From: Natronococcus sp. AD-5
Lineage (GTDB): Archaea; Halobacteriota; Halobacteria; Halobacteriales; Natrialbaceae
Direction of reading: 5' to 3'
DNA: 64,000 bases
Assembly (NCBI RefSeq): GCF_030734285.1
Contig: NZ_CP132294.1
Span: 1,116,001 to 1,180,000, forward strand
Numbering within the stretch: position 1 is the first letter of the stretch; each line of letters opens with the position of its first letter. A program made the translations under genes and the position numbers. Below the pieces are notes generated by a model that had not been told where the DNA came from, did not search any database, and worked only from the letters and a program-made list of their open reading frames with translations. Of this stretch, positions 1 through 64,000 are shown in pieces.

Positions 1-1327
1 ACTGTTGCTCGACGGCCTCGAGCATCCCGCCGCGCTCGTCGACCTCGTCGATGATTTCGTAAGCGTCCGCCTCGACCTCGTCGGTCAGCGATTCGACGTA
101 GTAGCTGCCCGCGAGCGGGTCGATCGTGTCGGCGGCGCCGGACTCGTGGGCGAGGATCTGCTGGGTCCGCAGGGCGGTCCGGACGGACTCCTCGGTCGGC
201 AGCGCGAGCGCCTCGTCTTTCCCGTTGGTGTGCAGGCTCTGGGTGCCGCCGAGCACCGCCGCCAGCGCCTGGTAGGCCACGCGGACGACGTTGTTCTCGA
301 TCTGCTGGGCGGTGAGCATCGAGCCCGCGGTCTGGGTGTGGAATTTTAACTGCTTGGACTTGGGGTTCTGGGCGTCGAAGCGCTCCTCCATGATGTCGTG
401 CCACATCCGACGGGCCGCGCGGAACTTGGCGACCTCCTCGAAGATGTTGTTGTGCCCGTTGAAGAAAAAGGAGAGCTGCGGGGCGAACTCGTCGACGTCC
501 AGGCCGGCGTCGATCGCGGCTTCGACGTACTCGATGCCGTTCCCGAGGGTGAACGCCAGTTCCTGTGCGGCCGTCGAGCCGGCCTCGCGAATGTGGTAGC
601 CCGAGATCGAGATGGTGTTGAACTTCGGCGTCTCCGCCGCGCAGAACTCGAAGATGTCCGTGATGATCCGCATCGAGGGCTCGGGCGGATAGATGTACGT
701 GTTGCGCGCGATGTACTCCTTCAGGAGGTCGTTCTGGATCGTCCCGCGCAACTGCTCGCGGTCGACGCCCTGCTCGTCGCCGACCGCGATGTACATCGCC
801 AGCAGGACGGAGGCCGGCGCGTTGATCGTCATCGAGGTTGAGACCTCGTCGAGCGGAATGCCGTCGAAGACCGTCTCCATGTCCGCGAGCGAGTCGATCG
901 CGACGCCGGCTTTCCCCACCTCGCCGGCCGCCATGGCGGCGTCGGAGTCGTACCCCATCTGGGTCGGCAGGTCGAACGCCATCGAGAGTCCCGTCTGCCC
1001 CTGGTCGAGCAGGTAGTGGTAGCGCTCGTTGGTGTCCTCGGGGGTCGAGAAGCCGGCGTACTGGCGCATCGTCCACAGCCGGCCGCGGTACCCCGTCGAG
1101 TAGACGCCGCGCGTGTACGGCGGCTCGCCGGGATAGCTCAGATCCTCCCGGTAATCGAGGTCGTCGACGTCCGCCGGCGTGTAGAGGCGATCGACCTCCT
1201 GTCCCCCCGTGTCGGTCGTGAACGTCTCCTTGCGCTCGCCGAACCGCTCGAGCACCGGCTCGACGTCCTCCTCGCGCCACTGCTCGTAGCCCTCGCGGAT
1301 CTCCTCGAGTTCCTCGGAATCGAACAT
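1..1327 (-). CDS. Methylmalonyl-CoA mutase, large (catalytic) subunit, 3' end cut by window
   Basis: Converts methylmalonyl-CoA to succinyl-CoA with coenzyme B12; in haloarchaea this feeds propionyl-CoA into the citric acid cycle or the methylaspartate cycle. The protein starts [17 protein letters not shown] at 1327 and shows the family landmarks [61 protein letters not shown] and LAGSYYVE in order. About 442 residues are visible. The gene runs off the left edge, so I cannot say whether the B12-binding domain is fused or separate. The nearest upstream gene (1422-1748) lies on the same strand. Confidence 0.95.
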
Positions 1328-1421
1328 TATAGTTACCGATGGTCGGAGAGGGCTTCAAGGTTAATGAACGCGACCAGTTCTGTGGGATTCGACAGCCAGT
1401 CGGCCGCGAGCGACGTTCGAT

Positions 1422-1748
1422 TCAGACGACGTCCTCGAGTTCGTGCCGGTCGGCCATCCGAGAGGCCTCGTCCGCGTACCGCCGTCGCTCCGCCGGATCG
1501 TCGACGGTGCCCAGCTCGTCCGGCGAGACGACGAGTCCCGCTTTCGTCTCCCTGGCGGGCCCGCTGAAACTCGTCAACGCGCGTTCCCGGCGGTGGTAGT
1601 ACCGCCCGTCCTCCGTCGCGTAAACGAGGATGACGAGGTTGAGTTCGTCGTCGGAGTACGTGCGTTCGACGAGCCAGACGCGGACGCCGTCGTCAGCGTC
1701 GCTGTCGTCGGTCTCGGATCGCACGGCGGATCGATCATCGGAAGGCAT
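1422..1748 (-). CDS. Uncharacterised small acidic protein (108 aa)
   Basis: Starts MPSDDRSAVRSETDDSD at 1748. After a disordered acidic N-terminus comes a short folded stretch (VWLVERTYSDDELNLVILVY, then YYHRRERALTSF) and a charged helical C-terminus ending HELEDVV. No transmembrane segment, Cys pair or recognisable motif. It lies 94 bp upstream of the mutase on the same strand and is divergent from the small membrane gene at 1808, so it may share a promoter region with it. Codon use is typical for the window, which supports a real gene. Function unknown. Confidence 0.6.
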   Translation of the reverse strand: MPSDDRSAVRSETDDSDADDGVRVWLVERTYSDDELNLVILVYATEDGRYYHRRERALTSFSGPARETKAGLVVSPDELGTVDDPAERRRYADEASRMADRHELEDVV

Positions 1749-1807
1749 CGGTGGTCGGTAGTTGGATCGCCGCGACCTTTTTCTCTCGTGCCGTCGTCGA
1801 CCCGGTT

Positions 1808-2050
1808 ATGGTCTCGGAGTCGCCGTTACCGACGAACGAGGGATCGCGCGATCGCCGCCGAGCCGCCCTCTACGTCGCTCCGTTTCTCGCGGTCGGACTG
1901 TTCAATCTCGCTATCCTGCTCGGGTGGGGACTGGACCCGCTGTGGGCGTTCGCGATCGTCCCGCCGATCCTGTTTATCACCGCGATCGCCTGGGTCGCGT
2001 TTCGTCACGGGTTCGATCGGCAACCGCACGAGCCAGGGAGCCGACCGTGA
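1808..2050 (+). CDS. Small two-helix membrane protein (80 aa)
   Basis: Begins MVSESPLPTNEGSRDRRR; an in-frame earlier start at 1751 is less likely because it would add a stretch overlapping the opposite gene's promoter. Two hydrophobic segments follow, about residues 20-38 (ALYVAPFLAVGLFNLAILL) and 45-62 (WAFAIVPPILFITAIAWVAF), then a short basic tail. This is the layout of many haloarchaeal two-helix proteins of unknown role. It ends 16 bp before the convergent GNAT gene. Confidence 0.6.
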   Translation: MVSESPLPTNEGSRDRRRAALYVAPFLAVGLFNLAILLGWGLDPLWAFAIVPPILFITAIAWVAFRHGFDRQPHEPGSRP

Positions 2051-2066
2051 GCCGCCGTGACCGCGC

Positions 2067-2672
2067 TCAGCGGCCCGTATCGTACTTGTAGGTCGCCGTA
2101 TTGGGATCGATCCCGAAGTCCTCGGCCGTTTCGTCGGTCGACTCCTCCTCGCGACGTTCGGACGCCCGCTTGAACGCCTCCCGGAGTCGGTCGGACATCC
2201 GGAACCGGTCGATATCGATCTCGAGCGGCACCGCGTCCGGGTCGGTCCGTTCGCGCTTCTCCGAGAGCCGCTCCCGGAGCGGTTCCGGGAGCCGTTCCGC
2301 GTCGATCCGGCGGAAGCCGAACTGCGCGAGGTAGGCGCTCTCCCCGGTTAGCGAGTAGACGGTGTCGAACCCCTCGTCGCCGGCGTACTCGAGGAGCCGC
2401 TCGATGACGTGTGCGCCGACGCCCTGGCCGCGCCACCCCTCGAGGACGCCGATGCTGGTCAGCTCGCAGACCTCGCTCGGGCGTTCGCCGTCGGACGACT
2501 CGTCGCCGGTCTTGTGGACGCGGATGCGTCCGAACCCCGCCTTCTCGCCGGAGACCTCGTTGATCGCGACGACGTAGTCACGCGAGCGGAACGCCGTGTC
2601 GTCGAGCCCCATCGACTCGATGTGGTCGAGCAGCCAGACTTCCTCCCTGTTTTTCGCGTCCCGCACGTACAT
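2067..2672 (-). CDS. GNAT family N-acetyltransferase (201 aa)
   Basis: Start chosen at 2672 (MYVRDAKNREEVWLLDHI); the open frame continues upstream but is not gene-like there. The acetyl-CoA binding motif A is visible as LTSIGVLEGWRGQGVGAHVI (R/Q-x-x-G-x-G/A type), followed by a beta-bulge helix and YLAQFGFRRID, typical of GNAT motif B. The C-terminus is a charged extension ending NTATYKYDTGR. The substrate cannot be told from sequence. It is divergent from the aldehyde ferredoxin oxidoreductase. Confidence 0.85.
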   Translation of the reverse strand: MYVRDAKNREEVWLLDHIESMGLDDTAFRSRDYVVAINEVSGEKAGFGRIRVHKTGDESSDGERPSEVCELTSIGVLEGWRGQGVGAHVIERLLEYAGDEGFDTVYSLTGESAYLAQFGFRRIDAERLPEPLRERLSEKRERTDPDAVPLEIDIDRFRMSDRLREAFKRASERREEESTDETAEDFGIDPNTATYKYDTGR

Positions 2673-2909
2673 GGTTCGATGTAGGCTATCTGCCACCAAA
2701 AGCGTTTGTGAGTCCTCAGAATTGGCTCGCGTCGGTTCGTTTCGGTCTGACGAGTGAACTGTCATCGGTCGAGAACTGTCTCGAGCGAGATTCGTCGCAT
2801 CGACCCTCATAGCGTGGATCGGTGCTCGTCCGGCCGATCGCAGTGGTGTCGATCGATCCGGTCGTCGCGGTAGCCCACAGCTAAGGTCTCTCGTTCGTAA
2901 TGTCTGCGT

Positions 2910-4574
2910 ATGCTTCACGCGACAGGCCCACTGCTCACCGTCGACGTCGGCGAGCGAACCGCCACGGAGACGGAAATCGACGACCTGCTCGAGACCCGCG
3001 TCGGCGGGCGGGCGGCGGCGACCGCCCTCGCCCACGAACGCATCCCGTTCGACGCCGATCCGTTCGGTCCGGAGAACCGGGCGTACCTCTCCACCGGTCC
3101 GCTCCAGCAGTCGCGGATGTCCTTTACCGGGCGGATGAACATGACCGGACTCTCGCCGCTCACGGACGGGCTGGTCTCGACCAACGCGGGCGGCTACCTC
3201 TCGCGGAACTTCGTCGCGACGGGGCTCGGCGTCCTCGAACTCGCCGGCGAGAGCGACGAACCGCTCGCCGTCCACGTCACGGACGAGGGCGTCGAGTTCG
3301 AGGAAGTACCGGAACTCGAGGGGGCGACGGTACCCGAAACCTCCGACTACGTGGCCGACAGTCGCGACCTCGGGGCCGAGCACTGCATCGCGATCGGTCC
3401 GGCGGGCGAGAACCTGGTGCGGTTCGCGTCGGTGATGACCTTCGACTCGCGAGCGTTCGGCCGCGGCGGACTGGGCGCCGTTCTCGGCGCGAAGAACGTC
3501 AAGTGCGTCACCTTCGACGGGGACGTCGAGCCGCCGCTCGAGATCCCGAACCCGCCGGAGATGGACGTCCACCGCGAGGCCGCCCAGTCCGACGACCTGA
3601 TGCGACGCCAGGGGACGACCGGCGGCACGGAGTTCATCAACGAGAACTTCTCGCTTCCCACCAGGTACTTCGAGGAGTACGAGTTCGAACGCGCCGCCGA
3701 CATCGGCGGCGACGCCGTCGAGGAGAAGAAGTACAAGAAGGGCGCCTGCTCGGCCTGCGCCTACGCCTGTAAACTGCCGACCAGGGACGAGGAGACCGGC
3801 GTCGAGACCGAGGGGCCCGAGTTCGAGACCGTCTACTCGTTCGGCTCGTGCCAGGGCGTCGGCGACGTCGTCGACGTCATGCGAGGAAACGAACTCTGCG
3901 ACTCGCTCGGGATGGACACCATCTCGGCCGGCGTCACCGTCGCGGCTTACCTCGCGAGCGAGGACGAGTTCGGTAACGCGGACCTCGCCCAGGAGGTCAC
4001 CGAGAAGATCGCGTACCGAGAGGGGATCGGCGACCGGCTCGCGGAAGGCGTCGCTCGCGTCCACGACGATCTCGGCGTCGACGACTACACCGTCAAGGGC
4101 ATGGAGTTCGCCGCCCACGACGGGCGCGTCCTTCACGGCCAGGGCCTCTCCTACGCCGTCGCGAACCGCGGCGCGGACCACATGTACGCGAGCGTGTTGA
4201 GCCTCGAGTACGGCGGCGACCTCGATCCCGAGGGAACGCTCGGCAAGGCCGAGACCCTCGTCGAGCGGGAAAACCACAACGCGTTCCGCGATACGGGAAT
4301 CGTCTGCGCCTTCGGGGACGATTACGTCACCGAGGACCGCCTCGAGGCCCTGTTCGACGCCGACTACGAGGAGCTCCTGGCCGTCGGCGCGGAGACCGTT
4401 CGCCTCGAGCGTCACTTCAACAACCGGCGTGGCTTCGACCGAAGCGAGGACGCTCTCCCCTACGAGATTCCCGACCTCGAGGACGCGCTCGAGGAGTACT
4501 ACGCGGCTCGAGGCTGGCCCGACGGCGTCGTTCCGGACGACGCGGGAGAGCCGAACGCGCCGTCGGCCGACTGA
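2910..4574 (+). CDS. Aldehyde ferredoxin oxidoreductase (AOR family), 554 aa
   Basis: Tungsten/molybdenum bis-pterin enzyme that oxidises aldehydes to acids with ferredoxin. Start at 2910 gives MLHATGPLLTVDVGERT. The N-terminal pterin-binding domain carries the GGRAAATALAHERIP and SFTGRMNMTGLSPLTDG stretches. The [4Fe-4S] ligands are Cys280, Cys283 and Cys287 (GACSACAYACKLP) and a fourth Cys near 466 (TGIVCAFGDDY). Length is slightly short of the usual 600 but all domains are present. It stands alone, with no pterin-synthesis gene nearby. Substrate unknown. Confidence 0.92.
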   Translation: MLHATGPLLTVDVGERTATETEIDDLLETRVGGRAAATALAHERIPFDADPFGPENRAYLSTGPLQQSRMSFTGRMNMTGLSPLTDGLVSTNAGGYLSRNFVATGLGVLELAGESDEPLAVHVTDEGVEFEEVPELEGATVPETSDYVADSRDLGAEHCIAIGPAGENLVRFASVMTFDSRAFGRGGLGAVLGAKNVKCVTFDGDVEPPLEIPNPPEMDVHREAAQSDDLMRRQGTTGGTEFINENFSLPTRYFEEYEFERAADIGGDAVEEKKYKKGACSACAYACKLPTRDEETGVETEGPEFETVYSFGSCQGVGDVVDVMRGNELCDSLGMDTISAGVTVAAYLASEDEFGNADLAQEVTEKIAYREGIGDRLAEGVARVHDDLGVDDYTVKGMEFAAHDGRVLHGQGLSYAVANRGADHMYASVLSLEYGGDLDPEGTLGKAETLVERENHNAFRDTGIVCAFGDDYVTEDRLEALFDADYEELLAVGAETVRLERHFNNRRGFDRSEDALPYEIPDLEDALEEYYAARGWPDGVVPDDAGEPNAPSAD

Positions 4575-5140
4575 TCCCGCGTTCGTCGTCGAGTCGCGGT
4601 TCTCCTTCGAACCTCGAGCCGCGGTCGAGGGACGAACCGCTCGCTCTCGTATGCGGTCGGCTATCTCGGACCGCCGTCGGAAAGCCCCGCCTACCCGCCA
4701 TCGGATTCGGAAGGACCGCGGAAGCCGTACGGATCGACGCGAGGGAATTCACCTGGGCGGTCCGGTCAGCGAACTGCCACTGCTCGGCGCGCTCGCCGTC
4801 CTCGCGCTGTGGAGCCGGCGGGACAGTGGCGTCGAAGCGTGACGTCTCGAGCCACGGCACGTTTCTCCGATATGTTCGTTCGCCGGCTCCAGCATCGTCA
4901 TAATTAGCTACCATTTCGGCCCAAAGATTAATCACTGCTCCACCCCATCACTAGGTTGCTTCGAGCGTGACTGCTCGAGCAGGGTTATACGAACACGCAC
5001 GTGGGACCTGTGGCTGTGATCGGACCGATCGCTTCGGTCGTCTCCACAGCCCTGAACGGTCAACTACTCTGCCCCCACTGCGGTTCTCGGAACCGACGGC
5101 GGCGTCTTCTCGAGCGCGAACGGGACGAGCGTCCAAAGAG
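4575..5140. other. Gene-poor stretch between AOR and the orphan 7TM gene
   Basis: About 565 bp where no frame on either strand gives a convincing protein. Open frames exist on both strands but are Arg/Ser-rich and look like shadows of GC bias. A short plus-strand tail near 4751-4842 reads SELPLLGALAVLALWSRRD, faintly like a C-terminal membrane anchor, with no plausible upstream part. A plus-strand 64-residue frame from 5001 holds one CPHCG motif but overlaps the 7TM gene. The stretch lies where a histidine-kinase C-terminus would be expected if the 7TM gene were once longer, but I see no kinase motifs. Confidence 0.4.
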
Positions 5141-5893
5141 TCACTTCGAGAGGCGATCGAACGGGACGGACGGTCGATACTTCGTGAGCGGGTGACCGTG
5201 GTTCGCCTGGATCCAGCCGATCGTCGTGAGGGACGCGGCGGTGAGCGGAGCGACCGAGACGCCGCCCGGAATCGCGACGTTACTCCCGACGACCGCGAGT
5301 ACCGTCGCCGAGCCGGCGAGCGTGTACGCACGCGCATATCGCGGACTGATCCCGGCCCGCCAGGCGTCGAAAAACAGGAGGGTGCCCGCGCCGAACAGGC
5401 CGACGAGAAACAGCGTGTGGATCCAGTACAGGTACTGCGGGTCGACCGCCGCGAACGCGGCCGTCGCCGACGTCTCGGAGAGCGGGCGCCAGTACAGTTC
5501 GTGGGTCGGACTCGTGATGACCAGAAAGATGTTCGCGCCGACGAGAACCGACGCGACGCCGTAGGTCAGTCGTCGTCGCGGGACGGTCGTCGTGCTGCTG
5601 GCGGTGCCCGCGAACAGGAACCAGCCGAGGCCGGCCAGCGACGCGCCGACGATACTGAGCGAGAGGAAGAATCCCTTCACGAGCGCATCCGAATCGAGGA
5701 GTTGCGCGGCGAACATGGCGTTCCAGACGCCGACGCCCATCACGAGGAGAATGTACGCGAGCCCGTTGTCGCTCCCGCGATAGGCGATGGCCGTCGCCGT
5801 ATACGGATAGATCGAGAGGGCCGCGACGAACGCACCGGCGGCGAGCACCCAGGGCAGCCACGGAACCGATTCCATACCTAACCAGGGAAGCAT
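5141..5893 (-). CDS. Orphan 7TM sensor domain like the N-terminus of haloarchaeal histidine kinases (250 aa)
   Basis: Start taken at 5893 (MLPWLGMESVPW); 5875 is an alternative, but an A/T-rich TATA-like run near 5910-5917 suits the longer form. Seven hydrophobic segments alternate with short loops. Landmarks such as WRPLSET, YLYWIHTLFLVGLF and ARAYTLAGSATVLAVVGSNV resemble the 7TM receptor domain found in front of PAS and kinase domains in haloarchaeal two-component sensors. The protein stops about 20 residues after the last helix (HGHPLTKYRPS) with no PAS, HisKA or ATPase part. It could be a stand-alone receptor or a truncated kinase. Confidence 0.6.
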   Translation of the reverse strand: MLPWLGMESVPWLPWVLAAGAFVAALSIYPYTATAIAYRGSDNGLAYILLVMGVGVWNAMFAAQLLDSDALVKGFFLSLSIVGASLAGLGWFLFAGTASSTTTVPRRRLTYGVASVLVGANIFLVITSPTHELYWRPLSETSATAAFAAVDPQYLYWIHTLFLVGLFGAGTLLFFDAWRAGISPRYARAYTLAGSATVLAVVGSNVAIPGGVSVAPLTAASLTTIGWIQANHGHPLTKYRPSVPFDRLSK

Positions 5894-6141
5894 CCTGACT
5901 TGTATTTTCTGCTTTTATTGACATAATTTGTAATAGTACACGCTGGATCCGATACTCCCGATCTCCGGCGGTAACTATCGTCGCGTCCGGAGCGATCGAC
6001 CGGCCGTAATCGCACCCGATACCCCGGAACGACGTGCGGATTCGAGACTCGAGCAGCCGCGTTGTTACGCCGATAGCAACGCGTCGGGTGCCCTTTTCGT
6101 GTTCACACGTCGTTTATCCCGTTCGGCGGACGTGCTACGGT

Positions 6142-6294
6142 ATGGCGTTCAAATCGAAGGCGAGGGGTGCCGGCGCGTGTGAGCGGTGTGGCAACGTGTT
6201 CGCGGTCCGGCGGTCGGCAAACGGATCGGTAAAACCGATCGGGGCGCCGGCGTGTTCCTGTGGTGCGACGTCGTTCCGTATCCTGAACCGGTAA
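6142..6294 (+). CDS. Micro zinc-ribbon protein (50 aa)
   Basis: MAFKSKARGAGACERCGNV starts at 6142. Two metal-binding half-sites are visible, CERC and CSC (PACSCGATSF), separated by 24 residues with a conserved-looking core VKPIG. It aligns with the 51-residue protein at 44417 over the whole ribbon (C-x-x-C, a Gly-Ser/Thr-(I/V)-(K/R)-P-I-G core, then C-x-C), so the two are paralogs. Only four ligands are possible if one His or another Cys helps. Haloarchaea carry many such tiny zinc proteins, most of unknown function. Confidence 0.65.
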   Translation: MAFKSKARGAGACERCGNVFAVRRSANGSVKPIGAPACSCGATSFRILNR

Positions 6295-6374
6295 CGCCGC
6301 GAACGCTGTCTCGACCCCTGACCGTCCGACCTCGCTGAAACAAGTGGTATTATCCCGCGCGGCGTATCTCGTTC

Positions 6375-6512
6375 ATGGACTCCGAGTGTCGAGCCTGCGG
6401 CTGGTACGGTGACGCGAACGAACTGAACTGGATGATCCTCGAGGACGACGGGGTCGGCGGCGAGCGCGTCTGCCCCGAGTGTCGGAACTCTGACGTCGTG
6501 ATCCTCGCCTGA
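6375..6512 (+). CDS. Micro CPxCG-type zinc finger protein (45 aa)
   Basis: Starts MDSECRACGWYGDANEL at 6375 and ends DVVILA. It has CRAC and CPEC pairs separated by 25 residues, the classic four-Cys zinc ribbon of the small CPxCG-related proteins of haloarchaea. The gap region (WMILEDDGVGGERV) looks like the beta-hairpin linking the two zinc knuckles. The gene follows the other micro zinc protein by 80 bp on the same strand and may be cotranscribed. Family members that have been studied act in growth or stress responses, but the role here is unknown. Confidence 0.7.
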   Translation: MDSECRACGWYGDANELNWMILEDDGVGGERVCPECRNSDVVILA

Positions 6513-6766
6513 ACCGTCCGTTTCGCGATCGTTTTCGTGCGCCGTCTTCCGCGCAATCGCGCCTCGAGCGTTCGCGAACCGCCAGGGATGTGGTAGCCGA
6601 GAGCGCGATCGAACCGACGAAGTCGGCGATAGGGTCGTGAACGGATCGATATCCGTCTTCACCGTTCTCCGACGGTCCCGCGGGCGACGCGTAATCGGTC
6701 GTCGGATCGCAGTGTCAGGCGCGCAGTGAATACACCACATTAGTGGGCTCGCGTGGTAGATTCCTC

Positions 6767-7810
6767 ATGCCCGAGGATCGGTGCGGTTACACGGCACGGC
6801 TGAGCGGAATCGAAAACGTCGGTGCGGTCTGTTGCTGGCGACCGACGTGGGACGAGACGGACCGCTGCATTTGGCACACCGCGGAAACCGTTCCGCCGGC
6901 GGCGTATCGGCGGACCGCTCCGAATCTGGGCGAACGACTCGACGGAGCGGACCTCCGCGGCGCGGTACTGGCGGAGACGGGGTACCTCGCCGGGTGCTCG
7001 CTGATCGGGGCCGACTTCACGGACGCGGTGCTCGATCACGCGGACCTGTCCGGAACGGATCTCCGCCGGGCGTCGTTTCGCGACGTGGACGCTCGCGAGG
7101 CGTCGTTCGCGGGCGCGAACCTTCACGATTCGGTGTTCGTCTTCGTCGATCTCCGGGGGGCGAATTTCGAGGATGCGATGCTCTATCGGGCGGGACTGAC
7201 GGACGTCCGTATCAACCTCCAGACTACCTTCGGCGAGATGGCAGTCTACGAGAACGATCTCGACCGGGACGCGAGCGACGGCGCCACGACCGAGATGGCC
7301 GACTCCGCGAAGTGGGTCTATCGGGAACTCCAGCGGGTCTACGACGAGAACGCGTTTCCGGAGCGGGTGCAGCAGAACTTCCTCCGGGAGATGGACCTGC
7401 GGCGTCGGCAGGCCTGGCAGACGGGCAACTACCTGCAGGCGCTCAAACTGGCCGGGTCGCGGTGGATCATGCGCTACGGAACGAGCCCCTGGCGGGTCGT
7501 TCTGACCTCGCTGGCTACGATCCTCGTCTGCGCGCTCTTGTATCCCATAACCGGCGGCATTCGCGAAGTTAGGGGAGAGGAGACGATCACGTATCAGATC
7601 GCCAACCCGACGGAAGCGTCGGGTCGGGTGCTGATCAGCGCCTTCTTCAGAAGTCTGTACTTCAGCGTCGTCACGTTCGGGACGCTGGGATACGGGGATA
7701 TCCAGCCCGTCGGCGGGTGGGCGCGAGTCATCGCGAGCGTCGAGTCGCTGCTCGGAATCATGTTGATGGCGCTGCTCGTCTTCGTGCTCACGCGGAGCGT
7801 CCAGCATTGA
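6767..7810 (+). CDS. Pentapeptide-repeat protein fused to a two-helix potassium channel (347 aa)
   Basis: Start at 6767 (MPEDRCGYTARL). Residues 6-43 hold a Cys/His-rich head (RCGY, CCWRP, RCIWH) that could bind zinc. About residues 55-140 are pentapeptide repeats of the A(D/N)LxX kind (LDGADLRGAVL, LIGADFTDAVL, FAGANLHDSVF, LRGANFEDAML), predicted to form a right-handed beta-helix. A helical linker follows. The C-terminus has a membrane helix (VVLTSLATILVCALLYP), a pore helix and the K+ selectivity filter TLGYGD, and a last helix. It is therefore a soluble-domain-gated, Ion_trans_2-type channel. It is not near other transport genes. Confidence 0.85.
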   Translation: MPEDRCGYTARLSGIENVGAVCCWRPTWDETDRCIWHTAETVPPAAYRRTAPNLGERLDGADLRGAVLAETGYLAGCSLIGADFTDAVLDHADLSGTDLRRASFRDVDAREASFAGANLHDSVFVFVDLRGANFEDAMLYRAGLTDVRINLQTTFGEMAVYENDLDRDASDGATTEMADSAKWVYRELQRVYDENAFPERVQQNFLREMDLRRRQAWQTGNYLQALKLAGSRWIMRYGTSPWRVVLTSLATILVCALLYPITGGIREVRGEETITYQIANPTEASGRVLISAFFRSLYFSVVTFGTLGYGDIQPVGGWARVIASVESLLGIMLMALLVFVLTRSVQH

Positions 7811-8085
7811 ACGGCGCCACCTGTTCGTCGAAACGAACATACGCGTTGCGCGAACACACGGGGGTGTCGGCGAGAGTAGCGACCGTACGGGATCGCCACC
7901 GAACGGTACCGACGCGTTCGGAGAGAACAGCGGCGAGGTGCCGGACAAGGAGGATTCGGCGGACGAACGCATCCGGTGCCACCGGGTTTCGACGCCGGAC
8001 GCGCGTCCGCGTCGATTCCGTGTCGACACGATCGTTCCCGCGCTATTCCGATATTGTATTATACCGACAGCTCAATTACGCAGAC

Positions 8086-8376
8086 ATGTATGATCTGACC
8101 GGCTTTCAGCGCGACCTGCTGTACGTGATCGTGGGCCAGGACGAACCGCACGGGCTGGCGATCCAGGAGGAACTCGAGAAGTACTACGAGAAGGAGATCC
8201 ATCACGGTCGGCTGTACCCGAACCTCGACACGCTCGTCGACAAGGGGCTCGTCGAGAAGGGGCAGGTCGATCGCCGGACGAACTTCTACACCGTGACGCG
8301 GCGCGGACAGCGCGAACTCGAGGCCCGGCGCGAGTGGGAGCAGCAGTACGTCGGCGAGTTGCTCTCGGAGTCGTAA
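8086..8376 (+). CDS. PadR family transcriptional regulator (96 aa)
   Basis: Starts MYDLTGFQRDLLYVIVGQ at 8086; an A/T-rich element (TTGTATTATA, 8054-8063) lies about 28 bp upstream, as expected for a leaderless haloarchaeal mRNA. The winged-helix domain fills the protein: HGLAIQEELEKYY (helix 2), HHGRLYPNLDTLVDKGLVEKG (recognition helix and turn) and NFYTVTRRGQRELEAR (wing). It lacks the long C-terminal dimerisation domain of larger PadR proteins. The target is unknown; the channel gene upstream and the UspA fragment downstream are neighbours but not evidently partners. Confidence 0.88.
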   Translation: MYDLTGFQRDLLYVIVGQDEPHGLAIQEELEKYYEKEIHHGRLYPNLDTLVDKGLVEKGQVDRRTNFYTVTRRGQRELEARREWEQQYVGELLSES

Positions 8377-8467
8377 TCGGTACGGCTCCCGAATCGGCGG
8401 CCTCGCGAGGCGTCCCGGAGCACCGGCAGCATACGATACGTCACACCGCATCGCGATTCGCGGCCGC

Positions 8468-8770
8468 TCACAGCGAGCGGACCACCGCGACCGGACACGG
8501 CGCGTTCTGGACGACGTACTCGACGCGGGGGCCGAGAAACGCTCGCCGAGAGGCCGGACGCATAGTCGACCCCGCGAAGATCGCGTCGGCATCGCTACGG
8601 ACAGCGGGATTCACGAGTTCCGCGTCGGGATTGCTCGAGAGCCCCACCGTCGTCATCACCGTAGCCCCGATCCGTCTGCCGAGTTCCGCCTCGCGATCGA
8701 CGAGCCGTTCGCCGATCCGGATCCGTCTCGTAATTTCACCCGTTCGACAGTATCGGTGATATACCCGATA
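8468..8770 (-). pseudogene. C-terminal remnant of a universal stress protein (UspA) domain
   Basis: The open frame between stops (8468-8770) encodes RRIRIGERLVDREAELGRR, then VGLSSNPDAELVN, DADAIFAGSTMRPASRR and, at the end, GPRVEYVVQNAPCPVAVVRS. This is the second half of a Usp fold, with the ATP-binding G-x-(S/T) turn and the final beta strand. There is no start codon with a promoter, and the first half of the fold is missing, with a stop upstream. Such domains occur alone or as tails of haloarchaeal amino-acid or cation transporters, so this is probably a leftover of either. Confidence 0.6.
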
Positions 8771-8918
8771 TCACGAGCGTTCGATCGGCGAGTCCTGCGG
8801 AGTTCTCGGAGCGTTCTATCGTCTAAAACCGATTCCGAGAGGGGAGACGCAACGGCGCGCTATCGCGTCTCACGGACTCTCTTGAATAGTTAAGTCGATT
8901 CGGTAACACGAACGAACG

Positions 8919-10811
8919 ATGAACGATCAGAACGACGTTCTCGAGGAACTCGCGCGGCTCCCGACGATGGCGCATCCGACCGTCTCCCCGTTCGGGGACG
9001 AGGTCGCACTCTACTACGACGTCTCCGGCCGGAACGAACTGCACGTCGTCGACGTCGACACCGGCGACCTGACGCGGTGGTCCGACGGCGAGGTGCCGCG
9101 GAACGCGCGATGGTTCGCGTCGTGGGACGCGGACGGCGACCGCGCGTTTTTCCACCTCGACGACGGCGGCGACGAACAAAACGACGTTTACGCGCTCGCG
9201 CGCGACGGCACGGTCGAACCGGTCGTCGAGATGGACGGCCAGGTCGCCATCCAAGACGTCGGCGACGACGGCGAGACCCTGCTCCTCGGCTCGACCCGCA
9301 ACGGACAGATGAACGTCTACCGCCACGACCTGACGGCGGGAGAGACGAGCAAGGTAACCGACTACGAGCGGGCGGCCGGGAGCGCACACCTCTCGCCGGA
9401 CGGCGACCGGATCGCGTACGCGACCAACGAGACCGACGACTACGACAACCGAGACGTCTACGTCGCGAACGCCGACGGCTCCGAGCCGCGGAACCTCGAG
9501 ATCGGCGACGTCGGCGCCGAAGCGATCCCCGCCGACTGGGGGCCCGACGGTCGGCGACTGCTGATCGGCGACAACACCGAGGATCTCGGTCGGGTCGGCG
9601 TCTACGATCTCGAGGTCGACGACGTCACCTGGTACGGCGACGGGACGTACGAGGAGCAGCCCGTGGCGTTTCTTTCCGGCGGGGGCCGACTCCTCGCGTC
9701 GCGCTCCCGCGACGCCGTCTCCGTCCCCGTCGTCTACGACTGTGAAACGGGCGGCGGACGAGAACTCGACGTTCCTGACGGCGTCACGTCGGCGGGCGGG
9801 ATGGGGCCAGCCGGCGTCAGTATCGACGAGGATCGCATCCTCCTCGAGCACACCGGTCCGATCCGGCGGACGGAACTGCTCGTCTACGACCTCGCGACCG
9901 ACGAGTACGAGACGCTGCTCGAGGCCGAGTACGGACCGTTCGATCCCGACGACTTCGCCGACGCGGAGTACTTCACCTTCCCGTCGGACGGCGTTCCCGA
10001 GACGCCCGCGAGAGGGGTCGATCACGACCCGTACGAGGAACTCGAGATCGGCGCGCTGCTGTACGACTCCGGCGAGCGGCCCTCGCCGCTGATCGTCAAC
10101 CCCCACGGCGGGCCGCGCGCTCGCGATACGAAATCGTTCGACCTCTACACGCAGGTGCTGGTCTCGCAGGGGTTCTCCGTGCTGCAGGTCAACTACCGGG
10201 GCTCGTCCGGCCGCGGCCGCGAGTTCGTCGAGGAACTGATCGACGACTGGGCCGGCGCCGAGCAGGGCGACGTCGCGACGGCCGTCGAGTACGCTCTCGA
10301 GAGCTACGACTGGCTCGACGAGGACCGCGTGGTCGTCTTCGGCGGCTCGTACGGCGGCTACTCGGCCTACTGGCAACTCGTCCAGTACCCCGACCTGTAC
10401 GGCGCCGGGATCGCGTGGATCGGCCTCACCGACCTCGAGGACATGTTCGAGAACACGATGCCCCACTTCCGGACCGAACTGATGGAGAAGTACCTCGGGA
10501 CGCCCGAGGAAAACCCCGACCCGTACGCGGAGCGCTCGCCCGTTACCCACGAGGAGAACCTCGACGCCCCCGTCTGTATCGTCCACGGCGTCAACGACCG
10601 GCGAGTCCCCGTCTCGCAGGCTCGCATCTTCCGCGAGGCGCTCGAGGAGCGGGGCCTCGAGGCCGGCGAAGACGGCGCGTTCGAGTACCACGAACTCGGC
10701 GAGGAGGGCCACGCCTCCTCCGACCAGGAACAGAAGCTTCGACTGTTCCGGCTGCTCACGGACTTCCTCGAGCGCCGCGTCGACCTCGAGACGGTACGCC
10801 GCAGTCAGTAG
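8919..10811 (+). CDS. S9 family prolyl oligopeptidase / acylaminoacyl peptidase (630 aa)
   Basis: Serine peptidase that trims short peptides. Starts MNDQNDVLEELARLPTMAH. The first two thirds form a beta-propeller made of TolB/WD-like blades (DGEVPRNARWFASWDADGD, HLSPDGDRIAYATNE, WGPDGRRLLIGD). The C-terminal alpha/beta hydrolase domain has an oxyanion region NPHGGPRARDT, the nucleophile elbow GGSYGGYSAYW, a candidate Asp in GVNDRRVP and the His in EEGHASSDQEQ. No signal peptide, so likely cytoplasmic. It is a single gene, convergent with the FAD enzyme next to it. Confidence 0.93.
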   Translation: MNDQNDVLEELARLPTMAHPTVSPFGDEVALYYDVSGRNELHVVDVDTGDLTRWSDGEVPRNARWFASWDADGDRAFFHLDDGGDEQNDVYALARDGTVEPVVEMDGQVAIQDVGDDGETLLLGSTRNGQMNVYRHDLTAGETSKVTDYERAAGSAHLSPDGDRIAYATNETDDYDNRDVYVANADGSEPRNLEIGDVGAEAIPADWGPDGRRLLIGDNTEDLGRVGVYDLEVDDVTWYGDGTYEEQPVAFLSGGGRLLASRSRDAVSVPVVYDCETGGGRELDVPDGVTSAGGMGPAGVSIDEDRILLEHTGPIRRTELLVYDLATDEYETLLEAEYGPFDPDDFADAEYFTFPSDGVPETPARGVDHDPYEELEIGALLYDSGERPSPLIVNPHGGPRARDTKSFDLYTQVLVSQGFSVLQVNYRGSSGRGREFVEELIDDWAGAEQGDVATAVEYALESYDWLDEDRVVVFGGSYGGYSAYWQLVQYPDLYGAGIAWIGLTDLEDMFENTMPHFRTELMEKYLGTPEENPDPYAERSPVTHEENLDAPVCIVHGVNDRRVPVSQARIFREALEERGLEAGEDGAFEYHELGEEGHASSDQEQKLRLFRLLTDFLERRVDLETVRRSQ

Positions 10812-10877
10812 TCGAACGGGTCGCCGTTCGGCAGCCGATCCTCGACGTCGGTCCCCCGGCGACTCCGACGACGTCGA

Positions 10878-12266
10878 TTACGACTTCGGTCCGCGCTCCG
10901 GCGAGTCCGCCTTCGCGGAGCCGAACCGCGGGCGGAGAACGCGCCAGGCGACGCTCGGTGAGAGGAGACTGGTCGCAGACCGCTCCAGTCGGAACACACG
11001 AAAGAACGCCTCGGTCAATTCGCCGTCGTCGTGGGCCCGTCGGACGAGGCGAGCGACGTAGCTGTTGAACGCGTCGGTCCCGAACGGTTTCGGGCCGGTC
11101 GTCCGGTCGAACACGAAATCCTTCCCGACGGCGATCTTCCACGCTTCGTCGACGATATCGTTCGTCCGTCGGAAGAATCGCGCTCCCAGACCCTCGAGTC
11201 CGTCGGTGAGTTCGTGGTGAAGCGCGAGCGCGTCCAGCGCCGCGACCGACATCCCCTGCCCGTAGACGGGATTGAAACTGGCGACGGCGTCGCCGGTGAC
11301 GACCAACCCGTCCGGAAATCGGTCGAGCGCCCAGTACCGTCGCCGGCTGCTCGACGGAAACGGATAGCGCTGGATCTCCGACACCCACCGCTGTTCGCGT
11401 AGCCGACGCCCGACCTCGTCGAGCGGCAACGTCTCCGCCCACTCGACGAACGTCTCGGGGTCGGCCGGGGCTCGCTCCCCGTGAAGCCCCTGGAGGAGCA
11501 CCTCCCAGCGGTCGCCCTCTACGGGGAGCATCGCCGCGCCTCGCGGTCGGTGGGTCCCCGGCGCGATGAGCACGCCGCCCCGAACGTCCGGCGGTCGCTC
11601 GATGCGGACGGTACTGTAAGTGACGTCAACGTCGACCTCGTCGACCTCGGAGACCGGATACCCGTGCGCCCCGAGCCACTTCGGGGTACGACTGTTCCGG
11701 CCGGTCGCGTCGACGACGAGCGCCGAATCGAGCGCGATCTCCGTCCCGACCTCGTCGCGGAACCGCACTCCCGTTACCCGTCCCTCGTCGGCGTCGTGTT
11801 CGTAGTCGACGAAGCGACAATCCCCTCGTAACCGAACCTCGCCGAGATCACGTACCCGCTCGCGTACGACGTGCTCGAACAGCGGTCGACTCGCGTAGAG
11901 CGCGGACAGTTCGACGCCGGCCTCCGCGACGGTCCCGCCCTGATCGTGCCACAGGAAATCCTCGGTCATGTCGAGTTCCAGTCCGCCGGCGGACCGAACG
12001 TCCTCGCCGAAGTCCGGAAAGAAGTCCTCGAGCGTCACCCGTCCGGCTTCGAGCATCGCGTGCGGCTGGCCGGTCTGCGGCGCCCCCTCGCGAACCGCCG
12101 GCTTCCCGGGGAACTCGTCGCGTTCGAGCACCAGTACCTCGTCGAAGGAATCCCGAAGGACCCGCGCCGCACACAGTCCCGCCACGCTCCCACCGACGAC
12201 TATCGCCCGCCGACCGACAGACGACGCCCGGCGCTCGTCGTATCGCGCTATATTCGATAGCGTCAT
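10878..12266 (-). CDS. FAD-dependent monooxygenase/oxidoreductase (462 aa)
   Basis: The dinucleotide-binding motif lies near the N-terminus (AIVVGGSVAGLCAARVL, about residues 20-36), followed by the Glu-Arg pair LVLERDEF that contacts the FAD ribose. A second FAD motif appears later (GLVVTGDAVASFNPVYGQGMSVAALDA). The middle has the VVDATGRNSRTPKWL stretch usual in the geranylgeranyl-reductase/PHBH-like group. The start at 12266 gives 19 residues before the Rossmann strand. The likely substrate is a lipid or aromatic compound, but no pathway genes are adjacent. Confidence 0.82.
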   Translation of the reverse strand: MTLSNIARYDERRASSVGRRAIVVGGSVAGLCAARVLRDSFDEVLVLERDEFPGKPAVREGAPQTGQPHAMLEAGRVTLEDFFPDFGEDVRSAGGLELDMTEDFLWHDQGGTVAEAGVELSALYASRPLFEHVVRERVRDLGEVRLRGDCRFVDYEHDADEGRVTGVRFRDEVGTEIALDSALVVDATGRNSRTPKWLGAHGYPVSEVDEVDVDVTYSTVRIERPPDVRGGVLIAPGTHRPRGAAMLPVEGDRWEVLLQGLHGERAPADPETFVEWAETLPLDEVGRRLREQRWVSEIQRYPFPSSSRRRYWALDRFPDGLVVTGDAVASFNPVYGQGMSVAALDALALHHELTDGLEGLGARFFRRTNDIVDEAWKIAVGKDFVFDRTTGPKPFGTDAFNSYVARLVRRAHDDGELTEAFFRVFRLERSATSLLSPSVAWRVLRPRFGSAKADSPERGPKS

Positions 12267-12415
12267 TCGATCTGACTCTCACTACGAGCGAGACGACTTA
12301 TACCGGATCGGATCTTCGGAACGATCGCCGCTCCGTCGCCTCCTCGACCTGCACGCGGCGGACGGTTCGCGAGCCGCTTCGGTGAGAAAGCGTGTTACGA
12401 CGCCCGGCGACTCGC

Positions 12416-13345
12416 TCAGCCGGCCGAAAGCGCCTCCTCGAGCCGATCCTCGATCTCCGCGATCTCGTCCCGCAGTTCCTCGCCTTCCTCGCCCTCGAGT
12501 TCCTCCAGGCGGTTCGCGAGTCCCTCGAGGCGCGAGAACTTCTCGGCCTCGTCGGTCGTCGTCTTCTGGGCGTACACCTGCTCGTCGACGTCGTAGACCT
12601 CGTCTTCCTCGAGGTCAGTCGCGGCCAGCACGACGTCCAGTTTGTCCCGGTCGACGCCGAGGACCCACTCGCGCGGAACCCCGTGCTCGTCGAGCGCGTC
12701 GAAGACCTCCTCCTCGTCCTTCGTGCGGCGCCGTTCGCGCGTCGTTCGCCGCACCGTCCCGAAGTGGCCGTGGAGCTGCTGGTCGGGACCGAGCCGCTCG
12801 AGCAGCGGCTCCCGGACTTCCCGGCGCAGCCTGTCGGCTCCGCGTTGAACGTCCGAGAGGAGCACGTACCGGTCGGTCAGCGACTCGGTTCCCAGCGACG
12901 CCGGATCGTCCGCTCCGAGTCGCTCGAGGTGGTCGGCCAGCAACAGCGCGTCGTCGTGGACGCGCTCCGGCGGCGTCCGCGCCTCGGCCGCGGAGACCAG
13001 GAACGGACTCTCGCCGCCGGTGGCCGCCTCGGGATCGTTCGCGATCGCGTCGTCCGCGACGGTATACTCGCTCGACAGGGTCAGCAGGCTGGCGTACGGC
13101 TCGACGCCCGGCGGCAGGTCGTCGACGGGGATCGAGCCGCCGGAGAGACGCTCGAGGAAGACCTCGAACTGCTCCCGCCAGAGCGGACGCTCCTCGCCGC
13201 TGTCGCCGAACCGGACGACGATCCGGTCGTGTTCGACCGACTCGATACCGAACGAGCGCTCGGAGACCGGCGTCAGCAGCGCCGCACCCGGCTCGAGGCG
13301 CTCGCACTGCGCCTGAAGGTCGCGCCAGATCGATTCGGTTCCCAT
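12416..13345 (-). CDS. Uncharacterised acidic protein with C-terminal coiled coil (309 aa)
   Basis: Start at 13345 (MGTESIWRDLQAQCERLEP). The N-terminal 60 residues look like a beta-rich domain (GAALLTPVSERSFGIESV). A helical middle section follows, then a charged coiled coil near the end (EKFSRLEGLANRLEELEGEEG and DEIAEIEDRLEEAL). No membrane segment or known catalytic motif. It starts 82 bp after the end of the SAMP-like gene on the same strand, so the two are probably cotranscribed. Conserved-looking, but I do not recognise a family. Confidence 0.65.
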   Translation of the reverse strand: MGTESIWRDLQAQCERLEPGAALLTPVSERSFGIESVEHDRIVVRFGDSGEERPLWREQFEVFLERLSGGSIPVDDLPPGVEPYASLLTLSSEYTVADDAIANDPEAATGGESPFLVSAAEARTPPERVHDDALLLADHLERLGADDPASLGTESLTDRYVLLSDVQRGADRLRREVREPLLERLGPDQQLHGHFGTVRRTTRERRRTKDEEEVFDALDEHGVPREWVLGVDRDKLDVVLAATDLEEDEVYDVDEQVYAQKTTTDEAEKFSRLEGLANRLEELEGEEGEELRDEIAEIEDRLEEALSAG

Positions 13346-13427
13346 ACGCTCGCTTCGACGCGCGCGGTGAAAAATCGGGTCCACGAGGATGCCACCCCGC
13401 GGTCGCCGCGGGTCGGTTCGTTCCCGC

Positions 13428-13709
13428 TCACCCGCCGTACACCGACGGCACCAGCCGGATGACCGAGTCCTCATCCAGCGGCGTCTCGAGCCCCTCGAGG
13501 TGGGTGACGTTCTTCGTATTCTTCGTGACGACCGTCCGTCCCGCGAGATCGGTCCCGTCGTCGTTCACGAGTCGCCCCTCGAGGGCCGGAAATTCGGCCT
13601 CGAGTTCGCGGAGTAGTTCGCCGACGGTGTCGGCCGTCGTCTCGCGGGAGACCGTCTTCTCGCCGACGTCCTCGCGAAACGGACCGAAGAAGAGACACTC
13701 GATTTGCAC
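13428..13709 (-). CDS. SAMP/MoaD/ThiS-like ubiquitin-fold protein ending in Gly-Gly (93 aa)
   Basis: Begins MQIECLFFGPFREDVGEKT and ends VPSVYGG. The beta-grasp fold is visible: first strand and hairpin, the helix TVGELLRELEAEFPALEGRL, and strands ending in the C-terminal Gly-Gly that is adenylated by an E1-like enzyme (UbaA in haloarchaea). Members either carry sulfur for molybdopterin or tRNA thiolation or are joined to proteins as small archaeal modifiers. No moaE or E1 gene is close by. The following unknown gene on the same strand may be its partner. Confidence 0.85.
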   Translation of the reverse strand: MQIECLFFGPFREDVGEKTVSRETTADTVGELLRELEAEFPALEGRLVNDDGTDLAGRTVVTKNTKNVTHLEGLETPLDEDSVIRLVPSVYGG

Positions 13710-13921
13710 GCCTCGCGTGTTCGTCGCGCTCGATCTTGTAACCGACGATACTCGCCGTCGGAGGCCGTCGTTTCGCGTGACTACGTCCGGGTTACGAATC
13801 CCCTATCGGAGATAGGGGGGTCGTACTTCCGAACAGTTGGAGAATCTGAGATTCCAGCTTCGGCACGTGGTCGGACCAAATGGAGGCGGTAACTAAGAGA
13901 ACGGATCGGATGATCGGTGGT

Positions 13922-14872
13922 ATGACGCGAACCGGACCGGAGACGATCGGTTTGCTGGCCGATCCGTACCTCAACGAGTGGCAGGTAAACGCCCTCGAGC
14001 GCCTTCAGGCCGACCGAGACGTCACGTTCTCGCTGGTCGTCAGCAACGGCCGGAAGGCGAGCGAGATCGACGACCCCGAATCGTGGAACACGCGCGATCG
14101 AATCTCCGCGGACGACGTGCGGCAGTTCGTAAACCTCCTCAGGGACCAGAAGGCGTGGTCGCTCGTCCTCGCGGAGCGAAACCTCGCCAAACTGGTCGAC
14201 GGCGAGCGACCGCTCTGGCGGCGGCACTCGATCGAGAACGTCGACTGCCTCTCCGAGGCCGATCACGTTCGGTGCGACCCGCACACGGACGGTACCTGGT
14301 ACGAGTTTCCGGACGAGATCGTCGCCCGCGTCGCGGAGGAGTGCGACGCCCTGGTGCTCTTCGGTTACGGACTCATCCGCGGGCCGATCCTCGACGCACC
14401 GGAGCACGGCGTGTTGAGTTTCCACCCCGCCGACATTCGCTCGTACCGGGGCATGGGCCCGCCGCCGGTATTTCACGACGGACGCCGCCGGTGTGGGGCA
14501 ACGCTCCAGCGGCTGAACGAGTCGATCGACGGCGGCGAAATCGTCGCGTACGACGACGTCGCCATCGACGACTGCGCCACGCTGTGGGACGTGTTCGATC
14601 GAGTCGCGGCGCTGCAGATCGACCTCCTGACGGAGGGCGTCGCCAACTTGCACGATCCGGCGTTCGAACCGGCGACCGTCCCCGAGGACCAGTTAGGCGA
14701 GATTTACTACCGGAAACGGCGACACAACCTGTCGTTCTCGGGACGGATCCTGCTGAAAAATCTCGTCGGACGGGCGCGGCGACGACTCCGGAGACGGAGC
14801 GGGTCGGACGAGACCCCCGTTAGCTCGTTGCCGTCCCAGTCTCCGGATACCGAGCGGCGCTCGAGCAGCTAG
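13922..14872 (+). CDS. Formyltransferase family protein (methionyl-tRNA formyltransferase-like), 316 aa
   Basis: Start taken at 13922 (MTRTGPETIGLLADPYLNEW); starts at 13880 and 13910 are possible. A Rossmann-type formyl_trans_N domain is seen, with ECDALVLFGYGLIRGPILDA followed by the catalytic-loop signature LSFHPADIRSYRGMGPPPVF (His of the H-P motif) and the Asp in SIDGGEIVAY. Archaea do not formylate initiator tRNA, so a sugar- or nucleotide-linked substrate is more likely. The C-terminus is a basic tail (RARRRLRRRSG). Its last 4 bp overlap the convergent broken lipoprotein gene. Confidence 0.78.
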   Translation: MTRTGPETIGLLADPYLNEWQVNALERLQADRDVTFSLVVSNGRKASEIDDPESWNTRDRISADDVRQFVNLLRDQKAWSLVLAERNLAKLVDGERPLWRRHSIENVDCLSEADHVRCDPHTDGTWYEFPDEIVARVAEECDALVLFGYGLIRGPILDAPEHGVLSFHPADIRSYRGMGPPPVFHDGRRRCGATLQRLNESIDGGEIVAYDDVAIDDCATLWDVFDRVAALQIDLLTEGVANLHDPAFEPATVPEDQLGEIYYRKRRHNLSFSGRILLKNLVGRARRRLRRRSGSDETPVSSLPSQSPDTERRSSS

Positions 14873-15116
14873 TATCCCTCGCCGTCTTCGCCGTCCGTGC
14901 TGTTCTCTCCGTCCTCTCCGCCTTCTCCGACCGTCGCGTTCTCGCCGCCGGTTTCGTTCTTCCCGCCTTCTTTCGGCTCCTCCTCCTTCTGGTCGACCCC
15001 TCGTCTCCGCAGCCCGCGAGCGCCGCGATCGATCCGACCGCGGCGAGGCCGGAGCGTTCGATCGCCCGTCTCCGGTCGGGGTCCGGTCCGGCGGGGTCGG
15101 ACGGGTCGGTCGTCAT
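14869..15116 (-). pseudogene. Small Tat-type lipoprotein gene broken by a one-base frameshift
   Basis: From 15116 the frame reads MTTDPSDPAG, then a twin-arginine signal (DRRRAIERSG), a hydrophobic run and a lipobox (AALAGC), then shifts at a run of four C (14997-15000 on the plus strand). The next frame continues as a typical haloarchaeal lipoprotein linker, VDQKEEEPKEGGKNETGG through ENSTDGEDGEGY, then a stop at 14869. One extra base in the homopolymer would join them into an 82-residue surface lipoprotein. This is either a real inactivation or a homopolymer read error. It overlaps the end of the formyltransferase gene by 4 bp. Confidence 0.65.
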
Positions 15117-15236
15117 GGATTTTCGTCGGCGGTTGGACACCGCTGGACACGGCCGCCGTGCTCGCGAGGCGTAACACGTCACTGTGCAAGGAGTCGTCTG
15201 AAGGACGCTCGCCGCGTGTCTGTGACCAGCCGCCGC

Positions 15237-16308
15237 ATGGATCCCCTCGAGTTCTCGCGCCAGGTCGCGGACCGGGCCATCCGAGCGCCGCGAAAGCTCG
15301 GGCAGGCGCCGTCTCGGACGCTCCAGCTCGCCGGCGCCGAACCGGGCGAGACGCCGTACGACGTGGTCTACGAGGAGCCCCCGGTCCGCCTCCGCCGGTA
15401 CGCACCGGAGGGGAACGAGATCCGCGACGTCCCGGTAGTGATCGCCTACGCGTTCATCAACGATCCGTCGATCCTCAATTTCTCGCCGGACCGGAGCGTC
15501 GTCGGGACGTTCCTCGAGCGCAGTTTTCCCGTCTACGTCGTCGACTGGGGTGATCCCTCGCCGATCGACCGGTCGCTCGGGCTCGGCGATTACGTCGCGC
15601 GGTTTCTCGCGAACTGCATCGGCGCCGTCCGCGAGACGCACGGCTCCGGGTCGATTCACTTGCTGGGGTACTTCGACCGCGGCCCCGCTCGCGGCCGCCT
15701 ACGCCGCGCTGTTTCCGGACCGCGTCCGAACGCTGGTGCTCCAGGGACCGCCGCTGGACTTCGACGCCGACGAGGGGATGGACCTGTTTCGGGCCCTCGC
15801 CGCCGAGCACGATCCCGAACAGGTTGCCGCCGCGCTCGACGCCGTTCCGACGCCGCTGCTCGAGGTCGCGTTCGCGCTCCGGAAACCGGTCGAGTACACC
15901 GTTACGACGCCGCTCCGGCTCTGGGACCGGTTGGACGACGACGCGTTCGTCGAGGAACAGGGGCGGAAACTCGAGTGGACCGCAGGGGGACCGAATCTCC
16001 CGGCGACGGCGTACCGGGAGTTCGTCGAGGAGTTGCTCCTCGAGAATCGACTGATCGAGAGCGAACTCGAACTCGGCGGCGAGCGCGTCGACCTCTCGGC
16101 GATCGAGATGCCGGTGTTGCTGGTCCTCGGCGAAGAAGACGAGTTCGTTCCCCGCGAGGCGAGCGTTCCGTTCCTCGACGGGATCGGCAGCGACGACGCG
16201 GCGATCGTCGAACTCCCGACGGGTCACGTCGGGCTGTCGGTCGCGGAAGTGGCCCACGAGCGAGGGTGGCCGCGGATCGCGGACTGGCTCGAAGAGCGGA
16301 GTTCCTGA
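15237..16308 (+). pseudogene. PHA synthase (PhaC)-like alpha/beta hydrolase broken by a frameshift
   Basis: The first part (frame of 15237, MDPLEFSRQVADRAIRAP) matches the PhaC core: PVVIAYAFINDPSILNF, then FPVYVVDWGDPSP and LGDYVARFLANC. After HLLGY (Tyr codon 15669-15671) the frame changes: removing one T at 15672-15673 gives YSTAAPLAAAYAALFPDRV, and the second part continues to the stop at 16308, with MPVLLVLGEEDEFVP (Asp loop) and LPTGHVGLSV (catalytic His). The break falls exactly at the nucleophile elbow, where the restored residue would be Ser, not the Cys of true PhaC. It needs resequencing to decide error or decay. No phaE nearby. Confidence 0.75.
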
Positions 16309-16323
16309 GGCGTCCGACCGCGC

Positions 16324-17175
16324 TCACCGTTCGAAGAACGATCGCACGCGCGAGTCGAACCGCCACTTGCGTTCGTGGAACGCGCCGTGTTTCGCGCCCG
16401 GAACGAGTTCGAGTTCCCCGTTCGGTAGTTCGGCGGCGGTTTTCCGCGCGAGCGCCGGCGTGAAAAAGGGGTCGCGCTCGCCGCCGAAGACGAGCGTCGG
16501 CCGGTCGATCGATCCCAACTCGTCACAGCCGTCGAACCCGAGGATGAACTCGAGGGAACGCCAGACGTCGGCGGGCTCTGCCGGGCGTGGCTGGAACACG
16601 CGTCCGGCGGTCTGGAACACGAAGGGATAGACCACCGCGCGGCCGTCCGTGAACATCGCGGCGGCGAGTTTCGAGCGGATCGACGCCCAGTCGTGCTCGC
16701 GGGCGTCGCGTTCGAACTGCCGGACGGTCGGTCGCGCGTCGTCGTCGAGCCGGCAGGCGCTGTTCGCGAGGACGAGTCGGTCGACCAGATCGGGCTCCTC
16801 GCGGGCGAGCGCCTGTCCGATCAGCCCGCCCATCGAGATGCCGATCACGTCGACCGCGTCGCTCGCGTCGCCGATCGACTCGAGGGCTCGCGCGTGCGTC
16901 GCGACGGCGTCGTCGGCGTCGTATCCCGCCGGCAGTCCGCGCGGGCGGCTGAGCAGGTAGACCGCGTACTCGTCGAGGTACCGGGCGACGTAGGGCGCGA
17001 GTGCCAGTCCCGAAAGCGGCGGGTAGGTGCCGGGGAACATCGCGTCGCCGAACCCCGGCAGGATGACGAGCGAGCGCGATCCGCTGCCGGCCCTCACGTA
17101 CGGGTGGCCGCCGGGGAGCTCCCCGGTGTCGCTTTCGACCGTCAACGGTTTCAGGACGGCGTCAGCCGATCCCAC
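16324..17175 (-). CDS. Alpha/beta hydrolase (283 aa)
   Basis: Starts MGSADAVLKPLTVESDTG at 17175; a downstream GTG (VLKP) would avoid overlapping the upstream gene. The oxyanion strand LVILPGFGDAMFPGTY, nucleophile elbow VIGISMGGLIGQALA, Asp strand PTLVFGGERDPFF and His loop GAKHGAFHERKW are all present, so it should be active as an esterase, lipase or peptidase. The last 25 bp of the DUF892 gene overlap its 5' end, which suggests translational coupling. It converges on the broken PhaC-like gene. Confidence 0.85.
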   Translation of the reverse strand: MGSADAVLKPLTVESDTGELPGGHPYVRAGSGSRSLVILPGFGDAMFPGTYPPLSGLALAPYVARYLDEYAVYLLSRPRGLPAGYDADDAVATHARALESIGDASDAVDVIGISMGGLIGQALAREEPDLVDRLVLANSACRLDDDARPTVRQFERDAREHDWASIRSKLAAAMFTDGRAVVYPFVFQTAGRVFQPRPAEPADVWRSLEFILGFDGCDELGSIDRPTLVFGGERDPFFTPALARKTAAELPNGELELVPGAKHGAFHERKWRFDSRVRSFFER

Positions 17176-17660
17176 AGGGACTTCATCTCCGAGGCCGTCG
17201 CCAGCGTATCGAGTTCGCGGTAGGCCGACTTCTCCTCGTCGTAGTTGGACTCGAGGGGCGTCTGGGCGTCGTCGGAGAGTTCGAGTTCGGTCGCCAGCAT
17301 CGACAGCCCTTCGTAGGCCGTCATCTCGATTCGCTCGGTCATCATGCCGGCGTTGAGGTAGACCATGTCGAGCAGGTCGTCGTCGTCGATCTGGCGCTCG
17401 AAGGTGCGACGCTCCTCCTCAAGGGCGTCGAGGATGGGCGCGTCCTGCGTTTCCGGCGGAACGTCGAGGGCCGCGAAGACGTCCTCGAGCCGCTGGACCT
17501 GGGTGCGGGTTTCGTCGCGGTGGTCGGCGAACCCCTGACTCATCCGATCGTTGCCGGTGTTTCTCGCCATCTCGTCGAGCGCGTCGACGAGTTCCTGCTC
17601 GATGTAGTACTGCTGGCGGAGCTTGTGGACGAACAGGTCGTGAAGTGTGTCGATGCTCAT
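17151..17660 (-). CDS. DUF892 / YciE-YciF ferritin-like protein (169 aa)
   Basis: Start at 17660 (MSIDTLHDLFVHKLRQQYYIEQ); a GTG at 17684 would add eight residues. The four-helix bundle carries the expected Glu/His carboxylate ligands: the YYIEQELVDAL helix, FADHRDETRTQVQRL, and the pair of helices around MMTERIEMTAYEGL. This family is induced by osmotic or oxidative stress in bacteria, with a probable di-iron centre. It is cotranscribed with the hydrolase downstream. Confidence 0.85.
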   Translation of the reverse strand: MSIDTLHDLFVHKLRQQYYIEQELVDALDEMARNTGNDRMSQGFADHRDETRTQVQRLEDVFAALDVPPETQDAPILDALEEERRTFERQIDDDDLLDMVYLNAGMMTERIEMTAYEGLSMLATELELSDDAQTPLESNYDEEKSAYRELDTLATASEMKSLWDRLTPS

Positions 17661-17762
17661 CTCGGTGTATCCCCCATCAGCCACGCGTATAATCCTCGAC
17701 CCCGAACACGCAGGCGCGGCTGTCGACGCACGCTCCGCGGTCTACCGGCCCGGTCCTCTCCC

Positions 17763-18335
17763 TCACTCCGACTCGAGTATGGGCACGTCCGCCGGCGTGT
17801 CGAAGTCGTGAAAGTGTTCGCCCTTCTCGGCGCTGAGGATGTCGAGCGCCGCCGTGGCGCCGTCGCCCGCGGCGATGACGGCCTGCCACTCCTCCGCTCG
17901 AACCATCGCGCCCGTCGCGTAGCAGTTCTCGACGCTCGTCGCCATGCTGAGGGACACGTCGACGGTCCCGTCGTCGTCGAACGCGCAGCCGATCTCCTCC
18001 GCGATCGACCGATCCGCGCCGGTCGCGAGTACGACGTACGTCGCCTCGTATTCGCCGTCCGCGGTCTCGATTCGAAACCCGTCGGCCGTTTCCTCGACCC
18101 CGGTCACCTCTTCGTTCATGTGTAGGTCGCCACCGCGATCCCGCACTTGCCCTCGGGCGATCGCCAGGAATTCGTCGCCGCTGATGCTCCGGACGCCGAG
18201 GTAGTTGAACAGGTGGGCCTTGTGCATCCACGTCTCGTCGGTGTCGAAGACGACGGTCTCGAGGCCGTTTTTCGCGGTGAACAGCGCCGCGCTCAGCCCC
18301 GCGGTTCCGCCGCCGACGATTGCAACGTCTGGCAT
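17763..18335 (-). CDS. Single-domain NAD(P)/FAD-dependent oxidoreductase (190 aa)
   Basis: Starts MPDVAIVGGGTAGLSAALF at 18335, giving the GxGxxG motif at residue 8. The FAD domain continues with GLETVVFDTDE and, later, a VVLATGAD Rossmann turn and the ENCYATGAMVRAEEWQ strand. It resembles thioredoxin reductase but lacks both the inserted NAD domain and the C-x-x-C redox pair, and is just over half as long as a normal reductase. Related short proteins occur widely in haloarchaea. It precedes the DUF892 gene on the same strand by about 100 bp. Confidence 0.78.
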   Translation of the reverse strand: MPDVAIVGGGTAGLSAALFTAKNGLETVVFDTDETWMHKAHLFNYLGVRSISGDEFLAIARGQVRDRGGDLHMNEEVTGVEETADGFRIETADGEYEATYVVLATGADRSIAEEIGCAFDDDGTVDVSLSMATSVENCYATGAMVRAEEWQAVIAAGDGATAALDILSAEKGEHFHDFDTPADVPILESE

Positions 18336-18449
18336 GTCGAGAGCCACCACGAGAACCGTGGTAAACGATTCTATCAACGGAACCGATTGTAATCGAGAGG
18401 GAACGTTTCTCGACGTCGTCGAGTGATACGAGTTCGACGTCGGTCCGTT

Positions 18450-19202
18450 TCAGTACCCGACGGCGTCCACGTCGATGCGGTGGGGTTCGGGCACCGGTTC
18501 GCTCGAGACGGCGACGTCGCCGCGTCCGTCGTCTCCGCCCCTCGCCGTATCCGCATCTGCGCGTTCTCCGCCGGCGAGGACGACCACGCCTTCAGCGAGC
18601 AACGGCGCGATCACGCCGGCGATTACGGTTCGGGGGTCCGAGAGCGGCGCCCGAACGACGACGCGGTCGCCGGCCTCGAGCCCGTGCTCGTCGATCACCT
18701 CGCGGGCCGCCTCGAGCGCTTCCTCGTGGGTCTCCCCCCGATCGCCGTCGATCAGCAGCGTCGTCTCCGGGGAGACCGAGAGCGGCGGAAACGACGGGTT
18801 CTCGCTCCAGAGGCCGGCGTCGAAGTGGTGGACGCCGGGTTCGTCGGGATCGTCGCCGTAGCAGACCCGCTGTGCCCCGCGCGGCAGGTCGTACGATCCG
18901 ACGTCGTCGGTCGGTGCGACGAGGGTTCGGAAGTCGGGGTCGTCCGTCAGATCCGTCGGCGGATCGAACCGGGTGGCCCCCTCGAGCAGCGTCGTCCCGA
19001 AGAACGCGAGCAGCGCGAGCGGACCGCCGCCGACGATCCCGACGGTGACGCCCTCCCGAACGCCCGAGTGACGGAGGAAGTTGCCGGCCTTCCAGGAGGT
19101 CGTACAGAGCCAGTGTGCGTCGAACTCGCGGCCGGTCGCGTCGACGAGCGCCGTCCGGTCGTCGCGTCGATCGCGCGTCAGCAGGCCGTCGACCGTCTCC
19201 AT
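18450..19202 (-). CDS. AMP-binding-like protein, short form (250 aa)
   Basis: Starts METVDGLLTRDRRDDRTALVD at 19202. The N-terminus resembles the ANL (acyl-CoA synthetase) N-domain: TALVDATGREFDAHWL, GNFLRHSGVREG and VGIVGGGPLALLAFFGTTLL. After LLIDGDRGETHEEALEA and a helix comes GDRVVVRAPLSDPRTV and the end. The adenylation P-loop and the C-terminal swivel domain are absent, so it is unlikely to make acyl-CoA by itself. It follows the ATP-grasp gene by 86 bp on the same strand. Confidence 0.65.
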   Translation of the reverse strand: METVDGLLTRDRRDDRTALVDATGREFDAHWLCTTSWKAGNFLRHSGVREGVTVGIVGGGPLALLAFFGTTLLEGATRFDPPTDLTDDPDFRTLVAPTDDVGSYDLPRGAQRVCYGDDPDEPGVHHFDAGLWSENPSFPPLSVSPETTLLIDGDRGETHEEALEAAREVIDEHGLEAGDRVVVRAPLSDPRTVIAGVIAPLLAEGVVVLAGGERADADTARGGDDGRGDVAVSSEPVPEPHRIDVDAVGY

Positions 19203-19288
19203 ACGCGAGGATTCGCGCCCTGACTCAAAAGTCCGCCGAGTTCGACCCTCGCCGGACCGGGTCCGGGAACTCGCTCGCGAACGGTCGG

Positions 19289-20419
19289 TCAAACGACGTC
19301 GTGTCGCCGGTAAAATCGTCGCGTTCGCTCGTCGGCCAGCAGCGGGCGGTGGACCTGCATCGCAGCGACGCCCGTCTGGCTGTTCCCCTCGATGATCTTG
19401 AACTCGCCCTCGCCGGTGACGACGATGTCCCACCCGACGTAGGGCATGTGCGAGAGCGCGTTGGCGATCTCGAGCAGTTTGTCGCGGATCTCCTCCCAGC
19501 CCGGAACCGTCGTTCCCTCGATGCGGGCGCCGGTTTCGGGGTGCGTTTCGTGCCAGGTAACGCTGTCCCTGTGATAATAGTGCGCGCCGGCGCTGAGCGC
19601 TCCGGTCTCTCGATCGACTTCCGCGCTCAATCCGCCCTTCGAAAAGTTGTCTACGGGCGCGGAGTCGCTGGTGCCGATCCGCTGGACCGCGATCGGAACG
19701 AACGCCTCCTGTGCGCGCTCGTCGTACATCGTGAGCACCCGGATCGTGTTTACCGTATCGGGGTACAGTTCGTCGGCGTACTCGTCCTGCTCGACGAACT
19801 CGCAGACGAGATAGTCCTCGAGGTCCGCGAGCGTCCGAGCGAGCCCGGCATCGTTCGTCGGCGTGCCGTCGTACAGGTACGTCCCGTCCTCGCGCTCGAG
19901 GAAGTGGACGTTGTTTCCGCCGCCGCCGCTGAACCACTTCAGCACGAGTCGATCCCCGTCCGAGAGGGAGTCGTCGAGCCAGTCGACCGGATCCACGGTC
20001 GGTCGAGAGGCGTCGGGGTCGGTCGGACGCTCGAGTTCGACGCCACCGTCGCTCGCGACCGCGCCTTCGGTGCCCGGTTCGAACACGTGGAACTGTCCGT
20101 CTCTGAGCAGTCCGTGCACCGTCGACCGGTGCGACGGAAACTCGCCGAGGATCTCGTGAAAGGCGAGTTTGTTGTCGATCAGCGCGCCCCAGTGGTCGTT
20201 GATTCGTCCCGACCGAATGTACCGCTGGTAATCGTCGAGGTACAGGGACGGGTCGTAGGTGTCGAAATCGTAGAGGAAACCCGACTTGCTCAGAAACCGT
20301 CGTCGATAGAACCGGAGGCGCTCTCGAGGCGAGAAGTCGAACATCGGCCCCGATTCTCGTTCGTCCCGAACCAGATTGCGCACCCGATTCGCCGTCTGGT
20401 ACGCTTCGCGGACGTTCAT
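19289..20419 (-). CDS. Sugar-transfer associated ATP-grasp enzyme (376 aa)
   Basis: Start at 20419 (MNVREAYQTANRVRNLVRD). The ATP-grasp core is clear: DNKLAFHEILGEFPSH, the glycine-rich loop VLKWFSGGGGNNVHFLE, the adenine-contact segment YLVCEFVEQDEYA, and the metal-binding end YVGWDIVVTGEGEFKIIEGN. TVNTIRVLTMYDE is the family's own signature. Bacterial relatives sit in capsule or polysaccharide clusters and are thought to link amino acids or similar groups to sugars. Here it lies between dnaJ and the AMP-binding-like gene, with no glycan genes in view. Confidence 0.85.
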   Translation of the reverse strand: MNVREAYQTANRVRNLVRDERESGPMFDFSPRERLRFYRRRFLSKSGFLYDFDTYDPSLYLDDYQRYIRSGRINDHWGALIDNKLAFHEILGEFPSHRSTVHGLLRDGQFHVFEPGTEGAVASDGGVELERPTDPDASRPTVDPVDWLDDSLSDGDRLVLKWFSGGGGNNVHFLEREDGTYLYDGTPTNDAGLARTLADLEDYLVCEFVEQDEYADELYPDTVNTIRVLTMYDERAQEAFVPIAVQRIGTSDSAPVDNFSKGGLSAEVDRETGALSAGAHYYHRDSVTWHETHPETGARIEGTTVPGWEEIRDKLLEIANALSHMPYVGWDIVVTGEGEFKIIEGNSQTGVAAMQVHRPLLADERTRRFYRRHDVV

Positions 20420-20536
20420 CGAGGAGGGCTACCGGCCGCTCCCACATACTTATACACTGGGTAGCGGCGTCGGTTACGCGATCGAAACAGTCCGCCGGTA
20501 CCCGCCCTTTCGACGCGTTGCGAGGTTTGGGGGTTA

Positions 20537-21697
20537 CTAAAACGCCCGCTTGATCCTCTCGAAGAAGCCGTCGTTGATATCGATCTCGTCGCCGCCGGCC
20601 TCGGCGAAGGCCTCGAGCGCCTCGCGCTGCTCCTCGTTGAGCGAGTCGGGCGTAACGACCTGGACCTTGACGTAGAGGTCGCCCCGTCCGTGACCGCGCA
20701 GGCGCGGCATCCCCTTCCCTTTGAGGCGGAACGTTTCGCCGCTCTGGGTGCCTCCCGGAACGTCGAACTCGACGCTGCCGTCGAGGGTGGGCACCTCGAC
20801 CGTGTCCCCGAACGTCGCCTGCGGGAACGAGATCGGAAGTCGGTAGCGCAGGTCGTCGCCCTCGCGCTCGAACTCCTCGTGTTCTGCGATGGTGACGTCG
20901 ATCAGCAGGTCGCCGCGGGGGCCGGATTCGGGACTCGGCGCTCCCTCGCGTTCCATGCGGAGCGTCTGGCCGTCCTGGATGCCCGCCGGCACCTCGACGG
21001 TGAGCGTCGCCTCGGCGCGGACGTAGCCCTCGCCGCGACACTCGCCGCAGGTTTCGGAGTACAGCGTCCCCTCGCCCTCGCAGCGCGGACAGGCGGTCGT
21101 CTGCTGGACGCGCCCGAGCGGCGTCTGCTGGACCTGGGTCACCTGCCCGCGACCCTGACACTCCGGACAGGTCCGGGCGTCCGCGTCCGGCGGGTAGCCT
21201 TCGCCGTCACAGACGTCGCACTCCTCCGGCCGCTCGACCGTGAACTGCTTCTCGACGCCCTCGTAGGCCTCCTCGAGCGTGATCTCGAGTCCGGTTCGCA
21301 GGTCGCGGCCCTTGCGCGGCCGTCGCCGACCGCGGCCGCCACCGCCGCCGCCGAAGACCTGCTCGAAGATGTCGCCGAGACCGCCGCCCATGCCGCCACC
21401 GCCCATGCCGCCGAACGGGTCGCCACCCATTCCGCCGGGACCGGCGTCGCCCGCGTCGTACCCGTGCTTCTCGGCCTGTTCGTAGCGATCGTGACCCATT
21501 CGGTCGTACGCCTCGCGCTTCTCCTCGTCCGTGAGGACCTGCTTGGCCTTCTGGATCTTCTTGAATTTCTCCTCGGCGTCGGGATCGTCGCTGACGTCCG
21601 GATGGTATTCCGTGGCCTTCTTCCGGTACGCCTGCTTGATCTCCTCGGCGGACGCGTCGCGACTCACGCCGAGAACGTCGTAGAAATCCTCGCTCAT
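20537..21697 (-). CDS. dnaJ: Chaperone DnaJ (386 aa)
   Basis: Hsp40 co-chaperone that stimulates DnaK ATPase. Starts MSEDFYDVLGVSRDASAEE at 21697; an upstream ATG at 21709 is possible. The J-domain carries the HPD motif (TEYHPDVSDDP), followed by a Gly-rich stretch (about residues 75-110), then four CxxCxGxG zinc repeats (CDVCDGEG, CPECQGRG, CPRCEGEG, CGECRGEG) and the C-terminal substrate-binding domain with GPRGDLLIDVTI. Spacing to the upstream LURP-like gene is about 145 bp on the same strand, in a block with dnaK and grpE. Confidence 0.97.
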   Translation of the reverse strand: MSEDFYDVLGVSRDASAEEIKQAYRKKATEYHPDVSDDPDAEEKFKKIQKAKQVLTDEEKREAYDRMGHDRYEQAEKHGYDAGDAGPGGMGGDPFGGMGGGGMGGGLGDIFEQVFGGGGGGRGRRRPRKGRDLRTGLEITLEEAYEGVEKQFTVERPEECDVCDGEGYPPDADARTCPECQGRGQVTQVQQTPLGRVQQTTACPRCEGEGTLYSETCGECRGEGYVRAEATLTVEVPAGIQDGQTLRMEREGAPSPESGPRGDLLIDVTIAEHEEFEREGDDLRYRLPISFPQATFGDTVEVPTLDGSVEFDVPGGTQSGETFRLKGKGMPRLRGHGRGDLYVKVQVVTPDSLNEEQREALEAFAEAGGDEIDINDGFFERIKRAF

Positions 21698-21842
21698 TCG
21701 TTGGTCCATCGATACTCGGTTGAGACACTTGAAACGACCGTTCCGTCGATCGTACTGCTGGTGCCGGCGGATCGGGACGGCTTCGCCGGCCCTCTCGCGG
21801 ACGCCGCGCGGCGACGTCGATCGAGTCACCGCGGCGGGTAGT

Positions 21843-22427
21843 TCAGTTCCCCTCGAGCGCGTCGACGGCGATCGCAGCGGCAACGAGCGCTTCCCTCGGT
21901 GCGTCGCCCTCGTCATCGATGGTGATATCGTAAACGTCTCGGAACGAGAGTCGCCCGGCGATGGTGCCGAGTTGCGCCCCGTCGGCGGACTCGATCGTGT
22001 AGGCGTGGGGGATGAACTGCGTCACGAGTCCGACGAGGGGGAGGTTGCGAATCAACTCGACGACCGCGCCGCGGGACTCGATCCGGGCGAGCAGCCGTTC
22101 GTCCGTCGGACTCCGAACCTTCCACTTGTGCGAGAGCAGCGTCCAGTTCTTCTCGAGGACGGCGATCGGCTCGCCGGACGGTTCGTCGACGATGGTGTAG
22201 TCGCCCGCGACGTCCAGGATTCCTTCGGCCTTGATCCGAAAGATCGGCTCGCCGTCCGCGTCGACGAACGGGAACTCCTCTTTCAGCTTGAAGAGCTTCT
22301 GTTTGGCCGTTAGCGCGAGCGTCCCCTCGCCATCGTAGACGTTGTACTTGTTTCGAATCAGCGACTGTTTAACGGTGTAGTCGTCACCGCTCAGATCGAT
22401 TCCGGAAACGACATCGTCTGTTGCCAT
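21843..22427 (-). CDS. LURP-one-related (Tubby-like fold) protein (194 aa)
   Basis: Starts MATDDVVSGIDLSGDDYTV at 22427. The sequence alternates short strands typical of the LURP-one/scramblase beta-barrel: SLIRNKYNVYDGEG, KQKLFKLKEEFPFVDADG, IAVLEKNWTLLSHKWKV and a final hydrophobic helix. Members bind membranes or phosphoinositide-like lipids in eukaryotes; the archaeal role is unknown. It lies between dnaK and dnaJ on the same strand, which suggests a link to protein or membrane stress, though this is inferred only from position. Confidence 0.75.
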   Translation of the reverse strand: MATDDVVSGIDLSGDDYTVKQSLIRNKYNVYDGEGTLALTAKQKLFKLKEEFPFVDADGEPIFRIKAEGILDVAGDYTIVDEPSGEPIAVLEKNWTLLSHKWKVRSPTDERLLARIESRGAVVELIRNLPLVGLVTQFIPHAYTIESADGAQLGTIAGRLSFRDVYDITIDDEGDAPREALVAAAIAVDALEGN

Positions 22428-22623
22428 AGTGATCTACTGTCGCTCTCTTACTGGTAATATTAATAACCTATCATCCAGTTATCCCGTTTGAGATCGCGTG
22501 CCGACGCCCGTGTGAGGCTGGCCGCGCAACACGACTTCTGTAGCGACGCGGTTGCACCGCTCGGCAACGACGACCGTTCGCTCGATATCGAGCCCGAATC
22601 GGCAAAAATCCGCCTGAAGCCGG

Positions 22624-22897
22624 CGAAAACGACGAGTTGTCGTTTTCGAACTAACGGAAGGCGAGCCCAGCGAGCCTTCCGAGCCGACGAATCGAACTCG
22701 CGTTACTCGCCGCCGTCGTCGACGTCTCCAACAGCGCGAATCGAAGATTCGCTGGCAGACGAAGACTCGTCCTTTCAGTCCTCGTCTTCGTCAAATTCGA
22801 AAACTCACTCCGTTCATTTTCGAAACTACGATGGACTCGCTCCGCTCGCCCATCGAGCCGAAGAAAACGACTCCTCGTGTTACTCGTCGTCGTTTTC
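22624..22897. repeat. Run of seven inverted repeats (hairpins) after dnaK
   Basis: Between dnaK and the LURP-like gene lie consecutive perfect stems: 22624-22633/22639-22648 (10 bp, CGAAAACGAC), 22656-22662/22674-22680 (7 bp), 22736-22742/22746-22752 (7 bp, 3-nt loop), 22758-22766/22784-22792 (9 bp), 22796-22803/22817-22824 (8 bp), 22829-22834/22850-22855 (6 bp) and 22863-22871/22889-22897 (9 bp). The last one runs into the dnaK stop codon. The first and last stems share GAAAACGAC. The remaining 22443-22620 has no gene. Possible roles are mRNA 3' protection, processing or termination. Confidence 0.75.
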
Positions 22898-24802
22898 TCC
22901 GACGTCTTCGAAGTCGGCGTCGACGAACTCCTCGTCTTCGCCGCCAGCAGCGCCGCCCGGACCGGGGTTCGGGCCGCCGCCCATGCCACCCATGCCGCCG
23001 GGTCCGGCACCGGCCGCGCCGCCGGCAGCGCCGGCGCCCGCTGCGCCTTCGGCGCCGGCCTGCTGGTACATCTGCTTGCCGATCTCCTGGAGTTCCGTGC
23101 TCAGGGCCTCGGTCGCGTCCTCGATGTCCTCGGCCTCGGCGTCGTCGTCGTCGATCGTCTCCTCTAAGTCTTCGACGGCCGCCTCGATGTCGGCGCGCAG
23201 GTCGTCGTCGACCTGCTCTTCGTTCTCCTCGAGCAGCGTCTCGGCGCGCTGGATCGTCGCCTCGGCGGTGTTTCGCGCCTCGATGCGCTGGCGCTTCTTC
23301 TCGTCCTCCTCGGCGTGCTTCTCGGCATCCTCCTGCATCTGCTCGATCTCCGCGTCGGAGAGGCCGGCGCCGCCCTCGATCGTGATCTCCTCGCTGGTGC
23401 CGGTGCCCTTGTCCTCGGCGGAGACGTTGACGATCCCGTTCTCGTCGATGGAGAACGTGACCTCGATCTGGGGGGTTCCGGCGGGGGCCGGCGGGATACC
23501 GGTCAGGTGGAACTCGCCGAGCATCTCGTTCTTCTCGGCCAGTTCGCGCTCACCCTGGAAGACCCGGACCTGCACCGAGGTCTGGTTGTCCGCCGCGGTG
23601 GTGAAGATCTTCGATTCCTCGGTCGGGATCGTCGTGTTCTTCTCGATGAGGCGCTCGAAGAGGCCGCCCTTGACCTCGATCCCGAGCGAGAGCGGCGTGA
23701 CGTCGAGCAGGACGATGTCGTCGACCTCGCCGCCGAGGACGCCGCCCTGGATCGCCGCGCCGAGCGCGACTGCCTCGTCGGGGTTGACGTTCTTCTGGGG
23801 CTCCTGGCCCGTGAGTTCCTCGACCTTCTCCGAAACCTGGGGCATCCGCGTGGAGCCGCCGACGAGGAGGACTTCGTCGATGTCGGCCTTCTCGTAGCCG
23901 GCGTCTTCAAGCGCCTGCTCGGTCGGCTCGACGGTGCGATCGGTGAGGTCCTGGGTAAGGGACTCGAACTTCGCGCGGGTGAGCGACTCCTCTAGGTGGA
24001 TCGGGCCGTCGTCGGTCGCCGTGATAAAGGGCAGGTTGATTTCGGTTTCCTTGCGGGAGGAGAGCTCGATCTTGGCCTCCTCGGCGGCGTCCTTGAGCCG
24101 CTGGAGGGCCTGACGGTCCTCGCGGAGGTCGACGCCGTGTTCCGACTCGAACTCCGCTGCGAGCCAGTCGATGATCGCCTCGTCCCAGTCGTCGCCGCCG
24201 AGGTCGTTGTCGCCGTTGGTCGCGACGACCTCGTAGACGCCGCCGCCGAGATCGAGAATCGAGACGTCGAAGGTGCCGCCGCCCAGGTCGTAGACGAGCA
24301 CGGTCTGGTCGGACTCGTCGTCGAGCCCGTAGGCCATCGACGCGGCCGTGGGCTCGTTGACGATGCGCTCGACCTCGAAGCCGGCGATCTCGCCGGCGTC
24401 CTTGGTCGCCTGGCGCTGTCGGTCGGAGAAGTAGGCGGGAACCGTGATGACGGCCCTCTCGACGTCGTCACCGAGGTACTCCTCGGCGTCGCGTTTGATC
24501 TTCTGGAGGATCATCGCCGAGATCTCCTGGGGCGTGTACTCCTCGCCCTCGATTTCGACGGTGTAGTCCTCCTCGCCCATGTGGCGCTTGATGGACTGGA
24601 TCGTCCGATCGGGGTTCTGAACGGCCTGGTTCTTCGCCGGCTTGCCGACGAGTCGCTCGTCGTCGTCGGTGAACGCGACGACGGAGGGCGTCGTCCGTTC
24701 GCCTTCGGCGTTGGCGATGATCTCCGGATCGCCGCCTTCCATCACCGCGAACGCGCTGTTCGTCGTCCCGAGGTCGATTCCGAGAATCTTGTTGCTCGCC
24801 AT
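22880..24802 (-). CDS. dnaK: Chaperone DnaK (Hsp70), 640 aa
   Basis: ATP-dependent protein-folding chaperone. Starts [19 protein letters not shown] at 24802, with the phosphate-1 motif at residue 8. Other ATPase landmarks are [33 protein letters not shown] and [11 protein letters not shown]. The substrate-binding domain and helical lid follow, and the tail is Gly/Ala-Met-rich, ending in an acidic stretch ([17 protein letters not shown]). Haloarchaeal DnaK was acquired from bacteria, which agrees with its close match to bacterial motifs. It has its own TATA-like promoter, is preceded by grpE and followed by the hairpin run. Confidence 0.98.
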
Positions 24803-24828
24803 CACGAGAGGGGTTGTGGTCACTTTGG

Positions 24829-24834
24829 TTTAAA
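24829..24834 (-). promoter_or_regulatory. TATA box for dnaK
   Basis: On the minus strand TTTAAA lies 27-32 nt before the dnaK start at 24802, where a haloarchaeal TATA box should be for a leaderless or very short-leader mRNA. A 5-bp inverted pair (GTGGT at 24816-24820 and ACCAC at 24839-24843) brackets it. The rest of the 280 bp up to grpE shows no other gene. Confidence 0.55.
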
Positions 24835-25115
24835 GCTTACCACAGATTGACGCCGCACTTGGTATTATAGCAGACGCCGACTCAGCTGGTCGGAAACGGT
24901 CTCTCGGAGCTGCTACGGAGTTGATCGAGCGCCGCCGGATGCGAGCCGAATTGCTCCGCTCGCTAACTCGAGTTATACTCGGCGTACGGTACCTACCCAT
25001 CACTGACTTGTCAGGTGATTGCGGGTAGCGGTGTCTCCGCCGGGGAACAGAATCTCGTCGATGAGTACGGGCTCGTCACCGAGCTCGGTGCGACTGGCAG
25101 TCCCGTCTCGAGAAC

Positions 25116-26072
25116 TCACTCGGAGTCGTCCGTTTCGCTTCCGTCGCCCGCTTCGGCGGTCTCTCCCTCGAGTTCGACCGCCTCGTCATCGTCGTCCGCC
25201 GGTTCGTCCTCCGGATCGGGTTCTTCGTCTTCGTCCGCCGCTTCGTCCTCGAGTTCGCCGTTCGAGACGGTCACCTGGGCGTTCTGGATGACCTTCTCGC
25301 CCATCTCGTAGCCGGGCGTGTAGACGTCGGCGACCGTCCCCTCGGGCTGGGCGCTGTCGATCTGCATCATCACTTCGTGGCGCTGGGGATCGACCTCGGC
25401 GCCCGGATCGGGGTCGATCTCCGAGACGTCCTCGGCCTCGAGCACGCGGTCGAACTCCCTGAGCGTCATCTCGACGCCCTCGCGCAGGCTCTCCGCGTCG
25501 CCGCTCTCCTCCTCGAGGGCGCGCTTCAGGTTGTCGCGAACGCCGACGAGGCGCTCGACGAGGTCCTCCGCGGCGCGGTCTTTGATCTGCTGCTGGCGCT
25601 TCTTGGCCCGCTTCTTGTAGTTCTGGAAGTCGGCCTGTTTGCGCTTGAGGCGGCTCCGTAGCTCCTCGACTTCCGCCTCGGACTCCTCGAGCTCCCCCCG
25701 GAGCTCCTCTATCGTCGCGGCCTGTTCCTCGACCCGCTCGTCGAGGTCCTCGAGTTCCTCGCGCTGCTGACCGACGGTGTCGTTGAGCTGACGGGCTTCG
25801 TCGACGATCGCGTTGACCTGGCGCGCGAGGTCGTCGTCGTGTTCGGTGATCCGGTCTAAGAGTTCCTGGACGTCCTCGCTCGTCTCGGGAACGTCCGCGG
25901 CCGGCTCCCGGCTCGCGTCCGATTCGTCGCTCGTCGACTCGGGTGCTGGTTTCGAGTCCGATTCCGCTGCTGCCGTCCCCTCGGTCTCGACGCCGGCCGG
26001 TTCGCCGTCGTCGGATCCGTCCTCGGACGGGACACCCTGGGCTGACGCGTTCGTGCCCTCGTCTTCGCTCAT
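25116..26072 (-). CDS. grpE: Nucleotide exchange factor GrpE (318 aa)
   Basis: Start at 26072 (MSEDEGTNASAQGVP). About 65 residues of disordered acidic sequence are followed by a long coiled coil (residues about 75-150, DEARQLNDTVGQQREELED through ELRSRLKRKQADF). The GrpE core follows: NYKKRAKKRQQQIKDRA, LVERLVGVRDNLKRALEE, MTLREFDRVLEAEDV and the beta domain HEVMMQIDSAQPEGTV, YTPGYEMGEKVIQNAQVTVS. A second acidic tail closes it. Both tails are longer than in bacterial GrpE, a haloarchaeal trait. It is first in the chaperone block. Confidence 0.95.
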   Translation of the reverse strand: MSEDEGTNASAQGVPSEDGSDDGEPAGVETEGTAAAESDSKPAPESTSDESDASREPAADVPETSEDVQELLDRITEHDDDLARQVNAIVDEARQLNDTVGQQREELEDLDERVEEQAATIEELRGELEESEAEVEELRSRLKRKQADFQNYKKRAKKRQQQIKDRAAEDLVERLVGVRDNLKRALEEESGDAESLREGVEMTLREFDRVLEAEDVSEIDPDPGAEVDPQRHEVMMQIDSAQPEGTVADVYTPGYEMGEKVIQNAQVTVSNGELEDEAADEDEEPDPEDEPADDDDEAVELEGETAEAGDGSETDDSE

Positions 26073-26248
26073 ATCCCAGTCAAGGAACAGCGGTGATAAA
26101 AGGATTGAGGTACACCCCGGCCCGGTATCGATCCGGCGATAGCTGCCGTCGGTCGTCCTCGTTCGCGGGATTCGTCGGGATGGCCGATGGATCCGACTCG
26201 CGAACCGACGACCGACAGTATATGTGACTCCCGTGCGGAGTACCGGGC

Positions 26249-27688
26249 GTGACGTCGACAGATACGGGGATCGACGGTCCGGTCGAACTCCGGTACGAGG
26301 ACGGAACCGTCCGCCTCGACGGGCTCGAGTCCGCGCTCGCGTCGACGATCCGAGAGCGGGCGCCCGAACTCGAGGCCGATCCGCGAACGGACGGCCGGCG
26401 AGTACCCGCGTTTCGCTACGCGGCCTGCCGTGCGGCGCTCTCTCGGCACGGCGCCGCCTTCGAGGACCGCGTGCTCGACGCGGATTCACTCCGCGATCTT
26501 CGATCCGCCTACGAACTCCGCGAGTATCAGCGCGAGGCGCTGTCGGCGTGGCTCGAGACCGATCGCCGGAGCAGCCTCGACCGCGACGCGACGCCGCCGC
26601 TCGAGCGCGCTCCCGCGGGCGTCCTCGAACTCCCCACGGGTAGCGGAAAGACGGTCATCGCGCTGAAGGCGATCGAACGCCTCGCCGTCCCGACGCTCGT
26701 GGTCGTCCCGACGATCGACCTGCTCGAGCAGTGGCAGCGGGAACTCGAGCGCGAGTTCGGACGAGAGATCGGCCGCTTCGGCGGCGGCGAGCAGCGACTC
26801 GAGCCGATCACGGTGTCGACCTACGACTCGGCCTACCTGAAGGCCGACTCCGTCGGCGATCGGTTCGGCCTGGTCGTCTTCGACGAGGTCCACCACCTCG
26901 GCGGGGAGGGCTACCGCGAGATCGCCCGCCTGCTCGCCGCCCCCGCCCGGATGGGACTCACCGCGACGTTCGAGCGACCGGACGGTGCCCACGAGGTCGT
27001 CGAGGAGATCGTCGGCCCGCTTTGCTACCGCGTCGCACCCGACGAACTGGCGGGCGACCACCTGGCCCCCTACGACGTGAAGCGCCTCGAGGTGTCGCTC
27101 GCGCCCGACGAACGCGAGGAGTACGACCGAAATCAGGAGGTATTCGCGGACTACCTCGCGAAGTCGAACATTCAGTTCGACAGCGGTTCGGACTACCAGG
27201 AACTCGTCAAGCGCTCGGGTTCGGATCCCGAGGCCCGCGAGGCGCTGCTCGCGCGCCAGCGCGCCCGCGAGATCGTCTACGGCAGCCGGGCCAAGGTCGA
27301 CGCGCTCGAGGGAATCCTCGACGACCACCGCGACGAGCGGATCATCGTCTTCACGGCGTACAACGACCTCGCGTACGACGTCAGCGAGCGGTTTCTCGTG
27401 CCGACGATCACCCACCAGACGGGAGCCGCGGAGCGACGGGAGATCCTGGAGCGCTTCCGTGAGGGGACGTACACTCGAATCGGAACGTCGAACGTCCTCG
27501 ACGAGGGGGTCGACGTCCCCGACGCGAACGTCGCGGTCGTCCTCTCGGGCAGCGGCAGCGAGCGGGAGTTCACCCAGCGACTCGGACGCATCCTGCGGCC
27601 AAAAGACGACGGTGGTCGCGCGCTGCTATACGAGATCGTCGCCGCGGACACCAGCGAGGAACGGACGGCGAACCGCAGACGGGACTGA
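26249..27688 (+). CDS. XPB/Rad25-type DNA helicase (479 aa)
   Basis: GTG start at 26249 (MTSTDTGIDGPVELRYEDG). The damage-recognition N-domain precedes two RecA-like domains: Q-motif YELREYQREALSAWL, Walker A PTGSGKT, motif II FDEVHHLGG, motif III GLTATFERPD, the thumb-like insert (EYDRNQEVFADYLAKSN), motif IV-V ITHQTGAAERREIL / TSNVLDEGVDVPDA and motif VI FTQRLGRILRPK. It opens DNA in repair and possibly transcription. In archaea it usually pairs with the Bax1 nuclease, encoded here 3.9 kb downstream at 31575. Confidence 0.93.
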   Translation: MTSTDTGIDGPVELRYEDGTVRLDGLESALASTIRERAPELEADPRTDGRRVPAFRYAACRAALSRHGAAFEDRVLDADSLRDLRSAYELREYQREALSAWLETDRRSSLDRDATPPLERAPAGVLELPTGSGKTVIALKAIERLAVPTLVVVPTIDLLEQWQRELEREFGREIGRFGGGEQRLEPITVSTYDSAYLKADSVGDRFGLVVFDEVHHLGGEGYREIARLLAAPARMGLTATFERPDGAHEVVEEIVGPLCYRVAPDELAGDHLAPYDVKRLEVSLAPDEREEYDRNQEVFADYLAKSNIQFDSGSDYQELVKRSGSDPEAREALLARQRAREIVYGSRAKVDALEGILDDHRDERIIVFTAYNDLAYDVSERFLVPTITHQTGAAERREILERFREGTYTRIGTSNVLDEGVDVPDANVAVVLSGSGSEREFTQRLGRILRPKDDGGRALLYEIVAADTSEERTANRRRD

Positions 27689-27895
27689 CCGCAGGCAGGC
27701 GATCTCGACGTCGTGCACACCCCCGCCATCGTATCCAGCCCACGGTAGAAACGTCCGAGTCGACTCGGGTCGGATGTGGTGGTTCTCGTCCGGCTGCCGG
27801 CGCTGCTCGTCGTCCTTCTCATCGGAACCGAACGCTGAACGGAAGGCGCGTACTCCGTACAAACTGAACGAGGTATCGGTGTCCAGGATGGTCGT

Positions 27896-28435
27896 TCAGT
27901 CGATGAACAGATCTGTGCCGGGGATTTCGTCCGCCCCGGCGGGGAGTTCATCGAACCAGCCAGCATTCTCGACGGGGTCGCCCTCGGGGGTAGCTGCCGC
28001 TAGATCGTAGCTGCCGGAGACTGGCGAGGCGCTGAAGATGACGAACCCGCGGGACGCCGTTTTTTCCCCGTCCGCCGTCCGGACGTGGATGTCCCAGATA
28101 CCTTCGATCGCGTCGAGTTCGACGGTGAATCCGATGGTTTCCCGAATGTGTTCCGTGATCGCTGTGGCGAAGTCCTTCCCGGGTTCGACCGTTTCCACAG
28201 GGATTTTCCACGAGCAGGTGTCGGTGAGTCGCCGGAACAGCAGATTGCCGTCGCGGTTCGTGATACCCGCTCCGGCGAGATCAGCGAGGTCTGCCACCTG
28301 TTCGACGATCTCCTCACCGACGACGTCCGTCTGTTCGTGAAACGGGATGTCGTCGCGGTTGCGCAGCGATTCGTAGTCGATAACCGGCTCGACGGTAGTC
28401 GGCGGAGATCCGTCCTCGGAGTGGTGGCTTGTCAC
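27896..28435 (-). CDS. NUDIX-like protein with degenerate NUDIX box (179 aa)
   Basis: Starts MTSHHSEDGSPPTTVEPVI at 28435. The fold of NUDIX proteins is seen as GAGITNRDGNLLFRRLTD, then CSWKIPVETVEPG, a helix (FATAITEHIRETIGF), EGIWDIHVRTADGEKTA and the closing NAGWFDELPAGADEIPG. The catalytic G-x5-E-x7-R-E-U-x-E-E-x-G-U box is eroded: only RE-TIGF survives and the metal-binding Glu pair is absent. It is therefore probably not a classical diphosphatase. It lies opposite in strand to its neighbours. Confidence 0.7.
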   Translation of the reverse strand: MTSHHSEDGSPPTTVEPVIDYESLRNRDDIPFHEQTDVVGEEIVEQVADLADLAGAGITNRDGNLLFRRLTDTCSWKIPVETVEPGKDFATAITEHIRETIGFTVELDAIEGIWDIHVRTADGEKTASRGFVIFSASPVSGSYDLAAATPEGDPVENAGWFDELPAGADEIPGTDLFID

Positions 28436-28893
28436 CAGTCAGTTGCCTGAAATCGGTTTGGACGCTGGTCGTCGTCGCGCTGTGCCCCATCGATGGGTAC
28501 TGCGTGTGAATCGCGAACTCTTGTGCCGAACAACGGCGGTACGAGCGCCGTAACCATTTATGTCTAGTATTTATAAAAAACTACTTGTCTATATTCATTA
28601 GTACCATTTCGGATATTCGGTATGGTATCCGGCGAACGTGCGGATAACGCACCACTCGTACCCGCAGGCGCAGATCAGCAACACCGCGAGAGCGGACGGA
28701 CTCCTCGATGTCGGACGAACGGCTCTTATGAAGTCCTCGCGAAGGAACGGCCGAAGGGGGCGCCGGAGCAGTGACGGTAACCCGGCCACGAAACGGACCG
28801 ACGAGTCGATCGGCCGTAGCTCCAAGACGACGCCCGTCGAACGGGTCGTATGGTTGCCACGCCGACGACCGCGAGCGCTCGAGGTGACTGCCG
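28436..28893. other. Intergenic region with an A/T-rich core
   Basis: 458 bp between the NUDIX-like and ZIP-like genes. The core 28556-28620 is strikingly A/T-rich (TTTATAAAAAACTA), so promoters are likely there. Frames on both strands are Arg-rich and lack family motifs; a 50-codon frame from 28622 (MVSGERADNAPLVPAG) could be a peptide, but I have no support for it. This belongs to the segment that separates the XPB and Bax1 genes. Confidence 0.4.
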
Positions 28894-29658
28894 ATGAGTC
28901 CGGCGGCGGGCGGCGCGGACGGACTCGTCGCGGCGCTGATTCCGCTGTTCGCGATCGGGCTCGCAGCAGTTCACCTGTTCGCCGGGCGTCTTCGCGTTCT
29001 CGACGTGATTCCGCGCAGTCGGTGGCTGTCGTTCGCGGGTGGGGTTTCGGTCGCGTACGTGTTCGTTCACCTCCTCCCCGAGATCGGGCTCGCCGGGGAG
29101 GCGATCGACGAGAGCGACACGCCCCTGGCCGCGGTCGAGAATCACGTCTACATCGTCGCCCTCCTCGGGTTCGTCGCCTTCTACGGGCTCGAGCGGTTCG
29201 CGAGAGAAGCACGTTCCGAGGACGGATCGGCCGACGTCGAACACAGACCGGTGACGGACGAGGTCTTCTGGCTCCACACCGTTTCGTTCGGGGCGTACAA
29301 CGCTCTCGTGGGGTACCTCCTCGTCCACCAGGAGGATCCCGGCGTCACGAGCGTAACCTTCTTTTTCGTCGCGATGGCGTTGCACTTCCTGGTGAACGAC
29401 TTCGGCCTTCGCGAGCACCACGGGCGGGCGTATCACCGGTACGGCCGGTGGCTGCTCGCGGGCGCGGTGTTCCTCGGTCTCGCTATCGGCTACGCCGCGG
29501 CCGTAACCGAACTGTTTCTCGGCGTGCTGTTCGCGTTCCTGTCCGGCGGCGTCGTGCTCAACGTGATCAAAGAGGAACTCCCCGCCGAGCGTCAGAGCCG
29601 GTTCTGGGCGTTCGCCGCCGGGGCGGCGGGATACACGCTCCTGTTACTCGGGGGGTAG
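28894..29658 (+). CDS. Polytopic membrane protein, ZIP-transporter-like (254 aa)
   Basis: Starts MSPAAGGADGLVAALIPLF at 28894. About eight hydrophobic helices: LVAALIPLFAIGLAAVHLF, WLSFAGGVSVAYVFVHLLP, VYIVALLGFVAFYGLERF, a long loop with acidic residues, LHTVSFGAYNALVGYLLVH, VTFFFVAMALHFLVNDF, WLLAGAVFLGLAIGYAA, LFLGVLFAFLSGGVVLNVI and a final one. The KEELP after the seventh helix and histidines in HLLPE, ALHFL and REHHG recall ZIP metal transporters, but the classic HxxxE pairs are not convincing. Function tentative. Confidence 0.55.
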   Translation: MSPAAGGADGLVAALIPLFAIGLAAVHLFAGRLRVLDVIPRSRWLSFAGGVSVAYVFVHLLPEIGLAGEAIDESDTPLAAVENHVYIVALLGFVAFYGLERFAREARSEDGSADVEHRPVTDEVFWLHTVSFGAYNALVGYLLVHQEDPGVTSVTFFFVAMALHFLVNDFGLREHHGRAYHRYGRWLLAGAVFLGLAIGYAAAVTELFLGVLFAFLSGGVVLNVIKEELPAERQSRFWAFAAGAAGYTLLLLGG

Positions 29659-29851
29659 CTCGCCGGTCGCGTCCTCGAGTCGTCCGACGCTCCCGGTGGC
29701 CGTGACGGTCGTGGGTGAGGCCACGACCGTTCGGAGGCTCTGCCGTTTCGCATCCCGCGGAAATCACGAAGTCGAGCTGAAACGGCTAATCGTACAGAAA
29801 TAATGCTATCTATCTGAACATACGTGGGCGGGGTTGCGGATAAGTCGACAA

Positions 29852-29858
29852 CTATATC
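29852..29858 (+). promoter_or_regulatory. TATA box for the symporter operon
   Basis: CTATATC lies 26-32 nt before the ATG at 29884, matching a haloarchaeal TATA box for a leaderless mRNA. It supports starting the small protein at 29884 and not at an upstream in-frame codon at 29824, which would lie before the promoter. Confidence 0.55.
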
Positions 29859-29883
29859 AAATATCGTTATGCCACTACTACCC

Positions 29884-30018
29884 ATGATGTTGGAACTCTC
29901 AACGGGGAGCACCGTCGCGATCCTCGCGATGATCGTCCTCCCGGTCGTGACGCTCGCACTGTACTGGCTCGATCGTTCGCAGAACGACGGCTACGTTTCG
30001 GTACTCGGGAGGCGGTAA
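29884..30018 (+). CDS. Tiny one-helix partner of a sodium symporter (44 aa)
   Basis: Starts MMLELSTGSTVAILAMIV at 29884 (or the next ATG at 29887), with one strong transmembrane helix and a short charged tail (DRSQNDGYVSVLGRR). Its stop codon is separated by one base from the GTG of the sodium symporter, so the two are translationally coupled. Bacterial and archaeal SSS transporters often have such small accessory subunits. The sequence itself carries no other motif; the role is inferred from this arrangement. Confidence 0.7.
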   Translation: MMLELSTGSTVAILAMIVLPVVTLALYWLDRSQNDGYVSVLGRR

Positions 30019-30019
30019 C

Positions 30020-31495
30020 GTGGCGTCGACGCTCCAACTCACGTTCGGCGCGTATCTGCTCGCTCTGCTCGTCATCGGCGCGTACTTCTTCGTCAAAACG
30101 GAGACGAACCGCCTCTCGGATTACCTGCTCGCGGGTCGAGACGTCGGAACGTGGCCGGTCGCCATCTCGGAGGTGTCGTCGGTCGCCAGCGGGTGGACGT
30201 TCTTCGCCTGGGTGGGCATCGGGTTCACGGTCGGGATCAACGGGCTGTGGTTCTCGATTACGATGGTTCTCCTCGTCATCTTCATGTACCGGTACGTCGG
30301 CTCGCGGTTCCGCCGACAGTCCGAGGATCTCGGGAGCATTACCGTCGCGGACCACCTCTCGCTGGCGGTCGCGGACGAGCGGCTCAGCACGCACATCCGG
30401 GTCGTCGCGACGCTCTCGATCATCGTGTTCATGGGCGCGTACATCGGCGCGCAGGTCATCGCGGTCGGCGAAGCGATGGACACCGGGATCGGGATCGATT
30501 ACGGGATCGCGATCGCCGTCGGCGGCGTGGTCGTCGGCCTGTACACGATGCTCGGAGGGTTCAACGCCTCGATCTGGACCGACGTCTTTCAGGGCGTACT
30601 CATCTTCGTCGCGGCGGTGACGCTACCGGTGTTGATGATCGCGGAAGTCGGCGGCTGGTCGGCGTTCGTCGCCGAGGCGTCAGCGGTCGAGGACGCGGCG
30701 CTGCTCGACGTCACCGGTGGACTCGCCGGACAGGCGCTGCTCGTCGGGACGCTCGCGTGGGTGACGTTCGCGTTCGGGACCATCGGCCAGCCCCACTCGC
30801 TGATGCGCCTCCAGGCGATCCGGTCCGAGCGACTGCTCAGCCCCGCGGCGGCCATCGCCGTCACCTTCCAGTCGCTCCGACTCACGGTTCCGCTGCTCAT
30901 CGGCGCGGCCGGGCGCGTGCTCTACGGGTCGGTCGACAACCCGGAGAACGTCGCGATGATGGCGATCGTCGACTTCTTCCCCGCGGTCGTCGCCGGCGCC
31001 CTGCTGGCGGCGATCGTTTCGGCGATCCTCTCAACGTCGGACTCGATGCTGCTGGTCGCCTCGTCGGACTTCACGCGGTTCTACGAGGAGCAGATCGATC
31101 CGAACGCGAGCCAGACGACGCTCATCCTGCTCGGTCGGGTCGCCGTCGGCGTCCTGGCGGTCGGCGGAATCGTCCTCGCGTTCGTCCGACCCGGAACCAT
31201 CTTCGAAATCATCGAGTTCGCCTACGTCGGCCTCGGCGCGACGTTCGGGCTGCCGCTGCTGTTCATGCTGTTCTGGGAGCGGACGACCGGCGAAGCGATC
31301 CTGGCCGGCATCATCACCGGACTCGTGTCGTCGATCGCGAACCTGTACCTCGTCGGAGGCTACTTCCCGATCCTCGTCTGGCCGGTCTGTATCGCGGTGA
31401 TCGTCGGCGTCACGCTCGCGACCTCGAGCACCGGAGCCGACGTCGCGGGCGTTCCCGAACCCGCCTCGAGCGGCCGACAGCCCGCGGACGACTGA
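30020..31495 (+). CDS. Sodium/solute symporter (SSS family, PutP-like), 491 aa
   Basis: GTG start at 30020 (MASTLQLTFGAYLLALLVIG), one base after the stop of the small partner. Thirteen or so helices; LSDYLLAGRDVGTWPVAIS and VASGWTFFAWVGIGFTVG form the first broken helix with the Na2 site, and GQPHSLMRLQAIRS and AIVSAILSTSDSMLLVASSD (Ser/Thr in helix 8, Na2 ligand) are the SSS signature. It drives uptake of proline, a carboxylate or a similar solute with sodium. The closest motifs are of the PutP type, but the substrate is not certain. Confidence 0.93.
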   Translation: MASTLQLTFGAYLLALLVIGAYFFVKTETNRLSDYLLAGRDVGTWPVAISEVSSVASGWTFFAWVGIGFTVGINGLWFSITMVLLVIFMYRYVGSRFRRQSEDLGSITVADHLSLAVADERLSTHIRVVATLSIIVFMGAYIGAQVIAVGEAMDTGIGIDYGIAIAVGGVVVGLYTMLGGFNASIWTDVFQGVLIFVAAVTLPVLMIAEVGGWSAFVAEASAVEDAALLDVTGGLAGQALLVGTLAWVTFAFGTIGQPHSLMRLQAIRSERLLSPAAAIAVTFQSLRLTVPLLIGAAGRVLYGSVDNPENVAMMAIVDFFPAVVAGALLAAIVSAILSTSDSMLLVASSDFTRFYEEQIDPNASQTTLILLGRVAVGVLAVGGIVLAFVRPGTIFEIIEFAYVGLGATFGLPLLFMLFWERTTGEAILAGIITGLVSSIANLYLVGGYFPILVWPVCIAVIVGVTLATSSTGADVAGVPEPASSGRQPADD

Positions 31496-31574
31496 CGCCG
31501 TCGACGCCCGATTTCGGGACGGCGTCTCGCGATGCCGGATCACTTTTGCGTTCGCCGCGCGGACGGAGACGTAG

Positions 31575-33101
31575 ATGCTGACGAAGGACCTGCTTCGCGT
31601 CTCGCGGGCCGGCGGCGGCTACCGCCCGCAGTTCGCGACGCGCGAGCACCGTCCGCTCGCCGCCCGCGTCATCGGCACGTACCAGGGCCACGTCGGGAAG
31701 CCGCGCGAAAACCTCGAGCGCGCGCTCGCCGACCTCGAGCGCGACGCCGAACACTTCAAACTCGTGCGCGGGTTCTCGGCCCTGCTCGAGCGCGACGCGA
31801 CGTTCGAGACCGACGCGGCGATCGAGCCCGAACGCGCCCGAAAGGCCGCGTTCGAGGCGGCCGAGGCCGTCGGCGTCGTCTCCGAGGACGAGCGGGCGAT
31901 GGCACTCGTTCGCGCCGCCGAGGGGATCGAGCCATCGGCCGACGACCTCGAGCGGGCGCTGTACGCCGACTTAGAGGAGCGGCAGGTGCTCACCGCGATC
32001 GAGCCGCGGTGGGATCCCGACGGGCTGGTCGCCCAGTACAACCTCTCGCTGGCGCAGACGGCGCTGTTCGACGCGACGGAGGTGCGGGTCCGCTCGAGCG
32101 ATCCGAAGGCGCTGGTGTCGGCGATCAAGCGGCTGCGGTTGATGTACGAGATCCGGAAAACCGGCGACGTTTCCGGAGGTGCCCCGGACGAACGGGAGGT
32201 CGTCGTCACCGGCCCCACTCACCTCTTTCGGGCGACCCGTCGGTACGGAACGCGCTTCGCTCGACTGCTGCGGACGATCGCGACGGCCGACGAGTGGCGC
32301 CTCGAGGCGACGATCGACGACCGGGGAACCGAACGAACGCTCGAACTCTCCGACGCCGGCCCCGTCCGGGTTCCGAACGCCGAGCCCGTCGCCGACGTCT
32401 CCTTCGATAGCGGCGTCGAGGCCGACTTCGCCGCCCGGTTCTCGAACCTCGACCTCGACTGGGAACTCGCGCGCGAGCCGGCCCCGCTCGCGACGGGAAC
32501 GCGGGTGATGATTCCCGACTTCGCCTTCGAGTACGAGCACGGCGAGTTCCGCGTGTTCTTCGAGATTATGGGCTTTTGGACGCCCGAGTACGTCGAGAAG
32601 AAGCTCGGACAGCTCGAGGGACTCGAGGACGTCGAACTGATCGTCGCCGTCGACGAGTCCCTCGGCGTCGGCGAGGAGATCGCGGCGCGGGACTTCCGGG
32701 CGATCCCCTACACGGGGACGGTCCGGCTGAAGGACGTCGCGGACGTGCTCCGGGAGTACGAACGCCAGCTCGTCGCCGAGAGCGCCGCCTCGCTCCCGGA
32801 CGAACTGCGGCCGGACGAGGACGTCGTCTCGCTCGAGCGCCTGGCCGCCCGCCGCGGCGTGAGCGAGGACGCGCTGGCGGACGTCTCCTTTCCCGAGCAC
32901 GACCTCGTCGGGCGGACGCTGGTGCGGCCGTCGGTGCTCGACTCGCTCGGGGAGGAACTCGAGGCGGGAACGTCGCTTTCGGCGGCTGAAGCGACGCTCG
33001 AGGAGTACGGAATCAGCGATTCGAGCGCTCTACTCTCCGAACTCGGCTACCGCGTCGAGTGGGAGGGGCTCGCCGGCGGAACGGTGGTCGAACGGGAGTG
33101 A
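31575..33101 (+). CDS. Bax1 (DUF790) nuclease, partner of XPB (508 aa)
   Basis: Starts MLTKDLLRVSRAGGGYRPQ at 31575. The N-terminal two thirds are helical, with VIGTYQGHVGKPRENLERAL and QYNLSLAQTALFDATEVRVR, the parts that bind XPB in archaea. The PD-(D/E)xK nuclease core is visible as RVMIPDFAFEYEHGEFRVFF followed by EIMGFWTPEYVEKKL and VELIVAVDES. The family forms a bubble-cutting complex with XPB. Usually the two genes are adjacent; here three unrelated genes stand between them. Confidence 0.88.
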   Translation: MLTKDLLRVSRAGGGYRPQFATREHRPLAARVIGTYQGHVGKPRENLERALADLERDAEHFKLVRGFSALLERDATFETDAAIEPERARKAAFEAAEAVGVVSEDERAMALVRAAEGIEPSADDLERALYADLEERQVLTAIEPRWDPDGLVAQYNLSLAQTALFDATEVRVRSSDPKALVSAIKRLRLMYEIRKTGDVSGGAPDEREVVVTGPTHLFRATRRYGTRFARLLRTIATADEWRLEATIDDRGTERTLELSDAGPVRVPNAEPVADVSFDSGVEADFAARFSNLDLDWELAREPAPLATGTRVMIPDFAFEYEHGEFRVFFEIMGFWTPEYVEKKLGQLEGLEDVELIVAVDESLGVGEEIAARDFRAIPYTGTVRLKDVADVLREYERQLVAESAASLPDELRPDEDVVSLERLAARRGVSEDALADVSFPEHDLVGRTLVRPSVLDSLGEELEAGTSLSAAEATLEEYGISDSSALLSELGYRVEWEGLAGGTVVERE

Positions 33102-33131
33102 GAGGTCGCGGTCTCGAATCGAGCGAGACCG

Positions 33132-34313
33132 TCAGGGCGTCATCACGGCCTTGATACACTCGTCTTCCTTGTTGTTGAACGTCTCGTACATCTCCGGGCC
33201 CTCGTCCAGCGACACCTGGTGGCTGATGACGAACGACGGGTCGATCTCGTCGTCCTCGATCTTCTCGAGCAGCGGATCGAGGTAGCGCTGGACGTGCGTC
33301 TGTCCCGTCTTCACCGTCAGTCCCTTGTTCATCACGGGCCCGAACGGGAGGTTGTCCGAGCGCCCGAGGTAGACGCCGGGAACCGAGAGCGTGCCGCCCT
33401 TCCGGCAGCACTTGATCGCCTGACGGAGCACGTGCGGCCGGTCCTCCTGGAGGTGCATCCCCTGTTTCACCTGATCGGCGACGCCGACGAGGCCCGTGCC
33501 GTGGGCCTCCGTTCCGACCGCGTCGATGCACCGATCCGGCCCGCGATCCCCGGTCATCTCCATGAGCCGGTCGTAGACGTCCTCCTCCTCGAAGTCGATC
33601 GTCTCCGCGTCGCCGTGATCCCTCGCCATCTCGAGGCGCTCCGGGATCCGGTCGATGGCGATCACCCGCTCGGCGCCGAGCATCCGCGCGCTCTGGATGG
33701 CGAACTGCCCGACCGGTCCGCAGCCCCAGACCGCGACCGTGTCGTTCTCCTCGATATCAGCGTTCTCGGCGGCCATGTATCCCGTCGGGAAGATGTCGGA
33801 GAGAAAGAGCACCTGCTCGTCCGGCAGGTCGGCGTCGACCGTGACGGGCCCGACGTCGGCGTACGGTATCCGCAGGTACTCCGCCTGTCCGCCGGCGTAG
33901 CCGCCCAGCATGTGCGAGAATCCGAACAGGCCGGCCGGCGAGTGGCCCATGATCTTTCGGGCGATTTCGGCGTTCGGGTTCGAGTTGTCACAGAGGGAGT
34001 GCTGGTCGCGCTCGCAGAACCAGCACGACCCGCAGCTGATCGTGAAGGGGACGACGACGCGATCGCCCTCTTCCAGCGTTTCGACCTCCTCGCCGACCTC
34101 GACCACCTCGCCCATCGGCTCGTGGCCCAACACGTCTCCCTCCCGCATCGACGGCATGTAACCGTTGTAGAGGTGGAGGTCGGAGCCGCAGATGGCGGTG
34201 GCCGTGACCTCGATTATCGCGTCGTTCGGATTGACGATCTCGGGCCTGGGAACCTCGCTGACGCGGACGTCCTGTTCGCCGTGCCAGGTGAGCGCTTGCA
34301 TCGTGCCGTCCAT
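33132..34313 (-). CDS. Zinc-dependent alcohol dehydrogenase, class III-like (393 aa)
   Basis: MDR family enzyme. Starts [18 protein letters not shown]. Catalytic zinc ligands: Cys in [11 protein letters not shown] and GHEPMGEV. The structural zinc site is [15 protein letters not shown]. The NAD-binding motif is [19 protein letters not shown], with an acidic residue in [11 protein letters not shown] that prefers NAD. The domain order and the long insert ([20 protein letters not shown]) resemble formaldehyde/glutathione-type dehydrogenases and the threonine-dehydrogenase-like group of haloarchaea. It is convergent with bax1. Confidence 0.9.
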
Positions 34314-34411
34314 CGTGTATCCACGTTCGCAACCCTCGACCAGCGTTCAATTAAGTAGTGTCCCTGTTTGTGCAGCAGATCGGGCGAATCGCTCGAGCGG
34401 GAGTCACCGAA

Positions 34412-35728
34412 TCACGCTACTCGAATCCGCGCCAGCACGTCGTCCCGGTCGCGGGGGAACCGATCGCCGTCGGGCCCCGGCCCGCCGTCGCGATTCGAGG
34501 TGACCGCCAGCACGTCGCCGTTCGGCGCCTGCGTCACGTGGCGAATTCGCCCCAGTTCGTCGTCCAGCACCCGGTGGGCGGTCGCGGTGTAGGCGTCGTC
34601 GAGCCACGCGTCGTCGTACCGCCTGGACTCCCCGTCCAGCGGCGGCTGCTCGGCGCCGGGCGGCAGCAGGGTGACGACGTCGAGGTGCGCTCCCCGGAGC
34701 GTCGCGACCAGCAACCGGTGGCGCCAGGCGGAAATCGCGTCCCCCTCGTAGAAGACGCAGCCCCCGGGAGACCAGGTCAGATCCGGCCCCGTGTTCGCAA
34801 GCGGCGGCTCGAACGCGTCGCGGTCGTCGTAGCTCTCGTACTCCTCGTCGTCGGGGCCGCCGTGGGCGACCGGCCAGCCGAAGTTCGCGCCCGGGCGCAG
34901 CCGCTGAATCTCGTCCCGGCCGGCCGGCCCGTGATCGGTACAGACCGGCGTCCCGTCGGGCAGCCAGGCAAGCCCCTGCGGATTTCGGTGGCCGTAGGTG
35001 AACACCCGCGGGTCGGCGTCCTCGAGGTCGGGATTCGCGTCCGAGGGCTCGCCGTCCGGCCGCACCCGCAGAATCGTCCCGCCCAGTCGATCCGGCTCCT
35101 GAGCGGGATCCTCCTCGGAGGTTCCGTCCGTGATCCAGAGATCGTCCCGCGGACCGAACGCGATGCGCCCGCCGATCGTGTGGTGGCCCTCCATCCCCTC
35201 GACGAGCACCTCGAGCGTCTCGAGCGGATCGTCCGCGGTCGCGTCGAACCGGGCGACGCGGTTGTCCTCGCTTGAGCCGTAGTAGACGTAGACGACCGCC
35301 GGGTCGGGGTAGGACGGGTGGACGGCGACGCCCTGCGCGTGCTCGCCCGGCAGTTCCCACCGAGCGTCGTCCGCGACGTCCGCCGCGTCGAGAGGATCGT
35401 CTTCGGCCTCGAGAACTGACTCGGTTTCGAACCGCAGCAGGCGCCCCTCGCGTTCGGTGACGTAGAGTTCGCCCGTCGGGGAGAACGCGAGGTCCCAGGG
35501 GGCCGTCAGGCTGGTCACGAGGGGATCGGGTTCGACGGCGGGCTCGAGCGGCGAACCCGCGGGGAGTTTCCAGTCCGGATCCGCTTCGCCGCCGCTCGTC
35601 GGGACGTCGCCATCGTCATCCGGTTCCGTTTCCTCGGCGTCGAACACCGACGTGCACCCGCCGAATGCGACCGCGCCGACCGCGGCGAGGGCTGCTCTTC
35701 GCGAGGAGTTCTCGACGTGCGCTGACAC
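34412..35728 (-). CDS. PQQ-dependent sugar dehydrogenase (glucose/sorbosone type), Tat lipoprotein, 438 aa
   Basis: The start at 35728 gives a twin-arginine lipoprotein signal: SSRRAALAAVGAVAFGGC, then an acidic linker. The six-bladed propeller follows: APWDLAFSPTGELYVTERE, AQGVAVHPSYPDPAVVYVYY, then GGRIAFGPRDDLWITDGTS, TYGHRNPQGLAWLPDGTPV, DEIQRLRPGANFGWPV and TWSPGGCVFYEGD. These match the GSDH family. It is expected on the outer face of the membrane. PQQ synthesis genes are not seen nearby, so the cofactor is uncertain. Confidence 0.88.
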   Translation of the reverse strand: MSAHVENSSRRAALAAVGAVAFGGCTSVFDAEETEPDDDGDVPTSGGEADPDWKLPAGSPLEPAVEPDPLVTSLTAPWDLAFSPTGELYVTEREGRLLRFETESVLEAEDDPLDAADVADDARWELPGEHAQGVAVHPSYPDPAVVYVYYGSSEDNRVARFDATADDPLETLEVLVEGMEGHHTIGGRIAFGPRDDLWITDGTSEEDPAQEPDRLGGTILRVRPDGEPSDANPDLEDADPRVFTYGHRNPQGLAWLPDGTPVCTDHGPAGRDEIQRLRPGANFGWPVAHGGPDDEEYESYDDRDAFEPPLANTGPDLTWSPGGCVFYEGDAISAWRHRLLVATLRGAHLDVVTLLPPGAEQPPLDGESRRYDDAWLDDAYTATAHRVLDDELGRIRHVTQAPNGDVLAVTSNRDGGPGPDGDRFPRDRDDVLARIRVA

Positions 35729-35789
35729 GGGTGCTCGTTCACCGACCGTTCGGAAAAAGTAGTCGCCGATCGACGACCGAATTGGTCCG

Positions 35790-36335
35790 TTACAGGTCCC
35801 GCTGTCGTCCTTTCGGCACCATCGATCGCAGTTCGCCGTGGAGGTAGAGCCCGACGCCGAGCGGTTCGCGCTCCCCGGCGACTTCGTGCGCGGCGACCAG
35901 GTACCCCCAGTCGCCGTCCCACCGCTCGAGTTCCTGATCCTCGCCGGCGGCGAACCGTCTCGCTTCCTCGCGCTCGAGGTCGATGATGCACTCGCTCGCG
36001 TACCCGCCGAACCGCTGGGCGAAGTCCGTCGTCGGCTTCCAGTGCTCCTGGCGGGTGCGCAGGCAGGTCATCCCGATCGCCTCGATCGAGATCGGCGTCG
36101 GCGCCTCGCCGCCGTAGATCCAGATCTTGCCGGCGCCCTTCTCCCAGAACGTGTAGTCGTCGAAGGTTTCGGGCGGGATACCGAAGCGGTCCGCGAAGTA
36201 GTCGACGACCTCCCCGCGGCTGGCCCTGCCCTCGACGGTTCGCTCCGCTGCGGTCTCCGGCAGGCGGTCGAACTGCTGGCCGTCGTTCTGCTCGAGATCC
36301 GCGTCGCGTCCACCGGTCGCGGCGTCGTCGGCCAT
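35790..36335 (-). CDS. PUA/NIP7-like RNA-binding protein (181 aa), separate from its methyltransferase
   Basis: Starts MADDAATGGRDADLEQNDG at 36335, overlapping the stop of the methyltransferase by one base (TGATG). After an acidic lead come FGIPPETFDDYTFWEKGAGKI and ISIEAIGMTCLRTRQEHWKP, then TTDFAQRFG, and a C-terminal domain with VGLYLHGELRSMVPKGRQ. The K-P-T-(T/S) turn and fold order resemble the PUA-like tail of RsmF/NIP7 proteins. In many bacteria such a domain is fused to the m5C methyltransferase; here it is a coupled separate gene. Confidence 0.72.
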   Translation of the reverse strand: MADDAATGGRDADLEQNDGQQFDRLPETAAERTVEGRASRGEVVDYFADRFGIPPETFDDYTFWEKGAGKIWIYGGEAPTPISIEAIGMTCLRTRQEHWKPTTDFAQRFGGYASECIIDLEREEARRFAAGEDQELERWDGDWGYLVAAHEVAGEREPLGVGLYLHGELRSMVPKGRQRDL

Positions 36336-37243
36336 CAGGCGGTCACCTCCAGTTTCGCGACGAAGAAGCCGCCGGTGTCGTTCTGGTGGGGGTAGATCCG
36401 CGCCGCCCGCTCGAGGCTCTCGTCGTAGGTGTCGTCCTCCCACTCAGTGAGCCCCGGCGAGTGCTCGAGGCCCAGTTCGAAGTCGACGACCCGGCAATCT
36501 TCCGTCTCGAGGGCGTGCTGGACGACGGCCTCGTTCTCCTCGGGCGCGAACGTACACGTCGAGTAGACGACCGTCCCGCCCTCGCGGGTGGCCTGGACGG
36601 CTCGTCGAAGGATCCCCTTCTGGATGCCCGCGACGGAGGAGACGTGTCCCTCGGACCAGTCGTCGAGCGCGTCTGGGTTCTTCCGGATCGTTCCCTCGCA
36701 GGAACAGGGGACGTCCACGAGCGCGCGGTCGAACTCGTCGAAGTCGAACCGTCCGAGCGAGTAGTTGCGGGCGTCGTCGTTCGTCACCGCGAGGCTCGTC
36801 GCGCCCAGCCGTTCGGCGTTGAACCGCAGCGCCGAGATCCGGCCGAGGTTGCTGTCGTTCGCGACGACGGTCCCGCGATCGTCCATCAGCGCCGCGAGCT
36901 GGGTCGCCTTCCCGCCGGGCGCGGCACAGCAGTCCCAGACGCGCTCGCCCGGCTCGGGGTCGAGGACGATCGGCGGCACCGCCGACACCTCCTCCTGGCC
37001 GTGGGTGAACCCGTGGAACGACGTCCACGTCGACCCCGGCGAGTCGGTCTCGAGTCGCAGGACGCGCGGATTCCAGTCGGCCTGCTCGTAGTCGGCGCCC
37101 TCCTCCTCGAGGGCGGCCGTCGCTCGCTCGACCGAGCTCTTGATCGTGTTCACGCGGACCGCGTTGCCGAGCGGTCGGTCGCAGGCCGCGAGAAACGCCT
37201 CGAAGTCGCCGATGATCGGTCGATACCGCTCGAGTTGCTCCAT
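36335..37243 (-). CDS. RsmB/NOP-type RNA m5C methyltransferase (302 aa)
   Basis: Starts MEQLERYRPIIGDFEAFLA at 37243. The SAM-binding fold shows VWDCCAAPGGKATQLAALM (motif I), TVVANDSNLGRISAL (motif II), and the two catalytic cysteines in LVDVPCSCEGT (motif IV) and VVYSTCTFAPEENEAVV (motif VI). The C-terminus ends DTGGFFVAKLEVTA, typical of NSUN proteins. It methylates cytosine 5 of rRNA or tRNA. It is the first gene of the pair with the PUA-like protein. Confidence 0.93.
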   Translation of the reverse strand: MEQLERYRPIIGDFEAFLAACDRPLGNAVRVNTIKSSVERATAALEEEGADYEQADWNPRVLRLETDSPGSTWTSFHGFTHGQEEVSAVPPIVLDPEPGERVWDCCAAPGGKATQLAALMDDRGTVVANDSNLGRISALRFNAERLGATSLAVTNDDARNYSLGRFDFDEFDRALVDVPCSCEGTIRKNPDALDDWSEGHVSSVAGIQKGILRRAVQATREGGTVVYSTCTFAPEENEAVVQHALETEDCRVVDFELGLEHSPGLTEWEDDTYDESLERAARIYPHQNDTGGFFVAKLEVTA

Positions 37244-37373
37244 CGGACGCGGGTTCGCCCGCCCGGCGTTTGTGGGTTTCGAAGCGGCGACGGAGCGCCC
37301 CCGCTCGCACCGTCGCTCGCCCGTCGAGTGCGCCGGCCTCGTTTTTATGTCCGTCTCTCCCGACTGTTTCGGT

Positions 37374-38120
37374 ATGCCCGGGATTCAACTTCAGGGACCG
37401 GAGGTAACGTTCGAGGATCCGACGCTCATCGAGGGGTTTCCGGGGGTCGGACTCGTCGGCAAAATCGCGACCGACCACCTCGTTCGGGAACTCGAGATGG
37501 ACTACTACGCCAGCGTCGACTGCGAGGGGCTGCCGCGGGTTAGCGTCTACCGCGGCGGCGACGGGCGGGCGCGCCCGCCCGTTCGGATCTACGTCAGCGA
37601 GGAGCACGACCTGTTCGCCCTCCAGAGCGACGCGCCGATCGGTTCCGGCGCCGTCGAGACCGTCGCCAACTGTGTAACCGGCTGGATCGCTGAACAGGGG
37701 ATACGTCCGATCTACCTCAGCGGACTCCCCACCGAACGGGACGGGGACGGGCAGCCGTCGCTCTACGGCATCGCCACCGGCGACGAGACCGAGACGCTCG
37801 CGGAACACGACATCGACGTCCCGCCCGAGGACGGCGTCGTCAGCGGACCGACGGGGGCGCTGCTCAACCGCGCCGCACAGCGGGCCTACGGCAGCCTCGG
37901 GCTCATCGTCGGCTCCAGCCGACAGTTCCCCGACCCGGAGGCCGCGAGCGTCCTGCTCGAGGAGGGGATCGCGCCGATCGCCGATATCTCGATCGACGTC
38001 TCCGATCTCGTCGACCGCGCGGAGGAGATCCGGGAAAAACGAGAGCAGTTCGCCCGACAGATGCAGGAGGTCAGTCAGGACGAGAGTTCGCAGGCGCAGC
38101 CGCTGCGGATGTACCAGTAG
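37374..38120 (+). CDS. PAC2 (proteasome assembly chaperone 2-like) family protein (248 aa)
   Basis: Start set at 37374 (MPGIQLQGPEVTFEDPTLI); an ATG at 37347 would add nine residues. Landmarks are EGFPGVGLVGKIATDHLV, SVYRGGDGRARPPVRIYV, SGAVETVANCVTGWIAEQGI and SGPTGALLNRAAQRAYGSLG, all shared by archaeal PAC2/DUF75 proteins. A Glu/Arg-rich coiled coil ends the protein (RAEEIREKREQFARQMQEV). The archaeal role is unproved; some members bind proteasome or ATP-grasp partners. Confidence 0.88.
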   Translation: MPGIQLQGPEVTFEDPTLIEGFPGVGLVGKIATDHLVRELEMDYYASVDCEGLPRVSVYRGGDGRARPPVRIYVSEEHDLFALQSDAPIGSGAVETVANCVTGWIAEQGIRPIYLSGLPTERDGDGQPSLYGIATGDETETLAEHDIDVPPEDGVVSGPTGALLNRAAQRAYGSLGLIVGSSRQFPDPEAASVLLEEGIAPIADISIDVSDLVDRAEEIREKREQFARQMQEVSQDESSQAQPLRMYQ

Positions 38121-38230
38121 CGGGCGATCCCGGATAGCGCGACCCGGCACCCGTCGAAGTCGCGTCGTCGATCCCCCCCTCTGCCAACGCAATCCAAACC
38201 CCTTTTCGCGTCCTCGCGAATCCTTCGGGT

Positions 38231-39061
38231 ATGACAGACGACGTTCCGCCTGATTTCTGTCCCACCACGAACGGCATGCCGATGCTCGGACTCGGAACCT
38301 GGCAAAACGAGGACCCCGACGCGTGCGCCGAGAGCGTCCGAACCGCCCTCGAGACGGGGTATCGACACGTCGACACGGCGCAGGCGTACGACAACGAGGA
38401 GAGCGTGGGCGAGGGGATCGCCAGCGCCGACGTCGACCGGGAAGACGTCTTCCTCGCGACGAAGGTCTGGACCTCGAACCTGGCCTACGACGACGTCCTC
38501 GAGACGGCCCGGGAGAGCCTCGACCGACTCGGCGTCGACTACGTCGACCTGCTGTACGTCCACTGGCCGGCCCGAACGTACGATCCGGAGGAAACGCTCG
38601 CGGCCTTTTCGGAGCTGTACGAGGAGGGGCTGATCGAGAACGTCGGCGTGAGCAACTTCCTCCCCGAGCAGCTCGAGGCGGCCGTCGACGTCTGTGACGC
38701 GCCGATCGCGGCGAATCAGGTCGAACTGCACCCGTTACTCCAACAGCCGGAGCTTCGCGAGGCCTGTGCGAACTACGACGTCGACGTCGTCGCCTACTCG
38801 CCGCTGGCTCGCGGCGCGGTGTTCGACCGTCCGGAACTCCGGGATATCGCGGCCAAACACGGCGTCAGCGAAGCGCAGGTGAGTCTCGCCTGGCTGCGCG
38901 AAAAAGGCGTCACCGCGATTCCGAAGGCGACGGGCGAGGAGCACATCCGCGACAACTGGGAATCGCTCGCGCTGGAGCTCGATAGAGACGATATCGACGC
39001 GATCGACGCGATCGAGGAGACCAGCCGCGAGGTCGATCCCGCGTTCGGTCCCTGGAACTGA
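38231..39061 (+). CDS. Aldo/keto reductase (276 aa)
   Basis: NADPH-dependent carbonyl reductase. Starts MTDDVPPDFCPTTNGMPML. Catalytic tetrad: Asp in YRHVDTAQAYDNEESVG with the Tyr of the same motif, Lys in FLATKVWTS, and His in LLYVHWPAR. The TIM barrel continues with GVSNFLPEQLEA, ANQVELHPLLQQPEL and VVAYSPLARGAVFD, and the coenzyme motif TAIPKATGEEHIRDN ends it. Length and order are normal. It stands alone between the PAC2 and a membrane protein gene. Confidence 0.95.
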   Translation: MTDDVPPDFCPTTNGMPMLGLGTWQNEDPDACAESVRTALETGYRHVDTAQAYDNEESVGEGIASADVDREDVFLATKVWTSNLAYDDVLETARESLDRLGVDYVDLLYVHWPARTYDPEETLAAFSELYEEGLIENVGVSNFLPEQLEAAVDVCDAPIAANQVELHPLLQQPELREACANYDVDVVAYSPLARGAVFDRPELRDIAAKHGVSEAQVSLAWLREKGVTAIPKATGEEHIRDNWESLALELDRDDIDAIDAIEETSREVDPAFGPWN

Positions 39062-39133
39062 GACGTTACCCGACCCCTCGGCGGCGAAGAATAAGCAGGA
39101 AAGCTTACGTTTCAGTAGTTTTTTGCGTTCCGT

Positions 39134-39880
39134 ATGTCAACCCGCTCACGACGTGGCGGCGGCGGGGTCGTCGGTGCGGTCAGGACCGACGTCCAGCGGT
39201 TACACGGCGCCTGGATGGAACTCGTCTTTCCCAGGCAGCGCGGCCGCGGCCACTCCGTCATGGGGAAATGGAAGCCGGAAACGCTCCCGCAGAAGGTCGG
39301 CTACCACGCCTGGAGCTCGCTCGGTGCGCTCGGCCTCCTCCTGCTGTATCCGCTCACCGTCGTCGGTCTCGCGACCCGGTTCTACGCGACGAAACTCGAC
39401 TCGACCAGAACCAGACTCGGCGTGGCCGGCGTCACCGCGATCGCGCTTTTCGGCTGGGGAACACTGACAGTTATCGCACACATCCAGCTGCCGTTCGACG
39501 CCTTCGTCGCGATCGCTGCGGCGAGCGCGGTCGCGACCGTCTCGACGGCACTGGCTGCGGGGTTCTCGAAATTCGGTGGTCGCGGGACCTCGGTCCTGCT
39601 CGCGTACCCGTTCGCGATGACGGCGCTGTTCCTGCCGCCGGTCGTCGCCGCGCTCGTCACGCCGTCGCTCGAGGGGATCGTCCTCGAGCCCAGCTACGAG
39701 TTCGCCGTCTGGGTGCTCGACAACGTCCTGCACGTCGGCGGACTCGACGAGTTCCTCCGGTCGAACTACGAACTCGAGGGCGCGGCCTACGCGGCGATGT
39801 GGGTCGGGATCTCGTTCCCGCTCGGCTGGTTCTTCGGCCTGGTCGTCGCGCTGGCGAACCTCGTGCGGCCGTCCGACTGA
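39134..39880 (+). CDS. Uncharacterised polytopic membrane protein (248 aa)
   Basis: Starts MSTRSRRGGGGVVGAVRTDV at 39134. A basic 60-residue N-terminus (QRGRGHSVMGKWKPETLPQK) precedes five or six helices: SLGALGLLLLYPLTVVGL, LGVAGVTAIALFGWGTLTV, AFVAIAAASAVATVSTAL, LLAYPFAMTALFLPPVVAAL, YEFAVWVLDNVLHVGG and YAAMWVGISFPLGWFFGLVV. No family motif. It lies upstream of the two-helix protein at 39962 on the same strand. Confidence 0.65.
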   Translation: MSTRSRRGGGGVVGAVRTDVQRLHGAWMELVFPRQRGRGHSVMGKWKPETLPQKVGYHAWSSLGALGLLLLYPLTVVGLATRFYATKLDSTRTRLGVAGVTAIALFGWGTLTVIAHIQLPFDAFVAIAAASAVATVSTALAAGFSKFGGRGTSVLLAYPFAMTALFLPPVVAALVTPSLEGIVLEPSYEFAVWVLDNVLHVGGLDEFLRSNYELEGAAYAAMWVGISFPLGWFFGLVVALANLVRPSD

Positions 39881-39961
39881 GGCGGTCGGTCTTCTACCGG
39901 TCGAGACACGAACGCTGCCGATTCCGGATACCATTTGAGCGCGCGCCCCGAACTCTCTTCC

Positions 39962-40153
39962 ATGGAGTTCGACCTCCCAACGACGGCGGCGACGTTCATC
40001 GCGGTGATCGCGCTCGGCGTCGTCGGACTGCTCGCGTCGGGAATGATGACTACGGAAAACGTACTGATGATGGTCGCTCCGTCGATGATCCTCTTCGGCG
40101 CGATCATGCTCGCGATCGGCATCAAGTACGGCGAGTACAGGGCGACGCCCTGA
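39962..40153 (+). CDS. Small two-helix membrane protein (63 aa)
   Basis: Starts MEFDLPTTAATFIAVIALG at 39962; an in-frame TTG at 39935 is less likely. Helices at about residues 9-27 and 35-53 (MMVAPSMILFGAIMLAIGI) and a short polar tail (KYGEYRATP). Typical of the many small haloarchaeal membrane proteins; no motif. It converges on the flavin-type gene by 43 bp. Confidence 0.65.
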   Translation: MEFDLPTTAATFIAVIALGVVGLLASGMMTTENVLMMVAPSMILFGAIMLAIGIKYGEYRATP

Positions 40154-40196
40154 CCCGCATCGACTCGAAGAGGGTGTAACGGGTCCGAGCGTCTCC

Positions 40197-40709
40197 TCAC
40201 CCGTCGGTCTCCCCGAACGCCCACCGCGTCGCGTCGGCCGGAAAGTCGGACCACGCGAACACCGCGCCCAGACGAACGCGGAAAAACGGCGTCCCGTGTC
40301 GGACGTCGTACTTCTCCTCGTAGGCCGCCTCGAGCCGTTCGACGAGTTCGGGATCCTCCGTGTCGGCGTCGATTCGCTCCGCGGTTCCCTCGATGATCAC
40401 GACCTCGTCCGCGTCTTCCCGATGAACGACGATATCGCCGTTTTGCGAGAGGTTGCGCACCCAGCGCGTCCGCTCGCCGCCGCCGCAGTGGAACGCTCCG
40501 TCCACCCAGACGCCCCACGTCGGCCGCGCGTGGGGCGTTCCGTCGGGACGGATCGTCGTGACCCAGTAGGATCGGTCGCTGGCCATCGTTTCCGAGACGA
40601 ACTCCCACGAGAGCAGCCCGTCGCCGTGCCCGGGGATGCCGTAGCTCTCCTCGGTCGAGGGACGGGATCGTCGGACTTCGTCGTCGGATTCTGAACGCTT
40701 CCCGGTCAT
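40197..40709 (-). CDS. Pyridoxamine 5'-phosphate oxidase-like (FMN-binding split barrel) protein (170 aa)
   Basis: Starts MTGKRSESDDEVRRSRPS at 40709. The split barrel is evident as SYWVTTIRPDGTPHARPTWG, VWVDGAFHCGGGERTRWVRN, NGDIVVHREDADEVVIIEG and the closing FFRVRLGAVFAWSDFPADAT. This is the general-stress/F420- or FMN-binding group; the exact cofactor is not certain. The 30 bp after 40709 are free of genes, so it probably has its own promoter. Confidence 0.82.
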   Translation of the reverse strand: MTGKRSESDDEVRRSRPSTEESYGIPGHGDGLLSWEFVSETMASDRSYWVTTIRPDGTPHARPTWGVWVDGAFHCGGGERTRWVRNLSQNGDIVVHREDADEVVIIEGTAERIDADTEDPELVERLEAAYEEKYDVRHGTPFFRVRLGAVFAWSDFPADATRWAFGETDG

Positions 40710-40818
40710 GGGCGCGATTACGGACGCGGCGCAGGAGCATGAACCGTCCCTCCGAAAAATCGACGGGAACGACGAAAAGCGCTGTAAAATGACCGTCAAT
40801 GCGCGTCCGCGGAACGGC

Positions 40819-41790
40819 CTACATGTACCCGAGGTCGCGCAGGCGCTCCATCAGGTCCTCCTTGTCCTGGGCGCGGCCCGCGCGCTCGGTCGTCCCCTCG
40901 AGGTCCTGGAGCCAGGCCGGGTCGTCCTCGGTCTTCTCGGTGCTGATCTCGCTGCCCAGCGAGCGGAACCCTTCCCAGTACTTCGGCGAGACGGGGGTGT
41001 CTGCGGGCTCGAGGTCGTTGGGCAGGTCGTCTTTGCCCTCCGGGACGTAGCCCTCGTCCGGGAACTCCTCGACGGTGTCCGGGACCACGAAGTTCCAGAA
41101 CGCCTCCCAGACGGCGGCCTCGTCGAACTGCAGGATGGGCTGCACGCGGTCGTGGGGCGGGTAGATGTCGGGGTCGTGGCGCGGCGAGAAGAACGTCTCG
41201 TCGGCGCGGGCCTCTTGTTCGTCCCAGCGGACGCCGGAGAGGATACCGTCGACGTCGTACTCCTCGAGCGCGTCGTTGAGCGCGACGGTCTTCAGCAGGT
41301 GGTTGCCGGCGTAGGTGTCGAGCAGGAACGGGAAGGTGTCCTCCTCGTACTCGAGGATGTTATCGACGTGGTGCCGGTTGTGTTCGGAGAGTTCGTCGAC
41401 CGGAATGTCGTCGCCGGGCTCTAAGTCGTTCGCCTCGACGTACTCGCCGATGTCCTCGTTGCGCGCGTAGATCACGTCGAGGTCCCACTCCTCGGCCCAG
41501 CGGTCGACGAAGTCGTGGATCTCGTCGAAGTGCTGGTAGTGGTCGATGAAGATCGCGGGCGGCACCTCGAGGTCGTAGCGGTCGGCGACCTCCTTGACGA
41601 AGTAGAGGACGAGCGTCGAGTCCTTTCCGCCGGTCCACATAACCGCGGGGTTCTCGTACTGCTCGAGCCCCTGCCGGGTTACCTCGACCGCCTTCTCGAT
41701 CTTGTCGTTGATGTGCGGATAATCTTCGGGATCCTGACCGGTACCGTCGTCGTAATCGACGTCGACGTAGTCGGGGAAGTTCTGCGGCAT
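40819..41790 (-). CDS. PAPS reductase/ATP sulfurylase small subunit-like protein (323 aa)
   Basis: Starts MPQNFPDYVDVDYDDGTG at 41790. The PP-loop ATP-binding motif is seen as VMWTGGKDSTLVLYFVKEV, then PAIFIDHYQHFDEIHDFVD, LLKTVALNDALEEYDVDGIL and SGVRWDEQEARADETFF. The C-terminal 100 residues carry ILQFDEAAVWEAFWNFVVP and TPVSPKYWEGFRSLGSE, typical of CysD/CysH proteins that handle sulfate activation. Haloarchaeal members may serve in assimilatory sulfur use or tRNA thiolation. Its promoter carries a 13-bp palindrome. Confidence 0.82.
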   Translation of the reverse strand: MPQNFPDYVDVDYDDGTGQDPEDYPHINDKIEKAVEVTRQGLEQYENPAVMWTGGKDSTLVLYFVKEVADRYDLEVPPAIFIDHYQHFDEIHDFVDRWAEEWDLDVIYARNEDIGEYVEANDLEPGDDIPVDELSEHNRHHVDNILEYEEDTFPFLLDTYAGNHLLKTVALNDALEEYDVDGILSGVRWDEQEARADETFFSPRHDPDIYPPHDRVQPILQFDEAAVWEAFWNFVVPDTVEEFPDEGYVPEGKDDLPNDLEPADTPVSPKYWEGFRSLGSEISTEKTEDDPAWLQDLEGTTERAGRAQDKEDLMERLRDLGYM

Positions 41791-41815
41791 CGTGGTGTAA
41801 TTAGATATAATTAGG

Positions 41816-41828
41816 ACGGTTAAACCGT
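41816..41828 (-). promoter_or_regulatory. Palindromic TATA element of the PAPS gene
   Basis: The 13-mer has perfect 6-bp arms (ACGGTT/AACCGT) about one base, and on the minus strand contains TTTAAC 29-34 nt before the start codon at 41790, the expected place of a TATA box. It may be both TATA box and operator, but the symmetry partly follows from the T/A core. The 200 bp up to 42003 hold no gene. Confidence 0.35.
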
Positions 41829-42003
41829 TTTGGGGACCGGAAACCTCTGACGGGACTCCGGACGGATCGCTCCGCCGGGCCGAGTCGGTCCGTACGCGCC
41901 TCGAGGAGTCCGTTACTTCGGCGCCGGATTAGCGGCCGGAAGAATCAATACTGATACTCTCAGAACAAATTATTTATCTATTCCTGACGACTATCATCAG
42001 CGC

Positions 42004-42672
42004 ATGATAGATGGCGTTTCGATCGGTCTCGTTCTCGGCGGCGTAGTGCTCCTGTTCTCCGGCGCCGCTTTCTCGGTGTACGGTGTCGTGCTCCTGGGGG
42101 TCTTGCTCGGCGGCAGCGGCGGCTACCTCGTCGGCCCGTCGCTCGGCGGCGTGCTAGGGCTCGAAGGCGCGGCGGCCGCCGGGGCGCCGATCCTCCTCGG
42201 GGCGCTCGCGGGCGGCCTCCTCGGATACCTGCTGCTGTCGGCCGCGGTCGCCCTGACGAGTTTCGTCGTCGGCACCCTCTTTACGATGTCCGCGGTCGCA
42301 CCGGCCGTCCTGGAGCACCAGTGGTACCTCGAGTGGGGCGTCGCGATCGTCGCCGGCCTCGCCGCCGCGTTCCTGGGCATGCTCCTCACGAAGTGGACGA
42401 TGGTCGGCGTCACCGCGCTCGTCGGGGCGGCGTTGGCCTCCCGGTCGCTCACGCTCGAGGGATTCGCCGCCGCGCGGCAGTCGCTGAGCCTCGACCCGCT
42501 GCTGTTCGACGCGGCGTCGCCGCTGTTCCTCGCGCTGGTCGCGCTCGGAATCCTCTCGCAGTTCGGCCTGTTCAAGTTCGGCTACGTGACGCGGATCGCG
42601 CGGGTGCTGCCGGGCGCGACGGTGCTTCCCGGCCGGCGTCGCGAGGAGCCGGAACCGGAGCCGGCAGGGTAA
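42004..42672 (+). CDS. Polytopic membrane protein of DUF4203/TMEM198-like layout (222 aa)
   Basis: Starts MIDGVSIGLVLGGVVLLFSG at 42004, preceded by an A/T-rich promoter (AATTATTTATC, near 41968). Six or seven helices rich in Gly/Ala: [86 protein letters not shown] and LALVALGILSQFGLFKFGY, ending in an acidic tail (RREEPEPEPAG). No catalytic motif. The family is uncertain; only topology supports the comparison. Confidence 0.6.
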   Translation: MIDGVSIGLVLGGVVLLFSGAAFSVYGVVLLGVLLGGSGGYLVGPSLGGVLGLEGAAAAGAPILLGALAGGLLGYLLLSAAVALTSFVVGTLFTMSAVAPAVLEHQWYLEWGVAIVAGLAAAFLGMLLTKWTMVGVTALVGAALASRSLTLEGFAAARQSLSLDPLLFDAASPLFLALVALGILSQFGLFKFGYVTRIARVLPGATVLPGRRREEPEPEPAG

Positions 42673-43101
42673 CGCGGCCGACCGGTTCTCAACCGGCCGC
42701 AAAAGAGGATCAAATCGACGACGACCGCCAGCCGTTCGTCCCTCGTCGACGTCGTGGCAGTTCACGAGTCCGCCGTCTTTCCCTCGAGCCGGCTTCGCGG
42801 ACGGCCGGAACGCGAACGCGCCGATCACGCCGCCGCTGACGAAGACGAAGTCGCGCGCCTCGTTGTACACTGCATCCCAGGCGAACGGCGGCGTCTCGAC
42901 GACGCACCGGCTGTGGCGCAAGGAGAACGGGGCGACCGAGAGCACCGAGGTCGTCGGCCTCGACACCAGCCGAACGGCGCCATCACCGTCTCGTTACCGG
43001 TCGATCTGACCGTTTTTGGACATTTGGTTCGAAGAGGTCCTCGACGCGCCGCGTTTTCCGACTTACAAACGCCTATACACTGCTCCTGCAAAATCACCGG
43101 T
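42673..43101. other. Gene-poor region before the amidohydrolase
   Basis: 429 bp. A minus-strand frame here (about 42966 down to 42720) has high GC at third positions and reads ETPPFAWDAVYNEARDF and FVSGGVIGAFAFRP, but it would run on antisense into the membrane-protein gene, so I do not call it. The last 40 bp before 43102 (TTACAAACGCCTATACAC) probably hold the amidohydrolase promoter. Confidence 0.35.
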
Positions 43102-44319
43102 ATGCGAGTTATCGACGCGGACGTGCTCATCACGGGCCGGGACGAGCGACCGCTCGAGGACGGGCGGCTCGTTCTCGACGACGAGGGAACCATCGGCGCC
43201 GTCGGCACGCAGGAAGGCGTCAGCGCGCCGGACGGTGCCGATCACGAGCGCTATCCGGCGGTCACGCCGGGGCTCATCGACGCGCACGTCCACCTCCAGG
43301 GGATGCGCGAGATGAATCCGCTCTCCTGGATCACGGAGTCCTCGGAACTGGGGACCGCGCGGGCGACCGCCGACCTCCGGGACCTCCTCGCGGCGGGGTT
43401 CACCGCCGTTCGGGACGTCGGCTCGACGACCGGCATCGGCCTGCGCGAGGCCGTCGACGAGGGGACGATTCCCGGCCCCCGGATCTTCACGAGCGGCCGG
43501 AGCATCAGCCAGACGGGTGGCCACGGCGACGCCCACTATCTTCCCTACGAGTGGACGTCGACCACCGACGAGTCGCTCGCGACGCTGGCCGACGGCCCCG
43601 ACGAGTGCCGCAAGGAGGCCCGCAAACGCATCCGCGACGGGGTGGACGTCCTCAAGATCATGACGACCGGCGGGGTCCTGAGCGAGAAGGACGCGCCCGA
43701 CCAGAGTCAGTTCACCGACGCCGAGATCCGGGCCTTCGTCGAGGAGGCCCACCGCGTCGGCGTTCCGGTCGCCTCGCACGCCCAGGGCGCGCCGGGGATC
43801 GAGGCCGCGCTGCGAAACGGCGTCGACACCATCGAGCACGGGTTCTATCTCGACGAAGAGTGCGTCGATCTCTTCACCGAAACGGGAGGGATCTTCGTCC
43901 ATACGCTCTCGATCATGCACCGACTCGTCGAGACGGGCGCCGATCACGGCGTTCCCGAATACGGCCTCGAGAAGGCCCGCGAGGCCAACGAAGCCCACTT
44001 CGACTCCGTCGAGCGCGCCTACGAGGCCGGCGTCCCCATCGCGACGGGGACGGACTTTCTCGGACCCGACCTCGTCCCGCACGGCGAGAACGCCCTCGAG
44101 CTCGAGCTGTTCGTCGAGGAGATCGGCATGGACGAACACGAGGCGCTGCAGTCCGCGACCCGGATCGCCGCCGAAACCGTTCCCGCCGACGACATCGGCA
44201 CCCTCGAGGCCGGCAACCGCGGCGACCTGCTCGCGCTCGGACGCGACCCGCTCGAGGACATCACCGCGGTTCGATCGATCGAGACGGTCTACCGTGACGG
44301 CGAGCCGGTCGAAAGCTGA
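43102..44319 (+). CDS. Amidohydrolase, imidazolonepropionase/prolidase type (405 aa)
   Basis: Starts MRVIDADVLITGRDERPLED at 43102. Metal-binding residues of a two-metal TIM barrel: HVHL in TPGLIDAHVHLQGMREM, the Lys in DVLKIMTTGGVLSEKDA, His in VPVASHAQGAPGIEAAL, His in TIEHGFYLDEE and Asp in PIATGTDFLGPDLVPHG. A short beta domain at each end wraps the barrel (ending YRDGEPVES). The family includes Xaa-Pro dipeptidases and organophosphate-degrading enzymes; the substrate is unknown. Confidence 0.88.
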   Translation: MRVIDADVLITGRDERPLEDGRLVLDDEGTIGAVGTQEGVSAPDGADHERYPAVTPGLIDAHVHLQGMREMNPLSWITESSELGTARATADLRDLLAAGFTAVRDVGSTTGIGLREAVDEGTIPGPRIFTSGRSISQTGGHGDAHYLPYEWTSTTDESLATLADGPDECRKEARKRIRDGVDVLKIMTTGGVLSEKDAPDQSQFTDAEIRAFVEEAHRVGVPVASHAQGAPGIEAALRNGVDTIEHGFYLDEECVDLFTETGGIFVHTLSIMHRLVETGADHGVPEYGLEKAREANEAHFDSVERAYEAGVPIATGTDFLGPDLVPHGENALELELFVEEIGMDEHEALQSATRIAAETVPADDIGTLEAGNRGDLLALGRDPLEDITAVRSIETVYRDGEPVES

Positions 44320-44416
44320 GCGCCCGCTATTTCGTTCACGCGGGCGTGATCGTTCGGTTTCTCGCCCAAATCACGTTGGAGCAATCGTGAAACGAGAATG
44401 AGCCGTACCGTATCGC

Positions 44417-44572
44417 ATGAGTCAGGCAGAATCCCTCTCGAAGATCGTCGCGGTGTGTCGGGCCTGTGACTCGGTATACGTCTCGGAGCAGAAGCCGGAC
44501 GGCACGATCCGTCCGATCGGCGTCTCCGCGGACTGTACGTGCGGCGACGGCGACTTTCGACGCGTGTCGTGA
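44417..44572 (+). CDS. Micro zinc-ribbon protein (51 aa), paralog of the 6142 gene
   Basis: Starts MSQAESLSKIVAVCRACDS at 44417 and ends DFRRVS. It has C-x-x-C (CRAC) and C-x-C (CTC) half sites 26 residues apart, with the core DGTIRPIGVSADC. The 6142 protein has the same order and spacing within two residues and the same R/K-P-I-G core. Both are probably zinc-binding. The neighbours differ, so the two copies are dispersed paralogs. Function unknown. Confidence 0.7.
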   Translation: MSQAESLSKIVAVCRACDSVYVSEQKPDGTIRPIGVSADCTCGDGDFRRVS

Positions 44573-44596
44573 ACCGCACCGCGTCTCTTCTTCGGG

Positions 44597-44914
44597 TTAC
44601 GACGGAAGGCGAGTAAGGCATTCGCGACAGTACCGCATGCTGGTTCGGTTCGCAACGCCGCACGCGGGACAGTGAACGCTCGAGGCGCCGGCGCGCTCGA
44701 ACTCGAGGCCGCTGGCCAGGACGGCGAGCACGTCGTCGTTCGGCGGAATCTCGTCTCCGCTACCCCGGTTGCGCGCCCATTCGTTGATGAGGTCGTCGTC
44801 CCGCAATCGCTCGAGTCCGCGGACCAGGCCCAGAAAGAGGATCGTCGGAGCGATTATCACGAACGCCGCGATCGCGAGCCGACCGACGATCCCGTACGTG
44901 CTCGGATCGTCCAT
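44597..44914 (-). CDS. Membrane-anchored zinc-ribbon protein (105 aa)
   Basis: Starts MDDPSTYGIVGRLAIAAFV at 44914. One N-terminal membrane helix (LAIAAFVIIAPTILFLGLV) is followed by an Arg/Asp-rich linker (NEWARNRGSGDEIPPNDD) and a C-terminal zinc ribbon, CPACGVANRTSMRYCRECL. The ribbon probably faces the cytoplasm. This architecture recurs in haloarchaea. It lies opposite to and close to the 44417 zinc protein, 24 bp between their ends. Confidence 0.75.
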   Translation of the reverse strand: MDDPSTYGIVGRLAIAAFVIIAPTILFLGLVRGLERLRDDDLINEWARNRGSGDEIPPNDDVLAVLASGLEFERAGASSVHCPACGVANRTSMRYCRECLTRLPS

Positions 44915-45015
44915 AGGATCGCTACAGCGACGAGACCGATACGTCTATCGACGATCGGTACAGCTGCTGATACCTGCGTTTCCGTCGAGCGATGAGAACC
45001 GGTCGGTCGGGTCGC

Positions 45016-45594
45016 TCAGTCCGTGATGAACTTGTTGTCGCGCCAGTTAACGCCGCCCTGACCCGAGTTGTGATCCCGCGGGCCCTCGACGACTTCGATG
45101 TCGGCCGGACGCGGCTCTCCTTCGACGATCCGCGTCGCGTCGAGGTCGCCGTCGCGCTCCGAAATCGCCGTCAGGGTCCCCTTCTCGGCGGCTTCGGCGA
45201 TCTCACAGAGAACGAGGAACATCTCGTACTGCAACAGCGAGTTCTGCAACACCGTCTCGCGGTCGCCCTTGAACGCGGCGAACTCGACGAGCTCGGATTC
45301 GATCTCCTCCTCTTCCTCGTCCCAGCGGAAGGTGTTCCGGCGCTCGTCGGGATCCTCCTCGTAGACCCGGTTCTCGGTGACGCTCGCCTTGAGCTGTGCG
45401 GTGGGGGTGTACTTGCTCACCGAGTCGTCCTCGGCGACGGCCTTCAGAATGAGCGTGTTGTTCCGTCGGGTGATCTCCACGTCCGCGATTCCCTCGGGAA
45501 ACGTCGCGTCGTCGATGTGGTCGTGAAGGTCTTCGAGGGGCAATTCGAGGGTCGAGTGCAGCCGATAAACGTGTCTGGATTCCTCTGTGGACAT
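45016..45594 (-). CDS. Uncharacterised conserved acidic protein (192 aa)
   Basis: Starts MSTEESRHVYRLHSTLELPL at 45594. The sequence holds a ferredoxin-like alternation, DLHDHIDDATFPEGIADVEI, NNTLILKAVAEDDSVSKYTP and AQLKASVTENRVY, then an acidic linker and a helix (NSLLQYEMFLVLCEIAEAAE) and the tail HNSGQGGVNWRDNKFITD. It looks widely kept in haloarchaea but I do not recognise a characterised family. Next on the same strand is the glutaredoxin, 120 bp upstream of its start. Confidence 0.65.
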   Translation of the reverse strand: MSTEESRHVYRLHSTLELPLEDLHDHIDDATFPEGIADVEITRRNNTLILKAVAEDDSVSKYTPTAQLKASVTENRVYEEDPDERRNTFRWDEEEEEIESELVEFAAFKGDRETVLQNSLLQYEMFLVLCEIAEAAEKGTLTAISERDGDLDATRIVEGEPRPADIEVVEGPRDHNSGQGGVNWRDNKFITD

Positions 45595-45714
45595 AGTGGG
45601 AAGGTGTGCGGGACGCTCGCTGTCTTCTAGTACGTACGCGTGGCTTATATGATCTGCTATTAACTGCGAAATCCACGCACACGAATAAATTTAACTCAGG
45701 TACCGGGCCAGTTA

Positions 45715-46059
45715 TTACGCTGCGTCGAGCGTTTCGGCCAGCTCGCCGCGTTCTTCTAGTTCCGCGAGGATGTCCGAACCGCCGACGAACTCGCCGTCGA
45801 CGAACGTCTGCGGGATCGTCTCCCAGCCACTGTGCTCCGACAGCGACGCGCGATACTCGTCGAGGGACTCGAGAACGTCGACGGTCTCGTACTCGTCGCA
45901 GTGCTGGTCGATGAGACCGAGCGCCCGACGGGAGTAGCCGCACTGCGGCATCAGCTCCGTCCCCTTCATGAAGAGGACGACGTCGTTCTCCTCGATGGTC
46001 TCCGCGACCTGCTCGTCGACCTCTTCCTGATCGATACCTTGGTTCGGTGGGAAGTCCAT
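45715..46059 (-). CDS. Monothiol-type glutaredoxin (114 aa)
   Basis: Start at 46059 (MDFPPNQGIDQEEVDEQVAE). The thioredoxin fold has VVLFMKGTELMPQCGYSRRA, where CGYS is the active site (one Cys), as in Grx4/GrxD proteins that carry [2Fe-2S] clusters. The cis-Pro loop reads WETIPQTFVDGEFVGGSDIL. The expected partner thiol in haloarchaea is gamma-glutamylcysteine, whose synthase is at 57958. Just upstream lie the two YeeE/YedE sulfur-transport genes on the same strand. Confidence 0.9.
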   Translation of the reverse strand: MDFPPNQGIDQEEVDEQVAETIEENDVVLFMKGTELMPQCGYSRRALGLIDQHCDEYETVDVLESLDEYRASLSEHSGWETIPQTFVDGEFVGGSDILAELEERGELAETLDAA

Positions 46060-46234
46060 ACAGACCGGTATGGCCGTGAGGGGGATAGGCCTTGCGTCCG
46101 CCCAGTCGCGTTCCCATCGTCTACGACGCCGACTCCATCCGGTACCCGAACGTAGTGACCGATCGACGGGAGTCGGACGCTGGTCGGGACGACTCGAGCG
46201 GGTGAGGCAGCCGACGGAAACGAAGTCCGTTCGA

Positions 46235-46699
46235 TCAGTCGGCTGTCGTCCCCGGCTGACGGCTGCCGGCACGCGTCGAGCGCCAGAAACCCTGGACGTA
46301 GGCCCCGACGAACATCCCGGCGATGCCGTATAGGATGAACACGTTCCCGACGCCGAGACTGGCGTAGGCCGCGCCGGGACAGATCCCCGACAGCCCCCAG
46401 CCGACGCCGAAGATGCCGCCGCCGATGACGACGTTCCTGTCGAGCGTCTTCAGCCGACGGCCGTAGACTGCCCCGGTCAGCGGCGCCTTGCTTCGGACCC
46501 GCTCGATGCCGAAGAAGGTGATTCCCGTCACGACCGCGGCGCCGAACATCACGAACAGCAGGCCGAGGTCCGCGAACTGCAGGAAGTTCAGGACGACCTC
46601 CGGCCGGGCCATGTGGCTGAAACCGAGTCCGAACCCGAAGATCAGCCCGCCGACGAAGATCAGCGGCAGGAACAGCGGGTGTTGCTGGTGTTCGGCCAC
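46235..46699 (-). CDS. YeeE/YedE-family sulfur transporter, second half (DUF6691-type, 154 aa)
   Basis: Starts MAEHQQHPLFLPLIFVGGLI at 46699, one base after the stop of its partner. Four helices; LIFGFGLGFSHMARPEVVLNF and VGWGLSGICPGAAYASLGVG carry the conserved Gly and the Cys (CPG) implicated in thiosulfate relay in the YeeE/TsuA family. As usual in haloarchaea and many bacteria, the ten-helix transporter is split into two adjacent proteins. It brings in thiosulfate or a related sulfur compound. Confidence 0.85.
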   Translation of the reverse strand: MAEHQQHPLFLPLIFVGGLIFGFGLGFSHMARPEVVLNFLQFADLGLLFVMFGAAVVTGITFFGIERVRSKAPLTGAVYGRRLKTLDRNVVIGGGIFGVGWGLSGICPGAAYASLGVGNVFILYGIAGMFVGAYVQGFWRSTRAGSRQPGTTAD

Positions 46700-46700
46700 G

Positions 46701-47258
46701 CTACGGGCTCACCCCCATCGCCTGCACGAGCTGCGCGACTCCGATCGCGATCAGCAGAAAGGTCGCGACGCCGACGACGGACGCGCTCGAGGCGGAGCCG
46801 ACGCCGCAGACGCCGTGGCCGGAAGTACACCCCTTGCCGAGGCGAGTTCCGATACCGATGAGAACGCCGCCGAGGAACAGCCGCCAGGGTTGGACGTCCG
46901 TCAGCCAGATCGTGACGCCGCCGATCTCCCGGAGCTCTCCCGTGGTCGCGGACCGGTGGAGTCCGCTCGAGAGGAGCGCGGTCTGGAACGTGGCGGCGTA
47001 GATCGCCGCGCCGGCGACGATCCCCAGCGTGAAGACGAGGCGCCAGTCCCGCGAGGGGCGATACTGCTGGAACCGCGAGAGGCTCGAGCCGTACGAGAGC
47101 GTCGACTCGAGGAACGTGCTCGCGCCGGCGGGGATGCCGGTCCCGAGGTAGATCACGGCGGTCTCGAGTCCGACCAGTAGCCCGCCGATCGCGTAGTGGC
47201 TGATCCCGTTCGGGAACGGCTCCGCGAGTACGGCGACGGCGGATCCCGTTGCGGTCAT
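46701..47258 (-). CDS. YeeE/YedE-family sulfur transporter, first half (185 aa)
   Basis: Starts MTATGSAVAVLAEPFPNGIS at 47258. Five helices, with YAIGGLLVGLETAVIYLG, DWRLVFTLGIVAGAAIYAA, WRLFLGGVLIGIGTRLG and the key motif GKGCTSGHGVCGVGSAS, which holds the Cys residues that pass sulfur through the membrane. The next gene (46699) completes the transporter. The pair is divergent from the halocyanin, and glutaredoxin follows, which together suggest sulfur handling. Confidence 0.88.
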   Translation of the reverse strand: MTATGSAVAVLAEPFPNGISHYAIGGLLVGLETAVIYLGTGIPAGASTFLESTLSYGSSLSRFQQYRPSRDWRLVFTLGIVAGAAIYAATFQTALLSSGLHRSATTGELREIGGVTIWLTDVQPWRLFLGGVLIGIGTRLGKGCTSGHGVCGVGSASSASVVGVATFLLIAIGVAQLVQAMGVSP

Positions 47259-47516
47259 CGTTCCGAAGATCGCGTCGTCGGCGTATCAATCCTCCGACCC
47301 GATAGAAATCGCCAGTGTCTCGGACGCTCGCGATCGTTTCCGATCGTATCCGAATCACCGGATGCGATGCGAGCGCGGTTCTCCGTTACGTTCGACGCGG
47401 GATTTCGGAAGCCGTCGTCGTGGTCAAAAATAGAGATAGTCGTTCGATACAGATTGATGCTTTCAAATGATTTTAATTCATCTTTTCTTACTGTGGTTTG
47501 AAACTCCGGTCGATAA

Positions 47517-48236
47517 ATGACTCCTTCGAACCTCACTCGAAGACGATTGGTAACGTCCGGTGCCGGTCTTTTGACGCTCGTGATTGCCGGATGTCTCGGC
47601 GAGGGTGGCAAGGACGGCGAACAGGAGCATTCCGAAAGCGACGGTGACGACGGCGACGGCTCGCACGATCAGGAGGACGGAAGCTCTCACGACCACGGTC
47701 ACGACGATCACGAAGTCGGCCAGCCCGACTCCGAGATGAAAGTCGAGATGACGACGAACGACGACGGCAACCACTTCGCTCCGCACGTGGTGCACGTCGA
47801 ATCCGGCGGCACCGTCGAGTGGGTGCTCGAGAGCGGAAATCACGATACCGTCGCCTACCACCCGGACACCCACGATAGCCAACGGCGAATCCCCGACGGT
47901 GCCGATCCCTGGGAGAGCGACCTGTTAGACGACGGCGACACGTTCGAGCAGACGTTCGAGGTCGACGGCGTCTACGACTACGTCTGCACCCCCCACGAGG
48001 AAACCGGAATGGTCGGCACCGTCGTCGTCGGCTGGCCGGATCCCGCCGATCAGCCGGGCCTGAACCCGCCGGCTGACGACCTCCCGGACGCCGCGATCGA
48101 ACAACTCGAGCAGTACAACGAACGGGTCCGCGAGGCCCTCGAGAACGGAGAAAGCCACGAAAACGGAGATAACGACGGCGAAAACAACGGACACGATGAC
48201 CACGGCGACGATCACGGAGACCACGACGATCACTAA
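47517..48236 (+). CDS. Halocyanin-like blue copper lipoprotein with His/Asp-rich arms (239 aa)
   Basis: The start at 47517 (MTPSNLTRRRLVTSGAGLL) gives a twin-arginine signal with lipobox AGC. A His/Asp/Glu-rich linker (SHDHGHDDHEV) leads to the plastocyanin domain: FAPHVVHVESGGTVEWVLES, HDTVAYHPD and the copper ligands Cys-x-x-His-x4-Met in YVCTPHEETGMVGTVVV, plus the first His in NHDTV. The C-terminal 40 residues are again Glu/His/Asn-rich (ENNGHDDHGDDHGDHDDH). It carries electrons at the outer membrane face; the His arms may bind extra metal. Confidence 0.88.
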   Translation: MTPSNLTRRRLVTSGAGLLTLVIAGCLGEGGKDGEQEHSESDGDDGDGSHDQEDGSSHDHGHDDHEVGQPDSEMKVEMTTNDDGNHFAPHVVHVESGGTVEWVLESGNHDTVAYHPDTHDSQRRIPDGADPWESDLLDDGDTFEQTFEVDGVYDYVCTPHEETGMVGTVVVGWPDPADQPGLNPPADDLPDAAIEQLEQYNERVREALENGESHENGDNDGENNGHDDHGDDHGDHDDH

Positions 48237-48331
48237 TCGACATCGCTTCTCCGCAGGCCCCTTCTAATCGATATCGGGTCTTGCGGGCGTTCTCGAGGCA
48301 GTAGACGACCGACCCGCTCAGAACGTATCCG

Positions 48332-49129
48332 TCACTCGGCCGTCGTCGACGTGTTCAGGACGTCGAGTTTCTCCGCGGCGTAGCCGAAGACGTCGCGGTA
48401 GCCGTAAGAGGACATGAGGACGGGGTAGAACGGTTCGGTGGCGACCTGCATCTCGCCGTCGGCGGCGGCGAACGGATCGCCGGACTCGACCTCGGTGAAG
48501 TTCTCGACGAAGACCTCGTAGGTGTCGGCTCCATCCTTCGGAATGCTCTCGACGAGCCGGTACACCGGGAGATCTCGAGCGACCGTATCGCCGGGCAACG
48601 CACCGACGGCGGTCAAGAACGCACGCGTCAGCCGGTGTGCGTTCTGGGTAGCCGTTTCCGAACCCTGGAGGCCGCACTCGACCTCGACCGTCTCGATTTT
48701 GGAGAAGAGCCGGCCCTCGACGAAGTTACTCGTCTCGACCATCGCCTGGACGGGAAGCTGCGGACAGATCGACTTCGCCGCCTCGTTCACCTCGTTGACG
48801 ATGGCGAACGGCTCGGCGTGGCTCTGCGTGGAGTGCATCGAGAACGCGAGACAGCCCTCGAGTTCCTCGACGAGTTCGTGAGCGAGTCGTCCCTCGTGAG
48901 TCTTCGCGCTCGGATCGCCGGGGAACGCGCGGTTGAGATCCTCGTCGACGAATCGCACCTGTCGCTCGAGCGCCTTCTCGTTCACGACGACGAGCTTAAC
49001 GGGGCGTTCGACGGCCGGGTTCTCGTCGAGAAGGCGTTCGATAGCGCGGACGCCACAGGGCTCGTCCCCGTGGATCCCGCCGACGACCGCGATCTCGGGC
49101 GTTCCCGACCCGAGCTGCGCAACTTTCAT
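48332..49129 (-). CDS. Aspartoacylase/succinylglutamate desuccinylase family zinc hydrolase (265 aa)
   Basis: Start set at 49129 (MKVAQLGSGTPEIAVVGG); 49156 is the longer alternative. The zinc site is in VGGIHGDEPCGVRAIERLL (H-x-x-E) with a third His in FSMHSTQSHAEPFA. Arg/Asn substrate contacts follow in DEDLNRAFPGDPSAKTHEGR. The C-terminal beta domain (MQVATEPFYPVLMSSYGY) closes the fold. The substrate is an N-acyl amino acid or similar; a role in arginine or glutamate breakdown is possible but unproved. Confidence 0.82.
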   Translation of the reverse strand: MKVAQLGSGTPEIAVVGGIHGDEPCGVRAIERLLDENPAVERPVKLVVVNEKALERQVRFVDEDLNRAFPGDPSAKTHEGRLAHELVEELEGCLAFSMHSTQSHAEPFAIVNEVNEAAKSICPQLPVQAMVETSNFVEGRLFSKIETVEVECGLQGSETATQNAHRLTRAFLTAVGALPGDTVARDLPVYRLVESIPKDGADTYEVFVENFTEVESGDPFAAADGEMQVATEPFYPVLMSSYGYRDVFGYAAEKLDVLNTSTTAE

Positions 49130-49243
49130 CACCGGATATACGAACTTCGGCTTCAAATGCGATTCGGTCCGGTACGAAATCCGACGAATGACGATGAGGA
49201 TCGACCCGGCGTCGGGGAAAACCGGGACGACGATTCGCCACCG

Positions 49244-49738
49244 CTACTCGAGATCCGCGGCGAACTCGTAGTCGATCGGCCGCGCGGTCGGCCGGTCGCC
49301 GTCGAGGGGAATCCGCCACCCGTCGATTCGCGACGGGTCCTCGAGGGCGTTCTCGAGCGTCGCTCGAACTTCGACCGCGTCGACGCCGTAGTAGTCGCTC
49401 GGTACGTCCTGGAGGTACTGCAGCGCCGTCTCGAAGAGACTCCGCATTCCGCCGTCGTCATCGAAGTCGGCCCGCTTGTACGCGCCGGCGGCGACCTGCA
49501 CCATCCCGTGGAGGAACGCGCTTTCGGTCGTTCCGCGGCCGTAATTGTACCACTCGGCTTCGAAGCAGTCGTGGGACTCGTGGAACGCCCGGTCGTTGAA
49601 CAGGCGAACGCCGTGGACGACGGCGCGCCGAAGCGTGCCGTGCTCCCAGCCGTTCGACTCGCCGCGGTCGGAGTTCCAGCCGGTCGGACTGCCCGTAATC
49701 GGGGGCGCGACGGTGTGATCTCTCGTGTGTTCGGTCAT
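49244..49738 (-). CDS. DUF309 family helical protein (164 aa)
   Basis: Starts [20 protein letters not shown] at 49738. The family core is [20 protein letters not shown], then [10 protein letters not shown] and [19 protein letters not shown], with the H-E-x-H-x-x-x-E-x-x-W pattern that could bind a metal. The rest, [20 protein letters not shown], is helical. Family members are of unknown function. It is in tandem with the aspartoacylase gene, 114 bp apart. Confidence 0.8.
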
Positions 49739-50049
49739 CGGTGATCGGTGATGGATCGACGGCGCGTGCGGTCGATACGAGTCGTCTCCCTTTTCGTTCT
49801 CGAGCGTCGCATGGTTTTCGCTCGCCTCTTCGAGACGGCTCTCAAATATAGGACGTCCGAGTTGTAATCCGGCCCCTCCCTCAGAAGCTCGCAAATGGAC
49901 TCGAGTATTCTATCGATAATATTAGTACAAGGGGAATTCCTCCCCGATTGCAACCGTACTGTATGCGTGTTTGTATGGCTCAATTCAGTCACGAAATCAC
50001 TCATATCATAAGAAAAGTATTTACTGTAGACCTGAGTAATTTCGGTTAG
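49739..50049. other. A/T-rich intergenic region
   Basis: About 310 bp whose part near 49910-50040 is much poorer in GC than the window (TCATATCATAAGAAAAGTATTTA). It serves as the shared promoter region for the DUF309 gene and the zinc-finger gene at 50050. I see no gene or repeat in it. Confidence 0.45.
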
Positions 50050-50223
50050 ATGAATTATCCATACGGGAAGTGCCGGGGCTGTGGCGAGCGACTCTTCGGG
50101 CACGTCGACGGCGGGTACAGATGCCACAACTGCGAAACGCGGTATCCGTCCGACCGGGCTGGCGACGTTTCCTCGAGCGGATACGAGCTCGACGGCGCTT
50201 CCAAGCGTAGCTTCCAGGCGTAA
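50050..50223 (+). CDS. Small zinc-finger protein (57 aa)
   Basis: Starts MNYPYGKCRGCGERLFGHVD at 50050 and ends KRSFQA. Two C-x-x-C pairs, CRGC and CHNC, are 14 residues apart with a Gly-Tyr turn (GGYRCHNCETRY), a classic four-Cys zinc ribbon. A Ser-rich tail follows. It ends about 50 bp before the tRNA-Leu gene. Function unknown. Confidence 0.7.
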   Translation: MNYPYGKCRGCGERLFGHVDGGYRCHNCETRYPSDRAGDVSSSGYELDGASKRSFQA

Positions 50224-50271
50224 GCGAAACCGCAGACTATTCATACGGCTCTCTCGAACTATCACGTGCGT

Positions 50272-50354
50272 GCGAGGGTAGCCAAGCGGCCAACGGCGGC
50301 GGACTCAAGATCCGCTCTCGTAGGAGTTCGTGGGTTCGATTCCCTCCCCTCGCA
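50272..50354 (+). tRNA. tRNA-Leu (anticodon CAA)
   Basis: The 7-bp acceptor stem is GCGAGGG (50272-50278) with CCCTCGC (50347-50353) and discriminator A. D-stem GCC/GGC, anticodon stem GCGGA/TCCGC with loop CTCAAGA (anticodon CAA, 50306-50308), a long variable arm of 14 nt as in leucine tRNAs, and a TTCGATT T-loop. The T-stem has one U-U mismatch (50331/50345). No intron is visible. It reads leucine UUG codons. A decayed copy is at 51369. Confidence 0.92.
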
Positions 50355-50389
50355 CTGGCAACCAGTGCGGCAAGAGAGCACCTCTTGCC
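50352..50389 (+). terminator. Two tandem hairpins after tRNA-Leu
   Basis: GCACTGG/CCAGTGC (7 bp, CAA loop, 50352-50368) starts inside the tRNA 3' end, and GGCAAGAG/CTCTTGCC (8 bp, 5-nt loop, 50369-50389) follows directly. No T-run follows, so processing signal or attachment-site structure is as likely as terminator. The second hairpin has a counterpart at 51447-51469 in the repeat copy. Confidence 0.5.
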
Positions 50390-50608
50390 CTCGCAAAGCA
50401 TTCTGGCGATAGATGACACCCTCCGAGGAGACGTATCCACAATGGCGGTAATATCCGCCTCGGTTCGACGTGACTGGCGGGAAAATTACGGAACGTGAAC
50501 GAGCCGCCAGACGCGGAAAACCGGCGCCGCTGCGGCGATTTGCTGCGATAACGACGATCGCGCTACGTCCAGGGAGCTTACTTATCCGATCTGTTCGTAG
50601 GTGCGAGC

Positions 50609-51166
50609 ATGAGCGAGGACGCGGTCCGGACGGCGTTCCCCGAACTCGAGGCTATCGAGGACGACGACCTGCGAGCCGGTGTAATCGACGCGTGGGTGAC
50701 GGCGATCGCGGAGAACGACATCGACGACCTCACCGCGGTTCCGTGGCTGCCGCCGACGCAGCGCGAGTTGACGCTGAACGACGAGTATCTGGTCACCCAC
50801 GTTCGGGACGTGACCGCCTGCGCCGTCGCGCTCGCGGAGACGCTACTGGAGCGGCGAGAGGGGGCCCTCTCGCTGGATATGGATACCGTCGTTGCGGGGG
50901 CTCTCGTCCACGACGTGAGCAAGCTCGCCGAGTTCGACGAGATGGACGAGACGGCCGTCTACAGCCTGCTCGGGCATCCCTACTACGGCGTTCACGTCGT
51001 TGCGCGGGCGGGCTTGCCGGTCGAACTCGCACACGTCGTGCTCTCGCACACGAGTCGAACGACGGTCGAACCGGCGATAATAGAAGCGGAACTCGTTAAA
51101 CGAGCCGACGAGATCGCGGCGGCTGCCATCCGGTGGCGGGCGACCGACGACCTCCGAACCGTGTGA
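50609..51166 (+). CDS. HD-domain phosphohydrolase (185 aa)
   Basis: Starts MSEDAVRTAFPELEAIEDDD at 50609. The HD motif is AGALVHDVSKLAEFDEMDE, with preceding His in TLNDEYLVTHVRDVTACAVA and a later His in LLGHPYYGVHVVARAGLPVE and HVVLSHTSRTTVEPA. These are the metal ligands of the HD superfamily, acting on nucleotides or other phosphorylated compounds. It lies between the real tRNA-Leu and its decayed copy. The substrate is unknown. Confidence 0.82.
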   Translation: MSEDAVRTAFPELEAIEDDDLRAGVIDAWVTAIAENDIDDLTAVPWLPPTQRELTLNDEYLVTHVRDVTACAVALAETLLERREGALSLDMDTVVAGALVHDVSKLAEFDEMDETAVYSLLGHPYYGVHVVARAGLPVELAHVVLSHTSRTTVEPAIIEAELVKRADEIAAAAIRWRATDDLRTV

Positions 51167-51368
51167 TCGAACCCGAGCGGACGGTCGAGACCGCACTCGG
51201 AGCGAGAGACCGATTTCGCTATCCGGACCGATCAGGGCCGGAAACAGAAATGCGCGGGGGACCGAATGACGCCGAGGTTCTGCACGGAGCCGTTCGAAAG
51301 ACGCTCCGCGCCTTTCGTGACTGTGCGGAGCGCTACTCCCGCGAGGTCAGCGAAACCGACGGTTGATG

Positions 51369-51434
51369 ACGAGAGTGTTCCGCTCTCTCGAACCACGCAG
51401 GTTCCTGGAGGGAGTTCGATTCCCTCCTCTCGCC
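51369..51434 (+). pseudogene. Decayed tRNA-Leu copy and following hairpin
   Basis: The 20 bases at 51414-51433 match the tRNA-Leu 3' end (50334-50353) at 19 of 20 positions. The block TCCGCTCTC (51379-51387) equals the tRNA's 3' anticodon stem and variable arm start (50311-50319). ACGAGAG (51369-51375) can pair with the 3' end at six of seven positions as an acceptor 5' strand, but the D-arm and anticodon loop are gone. A hairpin at 51447-51469 parallels the one after the real tRNA. 51167-51593 otherwise holds no gene I can support. Confidence 0.65.
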
Positions 51435-51593
51435 CTCTCAATAGTGGGGCAAGACGGACTGTCTCGCCCTCGAAAACTCCTCGCGAAACGGAAGTCCTCG
51501 AGCAACGGCGCCGGGCTCGACCGGGACTCCTACTCGAAAGAGGGCCGATACGAAACGCGATACCTTTTCACGCCGGGCCCCTCAGACCGGACG

Positions 51594-52394
51594 ATGAGTG
51601 ACTCCGACGAGGCTCGTCGAGCCGAGGTCGCCGCCCGTGCGGCCAGGGCGGGCGCAGAGATCGCCGGCGACGCGTTCCGCACGACGCTCGAGGTCGAGCA
51701 GAAAGATAATAAGACCGACGTCGTGACGCAGGTCGATCGCGACGCCCAGGTGGCCGTGATCGACGTCGTGCGCGAGGCGTTTCCCGACGATCCGGTCGTC
51801 GGCGAAGAGGAGGATGAACTGAAGGAGGTTCCGGAATCGGGCCCGGCGTGGATCGTCGACCCGATCGACGGGACGAACAACTTCGTCAGGGGGATCCGCT
51901 CGTTCGGCACCGCCGTCGCGGCGGTCGTCGACGGCGAACCCGTCGGCGCGGCGACGATCTGTCCGGCCCTCTCGGACAGCTACCTGAGCGGTCCGGACGG
52001 CGCCGTCCGGAACGACGAACCGCTCTCGGTCAGCGACTGCGCCGATCCGGAGGCGGCGACCGTCTCGCCGACGTTCTGGTGGGACTTCGATCAGCGCGAC
52101 CAGTACGCCGCCGCGAACCGCGAACTCGTCAGCCGATTCGGCGACATGCGCCGGTTCGGCTGCGCCCAGCTCGGCCTCGCGATGGTCGCCTCGGGGGCGC
52201 TCGAGGGGATCACGACGAACCTGCGGGCGAACCCGTGGGACACAGTCGCCGGCGTCCACCTCATCCGGCAGGCCGGCGGTCGAGTGACGGACCTCGAGGG
52301 TGATCGCTGGCGCCACGACAGCGACGGGCTGGTCGCCTCGAACGGCGAGATCCACGACGAGCTGCTGGAAGCGGCCCGCGGGATCGACGCGTAG
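51594..52394 (+). CDS. Inositol monophosphatase/fructose-1,6-bisphosphatase family enzyme (266 aa)
   Basis: Starts [20 protein letters not shown] at 51594. The lithium-sensitive metal-binding motifs are [13 protein letters not shown] (Glu), [19 protein letters not shown] (DPxDGTxN) and [18 protein letters not shown] (WDxxAG). [19 protein letters not shown] is the first active-site helix. Archaeal members hydrolyse inositol phosphates, fructose bisphosphate or 3'-phosphoadenosine phosphate. The gene is upstream of the DUF63 gene by 62 bp. Confidence 0.92.
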
Positions 52395-52456
52395 GGCGAC
52401 GTTCTCACGGACTGAAAACCGGAAACGGTAAGCGGTCGCTCCGACGGGTATCGGTT

Positions 52457-53584
52457 ATGGACGAGTACATCGAACGGTACGGGGCCGAGCGGGTCTGGGC
52501 CGCGACCGTCGCGATCCTCGCTGTCGGTATCGCAGCCGCCGCGTTGCTGTTCCCCCAGCGGGTGTACGTCGACCTTATCTGGCAGTACTACTGGGGTCCG
52601 GTCGTCGCCGACGCGCAGGATATGTCCTGCGTCGCGTGGGCCGACGGCGCGGAGGTTCCCTGTGCTGAGGCGCCGGCCGACGCCGGTCCGACCGCCTCGC
52701 CGGGGTACACGTTCGTCTCTTACGCGGGTTACATCCCGACGCTCCTGCTGTTGTTGATCGGAATCAGCTTCCTCATCCAGCGACTCGAGATCGAGCGCTA
52801 CCGGGCCGGCTTCTACGGCCTGTTCCCGTTCATGCTGTTCGGGGGTGCCCTGCGCGTCGTCGAGGATACGAACGTCGCGGCCTACCGCCAGACCGGCGAA
52901 CTCGCGATCGAACTGCCGTGGTCCGGGCTCCTGATCAGCCCGCTGATCTACTTTACGGTCTTCCTGGTCGCGCTCGTCGCCGTCGTGTCGTCGGTCTGGC
53001 TCGACCGGAACGACTACGTCTCGGGCTACGAGTACCCGCTGTTCGGAATCGGAACCGCCGCGCTGACGGTCACGGTCGGCTATCTCGGCTATCTCGCCGC
53101 TACGGAGCCGTACGCGACGTTCCACTGGGGCCTGCTGTTGACGACGCTCGTCGGCGCGACCGTTACGACGGCGATCACCTGGATCGCCATCGGCCGCTTC
53201 GCCCCCGAAATCAACAGCGGGACCCGGTTCATGGGCGTCGTCGTCATCTGGGCCCACTCGGTCGACGGGGTCGCGAACGTCATCGGCCTCGACTGGGCGA
53301 CCGTCTTCGGCCTCCCGCGCAATCTCGTTCCGAAACACCCGATCAACGCCGCGATCGTCAACTACACCGGTACGGTTCTTCCCGAAAGCATCACCAGCGT
53401 CACCGGCGAGGCGTGGCCGTTCCTGCTCGTGAAACTCGCCGCCGCGGTCGTCGTGATCGCGCTGTTCAACGACGAAATCTTCGACGAGAGCCCCCGGTTC
53501 GCGTACCTGCTCATGATCGCCGTCGTCGCCGTCGGTCTCGGACCGGGGACCCGCGACATGCTGCGGGCCACATTCGGCGTCTGA
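52457..53584 (+). CDS. DUF63 family integral membrane protein (375 aa)
   Basis: Starts [20 protein letters not shown] at 52457. About nine helices; landmarks of the family are [20 protein letters not shown], the strongly conserved [39 protein letters not shown] and [15 protein letters not shown] at the end. Conserved acidic and Arg residues in membrane-facing loops suggest a transport or enzyme role. Archaea-specific; function unknown. It lies in tandem with the phosphatase and DUF2391 genes. Confidence 0.88.
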
Positions 53585-53659
53585 GCCGTCCGCGCACCGG
53601 TTCGTCTCGTCGACCGCAGTCGACGCGTTTTTCCCCTCAGTCGCGGACGTCGTTGCTGG

Positions 53660-54322
53660 ATGTCCCGTACGAATTCGCGACCCGAGAGCGACGATCCTCC
53701 CTCGGCGCCCGACGTCGACCGGCTGTTCGAAGAACTCGAGGAACTCGAGGGGCTCGTCGACGACCCGGCCGAACGCGAGCAGGTCCGGCGGACGATGCGG
53801 GTGGCTCGCCGCATTCCCGGGTTGAACGCCCTCGAGGGCGGGATCGGGAAGTACACGGTCCGCGACGTGGCGGAGGCGTTCGTGGGAAGTATCCTCCTCG
53901 CGCTGCCGATGCTCGTCGAGGACGGCGTCTTCGTGATCGCCGAGCACCTCGCGGCGTCCACCGTTTCGGGGGTGCCGATCTTTCTGGTCGCGAACGTCCT
54001 CTTTATCGTCCTGCTCACGACCGGCCTGATCTACTGGACCGACATTCGCGAGGTGTCGGTGACGAACCCGATCTTCGGATTCGTTCCCCGCCGATTGATC
54101 GGCGTACTGGGGATCTCGTTCGTCACGGCGGCGGGGCTGATGGTCGTGTGGGGCCGCCTCTTCGCCGACGACCCGTCGACTGCGGAGGCGTTCGCCCGAA
54201 TCACCGTCGTCTGGGCGGCCGGCGCCTTCGGCGCCGCACTGGGTGACATTTTGCCGGGCGAGAGCGACGGATACGACGTAACGATCGACACCATAGACGA
54301 GATCGTCGGCTCCGAGCGGTAA
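53660..54322 (+). CDS. DUF2391 family membrane protein (220 aa)
   Basis: Starts MSRTNSRPESDDPPSAPDVD at 53660. An acidic coiled N-terminus (LFEELEELEGLVDDPAEREQ) leads into VARRIPGLNALEGGIGKYTV and then five helices: VGSILLALPMLVEDGVFV, GVPIFLVANVLFIVLLTTG, LIGVLGISFVTAAGLMVVW and a last pair ending FGAALGDILPGES. The GLIYWTDIREVSVTNPI stretch is typical of the family. Function unknown. Confidence 0.82.
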   Translation: MSRTNSRPESDDPPSAPDVDRLFEELEELEGLVDDPAEREQVRRTMRVARRIPGLNALEGGIGKYTVRDVAEAFVGSILLALPMLVEDGVFVIAEHLAASTVSGVPIFLVANVLFIVLLTTGLIYWTDIREVSVTNPIFGFVPRRLIGVLGISFVTAAGLMVVWGRLFADDPSTAEAFARITVVWAAGAFGAALGDILPGESDGYDVTIDTIDEIVGSER

Positions 54323-54395
54323 TCGACCGACCGCTTTACGGACGAACGCCGTCGTATCGGGAACGACTTACGGGCGCGAGGTGCAAGAGGTAGGT

Positions 54396-55277
54396 ATGAC
54401 GGAGGATTCACCCGCGGACGCGGGTTGGTTCGCGGGCCTCGAGCCCGACGACCTCGAGGCCGGCGCCGCCGCGATCGCCGACGGGACGGCTCCGGAGCCG
54501 GCCGACTGGCCGAGCCGCGCGCTCGAGGCGGGCTTCGCGAGCGACGAGGACGACTACTACGATCGCCTCAAGGAGGCGACGACGACCGCGACCCGCGCCG
54601 CCGTCGAACGGCGGGAACGGGCGGACGACCGCCAGCTCGTCCACGCGGTTCGGGCGATGGACGACTGTCGCCGGACGGCGAACGAACTCGCCGAACGGCT
54701 GGCCGAGTGGGGCGGGACGATCGATCCCGACGCGGGAACCGGCGTCGCGTACGCTCGAGAGCTGATCGACGCTGAACGGGACGTCGACCACCCGCGCGTC
54801 GTCTCGCTGGCCGAGCGCGTCGTCTCGCTCGCGGACGAGGCGGAGGAACTCCGGGAGTACGTCGAGCGCGAGACGCCGACCGTCGCGCCGAACCTCGCCG
54901 CGCTCGCCGGACCGGTGCTCGCGGCCAGGCTGATCTCGCTCGCCGGCGGCCTCGAGAACCTGGCGAAGAAGCCCAGCGGAACGATTCAGGTGCTCGGCGC
55001 CGAGGACGCCCTGTTCGCTCACCTTCGCGGGCACGCCCCGTCGCCGAAGCACGGAATTATCTACACGCACGACGCGGTGCGGGGAACCCACCCCGACCAC
55101 AGGGGCTCCGCGGCCCGCGCGCTCGCCGGGAAGCTCGCCATCGCCGCTCGCGTCGACCACTACTCGGGCGAACGGAAGCCCGAACTCGAGGCCGAACTCA
55201 CCGACCGTATCGAAACGATTCAGGCTCGGTCGGCGGCCGGTGGGGACGACGAGACCGGAGGTGGGGCAGATGAGTGA
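54396..55277 (+). CDS. nop5: Nop5/NOP56-type C/D box RNP core protein (293 aa)
   Basis: Starts MTEDSPADAGWFAGLEPDDL at 54396. After a short acidic N-domain comes a coiled coil (AVRAMDDCRRTANELAERLA) and the Nop domain: VAPNLAALAGPVLAARLISL, AGGLENLAKKPSGTIQVLGA, EDALFAHLRGHAPSPKHGII and ALAGKLAIAARVDHYSGE. These contact guide RNA and L7Ae. It is about 100 residues shorter than archaeal Nop5 in the N-domain, as seen in haloarchaea. It overlaps fibrillarin by 8 bp. Confidence 0.93.
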   Translation: MTEDSPADAGWFAGLEPDDLEAGAAAIADGTAPEPADWPSRALEAGFASDEDDYYDRLKEATTTATRAAVERRERADDRQLVHAVRAMDDCRRTANELAERLAEWGGTIDPDAGTGVAYARELIDAERDVDHPRVVSLAERVVSLADEAEELREYVERETPTVAPNLAALAGPVLAARLISLAGGLENLAKKPSGTIQVLGAEDALFAHLRGHAPSPKHGIIYTHDAVRGTHPDHRGSAARALAGKLAIAARVDHYSGERKPELEAELTDRIETIQARSAAGGDDETGGGADE

Positions 55278-55908
55278 CCGCGAACTGCCCGCCGGCGTCG
55301 AGCGCCACGCGTTCGACGGGACGACCCGCCTCGCGACGCGCGGAGAGCCGGTCTACGGCGAACCGACGGACGGCGAGTGGCGCGCCTGGAACCCCAACCG
55401 GTCGAAACTCGGTGCGATGCTCGAACTCGAGATGGACGCCGGCCTCGCAGGTGGCGAAACCGTGCTCTACCTCGGCGCCGCCAGCGGGACGACGGCGAGC
55501 CACGTCGCCGACTTCGCCGGTCCGACGTACGCCGTCGAGTTCGCGGCCCGTCCGGCGCGGGACCTCCTCGAGGCGGCCGACTCCCGGCCCCGACTCTTCC
55601 CGCTGCTCAAGGACGCGCGAAAACCCGAGCGCTACGCCCACATGGTCGAGTCCGACGTCGACGCGATCGTCCAGGACGTCGCGACGCGCGGACAGGCCCG
55701 CGTCGCGCTCGAGAACCGGCGCTTCCTCGCCGACGACGGCCGGCTGCTGGTCGCGATCAAGGCCAGGAGCGAGGACGTGACGCGCGATCCGGACGACGTC
55801 TACGACGACGTTCGCGAGGAACTGTCCGAGGGGTACGAACTGCTCGAGACGAAGCGACTCGACGAGTATCACGCGGACCACCTCGGAATCGTCGCCCGTC
55901 CTCGATAA
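55270..55908 (+). CDS. flpA: Fibrillarin, rRNA/tRNA 2'-O-methyltransferase (212 aa)
   Basis: Starts MSDRELPAGVERHAFDGTTR at 55270, within the end of nop5 (ATGAGTGA), so translation is coupled. The N-domain (PVYGEPTDGEWRAWNPNRSK) is followed by the SAM fold: ETVLYLGAASGTTASHVADF, YAVEFAARPARDLLEAADS, LFPLLKDARKPERYAHMVE and VDAIVQDVATRGQARVALE. RLLVAIKARSEDVTRDP has the catalytic Lys. With Nop5, L7Ae and a guide RNA it methylates rRNA and tRNA ribose. Confidence 0.96.
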   Translation: MSDRELPAGVERHAFDGTTRLATRGEPVYGEPTDGEWRAWNPNRSKLGAMLELEMDAGLAGGETVLYLGAASGTTASHVADFAGPTYAVEFAARPARDLLEAADSRPRLFPLLKDARKPERYAHMVESDVDAIVQDVATRGQARVALENRRFLADDGRLLVAIKARSEDVTRDPDDVYDDVREELSEGYELLETKRLDEYHADHLGIVARPR

Positions 55909-55994
55909 CCTCCGGGACGCGTCCCGGAGCTCGTCCGTCGCCGACCGTTCCCTCGATAACAACTATACGACGTATTATCGTATCGGGATATGGC

Positions 55995-57578
55995 ATGTCT
56001 GAACACCCCACGATCGGTGACACGCTCGAGCAGTCGGTCGACCGCCACCCCGACCGGGACGCGATCGTTTACCCGCGAAAGGATCAGCGATGGACGTACG
56101 CGGCGTTCGACGAGCGCGTCAACCGGCTGGCGAACGCCCTGCTCGAGGCCGGTATCGAGAAGGGGGATCGGGTCGCGACCGTCCTCCAGAACGGGTCGGA
56201 GATGGCGCTTACCGTCTACGCCTGCGCGAAGATCGGCGCCGTGTTCACCCCGCTGAACTTCCGCCTTCCGGCGGGCGAGATCGAGTACATCGTCGACGAC
56301 GCCGGAGCGAAACTGCTCCTGTTCGAATCCGCGACCAGGGAGGCCGTCGAGGGCGCTCGTCCGTCCCTCGAGACCGTCGACGAGTACGCGTACGTCGACG
56401 ACGACGCGCCGGCGTACGCGCGGGGGTTCTACGAACTGCTCGAGTCGGGATCCGCCGAGCGACCCGACGTATCGGTCGACGAGGACGACGTCTACGCGTT
56501 CATCTACACGTCGGGAACGACGGGGCGCCCGAAGGGCGTCGTCCACGAACACCGGAGCATGGTCGAGCACAACCTCCTGTGTATCGCGGAGATGAACCTC
56601 ACGCGCGACGACGTCGGACTGTCGGTGATGCCGCTGTACCACTGCGCCGAACTCCACTGTAACCTGTTTCCGCGGATCCATCGCGGTGCGGCGACCGTCA
56701 TCCACCACGAGTTCGAACCGGAGGCGGCCCTCGAAGCGATCGAGAACCACGGCGTCACGGTCCTGTTCGCCGCGCCGACGGCCTGGAACGCCCTCTCGCT
56801 GACCGCCGCCGAGACGGACGTCGACGTCTCGTCGCTCAGACTCGGCTTGTACGGGGCGGCGCCGATGCCCGAACAGGTGCTCGACAACTGCGTGGAGCAC
56901 CTCTGCGAGACGTACGTCCAGGCCTACGGCATGACCGAGATCGGACCCGCGGGCGTGTTCCAGCCGCCGGGAGACCAGCGCTCGAAACAGGGCTGTGCCG
57001 GACTCCCCGCTCTCAACCACGAACTGCGCGTGGTCGAGCCCGACGCGGATCCGGATCGGGAAGTCGACGACGGCGAGGTCGGCGAGATCCTGATCGCCGG
57101 CCCGTGCACGATGCGCGAGTACTGGAACCGTCCGGACGCGACCGAGCGGTCGCTGCGCGAGGCCGACGGAACGACGTGGTACTACACCGGCGACCTGGGC
57201 TATCTCGACGACGACGGCTACCTCTACGTCGTCGACCGGAAAGACGACATGATCGTCTCGGGCGGCGAGAACATCTACCCGGCCGAAGTGGAGGACGTGC
57301 TGTTCGCACACGACGGCGTCGAGGAGGCGGCCGTCGTCGGCGAACCGGACGACGAGTGGGGCGAACTGGTCGTCGCGTACGTCGTCGCCGACGGCGTCTC
57401 CGCGGACGAACTGGACTCGTTCGTCGTCGAGAGCGATCGGCTCGCGGACTTCAAGCGGCCGCGGACGTACTGCTTCGTCGACGAGCTTCCCAAGAATCCG
57501 AGCGGCAAGATCCAGAAGTTCAAACTTCGAGACGCCGAGGTCGACCTCGAGCCCGAAACGGAGACCGTCTCCCCCTGA
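55995..57578 (+). CDS. Fatty-acyl-CoA/AMP-binding ligase (527 aa)
   Basis: Starts MSEHPTIGDTLEQSVDRHPD at 55995. ANL motifs: P-loop FIYTSGTTGRPKGVVHEHRS, LFAAPTAWNALSL, then YVQAYGMTEIGPAGVF (aromatic motif), WYYTGDLGYLDDDGYLYVVD (catalytic Asp), DMIVSGGENIYPAEVEDVL and the adenylation Lys in ELPKNPSGKIQKFKLRD. It activates a medium- or long-chain acid through an adenylate and passes it to CoA. It stands alone between fibrillarin and glutamate-cysteine ligase. Confidence 0.94.
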   Translation: MSEHPTIGDTLEQSVDRHPDRDAIVYPRKDQRWTYAAFDERVNRLANALLEAGIEKGDRVATVLQNGSEMALTVYACAKIGAVFTPLNFRLPAGEIEYIVDDAGAKLLLFESATREAVEGARPSLETVDEYAYVDDDAPAYARGFYELLESGSAERPDVSVDEDDVYAFIYTSGTTGRPKGVVHEHRSMVEHNLLCIAEMNLTRDDVGLSVMPLYHCAELHCNLFPRIHRGAATVIHHEFEPEAALEAIENHGVTVLFAAPTAWNALSLTAAETDVDVSSLRLGLYGAAPMPEQVLDNCVEHLCETYVQAYGMTEIGPAGVFQPPGDQRSKQGCAGLPALNHELRVVEPDADPDREVDDGEVGEILIAGPCTMREYWNRPDATERSLREADGTTWYYTGDLGYLDDDGYLYVVDRKDDMIVSGGENIYPAEVEDVLFAHDGVEEAAVVGEPDDEWGELVVAYVVADGVSADELDSFVVESDRLADFKRPRTYCFVDELPKNPSGKIQKFKLRDAEVDLEPETETVSP

Positions 57579-57957
57579 GCGACGTCCGGCGGCGGGGCGC
57601 GACCGCGCCTCGAGGTCGTGTCACCCTCCGACCCGTCGCGACCGGAGAAGGTCACCACCGGTGCGGATACCGCGCGGTCCGAACGCCGGGCCGTCGCCGT
57701 TCCGCTCGACTGCTCGGCCTCGGCCTCGAGGACGTTCGGCTCGGCACCGCGATGCCGGAGTTCCGCTCCGTCGGGAGCGTTGAGTCGCTCCGCGAGGAGT
57801 TCTGCTTGCGGCCGATCGACGAGCCCGCGCACGACCTGCGAGCGATGCTCGGGGGAGACGGCCAGCTGCGGCCGGCTGAGCGCGGTTCCGGTGACGAAGC
57901 CGGCGGCTCGAGCCGACTCCAAACCGTATTTACTGCCGGGGCCGAAACTTGGTACCG
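57579..57957. other. Gene-poor region before glutamate-cysteine ligase
   Basis: 379 bp. A minus-strand frame starting at 57922 (TTG) reads AVSPEHRSQVVRGLVDRPQ and AELLAERLNAPDGAELRHRG with GC-rich third positions, yet runs on antisense into the ligase gene and has no start with a promoter. Plus frames are equally open. I do not call a gene. The end holds AACCGTATTTACTG (57922-57935), a likely promoter for the next gene. Confidence 0.35.
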
Positions 57958-59040
57958 ATGGAACGCGGGTCGCCGGAATCGTTCACGCGCATGGGCACGC
58001 TGGGGATCGAGGAGGAGTTCTACGTGGTCGACGAGCGCGGCCGCCCGACGAGCGGTACCGACGAACTCGTCTACGAACGCGAGCCGCCGGAAATCCTCGT
58101 TAATCGGCTCGATCACGAACTGTTCAAGTGCGTCATCGAGACCCAGACGCCCCTGATCGAAACGCCCGGCGACGCCCGCGATCGGCTGTTCGAGGTCCGT
58201 CGAGCGCTGGTCGAGCACGCCGAACGTCACGGGTTCCAGATCGCCGCGGCGGGCCTGCACCCGCTGGCGAAGTGGCGCGAACTCGAGCACGCCGAGAAAC
58301 CCCGCTATCGCTCCCAGCTCGATCGTATCCAGTACCCCCAGCACCGCAACACGACCGCCGGCGTCCACGTCCACGTCGGCGTCGACGACGCCGACAAGGC
58401 GGTCTGGATCGCCAACGAACTGCGCTGGTCCATGCCGGTCATGCTGGCGCTCTCGGCGAACTCGCCGTACTGGGACGGGTTCGACACCGGACTCCAGTCC
58501 GCCCGCGCGAAGATCTTCGAGGGACTGCCGAACACGGGGATGCCGACTTCCTTCGCGGACTTCGAGGACTTCGATCGGTTCGAACGACGGATGCTCGAGA
58601 CGAACGCGATCGAGGACCGCGGCGAACTCTGGTACGACGTGCGCCCCCACACGGCCCACGGAACGGTCGAGCTGCGGACGCCGGACGGGCAGGCGGATCC
58701 CGACGTCGTGATGGCGTTCGTCGAGTACGCCCACGCACTCGTCGAGGCGCTCGCCGAGGAGTACGAGGACGGGACGCCCGGCCGCCGGCACCGGCGGGAG
58801 CTCCTCGACGAGAACAAGTGGCGGGCGATCCGCCACGGTCACGACGTCGCCCTCATCGACCGCGACCTCGAGGGGACCGTCGACCTCGGCGAACTCGTCG
58901 ACCGCGAGTGCGAGCGGCTGGGGATCGACGGCATCAAGCGCGTCTACGAGCGCGAGAGCGGCGCCGAGAGACAGCGCCGGTTGCTCGAAACCGAAGGGCC
59001 CGACGCCCTCTGCGAATCCCTGCTTCTCGAGGGTACGTAA
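57958..59040 (+). CDS. gshA: Glutamate-cysteine ligase (GCS2/carboxylate-amine ligase type), 360 aa
   Basis: Starts [20 protein letters not shown] at 57958. The ATP/metal site begins with [16 protein letters not shown]; other landmarks are [57 protein letters not shown] and [20 protein letters not shown]. It makes gamma-glutamylcysteine, the main low-molecular-weight thiol of haloarchaea, using ATP. The matching monothiol glutaredoxin is at 45715. Confidence 0.92.
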
Positions 59041-59060
59041 GCCCCTTCAAAGCCCCCACA

Positions 59061-59073
59061 AAGGTTTAACCTT
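59061..59073 (+). promoter_or_regulatory. Palindromic TATA-like element of the winged-helix gene
   Basis: AAGGTTTAACCTT has perfect 6-bp arms around one T and holds TTTAAC 35-40 nt before the start at 59105. It resembles the element before the PAPS gene (41816-41828, core GGTTTAACC). It may be a TATA box, an operator or both. Confidence 0.35.
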
Positions 59074-59104
59074 GCACGAAACTTCGTCCCCCACGAGAGG
59101 AGAT

Positions 59105-59722
59105 ATGGCTCCAGATGACACCGACGAACACCGAGGGGAGGAGCGAGTCGGAGACGACGAGTCGTTCGAGGCGGAGGGGCGGAACGCGGCCGTCGAGGAG
59201 GTCGATCAGCGGATCGTCGATCTGCTGTCGTGGATTCTCGACACGGAAACGCGCGCGAAGATCTACGTCCACCTGCTGGCGACCCCCGGCAGCACCTCCG
59301 AGGAGGTCGCGAAGGGGACCGGGCTCTACCCCAGCACCGTTCGCGAGGCGCTCGCCGAACTCCACGAGGAAGAGCGCGTCAGCCGGGAGAAGCGCGCGAG
59401 CGAGGGGGCCGGCAACAACCCGTACGAGTACACGGCGATCCAGCCGAGCGAGCTCGTCGGCGGCGTCGTCGACCAGGTACAGCGGGAACTGAACACGATC
59501 TTCACGCTCGATCGCGTCCTCGACCGACAGACGGAGGACCAGCCCGCGCTCGAGGAGGACCTCGAACCGGTCACGATCACCGTCGACGACGCGCCGATGT
59601 CGGGCGACGATAACGAGGCCGATTCGATCTCGGTCGAGAACGACATCGAGATCGAAGCGGTCGACGCGAACGTCGAAGAGGGTCCCGACGAGGAGGAGAC
59701 CGACGATCCGCTCGAAGAGTAA
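59105..59722 (+). CDS. Winged-helix transcriptional regulator with acidic tail (205 aa)
   Basis: Starts MAPDDTDEHRGEERVGDDES at 59105. The HTH core is LSWILDTETRAKIYVHLLAT, PGSTSEEVAKGTGLYPSTVR, EALAELHEEERVSREKRASE and YEYTAIQPSELVGGVVDQVQ, a wHTH of the haloarchaeal TrmB/ArsR-like group. The C-terminal 60 residues are very acidic (NEADSISVENDIEIEAVDAN), probably salt adaptation or a partner site. Regulated genes are unknown; gshA upstream is on the same strand. Confidence 0.8.
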   Translation: MAPDDTDEHRGEERVGDDESFEAEGRNAAVEEVDQRIVDLLSWILDTETRAKIYVHLLATPGSTSEEVAKGTGLYPSTVREALAELHEEERVSREKRASEGAGNNPYEYTAIQPSELVGGVVDQVQRELNTIFTLDRVLDRQTEDQPALEEDLEPVTITVDDAPMSGDDNEADSISVENDIEIEAVDANVEEGPDEEETDDPLEE

Positions 59723-59728
59723 CCGGCG

Positions 59729-60832
59729 TCAGTCGTCCTCGAGTCCGAGCACGGCCGGTCGCTCGAGCTGGACGTCGCGGTCGACGGCCGAGGCGGTCAC
59801 CGTCGGCCACCGGTCGGTCGTCGTCAGGACCGCGATCTCGTCCTCGGTGACGAGGGCCGTATCCTCGCTTTTCGCGCCCTGTACGGTCGGGTTCCAGGCG
59901 TACGCCATCGGCGACTCGACCGCCGCGTCGTGCTCGGGCGTCGCGATCCACTCCCGGCCGGCGAAGCCGGCGGCGCCGCCCTGGTGGTGGTGCTCCCACT
60001 CGCACTCGTAGCCGACCGCGGCGTAAGCGTCCCGGATCGCGCCGAAGACGTCGCCGGCCGTCCCGCCGTCGGCCGCCGCCGTCCTCGTCGCCGCGAGTGC
60101 CGTAGTCTCGACGCGGGCCGCGGCGCGGTGTCTCTCCTCGAGCCACTCCGGCGGGTCGAAGGCGACGGCGCGGGTACAGCTCGCGTGGAGTCCCGCGCGC
60201 TCGGCGGTGACCGAGACGAGGACGTAGTCGCCGAGTTCGGCCTCCGTCGGCGTGTAGTGGCGGTACCGCGTCGCGCGGTCGCTCCCGCCGACGAGCGCGA
60301 CCGGCGACTCGATGTCGCGCGCCGAGAGCGCGACCCGGAGCGCGGACGCGACCTCGCGTTCGGTGTCTTCTGACTGCAGTTCGCGACAGACGGATTCGAC
60401 CGCCGCGGCCGTCCGTCGTCCCAGTTCGCGGTAGCGCTCCCGGTCGCGCTCGGTCAGCGGCTGGCGCAGTCCCGTCGGATCGACGCGCTCGAGCCCGGGG
60501 ACGTCGACGTCGGCGGCTACCCGCTCGCCGTCGGTCCGGGCCGCGATGGCCTCGGCGAGCGAGGACGCGTACCAGGGGAACCGTTCGATCGACACCGCGT
60601 CCGCGTCGAGATCCGGAAGCTCTTCGGCCGCGATCCGGTCGGCCTCGATGTTGTCCGTCAGGATCCGTACGTCGGTGCCGTCGTAGCCGACGGCCGCGAC
60701 GCCGGCGTCGGTCTCGCGGTCGACGACGTTGCTCCCGCCCGTGAGCCAGGCGAACGAGTTCGGCCGGGCGAACCAGACCGAGTCGAGTTCGTGCGTCTCG
60801 AGGTAGCGCTCGAGTCGCGCGCGCTTGTCCAT
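59729..60832 (-). CDS. M24 (Xaa-Pro peptidase) family-like protein lacking metal ligands (367 aa)
   Basis: Starts MDKRARLERYLETHELDSVW at 60832. The creatinase-like N-domain (FARPNSFAWLTGGSNVVD) and pita-bread fold are recognisable, including GLRQPLTERDRERYRELGRR. The usual first Asp pair (D-x-G...D-x-T-R) is here YVLVSVTAERAGLHASCTRA, with no Asp. His survives in EHHHQGGAAGF, but the E-P-G Glu is WNPTVQGAK; the final E-D (SEDTALVTED) remains. It is likely a non-peptidase relative. Confidence 0.75.
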   Translation of the reverse strand: MDKRARLERYLETHELDSVWFARPNSFAWLTGGSNVVDRETDAGVAAVGYDGTDVRILTDNIEADRIAAEELPDLDADAVSIERFPWYASSLAEAIAARTDGERVAADVDVPGLERVDPTGLRQPLTERDRERYRELGRRTAAAVESVCRELQSEDTEREVASALRVALSARDIESPVALVGGSDRATRYRHYTPTEAELGDYVLVSVTAERAGLHASCTRAVAFDPPEWLEERHRAAARVETTALAATRTAAADGGTAGDVFGAIRDAYAAVGYECEWEHHHQGGAAGFAGREWIATPEHDAAVESPMAYAWNPTVQGAKSEDTALVTEDEIAVLTTTDRWPTVTASAVDRDVQLERPAVLGLEDD

Positions 60833-60971
60833 GCCGGGTGCTTGCGCGGACGGTTCTTGAATCCGACGAACCGGTTCGGGCGCCGCCGCTAGAGCGAGGC
60901 GAATCCGGTCGGAACCGGGTTCGACTCGGGCAATCTAAGTACGGGTGGTCCTAACCCCCGCCAGAACGCCC

Positions 60972-61856
60972 GTGTCGACTCCCAGCCACACCTCCGGTCA
61001 CAGGCTCCGTCCGCTGATCGCCCGGTTCGGCTTCCCCCATCTGCTGGCGGCGACGCTCGCGCTGGTCGCGGCGACGATCCTGCTCGGCGTCGCGGCGAAG
61101 GCGACCGGTTCGGGGCTGGCCTGCGAAGCGAACTGGCCCCGGTGCGACGCGGGGCCGTACAACCTGCTGCCCGCGAACCTGCCCAGCTTCTACGAGTGGT
61201 TCCACCGGTTCGTCGCGATGTTCGCCGGCTTCGCGATCGTCGGCTCCGCGCTCGCCGCCTGGCGGTCGCCGACGGTCGATAGACGCGTGACGTCGCTGGT
61301 CGTCCTCGGCACGCTCCTGACGCCGATCCAGGTGTACCTCGGCCGGGAGACGGTCTTCCAGTACCAGATGGAGATCCTCTCGCTGCACTTCTGGACTGCG
61401 GTGCTCATCTTCTCGATGTTCGTCACTGCGACCGTCCTCGCCTGGGCGCCGACGCTGACGGCCGCCCACGTCACCGGCGCGCTCGGACTCGGACTCGCCG
61501 CGCTGCCGCTGCACGTCGCGCTCAGTCCGACCGACCTCGGCGTCGTGACGAATTACACCCCGACCGTCCAGCTGCTTCAGTACGGCGTGACGCTCGCGCT
61601 GGTCTCGTCCGTCATCGTCGCCACGATGGTCGGCCGGTGGCGGTTCGACGACCGTCCGCTGTTCGGACTGCTGGTCGGCTCGACCGTGCTGGCGCTCGCG
61701 GTCACCTACCTCGGACGACGGGCGGTGATGACGTTCAGTCCCGCGCTCGATCGGCTCTACCTCGTCGTCGCGTCCGCCCTCCTCGTCGCGTTCGTCGTCG
61801 GCATCTGGCGGAGTCGATCCTCCTCGAGAGCGACTCGGGACGCGCTCGAGCCGTAG
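60972..61856 (+). CDS. Heme A synthase, COX15/CtaA family (294 aa)
   Basis: The GTG start at 60972 gives a short basic N-terminus before FGFPHLLAATLALVAATILL. Eight helices; the N-terminal disulfide pair is CEANWPRC, and heme-binding His are in FYEWFHRFVAMFAGFAIV and LSLHFWTAVLIFSMF and near LPLHVALSPTDLGV. It oxidises heme O to heme A for the aa3-type oxidase. The cytochrome oxidase genes are not in view. The C-terminus is a basic tail (RSRSSSRATRDAL). Confidence 0.85.
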   Translation: MSTPSHTSGHRLRPLIARFGFPHLLAATLALVAATILLGVAAKATGSGLACEANWPRCDAGPYNLLPANLPSFYEWFHRFVAMFAGFAIVGSALAAWRSPTVDRRVTSLVVLGTLLTPIQVYLGRETVFQYQMEILSLHFWTAVLIFSMFVTATVLAWAPTLTAAHVTGALGLGLAALPLHVALSPTDLGVVTNYTPTVQLLQYGVTLALVSSVIVATMVGRWRFDDRPLFGLLVGSTVLALAVTYLGRRAVMTFSPALDRLYLVVASALLVAFVVGIWRSRSSSRATRDALEP

Positions 61857-61892
61857 AATTCTTTTCAGAACCCGTTTTCGTTTCGACCGTTC

Positions 61893-62384
61893 CTACCCGA
61901 TCGCGATAACGGTCCCTCCGGCGACGAGGACGGCACCGACGCCGATCGCGAACAGCGCGTAGTTCGCGATCGGGTCCTTGGCCGGCGTCACGTTCACCGT
62001 GTATCGCCGCCGAGAGACCGGCCAGAACGGACGAATCCCCATGGGCGTCAACGCGTCCGCGAGGAGGTGCGAGACGACCGAGAGTGCGCCGACGACGAAC
62101 GCGAACGCGACGAATCCGACGTCCACGAGCGGCGACGCCGCGTCGACGAGCATGGCCGCGGCGGCGGCGAGCGCGGCACCGACGAGGAGCGCGAACGGGA
62201 CGGAGTGGGTCGGCCCGCGGTGCTCGAGAAACGGCACCTGATGGTCGCAGTCGGGCAGCGTCGAGAGGGACACGCAAACGAGGCCGCCGACGATGGCGAC
62301 CGGCTCGTAGCCGGCGACGGCGACGAGGGCACCGAGCGGTGCGTACGCGGTCAGGGAGGCGCCGTAGTGCCCTACCTGATACAT
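61893..62384 (-). CDS. DUF457/YdjM-type membrane-bound metal-dependent hydrolase (163 aa)
   Basis: Starts MYQVGHYGASLTAYAPLGAL at 62384. Helices alternate with metal-binding loops: H in VGHYGA, D-x-D-H in STLPDCDHQVPFLEHRGPTH (the H-R-G-x-T-H-S signature), and H in SVVSHLLADALTPMGIRPF. The fold and motifs match the YdjM family, whose E. coli member is part of the SOS regulon; the enzymatic role is not proved. A perfect palindrome overlies its TATA box (62401-62423). It converges on heme A synthase. Confidence 0.83.
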   Translation of the reverse strand: MYQVGHYGASLTAYAPLGALVAVAGYEPVAIVGGLVCVSLSTLPDCDHQVPFLEHRGPTHSVPFALLVGAALAAAAAMLVDAASPLVDVGFVAFAFVVGALSVVSHLLADALTPMGIRPFWPVSRRRYTVNVTPAKDPIANYALFAIGVGAVLVAGGTVIAIG

Positions 62385-62400
62385 CTGCGACAGGTACTCA

Positions 62401-62423
62401 GCGGTGGACTATAAGTCCACCGC
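62401..62423 (-). promoter_or_regulatory. Perfect 10-bp palindrome over the TATA box of the DUF457 gene
   Basis: GCGGTGGACT (62401-62410), ATA spacer, AGTCCACCGC (62414-62423). The centre is 28 nt before the start codon at 62384; on the minus strand it reads CTTATAG there, the expected TATA position for a leaderless mRNA. A protein bound here would block TBP, so this is a strong repressor-operator candidate. It could also form a hairpin in a longer transcript. Confidence 0.6.
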
Positions 62424-62642
62424 CCCCGACGTCTCTCCGATCGCTCCGCCCGCGTCGTCGACGCGAACTTAAACTCCTTAGCGATCTAACCGCTTGATTC
62501 ATTGGTCGTCGGTGAGACGGTTCATCGAACAGGTCGACATGATCGATCGCGCACAGCTCCCCTCGCTTCGTACTCGAGCGAGCGGGACGGTCGTCGTTTT
62601 CCCCCGTACTGCTGCGGTCGTCGACAGGGGGATGTCCGCCCG

Positions 62643-63359
62643 ATGAGCGTCATCGCGACGATCACGGTTCCGGCGTCGTCGTTCTCGCTCGGGTCGCTCG
62701 TCGACGCGGAGACCGTGACCGTGCGAATCGAAACGACGGTTCCGACGTCCGAATCGGTGATCCCGTACCTCTGGGTCCCTGCGGACGTGACCGAATCGAT
62801 CGTGTCCAGGCTCGAATCGAAAGCGGCCGTCGACCGCGTGGCGGTCGTCGACGAGGCGGACGGCAGCGTGCTCGTCAAGGTCGCGTGGAACGACGGCGTC
62901 AACGGGATCCTCGAGGCGATCCGCGAGAGCGACGCGATCGTCACGAGCGCGGCCGGGACCGCCGACCGGTGGACGTTTCGACTCCGGTTGCCATCGTACG
63001 AGGATCTCTCGACGTTCTACGCGCGCTGTCTCGAGTCGAACGTCGAGGTCGAACTCGTCCGGCTTCACGAGGCGGTGGCCGGGGACGATCCGTCACAGTT
63101 CGGGCTGACGGATGCACAACGACGCCTGATCGTCGCGGCCTACGAGGCGGGGTACTTCGACGTCCCTCGACGGACCACGCTCGTCGAACTCGGGGAACGG
63201 TTCGACGTCTCCGATTCGGCCGTTTCGCAGCAACTGCGTCGCGGTCTCGCCGCGCTCGTCGATTCGACGGTACGCATCGAGGCCCGATCCGACGACATCG
63301 TCGTCGGCCGCGGCGCCGAGCCGACGGAACCCGCCTCGGAGACGGGAAACGATCCGTGA
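62643..63359 (+). CDS. HTH-10 family (bacterio-opsin activator-like) regulator (238 aa)
   Basis: Starts MSVIATITVPASSFSLGSLV at 62643. The N-terminal half is the family's small ligand domain (FSLGSLVDAETVTVRIETTV, VPADVTESIVSRLESKAAVD, VKVAWNDGVNGILEAIRESD). The C-terminal HTH-10 is FGLTDAQRRLIVAAYEAGYF, DVPRRTTLVELGERFDVSDS and AVSQQLRRGLAALVD. The family is abundant in haloarchaea and activates genes in response to light, oxygen or other signals; the target is unknown. Confidence 0.92.
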   Translation: MSVIATITVPASSFSLGSLVDAETVTVRIETTVPTSESVIPYLWVPADVTESIVSRLESKAAVDRVAVVDEADGSVLVKVAWNDGVNGILEAIRESDAIVTSAAGTADRWTFRLRLPSYEDLSTFYARCLESNVEVELVRLHEAVAGDDPSQFGLTDAQRRLIVAAYEAGYFDVPRRTTLVELGERFDVSDSAVSQQLRRGLAALVDSTVRIEARSDDIVVGRGAEPTEPASETGNDP

Positions 63360-63380
63360 CGGCGGCCAACCGCGGCGGTT

Positions 63381-64000
63381 ATGGGCGTCGATTCCCTCCG
63401 TACGACCGTGCAGAACGTCACCGACAGGACCAGCAATCCGTTCGGCATGCGACCGCCCTTCGACCGAACCCCGCCCGGTGACCGGACCGCCGTTTTCGGT
63501 TACGGTGACGCCAACGCGGACTTTCACCTGATCGGCGATTACCCCCACGCCCACGGCGGCGCCGAAACCGGCGTCCCGTTCACCGGCTCCGACGCCGGCC
63601 GCGCGCTCCAGGACGTCCTCCGGGAGGTCGGCTTCGTGAGCGGTCCGCCGAACGAACCCGTCTGCGAGAACCTGTTCTGTAGCTACATCCACATGTGCTG
63701 TCTCCCGGACGGAGAGGCGCCCACCGACGAGGAGTACGCCGCCCTCGAGCGCTACTTCGACGCCGAACTGCGGGCGATCAACGCGCACATCCTCATGCCG
63801 GTCGGCGAGCGGGCGACGGATCACGTCCTCCGGGAGTACACGACCCAGCGACACCGGTTCGACCTCGACGTGGCGGCGCTCCACGCGACGGAAATCCGCG
63901 GTCGAGGCTTCCTGGTCGTCCCGATCGGGGAGCCGACCGAGTGGGAGGATACGGAACGGGAGGCGCTCGTCGCGCGACTCGAGGCGATCCTGGGCCGGGA
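63381..64000 (+). CDS. Uracil-DNA glycosylase family protein, cut by the right edge
   Basis: Starts MGVDSLRTTVQNVTDRTSNP at 63381. The UDG superfamily motif A region reads FHLIGDYPHAHGGAETGVPF, then TGSDAGRALQDVLREVGFVS and a Cys-rich VCENLFCSYIHMCCLPDGEA, with LMPVGERATDHVLREYT later. The motif differs from standard family-4 UDG (no GEAPG), so substrate and activity are unsure. About 206 residues are visible and the gene continues past 64000. Confidence 0.75.
   Translation, partial: MGVDSLRTTVQNVTDRTSNPFGMRPPFDRTPPGDRTAVFGYGDANADFHLIGDYPHAHGGAETGVPFTGSDAGRALQDVLREVGFVSGPPNEPVCENLFCSYIHMCCLPDGEAPTDEEYAALERYFDAELRAINAHILMPVGERATDHVLREYTTQRHRFDLDVAALHATEIRGRGFLVVPIGEPTEWEDTEREALVARLEAILGR

Follow-up and report, generated by a model that had tools for sequence, protein, structure and literature searches.

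Why should the 3' end of a tRNA-Leu gene occur twice, once on each side of an HD-domain gene? The window, the whole 64-kb stretch of a haloarchaeal genome analysed here (G000 contig C1:1116001-1180000), contains this arrangement, and a sequence-only reading had taken it for either a passive element of about 1.1 kb integrated at the tRNA or a tRNA gene duplicated in tandem, one copy of which later decayed. The 3' ends of tRNA genes are the classic docking sites of archaeal mobile DNA. The features of the locus are:

50272..50355, + strand: intact tRNA-Leu, anticodon CAA (ARAGORN; Rfam RF00005, 51.5 bits)
50354..50398, + strand: first trailer, two hairpins and then another CCCTCGCA (100% identical in G004)
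50401..50466, no strand assigned: stretch similar to the internal left end of the G001 integrase element (2.6 kb)
50609..51166, + strand: HD-domain gene
51237..51283, + strand: putative 5' half of a tRNA-tail unit, with the end of its first hairpin, an inverted T-arm copy and the first half of its core hairpin
51290..51396, + strand: dispersed palindromic repeat within the unit core
51396..51413, + strand: putative 3' half of the core hairpin (CGCAGGTTCCTGGAGGGA)
51414..51433, + strand: tRNA-Leu 3' end repeated directly from T-loop to acceptor end, 19/20 (20-mer search)
51434..51480, + strand: second trailer, decayed, with the original flank toward suhB beyond it (fold test, alignment)
51597..52394, + strand: suhB, inositol-monophosphatase-family gene (Pfam PF00459), the conserved right neighbour in the genus by synteny

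The second tRNA 3' end

The 20-mer GTTCGATTCCCTCCCCTCGC from the tRNA-Leu 3' end matches exactly at 50334 and with one mismatch at 51414, and it has no third site in the 64 kb at up to three mismatches. Only 0.02 matches are expected in the window by chance, and two matches occurred in none of the shuffles, which confirms the 19/20 repeat at 51414-51433 that had been noticed from the sequence alone. No tRNA was called in the second copy (51360-51440) by ARAGORN or by the covariance-model search with Rfam that had been proposed as a check. All Rfam matches in the window apart from tRNA were sub-threshold, and those to skipping-rope and Plastid-ycf2, which fell below the gathering score, were taken as chance.

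The sequence-only reading had also described a hairpin after each tRNA end, kept by changed bases that still pair. The first trailer does fold well (z=-3.95). In the second the stem persists and some pairs are swapped, but there is also one A-C mismatch, and it folds no better than its shuffles (z=-0.93). TCCGCTCTC does recur at 51379-51387, but as part of a palindromic repeat that is dispersed at many unrelated haloarchaeal sites, and so it does not derive from the tRNA. Distant from the window in the same genome is a 50-bp internal piece of tRNA-Leu (G000:C1:3800211-3800260; L095 1501-1550), covering tRNA positions 26-75 at 98% identity, with no tRNA called around it.

The tRNA-Leu locus in related genomes

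The gene order AspA-like, DUF309, zinc-ribbon ORF, tRNA-Leu, suhB, DUF63 is conserved in the genus among genomes with enough flanking sequence. The gap from the tRNA end to the start of suhB is shortest in G007 and G008 (about 133 bp) and longest in G001 and G002 (2.8-2.9 kb). It measures 278 bp in G004, 605 bp in G005, 937 bp in G003, 1.07 kb in G006 and 1.24 kb in the window. Given a conserved flanking order around a gap of such variable length, this is an insertion-prone site. G007 and G008 have the tRNA, a trailer and suhB, with a single tRNA end. In G004 the tRNA is followed by a short insert, a second tRNA end, a trailer and suhB, and the HD gene is absent there. G001 carries a 2.6-kb insert with a phage-integrase-family gene (PF00589, E=4.7e-16) and a tRNA end on either side; this element (L061 6538-9115) contains a 230-aa integrase-family ORF and a 328-aa ORF. 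By our reading, about 30 of the 125 genomes of the family have at least two nearby copies of the tRNA-Leu end, and G029 and G030 have partial tandem tRNA copies at this locus.

The idea of integration at the tRNA end thus stands in part. The interval behind tRNA-Leu(CAA) does take insertions, but one HD mini-element bounded by both ends is not supported, since the closest relatives, G001 and G004, lack the HD gene at this site and have the second tRNA end. The single end that had been predicted for strains without the HD gene is seen in the more distant G007 and G008.

A probable broken tRNA-tail unit

Genomes that lack the HD gene at this site, G004 and G006 among them, carry at the same place behind tRNA-Leu an intact short insert of a kind that we call a tRNA-tail unit. 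The window appears to hold this unit, heavily decayed, in two pieces. The stretch at 51237-51283 aligns to the G004 unit with a score of 68, compared to a maximum of 45 in 2000 shuffles, none of which was as good, while 51396-51413 aligns to the same unit but is weak alone (6 of 2000 shuffles as good). Together with the direct copy of the tRNA end, the parts of a unit are therefore found at 51237-51283 and 51396-51433, interrupted by the repeat. Since both halves match the G004 insert and the repeat lies between them, the supposed decayed tRNA copy would be a unit broken in its core, and the second tRNA end would be the right edge of this unit of ~112 bp. No tRNA end was recognisable just before the unit, about 51200.

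The interrupting repeat has the form CGTTCGAAAGACGC...GATGACGAGAG..CTCTCTCGAACCACG. Copies of its right end occur in many haloarchaeal genomes, and the 33-bp right end has one further copy in the window's own genome. The repeat may be PATE-like. Across its dispersed copies (L047, L049, L050, L052, L055-L060) extra hairpins are variable and the right end, CGAGAG..CTCTCTCGAACCACG, is near-constant.

Comparison with the relatives indicates that the core of the unit was split by the dispersed repeat, and that the gap between tRNA and unit separately gained both a mobile HD gene and a stretch resembling the G001 element at its left end; the order of these events is what we infer. A tRNA-tail unit broken by a repeat, with the HD gene arriving on its own, is in our judgement a likely explanation of the locus as a whole, and the best one.

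The HD gene and its left flank

The presence of an HD-domain gene between the tRNA ends is borne out by a Pfam match (PF01966, E=1e-11). Close homologues with 79-84% nucleotide identity occur at unrelated loci in G003, G005, G023 and G027, where homology stops at the ORF, so that the ORF alone is shared; no tRNA-Leu fragment was found near any of the four. The gene was seen as a single ORF with unshared flanks at four unrelated loci (L067, L068, L069, L070), L069 being on a 105-kb contig. The sole match of the HD protein to a defence family is a weak one to Cas3e-HD (E=1.1e-5). The statement that no integrase lies inside holds for the ORFs listed between 50356 and 51413, of which the HD ORF was scanned with Pfam.

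The sequence-only reading had named two findings that would speak against it, namely that all relatives carry both the HD gene and the second copy, or that the HD gene sits elsewhere with no tRNA fragment. Both are found in part: the second copy is present in the nearest relatives, which have no HD gene there, and the HD homologues lie elsewhere without tRNA-Leu.

It is possible, if somewhat doubtful, that the interval between the tRNA and the older unit is the wreck of an integrative element like that of G001, with its left end remaining at 50354-50466, its integrase lost and the HD gene kept or gained. The stretch at 50401-50466 resembles the left inside flank of the G001 element in an alignment that none of 2000 mononucleotide shuffles equalled, and the G001 element does have an integrase-family gene. 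The interval and the G001 element lie at the same site, each with the tRNA end and trailer on both sides. On the other hand, only the first ~40 bp of the resemblance are strong by themselves, and these directly follow the trailer and could be old host flank. The right end is not recognised in the window, and the G001 element is larger (2.6 kb), carries genes, and has neither the unit core hairpin nor an HD gene. This alternative can be compatible with the broken-unit explanation.

The passive mini-element of ~1.1 kb, bounded by the two tRNA ends and with the HD gene inside, is largely refuted, and we consider it very improbable. The tRNA 3' end is directly repeated on both sides, the HD gene lies between two sets of tRNA end and trailer, and G001 demonstrates that larger elements insert at tRNA-Leu; but the second end belongs to a unit found in relatives without the HD gene, and the gene's homologues occur without tRNA-Leu fragments. 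Least probable is a plain tandem duplication with decay of the second tRNA gene, for although tRNA end and trailer are both repeated and partial tandem copies exist in G029 and G030, the sequence before 51414 matches a unit with its core hairpin and not a tRNA body, and no tRNA is called there.

Anatomy of the tRNA-tail units

Judged from sequence comparison, a tRNA-tail unit is a short non-coding insert of roughly 100-160 bp placed exactly at a tRNA 3' end, with the tRNA left intact. An intact unit begins T-rich and continues with a hairpin. Next come part of the T-arm and acceptor end of the host tRNA, copied in inverted orientation, and a core hairpin that units at different tRNAs have in common. 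The last part repeats the tRNA directly from T-loop to 3' end, and the old flank follows. Tandem stacking of units is seen. The inverted arm is specific to the unit's own tRNA, with a mean score of 9.92 compared to 7.48 (sd 0.19) after permutation (0 of 300 permutations), and for 52 of 65 units the nearest core is one behind another tRNA. The arms are therefore local and the cores shared.

Where the direct copy of a unit has drifted, the tRNA is the better fit to the inverted arm in 50 cases and the copy in 9. We looked in these units for compensatory pairing of the inverted arm with the direct copy and did not find it. The 50 to 9 ratio points to decay after one copying event, with no sign of a maintained hairpin.

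The folds of the units are strong (z=-6.62 and -5.29), and the units could instead be immobile, selected as structured RNA tails of tRNA transcripts that serve in processing, insulation or as decoys, rarely gained and often lost. That the matches listed follow tRNAs of many types and come from several haloarchaeal families is consistent with such a role, as is the retention of some units at the same tRNA across genera (Leu-CAA, Ser-GGA). We regard this as unlikely, however, because the arms fit the tRNA as expected for unconstrained decay and not for a maintained hairpin, many tRNAs of one genome have no unit, and cores are common to different tRNAs.

Distribution

The core GGTTCTGCGCnnnGCGCAGGTTC, with at most one mismatch, has 33 occurrences in 21 of 61 related genomes, compared to none for the reversed control pattern. 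Most of these matches lie 60-330 bp behind a same-strand tRNA gene for His, Leu, Arg, Ser, Pro, Thr, Met, Val or Lys, and the units of the related genomes mostly end in their own tRNA's 3' end. Among the matches listed for named genomes, nearly all haloarchaeal ones lie 54-314 bp behind a same-strand tRNA, and the core occurs behind tRNAs in at least Natrinema, Haloferax, Halorubrum, Haladaptatus, Halorientalis and others. No copy of a tRNA end was found at the bacterial core matches among those listed. A Desulfobacterales MAG with many matches to the core pattern, none with an upstream tRNA among the matches listed, was taken as unrelated. Other core types exist besides GGTTCTGCGCnnnGCGCAGGTTC, and some units have no called tRNA nearby (L298, L322, L136, L160); these are orphans, lie at contig edges or follow missed tRNAs.

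A census independent of the core sought each tRNA's own ~20-nt end within 400 bp, downstream and upstream, in extracted genome stretches. Ends of other isotypes found downstream served as a control:

G000 (window genome), n=50: own end 17 downstream, 1 upstream; other isotypes 2
G028, n=33: own end 22 downstream, 1 upstream; other isotypes 2
G008, n=23: own end 7 downstream, 1 upstream; other isotypes 1
G056 (another family), n=23: own end 5 downstream, 0 upstream; other isotypes 0
Non-haloarchaeal Halobacteriota, n=30: own end 0 downstream, 0 upstream; other isotypes 0

The tRNAs counted for G008, G028 and G056 are the better-scoring ones. Three regions of G028 were chosen by a core or tRNA-Leu match, one of which (Ser-TGA) is among the 22, so that the unbiased figure is slightly lower. 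The window's tRNA-Leu is not within the 17 of G000, its copy being more than 400 bp away.

Neither viral contigs nor phage records contained the core, and one plasmid record matched it; there is therefore no sign of a viral carrier. A search of seven unit loci gave no Rfam family for the units, only sub-threshold matches. We found no published description of such units in the open-licence literature, and an earlier description elsewhere is possible. The units are a widespread haloarchaeal family that is apparently undescribed.

Filled and empty sites

For four tRNAs, the flank directly behind the tRNA in a genome lacking the unit is the flank behind the copied end in a genome bearing it. These filled and empty pairs, read by eye, are Leu-CAA in G006 and G002, Ile-GAT in G028 and G000, Ala-CGC in G008 and G000, and Arg-TCT in G137 and G028. 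Many other genome pairs align elsewhere, and in the cases inspected the compared genome has an older, sub-threshold unit. Filled and empty sites could also result from precise loss by recombination between the ~20-bp repeats, and because the repeats permit such deletion, gain and loss are inseparable in any one case.

We see about an even chance that units enter as small cassettes through two features common to all tRNAs, the 3' end and the T-loop motif GTTCRA, and then decay. Entry might occur by site-specific recombination at the tRNA 3' end, as for a cassette, or by strand invasion at the T-loop motif that copies the target. We know of no enzyme for these units. More tentative, and rather doubtful, is the idea of a class-wide haloarchaeal insertion system in which a small shared core settles behind almost any tRNA and the last ~20 bp of that tRNA are copied at each insertion into both arms, one inverted and one direct. 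If true, it would be a mode of insertion undescribed for MITEs or integrases.

Comparison with known systems

Archaeal elements that integrate at tRNA 3' ends use a tyrosine recombinase and are bounded by attL and attR (reviewed in PMC8371274). The units share with them the tRNA 3' end as target, a direct repeat, an intact tRNA and several inserts per site. They differ in their size, the absence of an integrase, the additional inverted copy of the target, and one core family serving very many tRNA types. Ordinary integration at tRNA ends leaves the inverted arm unexplained. The window itself has the direct repeat expected of attL and attR (50334 and 51414), but the right copy belongs to the older unit, no integrase accompanies it, and the closest relatives without the HD gene (G001, G004) do not have an empty site.

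The MITEs, SMRs and PATEs described in Haloquadratum are mobile repeats without a transposase (PMC3119063). Like them, the units are short, non-coding, palindrome-rich and multi-copy, and insertion of one repeat into another is seen in the window. No link to tRNA genes is reported for the repeats described there (PMC3119063), whereas the units lie nearly always just behind one, with end arms that vary with the host tRNA instead of fixed, target-independent ends.

With between a fifth and two thirds of the tRNA genes in the sampled haloarchaeal genomes followed by such tiny, enzyme-free inserts, tRNA fragments need not mark past genomic islands. This bears on the annotation of attachment sites and on the ends of tRNA transcription, and raises the testable question by what route a common core comes to have arms that copy whichever tRNA it joins.

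Two details recur in the units. The copied T-loop often has one extra base, GTTCACAATCC for GTTCAAATCC, at different tRNAs (L138, L157, L162, L164, L251, L305, L306, L366, L380), possibly marking a junction inside the T-loop. The first hairpin of many units (L215-L245, L164-L208) has a common loop motif like GCGAACAAnTCGTGAGC, which by our reading of the sequence may resemble a kink-turn.
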